DNA of 37,637 bases from Alphaproteobacteria bacterium (GTDB taxonomy: Bacteria; Pseudomonadota; Alphaproteobacteria; Rs-D84): NCBI GenBank assembly GCA_009782315.1, contig WRJH01000003.1:1-37637 (forward strand). Direction: 5' to 3'. The number at the start of each line of letters is the position of its first letter. Position 1 is the stretch's first letter. The notes beneath the pieces are model-generated. The model saw only the letters and a program-made list of their open reading frames with translations. It did not search any database and had not been told where the DNA came from. Shown here one piece after another: positions 1 through 37,637 of the stretch. Made by a program: the position numbers and the translations under genes.

Positions 1-200
1 AGACGGCTCATAAGTTGCTCGACCGTCTCGATGGCGGGCTTCATCACAGCCACGTCTTTTTTTGTCGATTCCGACTGATACAATATCAGTAGGCGGTTCA
101 GGAAATCCCCCTTGTTGTCGAAATCGCTCCTATCGGATAGTTCATTGAATAACGCCTTGACCTCATCGCTTGCCCGGATTGCCAGAGGATTGTCTGCCAT
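1..200 (-). CDS. Partial gene of unknown function, 3' end cut by window edge
   Basis: An open frame starts at an ATG (198-200, minus) behind a G-rich Shine-Dalgarno-like stretch about ten bases upstream, and runs without stop to the window edge. The visible 66 residues are soluble and charged, begin MADNPLAIRASDEVKALF and contain GDFLNRLLILYQSE. Codons such as CTA, AGG, CGG and CTG are commoner here than in the neighbouring genes, which suggests a different origin. It has its own promoter (274-302) with four TGTTTACA-type boxes between promoter and start codon, a layout typical of an autoregulated DNA-binding protein of a plasmid or integrated element. The sequence recalls small plasmid or ICE DNA-binding proteins, but I cannot assign a family. 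Confidence 0.6.
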   Translation of the reverse strand, partial: MADNPLAIRASDEVKALFNELSDRSDFDNKGDFLNRLLILYQSESTKKDVAVMKPAIETVEQLMSR

Positions 201-218
201 TTCAAAAGCCCCCTTCTA

Positions 219-274
219 TGTAAACATCTAATAACAGTGTTTACAGTATGTTTACTTGTATTTTTATGTTTACA
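219..274. promoter_or_regulatory. Cluster of four TGTTTACA operator-like boxes
   Basis: TGTTTACA occurs at 238-245 and 267-274, TGTTTACT at 249-256, and the inverted form TGTAAACA at 219-226. All lie between the -10 box (274-279) and the start codon (200) of the minus-strand gene, where a repressor would block transcription. The palindromic relation TGTTTACA/TGTAAACA fits binding by a dimer. Autoregulation by the gene product is an inference. Confidence 0.55.
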
Positions 275-302
275 TTATATATCCATCTTCGAGCAAAGTC
301 AA
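274..302 (-). promoter_or_regulatory. Promoter of the partial gene
   Basis: On the minus strand a -35 box TTGACT (297-302) is followed by a 17-bp spacer and a perfect -10 box TATAAT (274-279). The operator boxes start at the -10 and continue downstream. Confidence 0.6.
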
Positions 303-342
303 AAGAAAAATTAAAAAACAAAAAAATACGAATCCGGGCGAA

Positions 343-882
343 TTATTTACGTCTGCGAATCCAATGAAAAACATATAAAGCAACGCCTATGCAAATAAAA
401 ATATCGGCGAAATTAAATGCCGGCCAATGATACCCCGCGTAATGAAAGTCCAAAAAGTCTATCACGGCGCCGAATCGTATGCGGTCTACCAGATTTCCAA
501 CGGCGCCGCCGATGATAAGGGCAAGCGATATGCGTTCCAACCGGCCGGGCGCGCGCAAAAGGACATGTCCGAAAAACCCGATGATTGCGGCGGTGATTAC
601 GACGATTGCAACCGGCGCCGCTTCGCCCAATGCACGGAACAAAGAAAACGACGTTCCTGGATTCCAAGTGAAAACAATATTGAAAAAATTGGTCACGCGC
701 GCCATCAGATAGGGATATGGAACCAGATTGAACGCCCGCCCGAACGCCGGCACGGAACCGGTCAAGAGATACAAAATATATCCCTTTGCAATCTGGTCGA
801 CAAGGACCAACACAAGGCATAAGGCACAAGGCATAAGGCATATGCGTTTTGTATTTGCCATAATTTTTTTCAACGACTTCAT
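343..882 (-). CDS. lspA: Lipoprotein signal peptidase (signal peptidase II)
   Basis: This integral inner-membrane aspartyl protease cuts signal peptides from diacylglyceryl-modified prolipoproteins. The 179-aa product has the family hallmarks: VDQIAKG after the first membrane helix, NPGTSFS, GGAVGNLVDRIRFG with the first catalytic Asp (D133), and FNFADIFICIG with the second (D160); the 27-residue spacing matches E. coli LspA. The start at 882 has an AGGA box six bases upstream. Residues about 14-25 of TM1 are encoded by a 7-bp repeat array (811-843), so this helix is partly built from repeat DNA. It follows tig by 56 bp and is probably cotranscribed with it. Its likely substrate in this window is the MliC-like lipoprotein. 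Confidence 0.97.
   Translation of the reverse strand: MKSLKKIMANTKRICLMPCALCLVLVLVDQIAKGYILYLLTGSVPAFGRAFNLVPYPYLMARVTNFFNIVFTWNPGTSFSLFRALGEAAPVAIVVITAAIIGFFGHVLLRAPGRLERISLALIIGGAVGNLVDRIRFGAVIDFLDFHYAGYHWPAFNFADIFICIGVALYVFHWIRRRK
811..843. repeat. Heptamer array, CATAAGG type, in lspA
   Basis: Four tandem units of CACAAGG/CATAAGG lie inside lspA and encode hydrophobic residues of TM1 (ICLMPCALCL). The array is inverted relative to the one at 919-949, making an inverted pair across the tig-lspA junction. Confidence 0.85.
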
Positions 883-918
883 ACCTTGTCCTTTATGTGC
901 GACATTTCGACAATTTTT

Positions 919-949
919 TATGCCTTATGCCCTATGCCTTATGCCTTAA
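919..949. repeat. Heptamer array, CATAAGG type, at tig stop
   Basis: About four units of TATGCCT/TATGCCC fill the tig-lspA gap. On the minus strand the tig stop codon TAA is part of the first unit (AAGGCATAA). Confidence 0.85.
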
Positions 950-2207
950 AAATTTCGTCCGGCTTTACCGTTTTTTCTTTTATCTTTGCCTGCGCGATCA
1001 TGGCGTCCAACGCCTTTTGTTCGAAAAGCATTCCGCGCATCATGGAAACCGCGTTCGGATTTTTGTTATAGAATTCGAAAACCTGCTGCGGGTTCGGATA
1101 TCCCGCCGCCTCTTTCCAGATTGTTTTCTGCAAATCTTCGTTTGTGACTTTGACATCGTTCGCGCTGCCCCATTCCGCCAGAACCAGGCCCAGTTTCACG
1201 CGGCGTTCGGCGTCTTTCATTTCTTTCTTTTCGTCGAATGCGACGCCTTTGCTTGTCGCTTCCCTTTTCGCCATGTCGAATTCCTGGGACACCAAAGTTT
1301 CAGGGATTTCCATTTTCACCTTGTCCGCCAGCATGTCCAAAAGCTCGTTCCGCATTTCGCGGCGCGCGGCGTCTTCGTACTGTTCCGCCAGTATGCGTTT
1401 TATGTGTTCGCGCAAATCGGCGGCGGATTCCCGGCCGACTTCTTTGGCAAAGGCATCGGACAGTTCTGGCAGAATGGATTTCCGAATTTCATGTATTTCG
1501 ATTTCAAACTTTGTCTTTTGCCCGGCCAGATTTGGCGCGTGATAGTCTTTCGGAAATGTGACGTCGATATCAAACTTGTCGCCCGTTTTATGGCCGACGA
1601 TTTTTTCTTCGAATCCGGGTATGAAAGACCCGCTGCCCAGGACCAGGCGATGCTTTTTCGCCTCTCCCCCTTCGAACGGTTCGTTTCCTAAAAACCCTTT
1701 GAAATCAATGACGGTAACGTCGCCGTTTTGGGCCTTGTATCCGGCGTCCTGCATTTCGAACGTCGCGCGGGATTTCCGCAGGTTGTCCAAAGATTTTTCA
1801 ATTTCGCTTTCCGGCACTTCGGCGATTTTTTTCGTAATTGTGAACCCCGACAATTCGATTTTCGGCAGCGCCGGCAGTACGTCGAATTCGATTGAGTACT
1901 CAACATCCTGTCCGCGCGCGAATTTCGTTATATCGGCCTTTGGCGCGCCGGCCAGGCGCAGATTCTTTTCCTTTGCATAGGCATCCATATCCGCGTTCAT
2001 CAGCTTGTCGACGGCGTCGGCATGCGCGGCGTCGCCGTATTTCTGTTGCAGAATATTCATCGGAATTTTGCCCGGACGAAATCCCGGTATTTTCGCCTTT
2101 TCGCCGTATTTGGCCAGTATTTCACAGGCAGATTTCTGTATTTCATCGGCGGTCAGCAAACCCGCGATATGATAATGCAAATCTTTGATTTTTTCTTTCT
2201 TGAACAT
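939..2207 (-). CDS. tig: Trigger factor, ribosome-bound chaperone and prolyl isomerase
   Basis: Trigger factor binds near the ribosomal exit tunnel and shields nascent chains. The 422-aa length is normal. The N-terminal ribosome-binding domain carries the signature loop GFRPGK (about residues 42-47). An FKBP-type PPIase domain follows (VIDFKGFLGNEPFEGG through GFEEKIVGHKTGDKF), then a long helical C-terminal chaperone domain. The ATG at 2207 has GGGG seven bases upstream, and a strong promoter lies at 2236-2263. It is first gene of a tig-lspA unit; clpP, its usual neighbour, is absent. The last codons run into a heptamer array that provides the stop codon. Confidence 0.97.
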   Translation of the reverse strand: MFKKEKIKDLHYHIAGLLTADEIQKSACEILAKYGEKAKIPGFRPGKIPMNILQQKYGDAAHADAVDKLMNADMDAYAKEKNLRLAGAPKADITKFARGQDVEYSIEFDVLPALPKIELSGFTITKKIAEVPESEIEKSLDNLRKSRATFEMQDAGYKAQNGDVTVIDFKGFLGNEPFEGGEAKKHRLVLGSGSFIPGFEEKIVGHKTGDKFDIDVTFPKDYHAPNLAGQKTKFEIEIHEIRKSILPELSDAFAKEVGRESAADLREHIKRILAEQYEDAARREMRNELLDMLADKVKMEIPETLVSQEFDMAKREATSKGVAFDEKKEMKDAERRVKLGLVLAEWGSANDVKVTNEDLQKTIWKEAAGYPNPQQVFEFYNKNPNAVSMMRGMLFEQKALDAMIAQAKIKEKTVKPDEIFKA

Positions 2208-2235
2208 ATAAACGCCCCTTTATTTCAGCCCGCCC

Positions 2236-2263
2236 ATTATAGTGTCAAATTGCCGGATTGCAA
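2236..2263 (-). promoter_or_regulatory. Promoter of tig-lspA
   Basis: The minus strand has TTGCAA (2258-2263), a 16-bp spacer, and a perfect TATAAT (2236-2241), about 30 bp upstream of the tig start codon. The same TTGCA-N16-TATAAT layout recurs elsewhere in the window. Confidence 0.7.
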
Positions 2264-2304
2264 CTTTTTTATACTTTACACAAGGGGCCCTTTTTCGGTA
2301 CATT

Positions 2305-3390
2305 ATGGATATGAGAAAACTGCTTGCTCTATGCTCTATGCTCTATGCTCTTGCGCCGCTGGCGGCGCACGCGTCCGAATACCGCGCGGCGATTGTCGCG
2401 GACATGGATACCGGCGCGATATTGTTCCGCGACCGCGACGAAGAATTGAACTATCCGGCCAGCCTTACCAAAATAATGACGCTTTATCTGACGTTCGACG
2501 CGCTGGAAAGCGGGCGCCTGCACCTTTCCGACCAACTGATAGTATCCGCGGCCGCGGCAAATGCGCCGCCTGTGAAACTGGGCCTGGCGGCGGGTTCGAA
2601 AATTTCCGTCGACGACGCGATAAAGGCGGTCGCGGTGCACAGCGCCAACGACGTCGCGCGCGTATTGGCCGAAAATCTGCGCGGCGGGCGCGAGGCTACC
2701 TTTGCATCAATGATGACGGACGTGGCGAACCAAATCGGTCTTTCCCAGACTAATTTTGAAAACGCGTCGGGACTTCCCGACGACGACCATCTGTCGTCCG
2801 CGCGGGATATCGCGCTGCTGGCCATCGCGATTCACCAGCATTTTCCGGGGTATTGGAAATATTTCGGAATACGGAATTGGACATACGGCGGCCGGACTTA
2901 TACGAACGGGAATAAATTGCTGGGCAACTATGCCGGCGCGAATGGCATGAAGACCGGATTTACGAACAGCGCGCGCTATTGCTTGGTCGCAACGGCGGCA
3001 CGCGACGGCAAGAATATTGTGACGGTTGTTTTGGGCGCGCCTAACCGGGATGTCCGTCTGAACGCCTCGCGGAAATTGCTGGACCGCGCTTTCGGAACGG
3101 AAAGCCGGGAATTGAAAATCGAAGACCCGGACGAACAAACCGCTGTGCAAAAACCGAAACCTGTTTCCAGCGGCGGCGGCAAATCGGGGGTACAATTCGG
3201 CGCATTCGGCAGTCGGAACGCCGCAACCGAACAGGCAAAAAAAGTCCAAAAATACACCGGCATTGTACCAAAAATAGAACAGACTGGGGGCATGTTCCGC
3301 GTCCGGGCTTACGGACTATCGGCGACCGCGGCGGACGGGGCGTGCAAAAAATTCCGCGACCAGAAACTGGATTGTTTTATAATCAAATGA
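2305..3390 (+). CDS. dacA: D-alanyl-D-alanine carboxypeptidase with SPOR domain
   Basis: This is a periplasmic penicillin-binding protein of the S11 (PBP5) family that trims the terminal D-Ala of peptidoglycan peptides. All three active-site motifs are visible: SLTK (S53), SAN (S113) and KTG (K216, in GMKTGFTNSA). The C-terminal 75 residues (GVQFGAFGSRNAA through CFIIK) form a SPOR domain that binds denuded septal glycan, as in alphaproteobacterial DacA-like proteins. The ATG at 2305 opens a good signal peptide (ending LAAHA); the open frame extends upstream but that part has no signal character. A second ATG lies at 2311. The hydrophobic core of the signal peptide (ALCSMLYAL) is encoded by a heptamer array. 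The stop overlaps the recR start (ATGA). Confidence 0.93.
   Translation: MDMRKLLALCSMLYALAPLAAHASEYRAAIVADMDTGAILFRDRDEELNYPASLTKIMTLYLTFDALESGRLHLSDQLIVSAAAANAPPVKLGLAAGSKISVDDAIKAVAVHSANDVARVLAENLRGGREATFASMMTDVANQIGLSQTNFENASGLPDDDHLSSARDIALLAIAIHQHFPGYWKYFGIRNWTYGGRTYTNGNKLLGNYAGANGMKTGFTNSARYCLVATAARDGKNIVTVVLGAPNRDVRLNASRKLLDRAFGTESRELKIEDPDEQTAVQKPKPVSSGGGKSGVQFGAFGSRNAATEQAKKVQKYTGIVPKIEQTGGMFRVRAYGLSATAADGACKKFRDQKLDCFIIK
2324..2351. repeat. Heptamer array, TGCTCTA type, in dacA signal peptide
   Basis: Four tandem units of TGCTCTA encode the h-region of the DacA signal peptide in frame. Confidence 0.85.
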
Positions 3391-3983
3391 ATTCGAAAAT
3401 AGAAAAATTAATCAAACAATTCGCAAAGCTGCCGCGCGTCGGCGGCCGCGCGGGTCAGCGGATTGTCCTGGGGCTTTTACAGGATAAAACCGGAAAATCG
3501 GCCGCCCTTGCGGCCGCATTGATTGATGCGGCGGAAAGCATCAAACCATGCGCGACCTGCGGCTGTTTGACCGAAAACAATCCTTGCGAATTCTGCCTTG
3601 ATGCGGGCCGCGAAAATGGCCAGCTGTGCCTGGTTCGGGATTTGGGCGACGTCTGGACATTGGAAAAATCGGGGGTGTTCCGCGGCCGGTACCATATTGT
3701 CGGCGGACTTTTGTCGGCGGCGACGGGAACGACGCCCGCCGATTTGAATATCGAAAATATCCCTTTGCGAATTGCGGCGGAAAACATTTCCGAAATTATT
3801 TTCGCATTGCCGAATACGGTCGAAGGCAAAACGACCCAGCATTTCATAATTAACAACTTGCAATTATCAATTAACAATTTGCAATTCACTGAATTGGCGT
3901 CGGGCGTGCCGCTGGGCGGCGATTTGGATTATATAGACGACGGCACATTAAATATAGCTTTCGGAAACAGAAAACAGATATGA
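3387..3983 (+). CDS. recR: Recombination mediator RecR
   Basis: RecR works with RecO (and RecF) to load RecA on SSB-coated single-stranded DNA. The 198-aa product has the helix-hairpin-helix start (LPRVGGRAGQRI), a C4 zinc motif (CATCGCLTENNPCEFC), a Toprim domain (LCLVRDLGDVWTLE) and the family end VPLGGDLDYIDDGTL. The ATG at 3387 overlaps the dacA stop by ATGA; the longer upstream frame is dacA overlap. A heptamer array (3846-3889) is inserted in the Toprim region and encodes INNLQLSINNLQF, a seven-residue periodic stretch. The stop overlaps the rsmA start. Confidence 0.95.
   Translation: MNSKIEKLIKQFAKLPRVGGRAGQRIVLGLLQDKTGKSAALAAALIDAAESIKPCATCGCLTENNPCEFCLDAGRENGQLCLVRDLGDVWTLEKSGVFRGRYHIVGGLLSAATGTTPADLNIENIPLRIAAENISEIIFALPNTVEGKTTQHFIINNLQLSINNLQFTELASGVPLGGDLDYIDDGTLNIAFGNRKQI
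3846..3889. repeat. Heptamer array, AATTAAC/AATTTGC type, in recR
   Basis: Six 7-bp units (AATTAAC, AACTTGC, AATTATC, AATTAAC, AATTTGC, AATTCAC) are read in frame within recR. Confidence 0.8.
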
Positions 3984-4861
3984 AAAACCCGTCTTTCGAC
4001 TTTCGACTTTCGACTTTCGACTCACTGGCGGCTCTGCCGCCTGTTTCCGAAATGATGCGCGCCGCGGGACTAGAGCCCAAAAAGCAATTCGGCCAGAATT
4101 TTTTATTCGATTTGAATCTGACCGGAAAGATAGCGCGCGCTGTTCCAAATATCGAAAATTCAACCGTTGTCGAAGTGGGACCGGGACCTGGCGGACTTAC
4201 CCGCGCGCTGCTTTTGGACGGCGCCCGCAAAGTCATCGCCATCGAAAAAGATAAAACAACCGCGCCGATTTTGGAACAAATCGCGGCGGCGGATGGGCGG
4301 TTGGAAATCATATTTGCGGACGCGTTGAAATTCGATTTTGCCCGGCTTGGGAAGATTTCCATCTGTTCCAATCTGCCCTATAACGTCGGCACGGAATTAT
4401 TGATTCGCTGGCTGCACGATATGGAAAATATTTCGTCCATGACATTGATGTTTCAACGCGAAGTTGCGGAACGAATTGTTGCCGCGCCCGGCACGGAACA
4501 TTACGGCCGCCTGTCGGTTTTGACATCGCTTTTAGCGGACGCAAAAATATTATTCGATGTTCCGAATACGGCGTTCGTACCCAGGCCGAAAGTTCAATCG
4601 GCGGTTGTCCAAATCATTCCGAAAAATGTAGGGGCGCGCACCCACCCCGCGAAATCTTTGATTTCGCCGGGACCCGGGGGAAACGCGCCCATAGATAAAA
4701 TCGAAAAACTTACTGCGAAACTTTTCGGCCAGCGCAGAAAGATGATTCGCGGAATCCTGCCCGGCGCCCTCTGGGAACAATTCGGGCTTTCAGGCACGGA
4801 AAGGGCCGAAGAATTAACACCTGAAAAATTTGCCGAAATCGCCGCCGCAAATGTGATATAA
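3980..4861 (+). CDS. rsmA: 16S rRNA dimethyladenosine transferase
   Basis: RsmA (KsgA) dimethylates two adjacent adenosines of the 16S rRNA 3' hairpin late in small-subunit assembly, using SAM. The 293-aa protein shows KKQFGQNFLFD, the SAM loop VVEVGPGPGGLT, and the catalytic NLPYNVG. The start overlaps the recR stop (ATGA). Two repeat insertions are visible: a TTTCGAC heptamer array encoding residues about 5-15 (SFDFRLSTFDS), and a palindromic element at 4628-4690 encoding about 21 extra residues ([10 protein letters not shown]... to GGNAP) between the catalytic domain and the C-terminal helical domain. Both are in frame, so the gene looks intact. It is the third gene of dacA-recR-rsmA-kefB. 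Confidence 0.96.
   Translation: MKNPSFDFRLSTFDSLAALPPVSEMMRAAGLEPKKQFGQNFLFDLNLTGKIARAVPNIENSTVVEVGPGPGGLTRALLLDGARKVIAIEKDKTTAPILEQIAAADGRLEIIFADALKFDFARLGKISICSNLPYNVGTELLIRWLHDMENISSMTLMFQREVAERIVAAPGTEHYGRLSVLTSLLADAKILFDVPNTAFVPRPKVQSAVVQIIPKNVGARTHPAKSLISPGPGGNAPIDKIEKLTAKLFGQRRKMIRGILPGALWEQFGLSGTERAEELTPEKFAEIAAANVI
3993..4022. repeat. Heptamer array, TTTCGAC type, in rsmA
   Basis: Four units of TTTCGAC encode the N-terminal tail of RsmA. The same heptamer recurs in valS (18685-18720) and after rplU (31810-31840). Confidence 0.88.
4628..4690. repeat. GTAGGGGCG palindromic element inside rsmA
   Basis: This 63-bp stretch is nearly identical to the complement of the intergenic element at 13127-13223. 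An inner hairpin differs by compensated changes (GCGAAATC-TTT-GATTTCGC here, GCGCAATC-TTC-GATTGCGC there). It is translated in frame. The closing half of the longer palindrome is missing. Confidence 0.85.
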
Positions 4862-4882
4862 TATCTGCAAAAGAGAGAGAAA

Positions 4883-6586
4883 ATGAATCTATCCATCCTT
4901 GTCATATTGGGCGTGGCTTTCGCGCTGGTCTATTTGCTGCGCGTGGCGCATGTCGGAACTTTAATCGCATTCCTGTTCGCCGGAATCGTCGCGGGGCCTT
5001 ACGGCCTGGGGCTTTGGGAATTAACCGACACCTGGTCGTTTCTGGGAGAAATAGGAATTATATTTTTATGGTTCAGTATGGGCCTGGAACTGAACACGCG
5101 GCGATTGTGGCAAATGCGCGATACGATATTCGGATTCGGCGCGGCCCAGGTTCTGGCGGTTGCGGTAATGTTGTTTCCGCTTTTGTTCGGCATTACGCCG
5201 TGGGGGATTTTGCCCGTTATTATGGTGTGCCTTTTGCTTTCCATGTCGTCCAGTTCAAGTGATTTGGATCTGCTTGCGGAACGGAATGAATTACAGACTA
5301 CATTGGGCCGGCAAAGTTTTTCGATTCTGCTGTTCCAGGACCTTTTGGCCATACCGCTTATCGCGATGGTTCCGATTTTCGCCGGGAAACAGTTTAATCT
5401 GGGCGCCGAAGTTATCGATATAACTGTCATGTCCGTCGGCCTTATTATCGGTGTCGTGATTGTCGGCCGGCTGGTTTTGCAACCGCTGATGCGGCACGTG
5501 TCGCGGTTGAAATCCAAAGAAGCGTCGCTGATTGCGATATTCCTGAATATCATCGGCTGGGTCGTGGTTATGGAATTCGTGGGACTGCCGCCGGCAATCG
5601 GCGCGTTCCTTGGCGGTATGTTGATGAGCGAGACGCTGTACAGACATCAAGTCCAATCCGAAATCGCGCCATACCGGATTTTGTTTTTATCGTTCTTTTT
5701 CATTGCGTTGGGCATGGGGTTGAATCTGCCTATGCTGGCCGCGAACTGGTGGCTGGTTGCGGGCGGCGCAATCCTGTTGGTCGGCGTAAAATTCATCGCG
5801 ATATATGCCGTCGCGCGCCTGCGCCGGGTTCATCGCCGCGAAGCGTTCCTGATTGCGCTGATATTGGCCCAGGGCGGCGAATTCGGTCTGTTGATATTGC
5901 AGATGATGCGGCAAAACGGGATAGAGGCGATACCGTTCCAACATTCCGAAATCCTGATGTCCGTCATAGTGGTGTCGATGATTATGACGCCTATATTGCT
6001 TGCCATATACGACCGGCTGTATGAATCTGGCAAACTGGTATCCGGCGCCCGCGCGCGCAAGGTAAATATCGGCGCGACCGAAAAACCCGAAGTGATTATA
6101 TGCGGATTTGGGCGCGTCGGGCAAACGATTGCGAAAATGATGGAATCCCAGAATATCCCGTATGCGGCCATAGACATGAATGTCGACGCGGTTGTTCGCG
6201 GCCGGAACGAAGGCTTTAACGTATTTTACGGCGACACTGCAAAGGCGGCTGTGCTGTCCGAAATCGGCCTGGCGCCGCGTCGGACTCGCGCGGTTGTGAT
6301 TGCGCTTGATAACGCCAGCATTGCGAAAAGCACGGTCCGCGCGGTAAAACAGGCGACGCCGAACGTCCGCATATTCGCCCGCGCAAGAAATCTGGAAGAA
6401 GCGCTGATATTGCAAAGAGAGGGGGCAAAGCTTGCATTGCCTGAAACGATTGAATCGTCGTTCATGCTTGGCGAACAGGTTTTGGAAACCCTTGGCATAA
6501 AACAGGATAAAATAGACATTCTGTTGTCCCGTCTGCGCGGCGACAATTACGCGACTCTTTCGAAAATCCTGGACCGGAATAAATAA
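4883..6586 (+). CDS. CPA2-family monovalent cation:proton antiporter with TrkA-N domain
   Basis: This inner-membrane protein probably exchanges K+ or Na+ for H+ and is gated through a cytoplasmic nucleotide-binding domain, as in KefB/KefC/YbaL. The first ~380 residues form about twelve hydrophobic segments of a Na+/H+ exchanger fold (LIAFLFAGIVAGPYGLGLW, FSMGLELNTRRLW, LLFQDLLAIPLI, AIGAFLGGMLMSE). Residues about 395-510 form a TrkA-N domain (EVIICGFGRVGQTIAK). No TrkA-C domain is seen, and the tail is short. The gene starts 21 bp after rsmA with an AGAGAGAG ribosome-binding site. The exact substrate cannot be read from sequence; YbaL/KefB-like is the best label. Confidence 0.9.
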   Translation: MNLSILVILGVAFALVYLLRVAHVGTLIAFLFAGIVAGPYGLGLWELTDTWSFLGEIGIIFLWFSMGLELNTRRLWQMRDTIFGFGAAQVLAVAVMLFPLLFGITPWGILPVIMVCLLLSMSSSSSDLDLLAERNELQTTLGRQSFSILLFQDLLAIPLIAMVPIFAGKQFNLGAEVIDITVMSVGLIIGVVIVGRLVLQPLMRHVSRLKSKEASLIAIFLNIIGWVVVMEFVGLPPAIGAFLGGMLMSETLYRHQVQSEIAPYRILFLSFFFIALGMGLNLPMLAANWWLVAGGAILLVGVKFIAIYAVARLRRVHRREAFLIALILAQGGEFGLLILQMMRQNGIEAIPFQHSEILMSVIVVSMIMTPILLAIYDRLYESGKLVSGARARKVNIGATEKPEVIICGFGRVGQTIAKMMESQNIPYAAIDMNVDAVVRGRNEGFNVFYGDTAKAAVLSEIGLAPRRTRAVVIALDNASIAKSTVRAVKQATPNVRIFARARNLEEALILQREGAKLALPETIESSFMLGEQVLETLGIKQDKIDILLSRLRGDNYATLSKILDRNK

Positions 6587-6587
6587 T

Positions 6588-6621
6588 TTCTGATTTAGGA
6601 TTTCGGATTTCTGATTTGGAG
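6588..6621. repeat. Heptamer array, ATTTCTG/ATTTAGG type (left arm)
   Basis: Five 7-bp units (ATTTCTG, ATTTAGG, ATTTCGG, ATTTCTG, ATTTGGA) start right at the stop codon of the antiporter gene. The array is inverted relative to that at 6688-6726. Confidence 0.85.
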
Positions 6622-6687
6622 ATTGATTGAAATACATACATTAAAATCAAACGATTTTTATGACTTATATATGAAGTATCGGCGCGC

Positions 6688-6726
6688 TCCAAATCCTAAA
6701 TCAGAAATCATATATCAGAAATCCTA
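6688..6726. repeat. Heptamer array, right arm of inverted pair
   Basis: Units of the complementary type (AAATCCT, AAATCAG, AAATCAT...) form the opposite arm to 6588-6621. The two could fold as a long hairpin with a ~65-base loop and may serve as an end signal for the antiporter transcript. Between the arms (6622-6687) I see no gene. Confidence 0.8.
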
Positions 6727-6734
6727 TTTTCCCC

Positions 6735-6762
6735 TTGCAAACGCCCAAATACCCCTTATAAT
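6735..6762 (+). promoter_or_regulatory. Promoter of the 290-aa orphan gene
   Basis: TTGCAA (6735-6740), a 16-bp spacer and TATAAT (6757-6762) lie 29 bp upstream of the start codon, the same arrangement as the tig promoter. Confidence 0.7.
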
Positions 6763-6791
6763 ATTTGTCAACTTGACCCAAAAGGAATGAC

Positions 6792-7664
6792 ATGGCAATA
6801 TTCATCGGCGGACGCACGCCAAAGAAAAAAGATTGGAAACATTCGGCGGCAAATATGCTGTCCTTGAAAACCGGCCCCGAATACAATGAAAACCCCATGC
6901 CGGGTATGGTGTTTCAATATATCTTGGACAATAAGAATGTCGGCAAAGCCGGCGCGGCCGGGGCCTTTGTTTACAACTATCTGCCGAAAATAAAAAGATA
7001 TGCAGACGGAACCTTTGAACTTATCGACCCCCATTATCTGGACACCTTCAAAAGCGGCGCCGGACGCGACCAACACGTCGCCATAATCTGCGACGACGGC
7101 TATGGCAAGCCTGTCTATGACACCCAATATTTAATCGGATGTATCCCAACCATAGTGGATTTGAATTTTCACTATGATGTTAAAGAAAAGAAAAAACTGC
7201 AAGAAAACCATGAAAAAGAAAGCAAAGCGGACTTTGACCATGACATACTCAACCTGGACCATTATGCCGGCGCCAGAATCGTGTCTATGGACAAAGAAAC
7301 GGTCGATATTCTGGGTCGCGACCCATATCAATTGCAACGCAAATACAATTGGGATAACGTGATTGTCAATCATGGACTGCACAGTATCTGGTTCACCAGA
7401 TTGGGCGTCAATTCTATTTTCGATTTCAAATATCGCGATGGCATTGAAAACGAAGCTACGTACGAATCAAAGCGCGAAATAGTTGCTGGCCTTGCGGCGG
7501 AATTCACATTGAACAATTACAAAATCTATGACAACGAAAACGTTTATGTGCCTCAACGCGTATTTCGCGACTATTGGGCGGAACATTTCGAACATGAAAA
7601 ACTAATATCTCTTGACCAGGCGCTGGCCATCCTGGGTCTGCAAACCCAAAGGCCCGGCAAATAA
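6792..7664 (+). CDS. Hypothetical cytoplasmic protein, 290 aa
   Basis: I do not recognise this protein. The ATG follows an AAGGA ribosome-binding site at good distance, it has its own promoter and ends in a strong terminator, so it is a real single-gene unit. There is no signal peptide or membrane segment. The composition is charged and aromatic. The middle has a very hydrophilic Lys/Glu stretch (about residues 129-150, EKKKLQENHEKESKADF) followed by FDHDILNLDHYAGARI. The C-terminal part (WDNVIVNHGLHSIWFTRLG onward) looks globular. Codon use resembles neighbouring genes. The two orphan genes near 36 kb have a similar plain, cytoplasmic look, but I see no shared motif. Confidence 0.75.
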   Translation: MAIFIGGRTPKKKDWKHSAANMLSLKTGPEYNENPMPGMVFQYILDNKNVGKAGAAGAFVYNYLPKIKRYADGTFELIDPHYLDTFKSGAGRDQHVAIICDDGYGKPVYDTQYLIGCIPTIVDLNFHYDVKEKKKLQENHEKESKADFDHDILNLDHYAGARIVSMDKETVDILGRDPYQLQRKYNWDNVIVNHGLHSIWFTRLGVNSIFDFKYRDGIENEATYESKREIVAGLAAEFTLNNYKIYDNENVYVPQRVFRDYWAEHFEHEKLISLDQALAILGLQTQRPGK

Positions 7665-7692
7665 AAAAATCCGCCTTTCGGCGGATTTTTTT
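7665..7692. terminator. Bidirectional terminator between orphan gene and rpsO
   Basis: A perfect stem ATCCGCC-TTTC-GGCGGAT is flanked by A runs on the left and T runs on the right. It can end transcripts from both the plus-strand gene and rpsO. Confidence 0.9.
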
Positions 7693-7963
7693 ACTTACGC
7701 AATCCCAATTTTTTAATCAGTGCTTCATAATTGGAAACGCTGTGTCTTTTGATATAGGCAAGCAGTTTTTTGCGGCGGTTGACCATTTTCAAAAGGCCGA
7801 ATTTCGAATGCTGGTCTTTCGGCATTTTTTTCATATGTTCGGTCAGGTTGATGATGCGTTCGGTCAGAACCGCAACCTGTGCCGGGGCGCTGCCGCCGTT
7901 GTCCTTGTCGGACGATTTGTATGCTTTGATAAGCTCTGTTTTTTTTGCTTTTACAATCGACAT
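7691..7963 (-). CDS. rpsO: 30S ribosomal protein S15
   Basis: S15 binds 16S rRNA helices 20-22 and starts assembly of the platform. The product is 90 aa, near the usual 89, with the family core QVAVLTERIINLTEHMK and the end VNRRKKLLAYIKRHSVSNY. The stop overlaps the bidirectional terminator. It follows truB, the common truB-rpsO order. No separate promoter is evident in the 39-bp gap, which holds a heptamer array, so rpsO may be the last gene of xseB-mutS-truB-rpsO. Confidence 0.97.
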   Translation of the reverse strand: MSIVKAKKTELIKAYKSSDKDNGGSAPAQVAVLTERIINLTEHMKKMPKDQHSKFGLLKMVNRRKKLLAYIKRHSVSNYEALIKKLGLRK

Positions 7964-7983
7964 TGTTTGCTCACTTTGTTCGC

Positions 7984-8018
7984 AGTGACTAGTAATTAGT
8001 GACTAGTGACTAGTTATT
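7984..8018. repeat. Heptamer array, AGTGACT type, at truB stop
   Basis: Five units of AGTGACT/AGTAATT lie between rpsO and truB. On the minus strand a unit (ACTAGTC) supplies the truB stop codon TAG. Confidence 0.85.
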
Positions 8019-9049
8019 ATTCGCTTTGGCCGCAGCTGTCCGTTTATAATTTCGCCGATTCCAATGAACCCGCCGTTATTATAGATACGCCGCAAACCAT
8101 CGCCGTTACTATCGATAAATCCGCCGTTTTTGAACAGTTCCGCGTCTTTATCGCCGATTTCCAAAACCAGAATGTCGTCCAGTCCGAAATCCACCGGTTT
8201 CAGGTATTCCAAAACCGGTTGGTGTTCCGCCTTCGCTTCCGCTCCGGCGCGACAGGCATTATTATACAGATTTTCCAGAAAATCAAGCGCCGCGGCATCT
8301 TTTATTTCAAAATTATGGGTGCGCGTCCGGCGAATGCTGTCGCAAGTGCAGATGAAACCGTTTCCCGTTTTCCGTTTCCCGTTTTCCGCATTATTAATTT
8401 CATCGACGATTTGTTGCGCCAAGGCCCGCACATAAGTCCCGGCGGAACACTGGACCCTGAACTCGGTCGATGTAGGGGCGTGCCGCGCACGCCCGGGCGC
8501 AAGCATTGCGCCCCTACATACTTCCAATTCATATATATTAACCCGTCGCGCGGGCACTTCAAATTCCGCGCCGCGCCGTGCCAATTCGTATGCCCGGCGG
8601 CCACCGATATGCACGGCGCTGTATGCGGGCGGCGTTTGTTCTATTTCGCCAACCAGCACGGACAATGCGGCCGATATCTGCTCACCCGACGGCACACTGT
8701 CGTTTTGTTCCATAACCTTTCCCGTAATATCATCTGTGTCTGTCTTGATTCCCCATTGAACAGAAAATTCATACTCTTTTTGACATCTGTGCTCTCTGCT
8801 CTCTGCTCTATGCTCTAAATACGGTATCATCTTGGTCGCCTCGCCCAGCGCGATTGGCAGAACACCGGACGCCATGGGGTCCAAAGTTCCCAAATGTCCG
8901 AATTTTTTTATCCCGAACATGCGCGCGACGCGGCCGCCGGCCGCGCGACTGGTCATGCCGGACGGTTTATCCAAAATAATCCACCCGCCTTCGTCCGCCT
9001 TCACTTCGTTACGGCGCGACTTCGGCGCGGCAAGCCCGCTTTTGCTCAT
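8003..9049 (-). CDS. truB: tRNA pseudouridine-55 synthase
   Basis: TruB makes pseudouridine 55 in the T loop of nearly all tRNAs. The catalytic motif GHLGTLDPMASGVLP holds the nucleophilic Asp; KEYEF and the YSAVHIGGRRAYELAR segment are typical. I choose the ATG at 9049, one base after the mutS stop, with GGTGA (in the mutS end) as ribosome-binding site; a TTG four codons upstream is the alternative. The 348-aa length exceeds the usual ~310 because three repeat elements are inserted in frame: AGAGCAG heptamers (LEHRAESREHR), a GTAGGGGCG palindrome (CRGAMLAPGRARHAPTS) and GGAAAAC/GGGAAAC heptamers (ENGKRKTGNG). The stop codon lies in a fourth array. Confidence 0.94.
   Translation of the reverse strand: MSKSGLAAPKSRRNEVKADEGGWIILDKPSGMTSRAAGGRVARMFGIKKFGHLGTLDPMASGVLPIALGEATKMIPYLEHRAESREHRCQKEYEFSVQWGIKTDTDDITGKVMEQNDSVPSGEQISAALSVLVGEIEQTPPAYSAVHIGGRRAYELARRGAEFEVPARRVNIYELEVCRGAMLAPGRARHAPTSTEFRVQCSAGTYVRALAQQIVDEINNAENGKRKTGNGFICTCDSIRRTRTHNFEIKDAAALDFLENLYNNACRAGAEAKAEHQPVLEYLKPVDFGLDDILVLEIGDKDAELFKNGGFIDSNGDGLRRIYNNGGFIGIGEIINGQLRPKRIITSH
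8358..8389. repeat. Heptamer array, GGAAAAC/GGGAAAC type, in truB
   Basis: Four 7-bp units are read in frame as ENGKRKTGNG on the minus strand. Confidence 0.82.
8472..8517. repeat. GTAGGGGCG palindromic element inside truB
   Basis: A 46-bp element begins GTAGGGGCG and ends CGCCCCTAC and holds two inner hairpins. It is translated in frame in truB. The boundary sequences match the elements at 13127-13223 and 26427-26498. Confidence 0.83.
8782..8818. repeat. Heptamer array, AGAGCAG type, in truB
   Basis: About five units (AGAGCAT, AGAGCAG, AGAGCAG, AGAGCAC, AGATGTC on the minus strand) encode LEHRAESREHRCQ within TruB. Confidence 0.83.
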
Positions 9050-9050
9050 A

Positions 9051-11579
9051 TCATTCACCAAACAGGGACATTTGTTTTTTTGCGGCCAATTCCGGCTCTT
9101 TAACTTTTTTCACAATAGACGGCTCTTCCGTACCAGGCACAACAACCGGCGGCGGCGCTCTATCTATGCTCTGTTCTCTATGCTCTCTGCTCTCCAGTTG
9201 TTGCAGAATCCGCTCTGCGGATTCTACAACACTGGCTGGCATTCCGGACATTTTTGCGACATGTATTCCGTATGAAGACCCCGCAACCCCCGGCATAATT
9301 TTATGCAAGAATACGATTTCGTTATTGTGTTCCGCAACCTGGACCGTCAGATTTGTAATCGAATTCCGCGTATCCGAAAGCGCGGTCAATTCGTGATAAT
9401 GCGTCGCGAACAGCGTGCGCGGCGCGGCATTGTCGACAAATTCAAGAACGGCCTGGGCGATGGCCATGCCGTCGAACGTTGCGGTTCCGCGACCTATTTC
9501 GTCGAATATGATGAACGATTTTTCGGTCGCGCGGTTTAATATGTTCGCGGTTTCCGTCATTTCCACCATGAAAGTGGACTGTCCCGCGGCCAGATTATCC
9601 GACGCGCCAACGCGGCTGAACAGCTGGTCGCATATTCCAATGCTTGCGGAATTCGCGGGCACGAAAGACCCCAAATGGGCCAAAACGACAATCAGCGCGT
9701 TCTGTCGCAGATATGTGGATTTTCCGGCCATGTTCGGCCCGGTTAAAAGGGCGATGCGTTTTTCATTCAAATCGCAATCGTTTTTTACAAACTGGTCGCC
9801 GCGCCCGCGCAGCATGCATTCGACAACCGGGTGGCGGCCGCCGGTAACGGCGAATTCGCCGCCGTCCGTCATATTCGGCCGGGTCCAGCTATATTCTTCC
9901 GCGGCCAGTGAAAGCGAAAGCCATACGTCGGCATCGGCCAGCAAATCGGCGACATACATCAAATCGTCCGCCGCCGCGCGGATATGTTCGATTAATTTCG
10001 CGATGATTTCCGCCTCTATCGCGGCCGCTTTTTCGGCGGCGCCGCGAACTTCGTTGTCCAATTCGATAAGGCGCGCGGTTGTAAACCGGACGTTTCCGGC
10101 CATCGTCTGGCGGTGGATATAGGTATCCTTTGCATCGAACAAAGCGCCCGCCTTTGCCGCCGGCACTTCGATATGATACCCCAGTATGTTGTTGTATTTG
10201 ATTTTCAAAGTATTGATTCCGGACGCGGCCGCGTATTCGGATTGCAGGGACGCGATGACTTCCTTTGCGCCATGGGCCAGCGAATTCATATTGTCCAGCG
10301 CCGTGTCGTATCCGCCCCGTATGATGCCGCCGTCGCGAAAAAATGCCGGGCATTCGTCCGACAGCGCCAGGCGCAGTTCCGCGGAAAGCCCGTCCATAGT
10401 ATTTATATTTTCGAAACACGCGGACTGATTTGAATCAAGTTTGCGTCCGCATATTTTGAATTCCGGCAATCGCGCGATAAATTCGGCGCATCCTTTCAAA
10501 TCGCGTGGGCACCCGCGCCCGGATAACAGGCGCCCCAGCGCCCGCCCGATATCCGATGTCTTGGATAACAGTGCGCCCAGTTCCGCGGCGACATGACTGT
10601 TTAACAACAGGTGCCCGATGTGTTCCTGGCGGCTGCGGATTTCGGAAATATCGCCCGAAAGTTCGCGCAAGTATGCGCGCAGTTTCCGCGCGCCCGCGGC
10701 GGTTTTCGTCTTGTCCAGAATGTCCAATAATGTGGCGCCGCCGGACTGCATCGGCTCGTCAATTTCCAAGGACCGCCATGTCGCGGCATCGACCAACAGC
10801 CGGGCGCCCGCGCCCAGACGGTACGGCGCGCGGAACGACAATTTCGCGCCCCGCTGGGTCTGTTCCAAATACCCGGCCAGCAAATTGACCGACATATTGA
10901 CGGATGTTTTGTCGATTCCGAATATAGTCCGAACGGTATCCGATATGTTTTCGCGTTCGAAAATCCTGTCGTAAAGCGGCGTCGTGCGAAATGCAGTTCT
11001 TATGCGTTTTATATCCGGCAATTCCGCCGCGCTTTCGGGGTAAATTATTTCGGACGGATTTATACGAACCATTTCGTCGAACAGTCCGTCCGACAGTTCT
11101 CCAACGAAAAATTCGCCCGTGGATATGTCGCATCCGGCGATATGGAATAATGAATTTTCCGGCACGATGGCGACCAGAAAGTTTGATTTTTTCGGGCTTA
11201 ACAGATTTTCATCCGTCAAAGTTCCGGCGGTCAGAACGCGGACGACGCCGCGCTTGATTTGTTTCGCGCCTCTCGCCTTTGCCTCTTCCGGCGATTCCAA
11301 TTGTTCGGCGATGGCGACGTTATACCCTGCGCGCACCAGCCGCCCCAGATAATTTTCCGCCGCATGCCACGGTATTCCGCACATGGGGATTTCACCGCCC
11401 GACGCATCGGTTCCGCGACGGGTCAGGACCAGTTCCAGCGCGCGCGACACGACAACGGCGTCTTCGAAAAAGCATTCGTAAAAATCGCCCAACCGGAACA
11501 ACAGCACGGCCCCCGGACATTCGGATTTAATGTCCAGGTATTGCTGCATAACGGGCGTAAGGGCTGGTTTGATTGGCAT
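9051..11579 (-). CDS. mutS: DNA mismatch repair ATPase MutS
   Basis: MutS recognises mismatches and recruits MutL. The 842-aa protein is full length. Domain I carries the mismatch-stacking motif GDFYECF near residue 34; the ATPase has Walker A GPNMAGKSTYLR, Walker B IIFDEIGRGT and ATHYHEL. The start ATG at 11579 follows xseB by ten bases. A heptamer array (9157-9195) encodes LESREHREQSIDRAP near the C-terminus, in the linker after the ATPase domain, a place that tolerates length change. The stop is one base before the truB start. MutL is not in the window. Confidence 0.97.
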   Translation of the reverse strand: MPIKPALTPVMQQYLDIKSECPGAVLLFRLGDFYECFFEDAVVVSRALELVLTRRGTDASGGEIPMCGIPWHAAENYLGRLVRAGYNVAIAEQLESPEEAKARGAKQIKRGVVRVLTAGTLTDENLLSPKKSNFLVAIVPENSLFHIAGCDISTGEFFVGELSDGLFDEMVRINPSEIIYPESAAELPDIKRIRTAFRTTPLYDRIFERENISDTVRTIFGIDKTSVNMSVNLLAGYLEQTQRGAKLSFRAPYRLGAGARLLVDAATWRSLEIDEPMQSGGATLLDILDKTKTAAGARKLRAYLRELSGDISEIRSRQEHIGHLLLNSHVAAELGALLSKTSDIGRALGRLLSGRGCPRDLKGCAEFIARLPEFKICGRKLDSNQSACFENINTMDGLSAELRLALSDECPAFFRDGGIIRGGYDTALDNMNSLAHGAKEVIASLQSEYAAASGINTLKIKYNNILGYHIEVPAAKAGALFDAKDTYIHRQTMAGNVRFTTARLIELDNEVRGAAEKAAAIEAEIIAKLIEHIRAAADDLMYVADLLADADVWLSLSLAAEEYSWTRPNMTDGGEFAVTGGRHPVVECMLRGRGDQFVKNDCDLNEKRIALLTGPNMAGKSTYLRQNALIVVLAHLGSFVPANSASIGICDQLFSRVGASDNLAAGQSTFMVEMTETANILNRATEKSFIIFDEIGRGTATFDGMAIAQAVLEFVDNAAPRTLFATHYHELTALSDTRNSITNLTVQVAEHNNEIVFLHKIMPGVAGSSYGIHVAKMSGMPASVVESAERILQQLESREHREQSIDRAPPPVVVPGTEEPSIVKKVKEPELAAKKQMSLFGE
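9157..9195. repeat. Heptamer array, TGCTCTC type, in mutS
   Basis: About five 7-bp units are read in frame near the MutS C-terminus. The same heptamer class appears in dacA, truB and the cysteine-rich protein gene at 28640-28683. Confidence 0.82.
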
Positions 11580-11589
11580 TGGAATTTTT

Positions 11590-11817
11590 TTATTTTTCTG
11601 TGTTCAGTTTTTCTATTTTCAATTCCGCCTCTTTCAAGACCTGTTCCAAATAGGCTTTCAGTTTCATACCCTGTTCATATGCCTTTACGGAATCGGCCAG
11701 CGGCAGCGCGCCGGATTCCATCTTTTTGACCAGTTCCGAAAGCTGGCCCAGCGCCTGTTCGAAAGACATTTCGTGGTTGGTGGCTGGTGGCTGGTGGTTC
11801 GTATTTTCTTTTTCCAT
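11590..11817 (-). CDS. xseB: Exodeoxyribonuclease VII small subunit
   Basis: XseB binds XseA to form exonuclease VII, which degrades single-stranded DNA. The 75-aa product shows the family core SFEQALGQLSELVKKMESG and LADSVKAYEQGMKL. The ATG at 11817 has AGGAAG five bases upstream and is preferred over an in-frame upstream ATG without one. Residues about 6-14 (NHQPPATNH) come from a heptamer array, so the native start was probably close to MSFEQAL. XseA is not in the window. It heads the unit xseB-mutS-truB-rpsO. Confidence 0.93.
   Translation of the reverse strand: MEKENTNHQPPATNHEMSFEQALGQLSELVKKMESGALPLADSVKAYEQGMKLKAYLEQVLKEAELKIEKLNTEK
11772..11800. repeat. Heptamer array, CTGGTGG type, in xseB
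   Basis: Four units of GTGGTTG/GTGGCTG encode the N-terminal tail of XseB. The same heptamer class is found next to gyrA and dnaQ/uvrD. Confidence 0.85.
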
Positions 11818-11840
11818 AAAACTTCCTTTTTGATTTATTA

Positions 11841-11869
11841 AATATATAAAAATCAAATCGTAAAATCAA
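11841..11869 (-). promoter_or_regulatory. Candidate promoter of xseB-mutS-truB-rpsO
   Basis: TTGATT (11864-11869), 17 bp, TATATT (11841-11846) on the minus strand, 24 bp upstream of the xseB start. The region is AT-rich, so chance matches are possible. Confidence 0.45.
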
Positions 11870-11894
11870 ATCATTTTTGTTCATTGTGCCGACT

Positions 11895-11951
11895 GTTTGC
11901 GTTTTCGGGGGTGAAGTGTATTGAAATACATGAATCCCCGAAAACGCAAAC
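11895..11951. repeat. Perfect-stem palindrome between xseB and mreB
   Basis: Two 16-bp arms (starting GTTTGCGTTTTCGGGG) enclose a core that itself folds (AGTGTATT-GAA-ATACATGA). There is no T run, so it is not a normal terminator. The core resembles that of the palindrome at 22081-22142. Confidence 0.8.
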
Positions 11952-11964
11952 ACCGCGGACCGAT

Positions 11965-11994
11965 GGGAAAATAAAACCGCGCAATTGCGCGGTT
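11965..11994 (-). terminator. Terminator after mreB
   Basis: On the minus strand the stem AACCGCGC-AATT-GCGCGGTT is followed by a T-rich tail, directly after the mreB stop codon. Confidence 0.85.
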
Positions 11995-11996
11995 CA

Positions 11997-13235
<1,239 letters not shown>

Positions 13236-13580
13236 TCAACCCAGCGCCGCCTTTGCCTTCGCCAACAGCGACAATGCGGATTCTATGGATTCCGGGTCCG
13301 GCTTTTTTTTGCCCGCCGCGCGCGCTTTGCCTTTACTGTCCGGCAAATTGCCGCCTTCCAGCAGTTTACGCACGCCGGCGATGGTATATCCCTGGTCGTA
13401 CAACAGGCCCTTTATGCTTTCTATTTTGGCGGCGTCTTCATCGCGGTAATACCGGCGACCCCCGGCCCCGGTTACGGGCCGTATGGCGCCATCGAAAGTC
13501 TTTTCCCAGTACCGCAGGGTATGCGCCGGCACGTTGATGCGCTTGGAAAGTTCGTTAATGGAAATAAATGGCTCTGTCAT
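13236..13580 (-). CDS. MerR-family transcriptional regulator
   Basis: The 114-aa protein starts with a MerR winged-helix domain (ISINELSKRINVPAHTLRYW, GGRRYYRDEDAAKIESIKGLL, YTIAGVRKLLEGG). It lacks the long dimerising helix and cysteines of metal sensors, and ends in a Lys/Ala-rich tail. It resembles the short MerR protein conserved in Alphaproteobacteria, often beside ihfA; that link is from memory. It starts 11 bp after gyrA and is probably cotranscribed. The start has only a weak ribosome-binding site, because the gap is a heptamer array. Confidence 0.88.
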   Translation of the reverse strand: MTEPFISINELSKRINVPAHTLRYWEKTFDGAIRPVTGAGGRRYYRDEDAAKIESIKGLLYDQGYTIAGVRKLLEGGNLPDSKGKARAAGKKKPDPESIESALSLLAKAKAALG

Positions 13581-13612
13581 CTTGCAGTTGTTAGTTGTTA
13601 GTTGTCAGTTGT
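13581..13612. repeat. Heptamer array, AGTTGTT type, at gyrA-merR junction
   Basis: Four units of ACAACTA/ACAACTG (minus strand) encode the last residues of GyrA (EQLTTNN), supply its stop codon and fill the gap to merR. Confidence 0.85.
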
Positions 13613-16305
13613 TCGCTGTCTTCGTCTTCTTTCTCTATCGCCGTTGCGGAAATGACCTTTTCATCCGCGGCGGTGCGGAACAATGTGACGCCCGCGGTCG
13701 CGCGGCCGGCAATTCGGACATCCGCGATTGGCGTTCTGATAATCTTTCCACCGTCTGTCACCATCATCACGTCGTGGTCGGAATCGATTGGGAAACTGCC
13801 CGCGACGGCGGTGTTTTTCCCGCCCAGTTTTATGTTCGCGAATCCCATTCCGCCGCGATGGGTTATCCGGTATTCATAAGACGATGTGCGCTTTCCGAAT
13901 CCGTTTTCGGAAATGGTCAGTATGAACTGTTCGCGCAGCGCCATTTCGGCCATCTTCGCATCGTCCAGAACGACTGCGTTCGCCGCATTGTCTTCGGCAT
14001 CCGGCGCGCCTTCTTCCTCTTCGATTCCGGTTGCGGCGCGGCGCAGCGCGCGCGATTGTTTTACATATGCGGCGCGAATATCCGGCGTGTCTTCGTTATG
14101 CGACAGCATGGCCATGCCGATAATGCGGTCGTCTTTGGCAAGTTTGATTGCGCGCACGCCCGTCGATGCTCTGGATTGGAACACGCGGATTTCCGTGACG
14201 GGGAATCGTATGCAGCGGCCGCGGTAAGTGGACAGGAAAACGTCTTCGTTTTCGTTGCACAGCGCGACGGAAACAAGGCTTTCGCCCTCTTCCAATTTCA
14301 TTGCGATTTTGCCGTTGGCGCGTATGGATTCGAAATCTTCAAAGGTATTTCTGCGTATTGTTCCCATGGATGTCGCGAACATCAGATGCTGTCCGGCGGC
14401 GTCTTCCGACACCGGCAGTATGGCGGTGATGGTTTCGCCATTATCCAAAGGCAACAAATTGACCAGCGGGCGTCCCTTTGCCGCGGCGGCCGCCTCTGGC
14501 AATTTATATGTTTTAAGGCGATAGCACATGCCCTTGCTGGAAAAGAACATCAACGGAGTATGCGTATTCGCGACAAACACGTTTGTAACGTAATCGTCGT
14601 CTTTGGTCGTCATGGCATTGCGCCCCTTGCCGCCGCGCCGCTGCGCACGGTAAGTGTCCAACGCAACCCGTTTGATATACCCGGTGTTGGTGACAGTGAC
14701 CACCATGTCTTCGCGGGCAATCAGGTCTTCGATGTCCATGTCGATTTCCGCGTCGGAAATCTGGGTGCGGCGCGCGCGGCCGAACTGGTCACGGATTGCC
14801 GATGTTTCGGTGCGTATTATGTCGGATATCTTTTCGTTGCTGCCCAAAATTTCCAAAAGCCCTTTAATCACGGCGCCCAATTCGACCAAATCGCCGTGAA
14901 TCTTGTCGCGTTCCAATCCGGTAAGGCGGTGCAGTTGTAATTCCAATATCGCCTTTGCCTGGTCTTCGGACATATGAAACAGACCGTCTTTGTATTCCGA
15001 ATTCGGATCGTCTATCAGGCGGATATAGGATTCGATGTCGGACGCTTTCCATCCGCGGGCGACCAACGCCTGGCGCGCGGCTTCCGGGTTTTCGCTTCCC
15101 TTGATAAGCGCGATTACTTCGTCCAGATTGCCCACGGCGACGGAAAGTCCCAAAAGGGTGTGCGCGCGGTTGCGGGCCTTGTTCAGTTCGAATATGGTGC
15201 GGCGGCGGATTACCTCGCCTCTGAATTCGATAAATGCGTCCAAAACTTTGCGCACATTGAACAGCATGGGCCGCCCGTTGTTCAGCGCCATCATATTGAC
15301 GGGAAAAGACGACTGCAGCTGGGTATATTGGTACAGCTGGTTTAAGACAACGTCGGGGATGGCATCGCGTTTTAATTCGATGACGACCCGGACTCCGTCG
15401 CGCGATGATTCATCGCGGATTTCGGAAATCCCTTCGACGCGTTTTTCTTTGGACAATTCGACGATTTTGATGACCAGCTGGGATTTGTTTACTTGGTACG
15501 GCAATTCGTCGATGATGATTGCCTGGTTGTCCTTGAATTCTTCAAAATGGGTTTTCGCGCGGACGATAACGGAACCGCGACCCATTGTGTGCGCCTTGAA
15601 AGCGCCGGCGCGTCCCATCATTATGCCGCCGGTCGGGAAATCGGGTCCGGGAATGATTTGGAACAATTCTTCGTCGGAAATGTCGCGCCGGTCCAGGACG
15701 GCCAGCGTTGCATTGCATACTTCGGTCAAATTATACGGCGGAACGTTGGTCGCCATGCCGACGGCGATTCCGGCGCCGCCGTTGACCAGGAAGTTGGGAA
15801 ATTTCGCGGGCAGAACGCGCGGTTCTTGAAAACCGCCGTCATAGTTCGGCATCCAATCGACGGTGTCTTTGTCCAAATCGTCCATCAAATGGGACGCAAG
15901 GCGGGTCAGGCGCGCTTCGGTATAGCGCTGTGCGGCGGGATTGTCGCCGTCCATGGAACCGAAATTTCCCTGGCCGTCGACCAGCATTTCGCCCATGGAA
16001 AAATCCTGGGCCATTCTTGCCATGGCTTCGTATATAGCGCCTTCGCCGTGCGGGTGGTATTTACCCATGACGTCGCCGGATACGCGGGCGGATTTAACGT
16101 GTTTTCCACCGGCCTTTGCAATATCGTTCATAACGTACATGATTCGGCGGTGTACGGGCTTGCATCCGTCGCGCACATCGGGCAGCGCGCGGTCGACGAT
16201 AACGCTCATCGCATAGTCCAGAAACGACGATTGCATTTCGGTTTCGATGGCGGATTGGGGGATTGCGGGGCTTTGAATTTCGTTGTTATTTTGTTCGTCT
16301 GACAT
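13591..16305 (-). CDS. gyrA: DNA gyrase subunit A
   Basis: GyrA is the DNA-cleaving and wrapping subunit of gyrase (with GyrB, not in this window). The 904-aa product has DYAMSVIVDRALPDVRDG, the catalytic Tyr128 (AAQRYTE) and the GyrA box QRRGGKG in the C-terminal wrapping domain, so it is GyrA rather than ParC. The quinolone-binding region reads HPHGEGAIYEAMARMAQ: Glu88, Gly89 and Glu93 stand at E. coli positions 82, 83 and 87, normally Asp, Ser and Asp. The ATG at 16305 has AGGAAA upstream. The leader of about 125 nt holds an inverted pair of heptamer arrays. The stop lies within another array. merR follows. Confidence 0.97.
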   Translation of the reverse strand: MSDEQNNNEIQSPAIPQSAIETEMQSSFLDYAMSVIVDRALPDVRDGCKPVHRRIMYVMNDIAKAGGKHVKSARVSGDVMGKYHPHGEGAIYEAMARMAQDFSMGEMLVDGQGNFGSMDGDNPAAQRYTEARLTRLASHLMDDLDKDTVDWMPNYDGGFQEPRVLPAKFPNFLVNGGAGIAVGMATNVPPYNLTEVCNATLAVLDRRDISDEELFQIIPGPDFPTGGIMMGRAGAFKAHTMGRGSVIVRAKTHFEEFKDNQAIIIDELPYQVNKSQLVIKIVELSKEKRVEGISEIRDESSRDGVRVVIELKRDAIPDVVLNQLYQYTQLQSSFPVNMMALNNGRPMLFNVRKVLDAFIEFRGEVIRRRTIFELNKARNRAHTLLGLSVAVGNLDEVIALIKGSENPEAARQALVARGWKASDIESYIRLIDDPNSEYKDGLFHMSEDQAKAILELQLHRLTGLERDKIHGDLVELGAVIKGLLEILGSNEKISDIIRTETSAIRDQFGRARRTQISDAEIDMDIEDLIAREDMVVTVTNTGYIKRVALDTYRAQRRGGKGRNAMTTKDDDYVTNVFVANTHTPLMFFSSKGMCYRLKTYKLPEAAAAAKGRPLVNLLPLDNGETITAILPVSEDAAGQHLMFATSMGTIRRNTFEDFESIRANGKIAMKLEEGESLVSVALCNENEDVFLSTYRGRCIRFPVTEIRVFQSRASTGVRAIKLAKDDRIIGMAMLSHNEDTPDIRAAYVKQSRALRRAATGIEEEEGAPDAEDNAANAVVLDDAKMAEMALREQFILTISENGFGKRTSSYEYRITHRGGMGFANIKLGGKNTAVAGSFPIDSDHDVMMVTDGGKIIRTPIADVRIAGRATAGVTLFRTAADEKVISATAIEKEDEDSEQLTTNN

Positions 16306-16321
16306 AATTTTTCCTGTTGAT

Positions 16322-16352
16322 TTTGTGGCTGGTGGCTTGTGCTGGTGACTTG
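16322..16352. repeat. Heptamer array, CTGGTGG type, gyrA leader (arm 1)
   Basis: Imperfect GTGGCTG-type units in the gyrA 5' leader, opposite in orientation to 16389-16419. Confidence 0.78.
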
Positions 16353-16388
16353 TATTTTTGGAATTGTTTCAACAAAAAACCAACCCCA

Positions 16389-16419
16389 CGAATCACCAGC
16401 ACGAACCACCAACCACGAC
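16389..16419. repeat. Heptamer array, gyrA leader (arm 2)
   Basis: CACCAGC/CACCAAC-type units pair with 16322-16352. The pair would give a hairpin with a loop of about 36 bases in the gyrA leader RNA. Confidence 0.78.
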
Positions 16420-16436
16420 CTGTTTTTCGCCCTGAA

Positions 16437-16466
16437 AATATAGCAAAAAACGCCCCCAAAGGTCAA
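16437..16466 (-). promoter_or_regulatory. Promoter of gyrA
   Basis: TTGACC (16461-16466), 18 bp, TATATT (16437-16442) preceded by TGC (extended -10), on the minus strand. It gives a leader of about 125 nt. Confidence 0.6.
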
Positions 16467-16511
16467 GGAAATCATGCATGTTTTTTGCAGGTTCAGGCTA
16501 TGAAAAATATA

Positions 16512-16540
16512 TTGACAAACGTATATATTTACTTAACAAT
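16512..16540 (+). promoter_or_regulatory. Promoter of the 35-aa membrane protein
   Basis: A perfect TTGACA (16512-16517) with AACAAT at 17 bp (16535-16540) or TAACAA at 16 bp. It diverges from the gyrA promoter. Confidence 0.55.
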
Positions 16541-16560
16541 AAGGGCTCAAGGAATATAAC

Positions 16561-16668
16561 ATGTTCTGGTCCATATGGGGTCTTTTTGCGCAAATCATAG
16601 CCGCACTGATGGTGTACGGCATTGCCAATTATTTTATCCAATTGGCGTTCGGCGTTAAAAGCAAATAA
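16561..16668 (+). CDS. Small single-span membrane protein, 35 aa
   Basis: This frame encodes 35 residues starting MFWSIWGLFAQII and ending LAFGVKSK. AAGGA stands seven bases before the ATG, and a TTGACA promoter lies just upstream, so translation is likely. Nearly the whole chain is one hydrophobic helix with a positive C-terminal tail (KSK), predicting a single inner-membrane span. I recognise no family. It lies 62 bp ahead of rpmH on the same strand and could be cotranscribed with it; rnpA, yidD and yidC, the usual rpmH partners, are missing here. It is too short for common gene callers. Confidence 0.7.
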   Translation: MFWSIWGLFAQIIAALMVYGIANYFIQLAFGVKSK

Positions 16669-16672
16669 AAAC

Positions 16673-16700
16673 TTGCAAACGGCGGATTCTTGTGATTAAA
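16673..16700 (+). promoter_or_regulatory. Possible promoter of rpmH
   Basis: TTGCAA (16673-16678), 16 bp, ATTAAA (16695-16700). The -35 and spacing match other promoters here, the -10 is weak. Confidence 0.35.
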
Positions 16701-16730
16701 TGGCCGGACAAAGAGTAAAGGTATAATACT

Positions 16731-16883
16731 ATGGCAACAAAAAGAACCTATCAGCCGTCGAATTGCCGCCGCGTAAAAACGCACGGGTTTCGCGAAAAGA
16801 TGGCCACAAAATCCGGCCGCGACGTTTTGAACCGTCGCCGCGCGACCGGGCGCAAGCGCCTGGCCGTTTCCGCCGCAAGATAA
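16731..16883 (+). CDS. rpmH: 50S ribosomal protein L34
   Basis: The 50-codon frame begins [20 protein letters not shown] and ends [16 protein letters not shown], the complete L34 signature (KRTYQPS, R..HGFR.RM.T..GR.VL..RR..GR..L). L34 is a short basic protein buried in the large subunit. AAAGG lies nine bases upstream of the ATG. A TATAAT string sits only three bases before the ATG, too close to act as its -10. A strong terminator follows directly, so rpmH is not linked to rnpA here. Confidence 0.96.
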
Positions 16884-16911
16884 AAACGCCGCTTTCGCGG
16901 CGTTTTTTTTA
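16884..16911. terminator. Terminator after rpmH
   Basis: Stem AACGCCGC-TTTC-GCGGCGTT followed by eight T residues, with A residues on the left, so it can also serve the minus-strand gene that ends at 16909. Confidence 0.92.
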
Positions 16912-17097
16912 CATGTACAATCGCATTACATACAAATGGGGCAGTTTTTTCGGAATATATTTTCCGGATTCAAAATCCCGATATTCGGCCAATTTAATTC
17001 TTAACCATTTGGCCATCTGTTCTTCTGATAATCTGGCGGACATGCGAATTTGTCGCACCCTGTCCCCGATTACGTTTGGGTAACTTTTGCCTTTCAT
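16909..17097 (-). CDS. Small XRE-type helix-turn-helix protein, 62 aa
   Basis: The 62-aa product (IGDRVRQIRMSARLSEEQMAKWL, then YRDFESGKYIPKKL) has the five-helix pattern of lambda-repressor-like HTH domains: a start of the IG.R.R..R form, the turn LSEEQMAKWL, and a following .F..G...P. It is a bare DNA-binding domain with no sensor part. GGAG lies six bases before the ATG at 17097. The gene lies just behind the structured RNA at 17113-17293 on the same strand, so read-through past the RNA terminator could express it. Whether the two work together is unknown. Confidence 0.8.
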   Translation of the reverse strand: MKGKSYPNVIGDRVRQIRMSARLSEEQMAKWLRIKLAEYRDFESGKYIPKKLPHLYVMRLYM

Positions 17098-17112
17098 CTC
17101 TCTCTCCGTTTA

Positions 17113-17144
17113 GATAAAAAAATACCGCCGTGACGAAGAGCGGT
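17113..17144 (-). terminator. Terminator of the structured RNA R1
   Basis: On the minus strand ACCGC pairs with GCGGT (17140-17144 with 17124-17128), followed by seven T residues. The upstream arm overlaps the CTCCCAACC tail of the RNA, so the two helices compete. Confidence 0.7.
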
Positions 17145-17293
17145 TGGGAGTTAAAAGCTATACAGGTATAGTACGCATATTCGGCGGCAAGCCGCCTTAT
17201 TTTGCGTCTCCCAACCTGGTTGGGAGTTTTTATACTGATGACTATCAGCAACCTGCGAGACTTTTAACTCTCACCCTGGGTGTCACCCAAGGC
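17113..17293 (-). ncRNA. Structured RNA R1, unknown family, about 180 nt
   Basis: The minus strand carries a TTGCAT-N16-TATAAT promoter, then a structured stretch without a coding frame, then a terminator. GAGTTAAAAG (17261-17270, read in reverse) pairs with CTTTTAACTC (17148-17157) as a closing helix. Inside lie hairpins CTGAT-AGTC-ATCAG, a 9-bp stem CTCCCAACC/GGTTGGGAG (17226-17208), and GGCGGC-TT-GCCGCC nested in ACGCA/TGCGT. CTCCCAACC occurs again at 17150-17142, so GGTTGGGAG has two perfect partners: a mutually exclusive switch. RNA R2 (21854-21990) repeats this layout with different sequence. I could not match it to tmRNA, RNase P RNA, SRP RNA or T-box; a 6S-like RNA is not excluded. 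Confidence 0.65.
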
Positions 17294-17299
17294 ATAACC

Positions 17300-17327
17300 A
17301 TTATACAATGTAATCATGGAAATGCAA
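17300..17327 (-). promoter_or_regulatory. Promoter of structured RNA R1
   Basis: TTGCAT (17322-17327), 16 bp, TATAAT (17300-17305) on the minus strand, lying just after the terminator of the upstream operon. Confidence 0.72.
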
Positions 17328-17330
17328 AAC

Positions 17331-17361
17331 AAAAAACGCGCCCAAACGGGTGCGTTTTTTT
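17331..17361. terminator. Terminator of the DUF2147-valS-thioesterase operon
   Basis: ACGCACCC-GTTT-GGGCGCGT (one mismatch) flanked by A and T runs on both sides. Confidence 0.85.
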
Positions 17362-17379
17362 ATGTCTTATGCCTTATAT
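17360..17379. repeat. Heptamer array, CATAAGG type, at thioesterase stop
   Basis: Three 7-bp units (TATAAGG, CATAAGA, CATAAAA, minus strand); the first contains the TAA stop of the thioesterase gene. Confidence 0.75.
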
Positions 17380-18096
17380 TGTGCCCCACTCGCAAATCAC
17401 ATTCGCGTGTTCTATTTCGTTTTTAATCATGTGCCTGCTGGTCATTCCGTCAATGCGCGATTCCACGTTGATGTTACGCATATCCGCCGGAATTTCCTTT
17501 TTGAAATTGATGTCGATCCGGCGCAGCTTGTGGCCGTTTCGGAATTCGAATCCCAAAGATTCCGCCGCCCATGTGGCGTATACCGCGTTGTTTATATGCT
17601 GATTCAAATCGACATCGTCAAAACGGGGATACGCAACCCAGGTGGTATCCGCATCGAATTCCGGAAATTTTTCAAACGGCCGGTCGATGACATGTTCGTC
17701 CACTGTCCCCCAACCCGCCAATACTTCGTCGATACGCACCGGCCGGCGGGTGTCCATGTCTATCATGACCCATTGGCTGGTCGCGCGAACCATGATGTTG
17801 CCAGACATGTCTTTGATTTCGAAATCGCGCGCCGCGCGCAGCGCGTCCGCCGCGGACGGCCAAGTGTATATTTCGATTTCCTGGTTTTCGCCCGGCATTT
17901 TGATTATGTCGACCAAGTAATGAGTAACAACCCACGCGCGGCCGGTATCACGGCACCATGTCCGTCCGCGTCCCAAAAGTTCAGCGTGAATATCCGCGAC
18001 TTCCTGTAATTCGTTCATCAGCATGACCGGCCGCAACAGCCCGTGCCGGTCCATTTTATAAGTTTTCAAAACCTTTTTTTCAACGTGCTTTTGCAT
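17374..18096 (-). CDS. Acyl-ACP thioesterase (FatA/FatB family)
   Basis: The 240-aa protein fits acyl-ACP thioesterases, which release free fatty acids from acyl carrier protein, with two tandem hot-dog folds. The N-terminal fold holds HAELLGRGRTWCRDTGRAW and WVVTHYLVDIIKMP; WVMIDMDTRRPVRI is a family signature; the second fold carries DVDLNQHINNAVYATWAAE, whose D-x-N-x-H-x-N-N pattern matches the active site. The start is one base after the valS stop. The family is known from plants and various bacteria and is less common in Alphaproteobacteria. The stop codon lies in a heptamer array. Confidence 0.88.
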   Translation of the reverse strand: MQKHVEKKVLKTYKMDRHGLLRPVMLMNELQEVADIHAELLGRGRTWCRDTGRAWVVTHYLVDIIKMPGENQEIEIYTWPSAADALRAARDFEIKDMSGNIMVRATSQWVMIDMDTRRPVRIDEVLAGWGTVDEHVIDRPFEKFPEFDADTTWVAYPRFDDVDLNQHINNAVYATWAAESLGFEFRNGHKLRRIDINFKKEIPADMRNINVESRIDGMTSRHMIKNEIEHANVICEWGTI

Positions 18097-18097
18097 T

Positions 18098-20503
18098 TTA
18101 TTCCACCTTTACAACCATATCGACTTTTTCGTTTTGGGACAAATTGATTTCCATCCCATCGGCGCGCGCGCCGGACAGGATTACGCCGTGCAGGATTTCC
18201 GGAACGTCGGTATTAACTATTATCTTTTCCAGACGCGCGCCACCTCCAATATGGCGTTCCGAACGAAGTCCCCGCACGGATTTGATAATATCCAATGCAA
18301 TATCCATTTCGGACACGTCTGTATTCCATTCCGCGCACGCGGCCGGATATTCCGTCAAATGTAGCGTTTCGCCGCCTTCGAAACCTTTATAAATCGTCTG
18401 CCATAATTCTTCTGTGATGAACGGCACGAACGGCGCGTAAAGACCCAATATATTTCGCAAGACTTCGAACAAAGTCCATTGCGCGGACAATTTGGATTCT
18501 GCGGAATATTTATCCGGCGACCAGAACCGGTCCTTGATGTATTCAAGATACTGGTCGCAGAACACGGACCAAAAGAATTCGTCGATAGCGGCGCGCGCAT
18601 TGAACGTGTCATACTTGTCCATATGCTTTCGGACTTCGGCGATTGTTTTGTTCAGCTCTGCCAAAACCCATCTGTCTTCGATAAACCGACTTTCGACTTT
18701 CGACTTTCGACTTTCGACTGGTTCAAAATCCGCCAAGTTTCCCAAAACATATTTAGCCGCATTCCAAAGCTTGGTCGACAGTTTTGTTCCGCGTTTTGCT
18801 TCCTCTTCGCTGTATCTTATGTCTTGTCCAATTGGCGTTGTCGACACCCAGTAACGCAGGGCGTCGACGCCGAATTTTTCAATCACTTCGTCGGGGTCCG
18901 TACCGTTGCCTTTGGTTTTGGACATTTTCTGACCTTTGGAATCACGAACCATGCCGTGGATATGGACGGTACGGAACGGGACATCATCCATAACGTACAT
19001 CCCCATCATTACCATTCGCGCAACCCAAAAGAATATTATATCCGTTCCGGTATTCATCAAATCCGTCGGATAATATCTGGAAAGTTCCGGGGTTTTATCC
19101 GGCCAGCCCAGTGTGGAAAAAGGCCACAGCGCGGACGAAAACCAGGTATCCAGAACGGCTTCGTCGCGGACCAGTTTTTTACCGCCCGAAATCATCACCG
19201 CCGCTTCTTCATTTTCCGCAACGTATACGCTTCCGTCTTCGTCGTACCATGCGGGAATCTGGTGGCCCCACCACAGCTGGCGCGATATGGACCATTCGTG
19301 GATATTGTTCATCCACGACATGTAAAGGTTATATCGATGGTCAGGCAAGAATTTGACATCGCCCTTTTCGGCGACTTTGATGGCGCGCGCGGCCAATTTT
19401 TTCGCATCGACGAACCATTCGTCGCGCACCATGTATTCGACGACGCAATTGCCGCGTTCCGAAAATGGCGTGGGTATCGTCTTGTCTTCCACTTTGGTCA
19501 ATGCGCCCGACGATTCCAAATCGGCGATAATTTTTTCACGCGCCTTGTATCTGTCCAATCCGCGATACTCTTCCGGAACCGGTGCGGCGTCTATCAGTTT
19601 CGCATCGTCGGTCAGTATGGATATAACGGCCAAGTTGTGGCGTTTCCCGACTTCCCAGTCGTCCATGTCGTGCGCCGGGGTGATTTTAACGGCGCCGGTG
19701 CCTTTGTCCGGGTCTGCGTGTTCGTCCGCGATGACCGGAATTTCGATGTCGGTCAATGGGATTGTCGCACGCGAACCTATCAGGTGTTTTAATTTTTTAT
19801 TGTCCGGGTGAATGGCTATGGCCTGGTCCGCGAACATTGTTTCCGGCCGGGTTGTCGCGATTTCGATATTGCCGCCCGCGGCCAGCGGATAATTGATATA
19901 ATAGAATTTTCCCTTTTCTTCGCGCACATCTATTTCCAAATCGGAAATGGTTGTCATCTGTTTTGGGCACCAGTTGACCAGACGGCGGGCCTTGTAAATC
20001 AAACCTTCACCGTGCATTTTGACGAACAGTTTTACAACAGCGCGGGACAGGCCTTCGTCCATTGTAAAGCGTTCCCGCGACCACGCCGGGGTCACGCCCA
20101 GCATGTGCAGCTGGTCGATAATCTGACCGCCTTTTTCGGCCTTCCATTTCCATGCGATTTCCAATAATTCCGCGCGGGACAAATCGCGCGGATTGGTTCC
20201 ACGTTTAGAAATGTCCCGTTCGACCAATAATTGGGTGGCGATGGACGCATGGTCGGTTCCCGGTTGCCATAATACGTCGAATCCGGCCATTCTTTTATAC
20301 CGCGCGATGAAATCGGTCATGATGTTTTCCAACGCATGCCCCATGTGCAGATTGCCGGTGACATTAGGCGGCGGCATCATAGTGCAGAAAGCAGGTTTCG
20401 AAGACGTCACATCATTTTCCCAGAACTTGTTATCATCCCAGAATTTCTGTATGCGTTTTTCGATTTCACGCGCGGATATATTCTTTCCCAATTCTATATT
20501 CAT
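18098..20503 (-). CDS. valS: Valyl-tRNA synthetase
   Basis: This class I enzyme charges tRNA-Val and edits mischarged threonine. The 801-aa protein has the HIGH motif as HMGHA (PPPNVTGNLHMGHAL), KMSKS as KMSKTKGNG, the editing-domain TTRPETMFAD, and the Val-type WFVDAKKL. It is much shorter than E. coli ValRS (951 aa) and lacks the C-terminal coiled-coil arm; short, archaeal-like ValRS is known from Rickettsia, and this may be the same type. Near the start of the anticodon-binding domain a TTTCGAC array encodes ESRKSKVESRF. The ATG overlaps the stop of the DUF2147 gene (ATGA). Confidence 0.96.
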   Translation of the reverse strand: MNIELGKNISAREIEKRIQKFWDDNKFWENDVTSSKPAFCTMMPPPNVTGNLHMGHALENIMTDFIARYKRMAGFDVLWQPGTDHASIATQLLVERDISKRGTNPRDLSRAELLEIAWKWKAEKGGQIIDQLHMLGVTPAWSRERFTMDEGLSRAVVKLFVKMHGEGLIYKARRLVNWCPKQMTTISDLEIDVREEKGKFYYINYPLAAGGNIEIATTRPETMFADQAIAIHPDNKKLKHLIGSRATIPLTDIEIPVIADEHADPDKGTGAVKITPAHDMDDWEVGKRHNLAVISILTDDAKLIDAAPVPEEYRGLDRYKAREKIIADLESSGALTKVEDKTIPTPFSERGNCVVEYMVRDEWFVDAKKLAARAIKVAEKGDVKFLPDHRYNLYMSWMNNIHEWSISRQLWWGHQIPAWYDEDGSVYVAENEEAAVMISGGKKLVRDEAVLDTWFSSALWPFSTLGWPDKTPELSRYYPTDLMNTGTDIIFFWVARMVMMGMYVMDDVPFRTVHIHGMVRDSKGQKMSKTKGNGTDPDEVIEKFGVDALRYWVSTTPIGQDIRYSEEEAKRGTKLSTKLWNAAKYVLGNLADFEPVESRKSKVESRFIEDRWVLAELNKTIAEVRKHMDKYDTFNARAAIDEFFWSVFCDQYLEYIKDRFWSPDKYSAESKLSAQWTLFEVLRNILGLYAPFVPFITEELWQTIYKGFEGGETLHLTEYPAACAEWNTDVSEMDIALDIIKSVRGLRSERHIGGGARLEKIIVNTDVPEILHGVILSGARADGMEINLSQNEKVDMVVKVE
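18685..18720. repeat. Heptamer array, TTTCGAC type, in valS
   Basis: Five units of AGTCGAA on the minus strand are read in frame (VESRKSKVESRF). Confidence 0.88.
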
Positions 20504-20976
20504 AAATCAATTCCTTGCAATTCAGGCGGCAGTTCGGTGATGGCATGCCAAACCTGGGTCCGACCAAACGGCCCGACTTTGCCGCGTACGCGAAGCAGCG
20601 ACGCATCGTCCTTGTCCTGCCAAATTACGGAAGAATAGACGCTGCCCGACTGGGGGTCCATGATTTTTCCGCCGATATATTCCGTTCCATCCCATTTCAT
20701 GTCCCAGATGATTTCCAGACCGGACATTTTCGGCGCGCCTTTTACTTTTTCGGCGATTTTGACGGGTGCTTTGATTGTTTCGGAAATTTCGCCGGTATCG
20801 GCATCAAACAAAGCTACAATTCGCCCGCACAAGCGGTCTTCGCATTCGTGCAATTGGACGATTGATTTCGGCGCGTTCGTCTTGTCGTCTATGGTTTTGT
20901 AAAACCCGGTATGCGGGGCGGCATGCACACCCAAGGCATAGGGCATAAGGCATAGGGCATAAATTACTTTTTTCAT
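20500..20976 (-). CDS. Exported DUF2147 protein
   Basis: The 158-aa product has a signal peptide (MKKVIYALCLMPYALGVHA) and a mature part typical of DUF2147: GFYKTIDDKTNAPKSIVQL, the G-R-I-V strand, and WDMKWDGTEYIGGKIMDP with YSSVIW. These are small periplasmic beta-barrel-like proteins of unknown function. The hydrophobic core of the signal peptide is written by a CATAAGG/CATAGGG heptamer array. AAAGGA lies nine bases before the ATG. It leads an operon with valS (4-bp overlap) and the thioesterase, behind the promoter at 21017-21045. Confidence 0.88.
   Translation of the reverse strand: MKKVIYALCLMPYALGVHAAPHTGFYKTIDDKTNAPKSIVQLHECEDRLCGRIVALFDADTGEISETIKAPVKIAEKVKGAPKMSGLEIIWDMKWDGTEYIGGKIMDPQSGSVYSSVIWQDKDDASLLRVRGKVGPFGRTQVWHAITELPPELQGIDL
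20932..20962. repeat. Heptamer array, CATAAGG type, in DUF2147 signal peptide
   Basis: Four units of CATAGGG/CATAAGG encode YALCLMPYAL. Inverted relative to the array at 21065-21103; the promoter of the operon lies between the two. Confidence 0.87.
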
Positions 20977-21016
20977 AACTGAAATTCCTTTGATAATTTT
21001 AATATTGGACTGGCAA

Positions 21017-21045
21017 ATAATACATTATAAAAAACATAAAATCAA
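21017..21045 (-). promoter_or_regulatory. Promoter of DUF2147-valS-thioesterase
   Basis: TTGATT (21040-21045), 17 bp, TATTAT (21017-21022) on the minus strand, 40 bp before the start codon. Confidence 0.55.
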
Positions 21046-21064
21046 CCGTCTTGCGATTCTTAAT

Positions 21065-21103
21065 TCTATGCCTTATGCCTTATGCCCTATGCCCTATGCC
21101 CTA
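21065..21103. repeat. Heptamer array, CATAAGG type, at comF stop
   Basis: Five units; the comF stop TAG is part of the first unit (TTTAGGG, minus strand). Confidence 0.87.
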
Positions 21104-21841
21104 AATCGCCCGCACGACTCTGCAAAATACGACGCCGTATACCCGCTTTGCGCCGGCGCGTTTCAAAACGCGGCGCAATTCATAAAATGTGGCGCCGGTT
21201 GTCATGACGTCGTCGACCAACAGGATTGTTTTGCCTTTGATTTCATCCGGGCGGCGAACTTTGAACACTCCGCGGATATTTGCCCTGCGTTCTTTGGCGT
21301 TTTTATGCCCCATGTCTTTTCGGTGGGCTCGCCGGACGGAATCGACGTCCATCGGAACGGCGAAATGTTTCGCGATGGGCCGGGCCAAAAGGGCCGCCTG
21401 GTTGTATCCGCGTTTGAACAATCGCCGGTATGAAAGCGGCACCGGCATGATTAAATCGAACGGCGGAACATCCCCCTTCGCGCATTGCGCTTTGGGGGAC
21501 AGGTCGCGCAGCGAATTAATCATCGCACGCGCCATAAGATTGCGGTATTTCAGCGCGGCCGCATGCTTGAACGGCAACATGACACCCTTTGAAGCGTCGT
21601 CGTAAACGCAAGAGCTTCGCATAAAATCGACAACGTTTTTGCCGGACGCGCACGTGGGGCAAAGCGGCCGCGAACCCAAATCGATATTCGCCGGAAAAGG
21701 ATAGCCGCAAACAAAGCATTTCGGGTCGGAAATCCAGTTGAATTCGGCCCAGCATTTTGCGCACAAAACGCCGTCTTCGGTACCGACGGTTTTACAAACC
21801 GGACAAGACGGCGGGAAAAGAAAATCCAGGATAAATTTCAC
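21101..21841 (-). CDS. comF: ComF-family amidophosphoribosyltransferase-like protein
   Basis: ComF proteins have an N-terminal zinc ribbon and a phosphoribosyltransferase domain, and are linked to DNA uptake or damage tolerance in some bacteria. The 246-aa product shows two Cys pairs at the N-terminus (CPVCK, CAKCW), two more in a second ribbon (CFVCG, CPTCA), GYNQAALLARPIA, and the PRPP loop ILLVDDVMTTGAT. The start is a GTG at 21841 with AAAGG seven bases upstream. A palindromic element (21472-21499) adds SPKAQCAKGDVPP in frame between the halves. Structured RNA R2 ends about 12 bp before the start codon, so ComF expression may depend on read-through of R2. Confidence 0.93.
   Translation of the reverse strand: MKFILDFLFPPSCPVCKTVGTEDGVLCAKCWAEFNWISDPKCFVCGYPFPANIDLGSRPLCPTCASGKNVVDFMRSSCVYDDASKGVMLPFKHAAALKYRNLMARAMINSLRDLSPKAQCAKGDVPPFDLIMPVPLSYRRLFKRGYNQAALLARPIAKHFAVPMDVDSVRRAHRKDMGHKNAKERRANIRGVFKVRRPDEIKGKTILLVDDVMTTGATFYELRRVLKRAGAKRVYGVVFCRVVRAI
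21472..21499. repeat. CCCCCTTCG palindrome inside comF
   Basis: CCCCC...GGGGG arms enclose a CGCGCATTGCGC-type inner hairpin; translated in frame as SPKAQCAKGDVPP. Similar insertions lie in uvrD and in the gene at 26528-28834. Confidence 0.7.
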
Positions 21842-21853
21842 AAAGCCGCCTTT

Positions 21854-21990
21854 GAAAAAGACGGCAGGAGGTCGAAAACTATGCTAGGCAATAGTATGAC
21901 TTATTCAATATATTCAGTCACCCTCCTGCCTGGTGGACAGGAGCATTGCTCATAAGAACAGCCTAGTGAGTTTTTCGAAACTCTATGCTG
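21854..21990 (-). ncRNA. Structured RNA R2, same architecture as R1, about 136 nt
   Basis: A TTGTTT-N17-TATAAT promoter precedes a non-coding stretch that ends in GTCTTTTTC. CGAAAAACT...CTAGGC pairs with GCCTAG...AGTTTTCG as the closing helix. GGCAGGAGG (21930-21922) can pair upstream with CTCCTGTCC (21944-21936, partly) or downstream with CCTCCTGCC (21871-21863, nine perfect pairs); the second choice makes the terminator. GTGACT/AGTCAT forms the inner stem and TACTAT...ATAG the last small hairpin, at the positions seen in R1. Sequence identity with R1 is low while pairing is kept, which supports a real structured RNA. It lies just upstream of comF on the same strand, so it could be a leader or an independent RNA. 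Confidence 0.65.
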
Positions 21991-21995
21991 AATGC

Positions 21996-22024
21996 ATTAT
22001 AGGATACAACTCAAAGGGAAACAA
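21996..22024 (-). promoter_or_regulatory. Promoter of structured RNA R2
   Basis: TTGTTT (22019-22024), 17 bp, TATAAT (21996-22001) on the minus strand. Confidence 0.65.
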
Positions 22025-22071
22025 GGAAAATTTCCAAATAAACCGGGTAAAATTGATTCAAGTGGTGTGAT

Positions 22072-22142
22072 TGGAAATAAAAATTATATTTTTTAATGGG
22101 GAGTGTACTTATATGTACATGACCTATTAAAAAATATAATTT
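22072..22142 (-). terminator. Long AT-rich palindrome, probable terminator of the OmpA-like gene
   Basis: Two perfect 17-bp arms (22081-22097 and 22126-22142) enclose a core AGTGTAC-TTATAT-GTACATGA. On the minus strand the stem is followed by TTTTTATTT, as in an intrinsic terminator, 32 bp after the stop codon at 22174. The core resembles the palindrome at 11895-11951. From 22025 to 22071 I see nothing else. Confidence 0.6.
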
Positions 22143-22173
22143 CTTATGACCAGGCGCGCCGCATCAATCGATT

Positions 22174-23433
22174 TTACCACGAAAGGCTTCTTTGCGTGCG
22201 GGTTGATACCGTATCGCCGAAAATATCGCGCTGTTTTTCGACCAGCGTCTGGAAACTGTCGGTCGAAATGACGCGCAGGACGAACGCGTCGCTTTCGCGC
22301 CCGGACAGGACCGGCATAATCTTGTTGTCGGAAACGTTCGAATCTTTCAATGCTTGTTCCACAATGGCCAGGCGGCGCGCGGCCAGGCGGCGGCCATCGA
22401 TGTTTTGGACGGACCTTTCTGGAATGGAAATCTGAATCGCGCGTTTCGGATTTCTGACCACCAGTCCCGCGAAATCGGACAACAGTTGGAAATTGTCGCG
22501 CGACAGCGCGGCATCGTCGCCGCGGAATCCAATCCGTATTTCCAGCGGCCGGGGCAGTTCCTGTTCGGTCAAATCCCGGGCCGAATCGAACCCTTGCATT
22601 TCGACGGACATATCGCTGGCGACATCGAACCGGTCGTCGATTTTATACGTCGACAGGTGCTTGTTTTCGGAAATATATGTTTTCTGGAAAGCGCGGCGCA
22701 ACTGCATCGGGGACAGTTTGTTTAACGGAACATCGTCGTTGTCCGTTGTCCGTTGTCCGTTGTCCGTAACGGCGGCAATTACACTATCGTCATTTACCTT
22801 GTACCCTTTGAAATCATCGAACGGAATTTCCACGCGGGCAAAGGCGATGTCGTTGTTTTCAATCGGCGCCGGCACAAATTCGGGCACGGATGCGGCAACG
22901 TCCGGCGACGGTTTGATTGTCGGCTGGAATGAAATGGCGGGCGCTGGGACGATTGCCGGTACGGAAACCTTTCGTGCGAACAACCTTTCTTCGGGCAACT
23001 CGAAATCATCGGGAAATTCAATCATTGGGCGCGCGGGCACGGGAATTATTTCGGCGGACGGTGCGGGCGCATGGGCGGCGGCGATTGGAACGGGGACGGC
23101 CGCGCCACGTGCTAGCCACGGCGCGTCGTTATTGGCTGCGCGCGCCCACAGATTGTCGTTCGGACGGCGCGGGGTTAAAATATCCGTTGAATTGTTTTCG
23201 GCGGCAACGGGTGCGGGGACTGGTGTTACGGGAACCGCGGCGCGCGCTATAACCCTGGGCGCCCTTTGCGCAACCGGCGCGGGCGCGGGTTTTGGCGGCA
23301 TGCCGAACGCTTCGCGCGCGGACACCATGTGGCCGGGATTGACGGCGGGCAATGCGGCCGACGCAAACGCATCGTGTAAAAAACCGAACGATACGAACGC
23401 CAATGCGCAAAGATAAACCCTTGACGATATCAA
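22174..23433 (-). CDS. Exported Pro/Ala-rich protein with OmpA-like C-terminal domain
   Basis: The 419-aa product starts at a TTG with AAGGAAGG upstream and opens with a signal peptide (VYLCALAFVSFGFLHDAFA). Residues about 45-215 are a Pro/Ala/Val-rich, probably extended linker. The C-terminal part (about 260-410) includes LEIRIGFRGDDAALS and GRRLAARRLAIVEQALKDS followed by NKIMPVLSGRESDAFVLRV, which resembles the OmpA/MotB peptidoglycan-binding fold; the match is partial. A tether between envelope and peptidoglycan is the natural guess. A GTTGTCC heptamer array inserts NGQRTTDN in frame. It appears to be a single-gene unit with promoter 23454-23483. Confidence 0.7.
   Translation of the reverse strand: MISSRVYLCALAFVSFGFLHDAFASAALPAVNPGHMVSAREAFGMPPKPAPAPVAQRAPRVIARAAVPVTPVPAPVAAENNSTDILTPRRPNDNLWARAANNDAPWLARGAAVPVPIAAAHAPAPSAEIIPVPARPMIEFPDDFELPEERLFARKVSVPAIVPAPAISFQPTIKPSPDVAASVPEFVPAPIENNDIAFARVEIPFDDFKGYKVNDDSVIAAVTDNGQRTTDNDDVPLNKLSPMQLRRAFQKTYISENKHLSTYKIDDRFDVASDMSVEMQGFDSARDLTEQELPRPLEIRIGFRGDDAALSRDNFQLLSDFAGLVVRNPKRAIQISIPERSVQNIDGRRLAARRLAIVEQALKDSNVSDNKIMPVLSGRESDAFVLRVISTDSFQTLVEKQRDIFGDTVSTRTQRSLSW
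22737..22768. repeat. Heptamer array, GTTGTCC type, in OmpA-like gene
   Basis: Four units of GTTGTCC are read in frame as DNGQRTTDND on the minus strand. Confidence 0.85.
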
Positions 23434-23453
23434 CAGACCCTTCCTTTTATAAA

Positions 23454-23483
23454 ATTATAGTAAAAATCCCAAAACCGGGGCAA
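23454..23483 (-). promoter_or_regulatory. Promoter of the OmpA-like gene
   Basis: TTGCCC (23478-23483), 18 bp, TATAAT (23454-23459) on the minus strand, about 20 bp before the TTG start codon. Confidence 0.5.
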
Positions 23484-23496
23484 GCGAAAAATAAGG

Positions 23497-24192
23497 CTAA
23501 CTTTTCCACAAACTGTCTTTGACATTCTTGTCGATAAATTCCGCATGCGCGGCCAATTCGTCGGCCGGCACGTCGAATTCGCGGCGCGGAAAATTCCCGT
23601 CCGATTTCGGCACGGCGGAAAAAGCGTCGCATTGTTTTTGAATTATGTCGGCGATGGATTCGCCGGCAGCGGCAGCCTCCAGTTCCAGATAAACTTTCGC
23701 CAATATTTCCGCGTCGATAAGCGCGCCGTGCGAATCCGCGCGCGTGGCCAAAGATATGCCGAACCATTTGGCCAAAGAATCCAGGGTATAGCTTTTCGGA
23801 CCGAAAATCTTGTTTCGCGCGATTTGAATGGTGTCTACCTGGCGGTCGCGCGAGATGGTGGAAAGCCCCAGCGCGTTCAGTTCGTAATTAATGAACGGAA
23901 AATCGAAATCTATTCCGTTGTGCGCGACGACGGGACTGTCGCCGATAAAATCCAAAAGCTTTTGCGCCAGCGCGGAAAACTTCGGCTTGTCCGAAAGGAA
24001 TTCGTTGGATAGTTTGTGCACCATGTACGATTCGGCGGGGATAATTTTCCCGTCCGGATTTACGTATTCGTGGAAAGTCTTGTCGGTGACGCGCCCGTCG
24101 ATGATTTCGACGGCGCCGATTTCGATAACGCGGTCTCCTTTGTCATAAAAGAACCCGGTGGTTTCGATGTCAAAGCAGATTATTCGTGGCAT
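23497..24192 (-). CDS. dnaQ: DNA polymerase III epsilon subunit (proofreading exonuclease)
   Basis: The 231-aa protein is the 3'-5' proofreading subunit of the replicase. Exo I is FDIETTG (D8, E10), Exo II is AHNGIDFDFPFINYEL, and Exo III-epsilon is HGALIDAEILAKVYLEL, all metal ligands present. The linker after the exonuclease domain (about 185-231) is short. The ATG at 24192 sits inside a CACCAGC heptamer array (CACCATG) and has no recognisable Shine-Dalgarno sequence. dnaQ diverges from uvrD. Confidence 0.96.
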   Translation of the reverse strand: MPRIICFDIETTGFFYDKGDRVIEIGAVEIIDGRVTDKTFHEYVNPDGKIIPAESYMVHKLSNEFLSDKPKFSALAQKLLDFIGDSPVVAHNGIDFDFPFINYELNALGLSTISRDRQVDTIQIARNKIFGPKSYTLDSLAKWFGISLATRADSHGALIDAEILAKVYLELEAAAAGESIADIIQKQCDAFSAVPKSDGNFPRREFDVPADELAAHAEFIDKNVKDSLWKS

Positions 24193-24226
24193 GGTGGCTG
24201 GTGGCTCGTGCTGGTGGCTGGTGACT
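24192..24226. repeat. Heptamer array, CTGGTGG type, at dnaQ start
   Basis: Five units of CTGGTGG/CTCGTG; the dnaQ start codon is embedded. Inverted relative to the array at the uvrD start, 64 bp away. Confidence 0.85.
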
Positions 24227-24250
24227 AAATGGATTCATAGCAAATTTCTA

Positions 24251-24279
24251 TTGGAAATAACAATAAAATTTTTTATACT
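24251..24279 (+). promoter_or_regulatory. Promoter of uvrD, leaderless geometry
   Basis: TTGGAA (24251-24256), 17 bp, TATACT (24274-24279). Only six bases separate the -10 from the ATG, so transcription should begin at or next to the start codon. Confidence 0.6.
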
Positions 24280-24285
24280 GCCCCC

Positions 24286-26409
24286 ATGAATCACCAGCCA
24301 CCAGCCACCAGCTACAAATCACGATTAAATCCCGAACAATTGTGCGCCGTGGAAACGACGGACGGTCCGGTTTTGGTTCTGTCCGGCGCGGGTACGGGAA
24401 AGACATCCGTTCTTGTCGCGCGCATGGCGCATATCCTGGACCGGAATTTGGCGCGGCCGTGGGAAATCCTGGCCGTGACGTTTACTAACAAGGCTGCGGC
24501 AGAGATGAGGACCCGTGTCGCGGCGCTTGCGCCTACCCCTGAATGGGTCGGCACTTTTCATTCCATTTGCCTTCGTATATTGCGGATTAATTCTGCGGCG
24601 GCGGGACTTGGCAATAATTTCATAGTGCTGGGCGAAGACGGTCAGAAAGCGGTTTTGAAAACCGTGATAACGGCGATGAAACTGGACACCAAAGAATACC
24701 CGCCCGCGGATTGGGTGGAACGCATATCGGCAATAAAGGACAAGGGCCTGGGCGATAACTCCCCCCTTCGGGGGGAAGTCGACGGCAAAGCCGTCGGTGG
24801 GGGGCAAAAAATCTATAACGCGTACAACGCGGAATTGGCGCGGATGAACGCGGTGGATTTCGGCGATTTGATTTTGAAAGTTTTGGAACTGTTCAAAGGC
24901 CGCCCGGACGTGCTGCAAAAATATCAAAAACAATTCAAATATATCATGGTTGATGAATACCAGGATACGAACGCCGCGCAATACCAATTGCTGCGCATGC
25001 TGGCTGCGGCACATAACAATATATGCTGTGTGGGCGATGATGACCAGTCGATATATTCCTGGCGCGGGGCGGATATAAAAAATATTTTGGGATTCGAAAG
25101 CGATTACGCGGACGCAGACGTAATCAGGTTAGAGACGAATTATCGCAGCACGGGAAATATCCTGGGCGCGGCAAACAGCCTGATACGGCATAACACGGAC
25201 CGTCTGGGCAAAAACCTGCGCGCAAGCGATGGCGCGGGCGACGGCGAAAAAATCCGCATCCTGCATCTGCCGACGGATTTCGACGAAGCGCGCCTGACTG
25301 CGGACGCCATCACCGCGTATCCAGCGGGTGAAGTCGCCGTGCTTATCCGCGCCGGTTCGCTGTCCAGATTGTTCGAAGAAGAATTCGCGCGCCGCGGCAT
25401 AGAATACAAACTTGTCGGCGCGACGAAATTTTACGACCGCATGGAAATAAAGGATACGGTCGCGTACTCGAATCTTCTTGCCCACCCGCACGACGATATT
25501 TCGTTCGCGCGGGTCATATCGAAACCGCGCCGCGGATTCGGCGATGTCGCCGTGCAAAAAATCCGGGATTTCGCCGCGGCGAAAAAAATCGGAATGCTGG
25601 CTGCATTGCGCGAAATGCCGCTGTCGGGCGCGCAAAAAAAATCCGCGGACGAATTTTCGGCCGTATTCGATTTTGCATGGGAAAACATGGCGCCTTCTGA
25701 TGCGGTGTCGGAACTGTTGGAAAAATCCGGATATATGAAAATCTGGGCGGAATCCAAAGACGCGGATGCGCCCGAAAGATTGCAAAATGTCCGGGAATTG
25801 ATTTCGAACGTGATTTCAAAATACGATTCTTTGCCGGAATTTTTGGAACATGCCGCGCTGATGATGACGGACACGGGCGATACGGAACCGGATGCTTCCA
25901 GCCGCGGCGCGGTCGCCATAATGACGATTCATGCGGCAAAGGGCCTGGAATTCGACACGGTGTTTCTGCCCGCGTGGGAGGAAGGAATTTTCCCGAACGA
26001 CATAGCTATAAAAGAAGGCGGAATCGAAGAAGAGCGCCGCCTGGCATACGTTGCCATAACGCGCGCAAAACGCCGTGCGATTATAACGCATACGATGTCG
26101 CGCATGCTTTACGGCACAAGACAACCCGGCACCCAAAGCCGGTTTATCGCAGAGATTGATGAAGAATTCATAGGGCATAAGGCACAAGGCATAAGGCATA
26201 ATAATATAAAACCGGCGGAACATTATTCTGAAAAAACAAAACCCATTTGCCCCATGCCTTATGCCTTATGCCCTAATATGGTCGGCAAACTTGTGACTCA
26301 TGCCGAATTGGGCGGCGGCGTGGTTATAGAGGACGGCGGGGAAATACTGACCGTCGCTTTCAAAGACAAGGGCATTAAAAAAATCGCCCGGAAATTTGTG
26401 GGGTTGTGA
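24286..26409 (+). CDS. ATP-dependent 3'-5' DNA helicase, UvrD/PcrA type
   Basis: This superfamily 1A helicase acts in nucleotide excision and mismatch repair. The 707-aa product has the Q-motif LNPEQLCAVETTDG, Walker A SGAGTGKT, motif Ia TFTNKAAAEM, motif II VDEYQDTN, motif III GDDDQSIYSWRGAD, motif IV RLETNYRST, motif V MTIHAAKGLEFDTVF and motif VI RRLAYVAITRAKR. Repeat insertions: a heptamer array gives NHQPPATSY at the N-terminus; a palindrome gives SPLRGEVDGKAVGG (24760-24804); an inverted pair of CATAAGG arrays gives FIGHKAQGIRHNN and PICPMPYALCP ahead of the C-terminal Tudor-like domain. No Shine-Dalgarno is visible. The stop codon lies in another array. uvrD and pcrA cannot be separated here. 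Confidence 0.95.
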   Translation: MNHQPPATSYKSRLNPEQLCAVETTDGPVLVLSGAGTGKTSVLVARMAHILDRNLARPWEILAVTFTNKAAAEMRTRVAALAPTPEWVGTFHSICLRILRINSAAAGLGNNFIVLGEDGQKAVLKTVITAMKLDTKEYPPADWVERISAIKDKGLGDNSPLRGEVDGKAVGGGQKIYNAYNAELARMNAVDFGDLILKVLELFKGRPDVLQKYQKQFKYIMVDEYQDTNAAQYQLLRMLAAAHNNICCVGDDDQSIYSWRGADIKNILGFESDYADADVIRLETNYRSTGNILGAANSLIRHNTDRLGKNLRASDGAGDGEKIRILHLPTDFDEARLTADAITAYPAGEVAVLIRAGSLSRLFEEEFARRGIEYKLVGATKFYDRMEIKDTVAYSNLLAHPHDDISFARVISKPRRGFGDVAVQKIRDFAAAKKIGMLAALREMPLSGAQKKSADEFSAVFDFAWENMAPSDAVSELLEKSGYMKIWAESKDADAPERLQNVRELISNVISKYDSLPEFLEHAALMMTDTGDTEPDASSRGAVAIMTIHAAKGLEFDTVFLPAWEEGIFPNDIAIKEGGIEEERRLAYVAITRAKRRAIITHTMSRMLYGTRQPGTQSRFIAEIDEEFIGHKAQGIRHNNIKPAEHYSEKTKPICPMPYALCPNMVGKLVTHAELGGGVVIEDGGEILTVAFKDKGIKKIARKFVGL
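24290..24319. repeat. Heptamer array, CACCAGC type, at uvrD start
   Basis: Four units of CACCAGC encode HQPPATS right after the uvrD initiator. Mirror image of 24192-24226. Confidence 0.87.
24760..24804. repeat. CCCCCCTTCG double palindrome inside uvrD
   Basis: Two hairpins, CCCCCC-TTC-GGGGGG and GACGGC-AAA-GCCGTC, are translated in frame as SPLRGEVDGKAVGG within the helicase 1B region. Confidence 0.75.
26171..26204. repeat. Heptamer array, CATAAGG type, in uvrD (arm 1)
   Basis: Four units encode GHKAQGIRHNN. Inverted partner at 26250-26278. Confidence 0.87.
26250..26278. repeat. Heptamer array, CATAAGG type, in uvrD (arm 2)
   Basis: Four units encode PMPYALCPN. The 45 bp between the arms (NIKPAEHYSEKT) is coding but not typical UvrD sequence. 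Confidence 0.87.
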
Positions 26410-26410
26410 T

Positions 26411-26429
26411 TCGTGGTTGGTGGTTCGTA
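26411..26429. repeat. Heptamer array, GTGGTTG type, at uvrD stop
   Basis: Three units (GTGATTC, GTGGTTG, GTGGTTC); the uvrD stop TGA (26407-26409) is at the edge of the first. Confidence 0.65.
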
Positions 26430-26498
26430 GGGGCGCATATATGCGCCCTTTAATTATGAACACGTTCATACTATACGGGCGCATATATCCACCCCTAC
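26427..26498. repeat. Intergenic GTAGGGGCG palindromic element after uvrD
   Basis: Bounded by GTAGGGGCGC and CACCCCTAC, with GCGCATATATGCGC and a second GGGCGCATATAT inside. It directly abuts the bidirectional terminator. Confidence 0.83.
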
Positions 26499-26499
26499 A

Positions 26500-26527
26500 A
26501 AAAACGGATTCTTTCGAATCCGTTTTT
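26500..26527. terminator. Bidirectional terminator between uvrD and cysteine-rich genes
   Basis: Stem AAACGGATTC-TTTC-GAATCCGTTT with flanking A and T runs serves two convergent units. Confidence 0.9.
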
Positions 26528-28834
26528 TTATTGCCGGCATTGCATTGTCGTGCCGCCTTCCTCCGCTTTCCACGAATACCCCGGCGCGCATCTGCAATAT
26601 TGCATTCCTGGAATTGCTCCACCTGTGCCCCCCAACTGTTGATTATTCACAGCATTGCATTCTTCATACGACACACAACTGCCGTTCATTACCATAAATG
26701 AACTGTCGCACTTACACATCGCGTTGACCCAGCCGTTAGACGTACCGTTAGCGCTGATAGCTGTTCCGCCAGTTGCGAATGTCGAATTATCCGGGCACAG
26801 CATGGATTGATAGAATATTTCCGAAATTCCGTTTATGAAAACATTCTGGTCATTTCGGTTTGTTTCCGCCGAAAATACCGCGTATCCGCATGTCAGCGCG
26901 ACATTGCGGCACGCGCCCCGCATAACATTGTACACATGTTCCGCCGACGCGTTGGACGACCATGCGCCGACCTGGCTGACCTGTTGGCTGTAACAGAATG
27001 CTACGTCCTGCATGCACGTTGTCGCAAAATCGGAAATTACGCGGGACTGGGCGGCCTTTATATTAACCATCGCGCGCTGTATGAATGTTTTTACAACCTC
27101 GTTATGAGGATTGAATTTTCCGGACTTGTCATACGTGACGGCACGGCACCGGTCCATAGTCGCACGGCAAAGTCCGCTGGTCGCATCCTGGCTTGTGCCG
27201 ATTTTCTGCAACAGGAAATTGATGATGCATGTGCCGTCGGTCAGTGCGGTTGAAGAGCATTGACCCGGCACGGGCAGCCCCTCTAACGACATGTCCGCCA
27301 TATTGAATCCCGCCGTCATGCCCGTTATATTCGTTATATCCTTGCCCAAAACGACAGTGCCGTTTTCGTCGATATACATTTTCGTCGGGTCTATGCATTT
27401 AACAAAATCGCGGCCGCACACCATGTCGTCGGTCATGCATTTTTCCAGCGCGCCGACGCAACCCTTTGCGTCGTATTGGTTATGGTTCTGCATGACGGCA
27501 AGCCTGGCCTGTTGCAGCATCTGCGTCGCGGCGCGCACATTGGTGCGCAACGTCTGGTTCATCTTTTCCAATCCCTTTTCGTACTGGGTGCAGTCGCGGT
27601 CGATTTCAATTTCGTACCGGGCGGTGATTTGCGACACGTTGACGCCGGACCGCCGGCAAGCGGACAATACGTTTTCACACCGGCCCCTTGCGGCGTTCAA
27701 TAATTGGGTCCCGCGCATATTCGCAAAGGTCCCGCCGCCGGTTCCGAATAGATTACCGATATTGAACATTTCGGCCGGATCGCCCGACAGCGCGAAATCT
27801 ATATTCATATCCAAACCGTATCCGGTCGTGCCGGATGCGGCGACGAACGATTCCGGATTTTTTATCAGCTGTTCGATTTGGTCCAGCATGTTGCGGTTTT
27901 CGGTTGTGTCGCGCGCGCCGGTCAATGCAAGTTCCGCTTCGGTCGCGCTTAATATCGCGCGGATTTCATCGGCGGTAAGGCCGACATAGCGTATACGCTG
28001 GGCGACTTCGTTCAATTCGTTGTTGGCTTCTTTTGTGGCGTTTTCGACGCGGGAATAATTGGACAGCCGGTCGGAACAGCTGCACCGTTTTTGATTCGCG
28101 TCCAGGACGTTGCAGAACTGGTCCATGCATTCCGTGTATTGTTCGTGGCATGCGGCGGTCAAATCGCCCATGGCGGACAGCTTGTCGGTCAGTTCGTTAA
28201 TAGACACGGACGTCACTTGGGTTCCGGCGCGGTCGGTGCGCGTTGCGATGCGGCCGGTGTTGCCGATGTTGGATGTTGTGGGCTGGCCCGTGCCGGCGAC
28301 GTTTCCGCGGCCGCCGACTTCGGCGACGGTGGGCCGCAGAATGATTCCGGCGCGGCGCAAACTGGCCTCTTGATTCACAACGCCTTTGTCGTTTTCATGA
28401 AAAGCCGCGCGTCCCATGGCGCTGCCGGCGCCCTGCGCCTGAACGCCCGCCGCGCGGGATACGGCCGCAGAACGCGCAACAGCCTGCCCCCCGGAACCTT
28501 GGTGAAGGGGGGTGCGCGCAACAACGGGGGCGGAAACCTGGGGTGCGGCGGCCGATTGTTGCGGCACGGCTTGTGATGTTGTTGCTGTGCGTGTTACAAC
28601 GGCATTACGCGATACACCTGGCGCGACCGCCGTTCTCTCCGCTCTATTATCTATGCTCTCTTCTCTATGCTCTATGCTCTGCGGCGCCTGCGCCGCAGCC
28701 TGCGTCACGGTTCTGGAAACCGCCGCGCGACCGTATTGGATTGGTTCATCAGCGTTTGCAATGAAAGCAAGGCACAAAGCCCCGGCTGTTGCCAGGGCCA
28801 CTGTCTTTATGAAAAATCTTCCCTGTGATTTCAT
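26528..28834 (-). CDS. Large exported cysteine-rich protein, paralogue of the upstream gene
   Basis: The 768-aa product is unknown to me. It has a signal peptide (FFIKTVALATAGALCLAFIANA), a mature start containing IQYGRAAV, and an Ala/Thr/Arg-rich low-complexity region to about residue 215. Then follows a cysteine-rich helical part with C-x6-C motifs: CHEQYTEC, CENVLSAC, CVGALEKC, CGRDFVKC, CRATMDRC, CMQDVAFC, CRNVALTC. The end has EGF-like spacing (CKCDSSFMVMNGSCVSYEEC, CRCAPGYSW). CHEQYTECMDQFC...RCSC is shared with the upstream protein. Two repeats lie in the low-complexity part: a heptamer array (SIEHREESIDNRAE) and a palindrome (TPLHQGSGGQ). It starts 22 bp after the upstream gene, so the two form an operon. 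A surface or envelope scaffold held by disulfides is an inference. Confidence 0.8.
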   Translation of the reverse strand: MKSQGRFFIKTVALATAGALCLAFIANADEPIQYGRAAVSRTVTQAAAQAPQSIEHREESIDNRAERTAVAPGVSRNAVVTRTATTSQAVPQQSAAAPQVSAPVVARTPLHQGSGGQAVARSAAVSRAAGVQAQGAGSAMGRAAFHENDKGVVNQEASLRRAGIILRPTVAEVGGRGNVAGTGQPTTSNIGNTGRIATRTDRAGTQVTSVSINELTDKLSAMGDLTAACHEQYTECMDQFCNVLDANQKRCSCSDRLSNYSRVENATKEANNELNEVAQRIRYVGLTADEIRAILSATEAELALTGARDTTENRNMLDQIEQLIKNPESFVAASGTTGYGLDMNIDFALSGDPAEMFNIGNLFGTGGGTFANMRGTQLLNAARGRCENVLSACRRSGVNVSQITARYEIEIDRDCTQYEKGLEKMNQTLRTNVRAATQMLQQARLAVMQNHNQYDAKGCVGALEKCMTDDMVCGRDFVKCIDPTKMYIDENGTVVLGKDITNITGMTAGFNMADMSLEGLPVPGQCSSTALTDGTCIINFLLQKIGTSQDATSGLCRATMDRCRAVTYDKSGKFNPHNEVVKTFIQRAMVNIKAAQSRVISDFATTCMQDVAFCYSQQVSQVGAWSSNASAEHVYNVMRGACRNVALTCGYAVFSAETNRNDQNVFINGISEIFYQSMLCPDNSTFATGGTAISANGTSNGWVNAMCKCDSSFMVMNGSCVSYEECNAVNNQQLGGTGGAIPGMQYCRCAPGYSWKAEEGGTTMQCRQ
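28486..28515. repeat. CCCCCCGG palindrome inside cysteine-rich protein gene
   Basis: CCCCCC and GGGGGG arms around a GGAACCTTGGTGAA core are read in frame as TPLHQGSGGQ. Confidence 0.65.
28640..28683. repeat. Heptamer array, TGCTCTA type, in cysteine-rich protein gene
   Basis: Six 7-bp units (GCTCTAT, TATCTAT, GCTCTCT, TCTCTAT, GCTCTAT, GCTCTGC) are read in frame. Confidence 0.85.
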
Positions 28835-28856
28835 ATTAAATCCGAAACCAGTTCAC

Positions 28857-30992
28857 TTATGGCTGTATGCCTTGCGACCCATCCGGCAACACGCCCCAAT
28901 CGCGGATATTGTCCACATTCATCTGTTGCAGACACCATTCGCGGATTTCCTTTGATTTTTTGCCGGTTCCATAAGTCGGCTGACTTATAGTTCCCGTTAC
29001 GCCCGTGCCGTAAAGGATTTCAGACAGCGTCACAACGTTGCGGCAAGTGTTCAGCTTTGGATCCTGGTTGTTGTCGCAAGTTTCGTTGTCAACCTTGTCT
29101 ATGATTGCCGCCACGGACGTATGCGCCGGACTGCAAATCATATCGCGGTAACAGCTGGGGATATTGGACGTCTGCGTGCAGTGCGCTTTGATTCTCGCGG
29201 TCGTCCAATTTTGCGACTGGTACTGCATCTGTTCGTAACAATCCCATATTTCGGTCAGGCATTGCACGAAATTGTTTTTCGCGGCGGTGGAATTCGCGCG
29301 CTGGGCGTTTGTTTCCGTTGTTTCGAATTCAAGGCGTTTCGCTTGCAGCGCCTGCATTGCGGCAATACGCTGGAACGCCATGTTCTGGGTCATCGTTTTC
29401 AATTCTTCGCCGTAAACGTCGCAGTCGGCGTTCGCGTCCAGCGCATACCGGACCAGAACGCTGCGGCGCGCGTCCGCGATGGGCTTGCGCAGATTTTCAA
29501 ACGGGTCGGAATTCGCATTGTATCCGAAACACACGGCCGTGGCGGCTGTGCTGGAACTGTTGGATTTTATGGCGAATGCGTTGTTCACGTCGGTATTGTT
29601 GTTGCTGATTGTGATTTTGCTGTTCAGGTTTCCGGGCGTGTTGCTTTTACAGTCTTCGTATATTCCGTTGAAACAGGAATCCAGAACGCGTCCGCAAACT
29701 TCGTTGTGCGCGAATTGGAACAAATCATATCCCCATGTTTCTGCCAGATTGTCTTTCACCATCGTATCGCCGAATACCGAACTTTCGCCGGGCCGGCGCA
29801 GCCCCAAATCCACGGTAATATTGTACGCGCTGTTGATATTTTTCAACCAGGCGAACATGTCGTTGTCGCGGGTGATTGTGTCGACCAGCTGCATATTGCT
29901 GTTCGCGGTGTTAAGCAGATTGCTGATGGACGAATCCATGCCGTTCAAACTGTTTATCATACCGCCCGGACACATTGTGTTTTCAAAGTTGCGAATAGTG
30001 CCGGCTGTACAGGTAGCAGTGTCGCTTTGCGCTATAAGCGCAACGGTATTGTTATTGCACCATTCTGTTTTCATATTTTCGTTGTCGCTGAAAACAACTT
30101 CGCGGAACGAAACGCAGTTCAGAATTTTTTCCGCATCGGTCAGCGTGAATGCGGCCGATATGTCGCGCCCGCCGGATGCGACGATAAGCGCCAATTCGCC
30201 CGACGCGCGCAATAAATCCTCGCGCGCCTGGTTCAATGTTTTTTCCGCCGAATTGAATGTCAGAACGCGTCCAGCGCACGCACAGCGGCGCTGTCCCGGA
30301 TTGCGCGCGGTGCAGATTTCATCCATGCAGGTGTAATACGCGTCCATACAGTTCGCGTACGCTTCCGCGGATATCAGACCGGTCTGCGGGTCGATGATGT
30401 TCGCGTGGCTGCCCGTCCACATGCGTTGCGACAAAAGGGAATTGGAATTCACCGATGTGCCCGGAACCCGCGAAGTCGCGGATGCGCCCGCAACCATTCC
30501 GACGCGCGCGCTTTGCGGCATAACTCCGGTTCGCGCCGAAACGGCGCGGCTTTGCGTCGATGCGGCGGCGCGACCTGTGACATTACGCGGTGTAACTGTG
30601 GCGGCGCGTGCCGTTGGCGCGGCGTTGCGCGCGGACTGCGTTGTTGTTGTGGCGCGGCTTTGCTGTGCGGTTGTGCCGGCTGTTGCCGGTGTGGCGATGG
30701 CGGCCGGTGCCGCCGCTGTACGCGCGGTTACCGCGCGGGCGCCCAAACCTTCGCGGCCCTGTGCCTGACCGCGGGCGGCGACGCCGCGCGACCCTGCGCC
30801 TGCGCCGCCTGTGCGGCCGGATTGCTGTGCGGCCGCGCTGCGCGGATTATACGTCTGGCTTCCGGCCGCCGCTTGCTGCGCCGCGACCTGGGCCTGGTAT
30901 ACGCCCGCCTCTCCGTATTGAACCTGTGCGTATGCGCTGAATGCAAAAACCGCCGCGCAAATAGCCGCCATAAAAAAATGCGTGAACTTCAT
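28857..30992 (-). CDS. Large exported cysteine-rich protein, first of the pair
   Basis: The 711-aa product has a signal peptide (FFMAAICAAVFAFSAYA), a mature N-terminus with VQYGEAGV (compare IQYGRAAV in the next gene), and an Ala/Thr/Arg/Gln-rich region to about residue 190 with Arg at fairly regular intervals. The cysteine-rich part begins CMDAYYTCMDEIC and continues RRCACAGR, matching the downstream protein as C-x6-C-x4-C-x9-C-x-C. Further C-x6-C motifs are CGRVLDSC and CLTEIWDC. The middle is Asn/Ser-rich (NSNMQLVDTITRDN, NSNSSS). The ATG has AGGA seven bases upstream and a TATAAT promoter. No known domain is recognised; function is open. Confidence 0.8.
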   Translation of the reverse strand: MKFTHFFMAAICAAVFAFSAYAQVQYGEAGVYQAQVAAQQAAAGSQTYNPRSAAAQQSGRTGGAGAGSRGVAARGQAQGREGLGARAVTARTAAAPAAIATPATAGTTAQQSRATTTTQSARNAAPTARAATVTPRNVTGRAAASTQSRAVSARTGVMPQSARVGMVAGASATSRVPGTSVNSNSLLSQRMWTGSHANIIDPQTGLISAEAYANCMDAYYTCMDEICTARNPGQRRCACAGRVLTFNSAEKTLNQAREDLLRASGELALIVASGGRDISAAFTLTDAEKILNCVSFREVVFSDNENMKTEWCNNNTVALIAQSDTATCTAGTIRNFENTMCPGGMINSLNGMDSSISNLLNTANSNMQLVDTITRDNDMFAWLKNINSAYNITVDLGLRRPGESSVFGDTMVKDNLAETWGYDLFQFAHNEVCGRVLDSCFNGIYEDCKSNTPGNLNSKITISNNNTDVNNAFAIKSNSSSTAATAVCFGYNANSDPFENLRKPIADARRSVLVRYALDANADCDVYGEELKTMTQNMAFQRIAAMQALQAKRLEFETTETNAQRANSTAAKNNFVQCLTEIWDCYEQMQYQSQNWTTARIKAHCTQTSNIPSCYRDMICSPAHTSVAAIIDKVDNETCDNNQDPKLNTCRNVVTLSEILYGTGVTGTISQPTYGTGKKSKEIREWCLQQMNVDNIRDWGVLPDGSQGIQP

Positions 30993-31021
30993 GGAATATC
31001 CTTTCCTACTAATTCTAATAA

Positions 31022-31051
31022 ATTATATCATTTTTGCGCCATGCAGGTAAA
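31022..31051 (-). promoter_or_regulatory. Promoter of the cysteine-rich protein operon
   Basis: TTTACC (31046-31051), 18 bp, TATAAT (31022-31027) on the minus strand, 29 bp before the start codon. Confidence 0.55.
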
Positions 31052-31060
31052 GGGGAAAAT

Positions 31061-31090
31061 AGGGCATAAGGCACAAGGCATAAGGCATAT
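31061..31090. repeat. Heptamer array, CATAAGG type, upstream of MliC-like gene
   Basis: Four units; inverted relative to the array in the signal peptide (31161-31192), with the MliC-like gene promoter between them. Confidence 0.87.
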
Positions 31091-31097
31091 TTTCCTG

Positions 31098-31126
31098 TTG
31101 TTAATATTTGGATTTTCGATGATAAT
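31098..31126 (+). promoter_or_regulatory. Promoter of the MliC-like lipoprotein gene
   Basis: TTGTTA (31098-31103), 17 bp, GATAAT (31121-31126), 26 bp before the start codon. Confidence 0.5.
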
Positions 31127-31152
31127 TTCACCGTTAACCAAAAGGAAAAAAT

Positions 31153-31467
31153 ATGAAAAAACTTATGCCTTATGCCTTATGCCTTGTGCCTTTATTTCTT
31201 GGCGCCTGCCGGGAAAAGCCGTTGGAAACCATCGACCTGATGTGCGGCGAAGTCCATGTGGACGCGCGCATTTACCGCGATAGAATCGAAGCGAAAATGT
31301 ACGAACAAGACATAGAAATGAAATTGTCGCAGTCGGCCAGCGGCGCCAGATATGCGGGAAGCACAAACGACACCCGTCTGGTTCTTTGGAACAAAGGCGA
31401 AGAATGGCTGCTTTTGTCCGTCACCGGGAACGAAGAAGAAGTCCTGGTCAGTTGCATGAAACAATAA
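31153..31467 (+). CDS. MliC-like lysozyme-inhibitor lipoprotein
   Basis: The 104-aa product has a lipoprotein signal peptide with lipobox LGAC (lipidated Cys19) and a mature domain with the MliC/PliC signature: SASGARYAGS followed by LVLWNKGEEWLLL and a C-terminal Cys (SCMKQ) likely bridged to the Cys in DLMCGE. MliC proteins sit in the outer membrane and block C-type lysozyme, which fits a host-associated life. The SASGARY and KGxE motifs are the residues that contact lysozyme in the family. The h-region of the signal peptide (LMPYALCLVPL) is written by a CATAAGG heptamer array. AAGGA is seven bases upstream of the ATG. Confidence 0.88.
   Translation: MKKLMPYALCLVPLFLGACREKPLETIDLMCGEVHVDARIYRDRIEAKMYEQDIEMKLSQSASGARYAGSTNDTRLVLWNKGEEWLLLSVTGNEEEVLVSCMKQ
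31161..31192. repeat. Heptamer array, CATAAGG type, in MliC-like signal peptide
   Basis: Four units of TTATGCC/TTGTGCC encode LMPYALCLVP in frame. Confidence 0.88.
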
Positions 31468-31493
31468 AAAACGCCGCGAAAGCGGCGTTTTTT
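31466..31493. terminator. Bidirectional terminator between MliC-like gene and rpmA
   Basis: Stem ACGCCGC-GAAA-GCGGCGT with A and T runs. Its stem is close to that of the rpmH terminator. Confidence 0.9.
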
Positions 31494-31746
31494 ATTCCGG
31501 CATGACCGATACGGTCGCGCGGTTTCCGGTTCCGCGTTTGAAACGCACGAATCCCGCGATTTTGGAAAATATGGTGTGGTCTTTGCCCATCCCGACGTTC
31601 AGACCGGGGTGAACTTTCGTTCCGCGCTGGCGGATAATGATGTTTCCGGCAATGACGCGTTGTCCGCCGCCCTTTTTGACGCCCAGTCTGCGCCCCGCTG
31701 AATCGCGTCCGTTTGACGATGACCCGCCGCCTTTTTTATGTGCCAT
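31492..31746 (-). CDS. rpmA: 50S ribosomal protein L27
   Basis: The 84-aa protein begins [18 protein letters not shown] and contains [23 protein letters not shown] and GMGKDHTIF, the full L27 signature. Its N-terminal tail reaches the peptidyl transferase centre; no Firmicute-type cleavable extension is present. AAGGAG lies seven bases before the ATG. It follows rplU, the usual order; the 90-bp gap holds two heptamer arrays. Confidence 0.98.
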
Positions 31747-31757
31747 AATTTGCTCCT

Positions 31758-31800
31758 TTCAGTCGCAAGCAGTCGGCAGTCTATAGTCTTCAGTCGTCAG
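31758..31800. repeat. Heptamer array, CAGTCGT type, rplU-rpmA gap
   Basis: Degenerate 7-bp units (CAGTCGG, CAGTCTA, TAGTCTT, CAGTCGT) between rpmA and rplU, inverted relative to the TTTCGAC array beside it. Confidence 0.78.
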
Positions 31801-31809
31801 AATTTTATC

Positions 31810-31840
31810 TTTCGACTTTCGACTTTCGACTTTCGACTAT
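31810..31840. repeat. Heptamer array, TTTCGAC type, at rplU stop
   Basis: Four units; on the minus strand the rplU stop TAG begins the array (ATAGTCG). Confidence 0.87.
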
Positions 31841-32136
31841 CCTTTAATTTCTGTTATTTTCACCACCGTTATATGCTGGCGGTGGCCGCGTGTTCTGCGG
31901 TAATTCTGGCGGCGTTTTTTCTTGAACACCAAAATTTTATCCGCGCGTTTTTGTTCCAATATTTCGCAAACGACTTTCGCGCCTTTGACAATCGGGTCGC
32001 CGACTTTGTCGCCCACCATCAGAACCTGGTCGAATTCGACCTTGCCTTCGGCTTTTAACTTTTCAATCTTGATGGTATCGCCGACTTTTGCGCGATATTG
32101 TTTGCCGCCTGTCTGAAATATAGCATAATTTTCCAT
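31837..32136 (-). CDS. rplU: 50S ribosomal protein L21
   Basis: The 99-aa protein begins MENYAIFQTGGKQYRAKVGD and holds KILVFKKKRRQNYRRTRGHRQ, the L21 signature. I choose the ATG at 32136 with AAAGG upstream over the longer open frame, which reads back through the leader. L21 binds 23S rRNA early in assembly. rplU-rpmA form an operon; obgE does not follow here. Confidence 0.98.
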   Translation of the reverse strand: MENYAIFQTGGKQYRAKVGDTIKIEKLKAEGKVEFDQVLMVGDKVGDPIVKGAKVVCEILEQKRADKILVFKKKRRQNYRRTRGHRQHITVVKITEIKG

Positions 32137-32168
32137 ATTTTTTGCCTTTTTGTCTAAAACTTTATGCA

Positions 32169-32196
32169 ATAATGGCATATTTTTCTTGAAAGTCAA
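32169..32196 (-). promoter_or_regulatory. Promoter of rplU-rpmA
   Basis: TTGACT (32191-32196), 16 bp, CATTAT (32169-32174) on the minus strand, 33 bp before the start codon. Confidence 0.55.
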
Positions 32197-32203
32197 GAAA
32201 AAA

Positions 32204-32236
32204 GGTAAGAGGTGTGAAGTAAAAGGTATGAAGTAT
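32204..32236. repeat. Heptamer array, AGGTAAG/AAGTATG type (arm 1)
   Basis: Five 7-bp units (AGGTAAG, AGGTGTG, AAGTAAA, AGGTATG, AAGTATC). With 32246-32284 it makes a near-continuous inverted repeat. Confidence 0.85.
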
Positions 32237-32245
32237 CCATCGTCC

Positions 32246-32284
32246 ACCTACCTCATACTTCTTACCTCATACCTTTTACCTAAA
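32246..32284. repeat. Heptamer array (arm 2), at mrcA stop
   Basis: Complementary units run into the mrcA stop codon, TAG in TTTTAGG (minus strand). The hairpin of both arms lies just after mrcA and before the rplU promoter and may act as a transcript end. Confidence 0.85.
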
Positions 32285-34370
32285 ACACTCCGCCCACTAC
32301 TGTTTCGCCCGATGCGCCATCTTCATTTGGCGCGCCCCGCGGCGGATTGGGCTTTTGCCCCGGTTTGAACGCTTCCAGAATAATGGTTCCTTCGGGGTCC
32401 TGGCTGGCCGCGATGCCTGTTGCGCGGTTCACACGTATGAGTTCCAGGCCGTCCGGTATGGGGAACGGGCGGTTGCTTTCATTTTGAAGCGCGACTTTCA
32501 TAAAATCGCCGAAAACTTTCGCGGCCATGTATGAACCGGCGCCGGGCCCCAAGGGATGGGGATTGTCGTATCCCAAATAAACGCCGGCGACCAGGTCTTT
32601 GGAAAAACCGACGAACCAGACGTCGCGCACTTCGTTTGTGGTTCCGGTCTTGCCCGCGATGGTGCGTCCGGGCACACGCGCCTGGCGCCCTGTTCCCATT
32701 TCGACCGCGCCCTGCAAAATGGATACTATCTGGTACAGGCTTTGCGGGTCGGCAAGCGCCTCGCCCGGCTCTACCCGTTCCGGCGGCAGCATGCCGGGCG
32801 TCCATTCCATGGACATGTCGCCTGCTGATTCCTGGTTTCTGGTTCCTATGATTTTCCCATGCCTGTCCTGGACATAGTCGACCAGTTTCAAATCATGCCT
32901 GTATCCGCCGTTGATGAACGCGGCATACCCCAGCGCAAGTTTGGCCAAAGTCGTCTCGCCCGACCCCAGCGCCAGCGACAAATTCATGTGCCGCATATTG
33001 TTGTCGTACACGCCGAACCGCTGGGCCGTGGCGACGGCGCGGCGCACGCCGATATCGTCGACCAATCGCACGGTCGGCACGTTCCGGCTGGTTTCCAGCG
33101 AAAGGCGGAAAGGAACGTTGCCCAAAAACTTGCGGTCGTAATTTTCCGGCTTCCATAATTTTTCGTCTTCGCGCCATCCGACGATGGGCGCATCCATCAA
33201 AAGGGTTTGCGGCGTATAGTTCCCGGTTTCCAGCGCCGCCAGATAAACAAAAGGCTTTATTGTCGAACCGACCTGTCGCATGGCCTGGGTCGCGCGGTTG
33301 AACGAAGATTCCGCAAAAGAATCGCCGCCCGACATTGCCAAAACGCGCCCGGTGTGCGGATTTACCACGATGATTGCGCCTTGCAGTCGCTCTTCGCGGC
33401 CCTGGCTGTATGTGTCGATTGCGGATTTCAATGCCGCGGCCGCCGCGCGCTGCAATTCCGGAACGATTGTCGTCTTTACGTACAGTCCGTCGTTGTACAG
33501 CATTTCGCGCCCGATTTTATTCAACAGTTCGCGGCGGACGTCTTCGGCGAAATATTGAAAATCATCCTCCATCTGGGCCATAAATCCGCGGTTGATGTTC
33601 AATGGGTCCGACATAGCTTCCGTCATCTGCTGTTTTGTAATGAACCCTTCATCCATCATGCGGCGCAATACGTAATTGCGGCGTTCGACCGCGCGGTCGC
33701 GGTTGTTCGGCGCCTTGGGCAGCGATGCCAGGAAAGCCATCTGGGACAAAGACAGCTCTGCTACGGGCTTGTTGAAATACATCAAGGACGCGCTGCCCAC
33801 GCCGTACGCGCGCGCGCCCAAAAATATCTGGTTCAGATACAGGGTCATTATATGCTGTTTGGAAAAAGCGCGTTCCAGGCGCAGCGCCAGAATAGCCTCT
33901 TTTGCCTTGCGCGCGATGGTGCGGTCGGATGATAAAAAGAAATTCTTCGCGACCTGTTGGGTTACCGTCGACGCACCTGAAAACCGCGTCGGCCCGCCCA
34001 GTATTTTGATAAGGTTGTTTGTCGCGGCGCGCGCGATTCCGAAAACGTCGATTCCGGCGTGGCGCCAGAAATTCTTGTCTTCGGCGGCGACGAACGCGTT
34101 GACCAGTTGCGGCGGCATGTCTTCGAATTCTATGAACACGCGGCGTTCTTCGGCATATTCGATAAGCAAAGAGCCGTCGGCGGCATAAAGGCGCGTCGCG
34201 ACCGGCGGCGAATACGCGGCCAGTTTTTTATAGTCCGGCAAATCGCGGCCGTATTTCACGACCAGCGCGGTTGCCAGAATGACCAGAACGACGGCGGCCC
34301 AGAACGCGCCGCGCAGCAGCAGAATCGTTGATTTTTTAAGGAAAGATAAAAACGCGCCGAATTTTTTCAC
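32280..34370 (-). CDS. mrcA: Penicillin-binding protein 1A (glycosyltransferase and transpeptidase)
   Basis: This class A PBP polymerises and crosslinks peptidoglycan from the inner membrane. A single span (about residues 20-40) precedes the GT51 domain with the catalytic Glu in AAEDKNFWRHAGID, GASTVTQQVAKN and ARKAKEAILALRLE. The transpeptidase has GSTIKP (active Ser), SRN and KTGTTN. I choose the GTG at 34370: it lies six bases after a TATACT -10 box and would give a leaderless message. Upstream in-frame TTG (34391) lies before the -10 and has no ribosome-binding site. Length 696 aa. An extra ~100-residue OB-like region seen in E. coli PBP1A seems reduced. The stop lies in a heptamer array. 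Confidence 0.95.
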   Translation of the reverse strand: MKKFGAFLSFLKKSTILLLRGAFWAAVVLVILATALVVKYGRDLPDYKKLAAYSPPVATRLYAADGSLLIEYAEERRVFIEFEDMPPQLVNAFVAAEDKNFWRHAGIDVFGIARAATNNLIKILGGPTRFSGASTVTQQVAKNFFLSSDRTIARKAKEAILALRLERAFSKQHIMTLYLNQIFLGARAYGVGSASLMYFNKPVAELSLSQMAFLASLPKAPNNRDRAVERRNYVLRRMMDEGFITKQQMTEAMSDPLNINRGFMAQMEDDFQYFAEDVRRELLNKIGREMLYNDGLYVKTTIVPELQRAAAAALKSAIDTYSQGREERLQGAIIVVNPHTGRVLAMSGGDSFAESSFNRATQAMRQVGSTIKPFVYLAALETGNYTPQTLLMDAPIVGWREDEKLWKPENYDRKFLGNVPFRLSLETSRNVPTVRLVDDIGVRRAVATAQRFGVYDNNMRHMNLSLALGSGETTLAKLALGYAAFINGGYRHDLKLVDYVQDRHGKIIGTRNQESAGDMSMEWTPGMLPPERVEPGEALADPQSLYQIVSILQGAVEMGTGRQARVPGRTIAGKTGTTNEVRDVWFVGFSKDLVAGVYLGYDNPHPLGPGAGSYMAAKVFGDFMKVALQNESNRPFPIPDGLELIRVNRATGIAASQDPEGTIILEAFKPGQKPNPPRGAPNEDGASGETVVGGVF

Positions 34371-34376
34371 CCGAAA

Positions 34377-34405
34377 AGTATACACCGGCAAAAATCAAAT
34401 AGCAA
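34377..34405 (-). promoter_or_regulatory. Promoter of mrcA, leaderless geometry
   Basis: TTGCTA (34400-34405), 17 bp, TATACT (34377-34382) on the minus strand, then six bases and the GTG start, the same geometry as uvrD. Confidence 0.6.
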
Positions 34406-34409
34406 TAAA

Positions 34410-34437
34410 AAGTGACAAGTGACAAGTAATAAGTGAT
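34410..34437. repeat. Heptamer array, AAGTGAC type (arm 1)
   Basis: Four units of AAGTGAC/AAGTAAT, inverted relative to 34459-34490. Confidence 0.87.
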
Positions 34438-34458
34438 ACCGCCGTTCCAGGATTACAA

Positions 34459-34490
34459 GTATCACTTATCACTTGTCACTTTTCACTTGA
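34459..34490. repeat. Heptamer array, ACTTGTC type (arm 2)
   Basis: Four units (ACTTATC, ACTTGTC, ACTTTTC, ACTTGAT). The -35 box TTGTCA of the next gene is part of this array. Confidence 0.87.
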
Positions 34491-34501
34491 TATGCTACAA
34501 T
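34473..34501 (+). promoter_or_regulatory. Promoter of the 128-aa membrane protein, -35 inside a heptamer array
   Basis: TTGTCA (34473-34478), 17 bp, TACAAT (34496-34501) preceded by TGC. The gene start follows at 34528. Confidence 0.6.
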
Positions 34502-34527
34502 TTCGAAAGATACCAAAGGAGAAAACT

Positions 34528-34914
34528 ATGGACTATTTAACAACAATACGGAATATGCGTCGGATAACTTTCACCGCGTTTTTGACAACTATACTGTTCG
34601 TGATTGTATTCTGGGCGTTCATCATGACGAACGCGATGCAGTATTTCATGTGGGCGCTGCCCGGGTTCGACCTGTCATCCACCAACGTCTATGTCATGTG
34701 GCTGACCGGCGCGCTGGAAATTGCGGGAATCGTTTTGTTTTTGATACCGGCGATAGTATTGTCTTTTGAAATCCGGTTTGAAAAACGACGCGCGGCCGCC
34801 GAAGAAAAAGAATTCCTGGAATGGCGCGAAGAACTGTTCGGCGCACTTGAATCGAAACCGGCCAAGGCGAAAACGAAAGCAAAGCCGAAAGCGAAATCAA
34901 AGAAAAAGAAATAA
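34528..34914 (+). CDS. Small two-span membrane protein with Lys/Ala tail
   Basis: The 128-aa product has a perfect AAAGGAG ribosome-binding site. Two hydrophobic helices (about residues 13-35 and 55-78) flank a short loop with FDLSSTNVYVMW. A charged helix follows (RFEKRRAAAEEKEFLEW), and the last 20 residues are an almost pure Lys/Ala/Pro tail, probably cytoplasmic and able to bind nucleic acid or membrane lipids. No family is recognised. It precedes an arginase-like gene but has its own terminator. Confidence 0.75.
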   Translation: MDYLTTIRNMRRITFTAFLTTILFVIVFWAFIMTNAMQYFMWALPGFDLSSTNVYVMWLTGALEIAGIVLFLIPAIVLSFEIRFEKRRAAAEEKEFLEWREELFGALESKPAKAKTKAKPKAKSKKKK

Positions 34915-34936
34915 AAACATCTTTTGATTTAATGCA

Positions 34937-34964
34937 AACCGGCGCAAACAGCGCCGGTTTTATA
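34937..34964 (+). terminator. Terminator after the 128-aa protein gene
   Basis: Stem AACCGGCGC-AAACA-GCGCCGGTT with a short T run, 23 bp after the stop codon. Partial read-through to the next gene is possible, since no separate promoter is clear there. Confidence 0.75.
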
Positions 34965-34978
34965 GTCTGGAAAATACA

Positions 34979-35812
34979 ATGAATAAATTTATCGGAATAG
35001 AATATGGTCGCGGCTGCCTGCGGGTCGCAATCGACGGCGGGTGCGCGGACGCGCCGGCGCGGGTGCGGGAAATGTTTTCAGGAAACGATTGGACGATTGT
35101 GCATTCGGAACCGTTTGATGCGAACGAATGCGCGGCCGACAGGTTTGGCGAAAATTTCAAAATACAACGGGAAATTTATAACAGGGCGCCGGCCGGCCGG
35201 CATATATTAATCGGCGGCGACCATTCGGTAAACTTTGGGCATTTCGCGGCCATCGCGGACCAAATGCCGGACACGGATTTATGTCTGGTCTATATAGATT
35301 CGCATCTGGATATACATTCACCGGAAAGCGGAAGGCAGCAGGGTTCGGGCAGCCCGCACGGTTCAAACGTGCGCGCGCTGCTGGGCACGGGCGACGAACG
35401 CTGGCTTTCTTTGATGAAGAAACGTCCCGCGCTGAAACCGGAAAATCTTTTTTATCTGGGACCGCGTTCTTATGAACCCGCGGAAATAGAATTTATTGCT
35501 GAAAACAATATATTCATGCGCACCAGCGACGAATTGAAAACGCCGGAACAGCGGACCGCGGCCGTCCGTGAAATCAAAGAACGAATTGGCGACCGGCCTT
35601 TCGTTCTGTCGTTCGATTTCGATTCGATTGACCCGGGCCTATTCAAAGAAGTCTTGGTGCCGGCAAAAAACGGTATTGATGTCGCCGCGGCGGAATTTTT
35701 TATAGATGAATTCAAGGGTGCGATATCTTTTGAATTTGTTGAATACGCGCCCGCGGGCGACGATGCGTCCGCCGAAATTGTAAAAAGATTGATTGGAATC
35801 GTCGCGGAATAA
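34979..35812 (+). CDS. Arginase/agmatinase-family (ureohydrolase) enzyme
   Basis: The 277-aa product keeps the binuclear manganese site of the ureohydrolase family: GGDHS (first His), YIDSHLDIH (the DAHxD motif as DSHLD) and SFDFDSIDP (the SxDxDxxDP motif). Family members cleave arginine, agmatine, formiminoglutamate or guanidinobutyrate. The substrate loop (SGRQQGSGSPHGSNVRALLG) resembles arginase in SPHG-S/N positions, so arginase is a fair guess. The C-terminal FEFVEYAPAGD stands where the family has E-x-N-P. GGA lies seven bases before the ATG at 34979. It converges with the next gene, three bases apart. Confidence 0.85.
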   Translation: MNKFIGIEYGRGCLRVAIDGGCADAPARVREMFSGNDWTIVHSEPFDANECAADRFGENFKIQREIYNRAPAGRHILIGGDHSVNFGHFAAIADQMPDTDLCLVYIDSHLDIHSPESGRQQGSGSPHGSNVRALLGTGDERWLSLMKKRPALKPENLFYLGPRSYEPAEIEFIAENNIFMRTSDELKTPEQRTAAVREIKERIGDRPFVLSFDFDSIDPGLFKEVLVPAKNGIDVAAAEFFIDEFKGAISFEFVEYAPAGDDASAEIVKRLIGIVAE

Positions 35813-35815
35813 AGT

Positions 35816-36418
35816 TTATCGGCCCCGCGCCGCACGATACGCACTCTCGATGGCCCGCCTTATACCGTCTATGCAGCCGGGATGGTCGGGATGGCCAAAA
35901 AGATATGCGACAAAGTCGGGCGCATCCTTCGCGGCGTGGATGACATACTCGCGTTCGAAATCGACAAAGCACATCCAGGGAGTGTTTACAATCATCTCTC
36001 CAACCTTGGCGGTATATTCGCACCAAACGACCGAATCGAAACTCTCGGCGCCGGTCACCGTGTCTTTCTGGACCGGATGAACCGTGGTCGGGGTGTCGCG
36101 CGAAGCCGCGCTGTTGCTGGCCGTTATGACCTTTATGCTCTTCATTTCGACCTTGTGGTCGTCAATCGTCCAGCCTTCTTCCACGGCGGTTTTGCTTGTC
36201 GTAAAGCGATGGCCGATATTGGCTATATTGTCCAATAAATTGCCCTTGTAATGGGTCGCCGGGCGGCCGACATGGTCGGTTGCGCCCTTTGGGCATACGA
36301 CGACGAATTCCGTCGCATGAACTTCGCCTTGTTTTTTGACCCGGTTTGAATTTGGATTTTCTTGCGGTTTGCGGATGGTATTTTTAACGTCTGTTTTGGT
36401 TTTCATTTTATTTTCCAT
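35816..36418 (-). CDS. Hypothetical protein, 200 aa
   Basis: Not recognised. The first ~35 residues are Lys/Asn/Gln-rich and probably disordered (MENKMKTKTDVKN through VKKQGEVH). Then come TEFVVVCPKGATDHVGRPATHY and VVWCEYTAKVGEMIVNTPWMC, suggesting a beta-rich core with several cysteines. There is no signal peptide. The ATG overlaps the end of the upstream gene by 11 bases, so the two are translationally coupled. No terminator is visible in the three bases before the convergent arginase-like gene. Confidence 0.7.
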   Translation of the reverse strand: MENKMKTKTDVKNTIRKPQENPNSNRVKKQGEVHATEFVVVCPKGATDHVGRPATHYKGNLLDNIANIGHRFTTSKTAVEEGWTIDDHKVEMKSIKVITASNSAASRDTPTTVHPVQKDTVTGAESFDSVVWCEYTAKVGEMIVNTPWMCFVDFEREYVIHAAKDAPDFVAYLFGHPDHPGCIDGIRRAIESAYRAARGR

Positions 36419-36872
36419 TCACCGCATAGTCTTTTATAAACAGGTGCAACGCGACCGGCAATGGTTCGCGACAGGCATTGCAAATTTTCTTTTTGCATTT
36501 ATTGCATTTTTTCATACCAGACAATGTTATTTCCACAGTTTGGGGGACATTATCATCAGACGAACCGCACAGACCGGTTATGTTGTTCCAATGATTGTAC
36601 CTGTAATCGACATGTATATAGAATGTTTTCTTCAATACATCGGACACTTTGATATCCAATTCGCCATCTATATCCATGGTCCCTATCCTCCAATTTACAT
36701 CTGACCCTTGGGGTTCTAAATTCCCTTGGTTTATAATATAATTGCCGTCGCGGAATATTTCGCCCAAAATAGAAGTGATTCTAGTTTCAATGTTTTCCTG
36801 TGAAAAATTATATGGGGTTTCTGTTACAATCTTATTTTTCGGAAAGTTGACTTTCAGCAATCCATTGTCCAT
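36408..36872 (-). CDS. Hypothetical protein with C-terminal zinc-knuckle-like motif, 154 aa
   Basis: Not recognised. I choose the ATG at 36872, which has AAGGA seven bases upstream; the open frame runs 30 codons further to a TTG but without a ribosome-binding site. Near the C-terminus CNKCKKKICNAC (about residues 123-134) has C-x2-C-x4-C-x2-C spacing and could bind one zinc ion. The middle (DVNWRIGTMDIDGELDIKV) looks beta-rich. It is the first gene of a two-gene unit behind a TTGCAT-N16-TATTAT promoter, just downstream of the rRNA operon terminator. Confidence 0.7.
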   Translation of the reverse strand: MDNGLLKVNFPKNKIVTETPYNFSQENIETRITSILGEIFRDGNYIINQGNLEPQGSDVNWRIGTMDIDGELDIKVSDVLKKTFYIHVDYRYNHWNNITGLCGSSDDNVPQTVEITLSGMKKCNKCKKKICNACREPLPVALHLFIKDYAVNGK

Positions 36873-36950
36873 TTTATAGTCCTTATGCTTACGCCCCCTA
36901 CCGAAATTTGGAAATTTCTGCGCATCTCTCTCTTGCGCGGTTGTACCGGG

Positions 36951-36978
36951 ATAATAATCCAAAATCCGGCAAATGCAA
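36951..36978 (-). promoter_or_regulatory. Promoter of the two orphan genes after the rRNA operon
   Basis: TTGCAT (36973-36978), 16 bp, TATTAT (36951-36956) on the minus strand. It starts two bases after the rRNA terminator. Confidence 0.6.
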
Positions 36979-36979
36979 A

Positions 36980-37008
36980 TAAAAAAGTCCCCATGTAAAC
37001 ACGGGGAT
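36980..37008 (-). terminator. Terminator of the rRNA operon
   Basis: On the minus strand TCCCCGTG-TTTA-CATGGGGA (one G-U pair) is followed by CTTTTTTATTT, about 70 bp after the 5S gene. Confidence 0.9.
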
Positions 37009-37078
37009 GGAAATATATTGCGGTCTTTATGTCTGCCTCGGCTGCGCTTTGCGCAAACGGGTCAAAAACAGATTTTGT

Positions 37079-37193
37079 ACTGGCGACGACCTACTCTTCC
37101 GTGGCTTAAGCCAAAGTACCATTGGCGATACGGGGTTTCCCTGTCTGGTTCGAGATGGAACAGAGGGTGTCTCCCGCTCAATAATCACCAGAA
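37079..37193 (-). rRNA. rrf: 5S ribosomal RNA
   Basis: The minus strand holds a full 5S sequence: a 5' end TTCTGGTGATTATTG, the conserved CACCCTCTGTTCCATCTCGA and GAACCAGACAGGG, and a 3' end that pairs with the 5' end (CGCCAG). Ends are placed by pairing and may be off by a few bases. It follows the 23S gene as the last gene of the rRNA operon; no tRNA lies after it. Confidence 0.95.
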
Positions 37194-37261
37194 CAAAATC
37201 TGCCGAGCATCGTAACAATCCAAAAAAGAATCTTTACTTTCAACATACTCTTCAAGCATTC

Positions 37262-37302
37262 GTTTGATTTGTAGAGCACCGATGGCGCTCAACAAATCAA
37301 AC
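37262..37302 (-). other. Processing stem in the 23S-5S spacer
   Basis: GTTTGATTTGT pairs with ACAAATCAAAC, continued by GAGC/GCTC. A perfect helix in this spacer is typical of an RNase III or RNase E processing site; the exact enzyme is inferred. Confidence 0.6.
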
Positions 37303-37310
37303 AAAGATAA

Positions 37311-37637
37311 AAAGTCTATCATCCGATTAGTACGGCTGAGCTGAACCCCTCGCAGGGCTTGCACTTGCCGCCTATCAACGTTGTAGTCTACAACAGGATT
37401 GGTGGGGATATCTTATCTTGCGACCAGCTTCCCGCTTAGATGCATTCAGCGGTTATCTGTTCCGAATTTAGCTAACCTGCGCTGCCGCGGGCGCGACAAC
37501 AGGTACACCAGGGATTCGTTCGACCCGGTCCTCTCGTACTAAGGTCAAGTTCGCTCAAATATCCAACGCCCACAGTAGATAGGGACCTAACTGTCTCACG
37601 ACGTTATTAACCCAACTCACGTACCGCTTTAAATGGC
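37311..37637 (-). rRNA. rrl: 23S ribosomal RNA, 3' end only
   Basis: The minus strand reads the conserved 23S 3' domain, including the sarcin-ricin loop region with AGTACGAGAGGACCGG (37529-37544 area) and the end GTACTAATCGGATGATAGAC. The 5' part lies outside the window. The 3' end is placed near 37311 by comparison with known ends. Confidence 0.95.

What the first reader, a model, noticed from the sequence alone, without database searches (positions are those of the whole stretch)
21854..21990. R2: a second RNA with the R1 architecture but different sequence
R2, upstream of comF, shares with R1 the closing helix, a central segment with an upstream and a downstream partner, an inner stem and a last TACTAT...ATAG hairpin before the tail. 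The pairing bases differ (CTCCCAACC versus CCTCCTGCC) while pairing is kept. Two divergent copies with conserved structure argue for a real RNA family, perhaps two paralogues like 6S-1/6S-2, or leaders of the genes that follow.
Basis: partly seen in the sequence, partly recalled or inferred. Interest (0 to 1): 0.8.

Follow-up and report, generated by a model that had tools for sequence, protein, structure and literature searches.

The report
Phage C4-type antisense RNA turned attenuator
The two matching RNAs in this gut alphaproteobacterium belong to a large family of gene leaders related to a phage immunity RNA (C4 / sRNA-Xcc1); here they sit, with their own promoter and a built-in stop signal, in front of up to about 55 chromosomal genes per genome and probably switch them on and off.

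Summary
R1 and R2 are minus-strand RNAs with one shared, strongly covarying fold. They are not 6S. They belong to a family found in 139/142 genomes of this family of ~1 Mb gut Alphaproteobacteria, with 6 copies here and up to 55 per genome.

Each copy typically has a -10 box, two pairings of a 5' half with a 3' half (one a pseudoknot), and a three-stem core. In ~90% of copies an intrinsic terminator overlaps the core's last strand, and an ORF starts a median 50 nt later.

The core is a diverged relative of Rfam sRNA-Xcc1 (sub-threshold, but found in both directions). The whole layout matches phage P1 c4: promoter, a1, b1, C4 RNA, a2, b2/SD, antirepressor operon. Phylum-wide relatives and phage copies keep the antisense sites at the SD and lack terminators. 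The copies here mostly lost those sites and gained the terminator.

Best reading: C4-type antisense modules turned into cis-acting transcription attenuators (SD sequestration before comF and comEC), default off. The 5' half favours termination; without it the C4 stem (antiterminator) wins. The trigger is unknown. Downstream genes are small XRE-type HTH proteins, secreted Cys-rich proteins, comF and comEC. New variant of a known kind.

The parts
22019..22024 (-). R2 promoter, -35-like TTGTTT (17-nt spacer to the -10)
   Evidence: read directly; consensus match only
21996..22001 (-). R2 promoter, -10 TATAAT
   Evidence: exact TATAAT lies 75-150 nt upstream of the core in 43% of copies vs 7% of shuffles
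21972..21978 (-). R2 a1-like strand (5' side of the closing helix, TCGAAAA)
   Evidence: pairs with 21872-21879; family-wide 71% of copies form >=7 bp with their own partner vs 14% with swapped partners
21961..21966 (-). R2 b1-like strand (CTAGGC), pairs with the loop of the last hairpin (pseudoknot)
   Evidence: 87% of copies form >=6 bp with their own loop vs 7% with swapped loops, 130 distinct helices
21947..21960 (-). R2 variable hairpin P3
   Evidence: fold
21936..21943 (-). R2 upstream partner of the G-strand (P4 5' strand, CTCCTGTC)
   Evidence: fold
21863..21930 (-). R2 C4-like core: G-strand 21922-21930, stem-loop 21896-21921 with conserved GAATATATTGAATAA, hairpin 21878-21895 with b' loop 21883-21890, a' strand 21872-21879, tail 21863-21871
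   Evidence: covariance model 81.8 bits; covariation; RF02221 32 bits, E 8e-4, below gathering
21845..21865 (-). R2 terminator-like / SD-sequestering hairpin overlapping the last 3 nt of the tail; its 3' arm holds the comF SD
   Evidence: 9 bp, 4 T in the next 8 nt; -12.3 kcal/mol alone
21101..21841 (-). comF (GTG start) directly behind R2
   Evidence: double zinc ribbon and Pribosyltran domains above cut-off
17322..17327 (-). R1 promoter, -35-like TTGCAT
   Evidence: read directly
17300..17305 (-). R1 promoter, -10 TATAAT
   Evidence: read directly
17260..17269 (-). R1 a1-like strand AGTTAAAAGT
   Evidence: fold
17251..17256 (-). R1 b1-like strand GCAGGT
   Evidence: pairs with ACCTGT in the last hairpin's loop
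17218..17226 (-). R1 upstream partner of the G-strand, CTCCCAACC
17142..17216 (-). R1 C4-like core
   Evidence: covariance model 38.4 bits, E 2.6e-6 in the genome search
17124..17144 (-). R1 intrinsic terminator hairpin, followed by a T tract at 17113-17123
   Evidence: 7 bp, 1 mismatch, 7 T in the next 8 nt
16909..17097 (-). 62-aa XRE-like HTH gene behind R1
   Evidence: HTH_31 E 2e-5, 25.3 bits, slightly below cut-off 27; ATG 44 nt after the tail

Best explanation
R2 (and R1) is a leader RNA derived from a phage C4-type antisense RNA module: promoter, a1 and b1 strands, a C4/sRNA-Xcc1-like three-stem core carrying the a' strand and b' loop, then the gene. In the chromosomal copies of this order the antisense target sites at the SD (a2/b2) are mostly gone, and an intrinsic terminator overlaps the 3' strand of the core's main stem. 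At comF and comEC a hairpin next to the start codon takes that place. Proposed working: the nascent 5' half pairs with a' and b' and with the G-strand, leaving the tail free to form the terminator or SD hairpin (off). When the 5' half is displaced, bound by something, or removed (C4 precursors are cut by RNase P at that point), the G-strand pairs with the tail, the C4 stem acts as antiterminator and the gene is read (on). Shown: the pairings, their covariation, the mutual exclusion, the position before genes, the phage relatives. Inferred: the direction of switching and the cis action. Unknown: the trigger.
For: Covariation of core, a1/a' and b1/b' pairing. Terminator overlapping the tail in 90% of 210 copies vs 4.4% of shuffles, but in 1 of 60 of the RF02221/C4-type relatives. 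Full leader: terminator state more stable in 95% of 186 copies (median 9.7 kcal/mol); without the 5' half the C4 stem is more stable in 96%. ORF a median 50 nt after the tail, IQR 46-53. Homology in both directions: RF02221 finds these genomes at up to 50.4 bits, E 2e-8, and overlaps many copies; the model built here finds sRNA-Xcc1 members, and its single phylum-wide hit, G297:C4:930275, is an RF02221 member of 71.8 bits. Phage P1 is annotated promoter, a1, b1, C4, a2, b2, icd, ant, matched by RF01695 and c4-a1b1 RF03163. Viral contig L220 (Rha gene) and contig L197 (Bro-N) carry this order's core type plus SD-flanking copies of a1/b1 sequence and no terminator: transitional forms.
Against: R2 scores below the RF02221 gathering threshold (32 vs 53 bits) and R1 gives no RF02221 match at E<=5. 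No expression or structure data. About 14% of copies have no ORF within 115 nt, and tandem copies without a gene between them exist. R2's terminator has only four Ts in the next 8 nt. The thermodynamic comparison ignores the pseudoknot and co-transcriptional kinetics. RNase P processing is carried over from C4 literature and not tested here.
Confidence: 0.7

Rival explanations
1. A small-molecule riboswitch: the core or its conserved GAATATATTGAATAA loop binds a metabolite or second messenger that sets the terminator.
For: Attenuator design, near-invariant loop, many copies per genome before secreted, regulatory and competence genes, tandem copies.
Against: Relatives are antisense RNAs, and the invariant loop corresponds to the second stem of sRNA-Xcc1. 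GGDEF proteins are absent from G000, G014, G035, G102 and G005, so c-di-GMP made by the cell is excluded as a general ligand. No metabolic theme in the regulated genes.
Confidence: 0.15
2. Free-standing trans-acting antisense sRNAs, as for C4 in lysogens: the terminator ends the sRNA, RNase P matures it, and a'/b' silence mRNAs elsewhere; the gene behind is expressed only by read-through.
For: Published descriptions of C4, sRNA-Xcc1 and the C4-like sRNAs of Acinetobacter (PMC5320573; PMC2864571); own promoter and terminator; some copies lack a nearby gene.
Against: ORF at a tightly fixed distance in 86% of copies. a'/b' of ~210 copies show no complementarity to their own SD region beyond that of other copies. 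R2's bipartite target TCGAAAA-N3-25-CTAGGC occurs in this genome only in R2 itself, and the 5' strands that mask a'/b' are kept.
Confidence: 0.25
3. 6S-like RNA paralogues.
For: Two structured copies with a closing helix and inner stems.
Against: No RF00013 match; 6 to 55 copies per genome at gene starts with terminators; the fold is C4-like.
Confidence: 0.01

Closest known systems
C4 antisense RNA of phages P1/P7 (Rfam RF01695) with c4-a1b1 (RF03163)
   Same: Order promoter-a1-b1-C4 core-gene; a' strand and b' loop each complementary to upstream strands; three-stem core.
   Different: No RF01695 match to these copies; no a2/b2 at the SD in the chromosomal copies; an intrinsic terminator instead; chromosomal, many copies, other target genes.
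sRNA-Xcc1 (Rfam RF02221)
   Same: Same three-stem core and flanking a1/b1 logic; reciprocal covariance-model hits.
   Different: R2 is sub-threshold. RF02221 members precede symE and phage antirepressor genes (Bro-N, KilA-N, P22_AR_N, Rha), keep SD-complementary sites (67% vs 22% swapped) and lack terminators (1/60).
C4-like Group 1 sRNAs of Acinetobacter baumannii (PMC5320573)
   Same: Multi-copy chromosomal expansion of C4-type RNAs with variable a' region.
   Different: Described as processed sRNAs; the terminator-attenuator placement before ORFs described here is not reported in the passages read.
Multi-copy second-messenger riboswitches (e.g. GEMM; own knowledge)
   Same: Many leaders per genome before secreted and competence genes, with terminator platform.
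   Different: No sequence or fold relation; no GGDEF in five of the genomes checked.

Membership tests
sRNA-Xcc1 (RF02221) | Score at or above the gathering threshold of 53 bits | tested here: not met
   R2 32 bits, R1 no match; best in related genomes 50.4 bits
sRNA-Xcc1 (RF02221) | Three-stem core: long closing stem, stem 2 with an AAUA-type internal loop, stem 3 | tested here: met
C4 antisense RNA (RF01695 / clan CL00128) | Covariance-model match | tested here: not met
   no RF01695 match to R1, R2, L006 or L285
C4 antisense RNA | Upstream a1 and b1 strands complementary to a' and b' | tested here: met
C4 antisense RNA | a2/b2 target sites around the SD of the following gene | tested here: not met
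   own SD no better than other copies; present in the transitional loci L220 and L197
C4 antisense RNA | RNase P processing at the 5' end of the core | not testable with these tools
   core starts with GG in most copies; no RNA data
Riboswitch (any class) | Known aptamer in Rfam | tested here: not met
Riboswitch (any class) | Ligand binding | not testable with these tools
   no binding data
6S RNA (RF00013) | Covariance-model match | tested here: not met

The most novel reading that the evidence does not exclude
A phage immunity antisense RNA was domesticated and spread into a genome-wide, cis-acting transcription-attenuation system (up to 55 leaders in a 1-Mb genome) that co-ordinates competence, secreted Cys-rich proteins and small HTH regulators, triggered by displacement or RNase P removal of the 5' half: a mode of control not described for C4-type RNAs in the papers read.
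Probability: 0.4. Interest if true: 0.8.

Novelty: new variant of a known kind. Interest (0 to 1): 0.62.

Why it matters
It suggests that Rfam's sRNA-Xcc1, C4 and c4-a1b1 describe pieces of one widespread leader architecture, and that RF02221 'sRNAs' often sit in front of SymE or phage antirepressor genes with an SD-masking partner. It also shows a lineage where the module was refitted with a terminator and multiplied across the chromosome, giving reduced gut bacteria a shared control for surface proteins, small regulators and DNA-uptake genes. The two-state fold is directly testable in vitro.

Tried and rejected
Plus-strand reading of R2: folds but scores only 22.8 bits against 81.8 on minus. 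6S: no match. Swapped internal-loop strands in R1: dropped once sRNA-Xcc1 members showed the same order with an inner helix. c-di-GMP: GGDEF absent from five genomes of the family with many copies, though present in two of other families. Conserved synteny with comF or comEC: only in this genome. Bipartite trans targets of R2: none besides itself. Alignment A2 contained a mistyped flank and was discarded; A3 was used. A first wide-window helix search was too permissive and was replaced. The sRNA-Xcc1 paper PMC3256417 is not held.

Full report
Observation. R2 and R1 lie on the minus strand. Both have a -10 TATAAT (21996-22001; 17300-17305) and the same order of elements. R2 folds 3.8 and R1 6.4 standard deviations below shuffles.

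Family. DNA search of 60 relatives found copies in 21 genomes. A covariance model of the core (19 sequences, R1 not among them) shows 98.6% paired cells and 11 of 19 pairs with double changes. The model finds copies in 139 of 142 genomes of the family and 173 of 190 in the order sample, mostly the same family but also in other families of the order. Copy numbers are 6 in this genome, 24 and 55 in two others. Named hosts are gut, rumen and termite Alphaproteobacteria such as Candidatus Enterousia. In a phylum-wide sample only 1 of 150 genomes matches.

Anatomy. Using each copy's own strands, the closing helix a1/a' reaches 7 bp in 71% of copies versus 14% when partners are swapped. The pseudoknot b1/b' (5' strand with the loop of the last hairpin) reaches 6 bp in 87% versus 7%, with 130 different helices. 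The stem-2 loop GAATATATTGAATAA is the main conserved sequence. A terminator hairpin overlapping the tail by 3-4 nt follows in 90% versus 4.4% of shuffles; in R2 its 3' arm contains the comF SD. The ORF starts a median 50 nt after the tail.

Regulated genes. Of 169 distinct ORFs, 81 have a secretion-like N-terminus (64 of those Cys-rich; crude hydropathy rule) and 72 of the other 88 are at most 100 aa, many of them XRE-like HTH proteins. In this genome comF and comEC (PF03772, E 4e-52) carry copies. Close relatives' comF and comEC do not, so copies come and go.

Relatives. Rfam has no match above threshold, but sRNA-Xcc1 appears at 32 bits on R2. Searching related genomes with RF02221 gives up to 50.4 bits, E 2e-8, and overlaps many of our copies. 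RF02221 is above threshold in 39 of 398 genomes of the phylum. Those members have the same flanks. Many precede SymE and Bro-N, KilA-N, P22_AR_N or Rha antirepressor genes, and in phages Aaphi23 and Rac-SA53 they lie directly before ant. In 58 such loci the b' loop pairs with the gene's SD region in 67% versus 22% swapped, and the a' strand in 59% versus 25%. That is the layout of phage P1 c4: a1, b1, C4, a2, b2 at the icd SD (C4 biology from PMC5320573). The model built here finds RF02221 members in return, and its one phylum-wide hit is an RF02221 member.

What differs here. Chromosomal copies of this order show no SD complementarity beyond chance, but have the terminator, which only 1 of 60 relatives has. 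Two loci, viral contig L220 (Rha) and L197 (Bro-N), combine this order's core with SD-flanking copies of a1/b1 sequence and no terminator: a likely path from phage to chromosome.

Mechanism. With the full leader, the terminator state is more stable in 95% of 186 copies by a median 9.7 kcal/mol; without the 5' half the C4 stem wins in 96%. So the 5' half is the predicted switch arm and the default is off. What moves it is unknown: RNA partner, RNase P, or ligand. R2's bipartite target is found nowhere else in the genome, which speaks for cis action.

Verdict. Real, explained as a diverged C4/sRNA-Xcc1-type leader, formally below both Rfam thresholds, with a new platform and an unusual expansion. 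Direction of regulation and trigger remain inference.

Noticed in passing
window 22046-22178: A 133-nt nearly perfect inverted repeat (-65 kcal/mol, z -12.5) starts at the stop codon of the gene ending at 22174 and lies between it and the R2 promoter; it may be a bidirectional terminator or a MITE-like insert. The same site in G004 has a different short palindrome.
   Followed up: partly
window 830-945, 20935-20960, 21068-21100, 26188-26272, 31077-31183: ATGCCYTATGCC-type 7-nt tandem units occur 17 times (0.01 expected), in inverted pairs around gene ends, also read into N-termini as MPYALCLMP.
   Followed up: no
L078 1346-1794, L079 751-1634, L137 2806-3045, L195, L196 267-511: Tandem copies of the leader roughly 170-560 bp apart, some with no ORF between them.
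   Followed up: partly
L283-L292 and L294-L297 (G035, G102, G005, G052): A second, more sRNA-Xcc1-like leader subfamily in the same genomes (up to 50.4 bits to RF02221), mostly not found by the core model and not catalogued here.
   Followed up: partly
L371 4231-4312 (phage P1): Rfam isrK (RF01394) matches the a1/b1 region of P1 c4 (35 bits, below threshold), suggesting isrK is the upstream half of the same kind of module.
   Followed up: no
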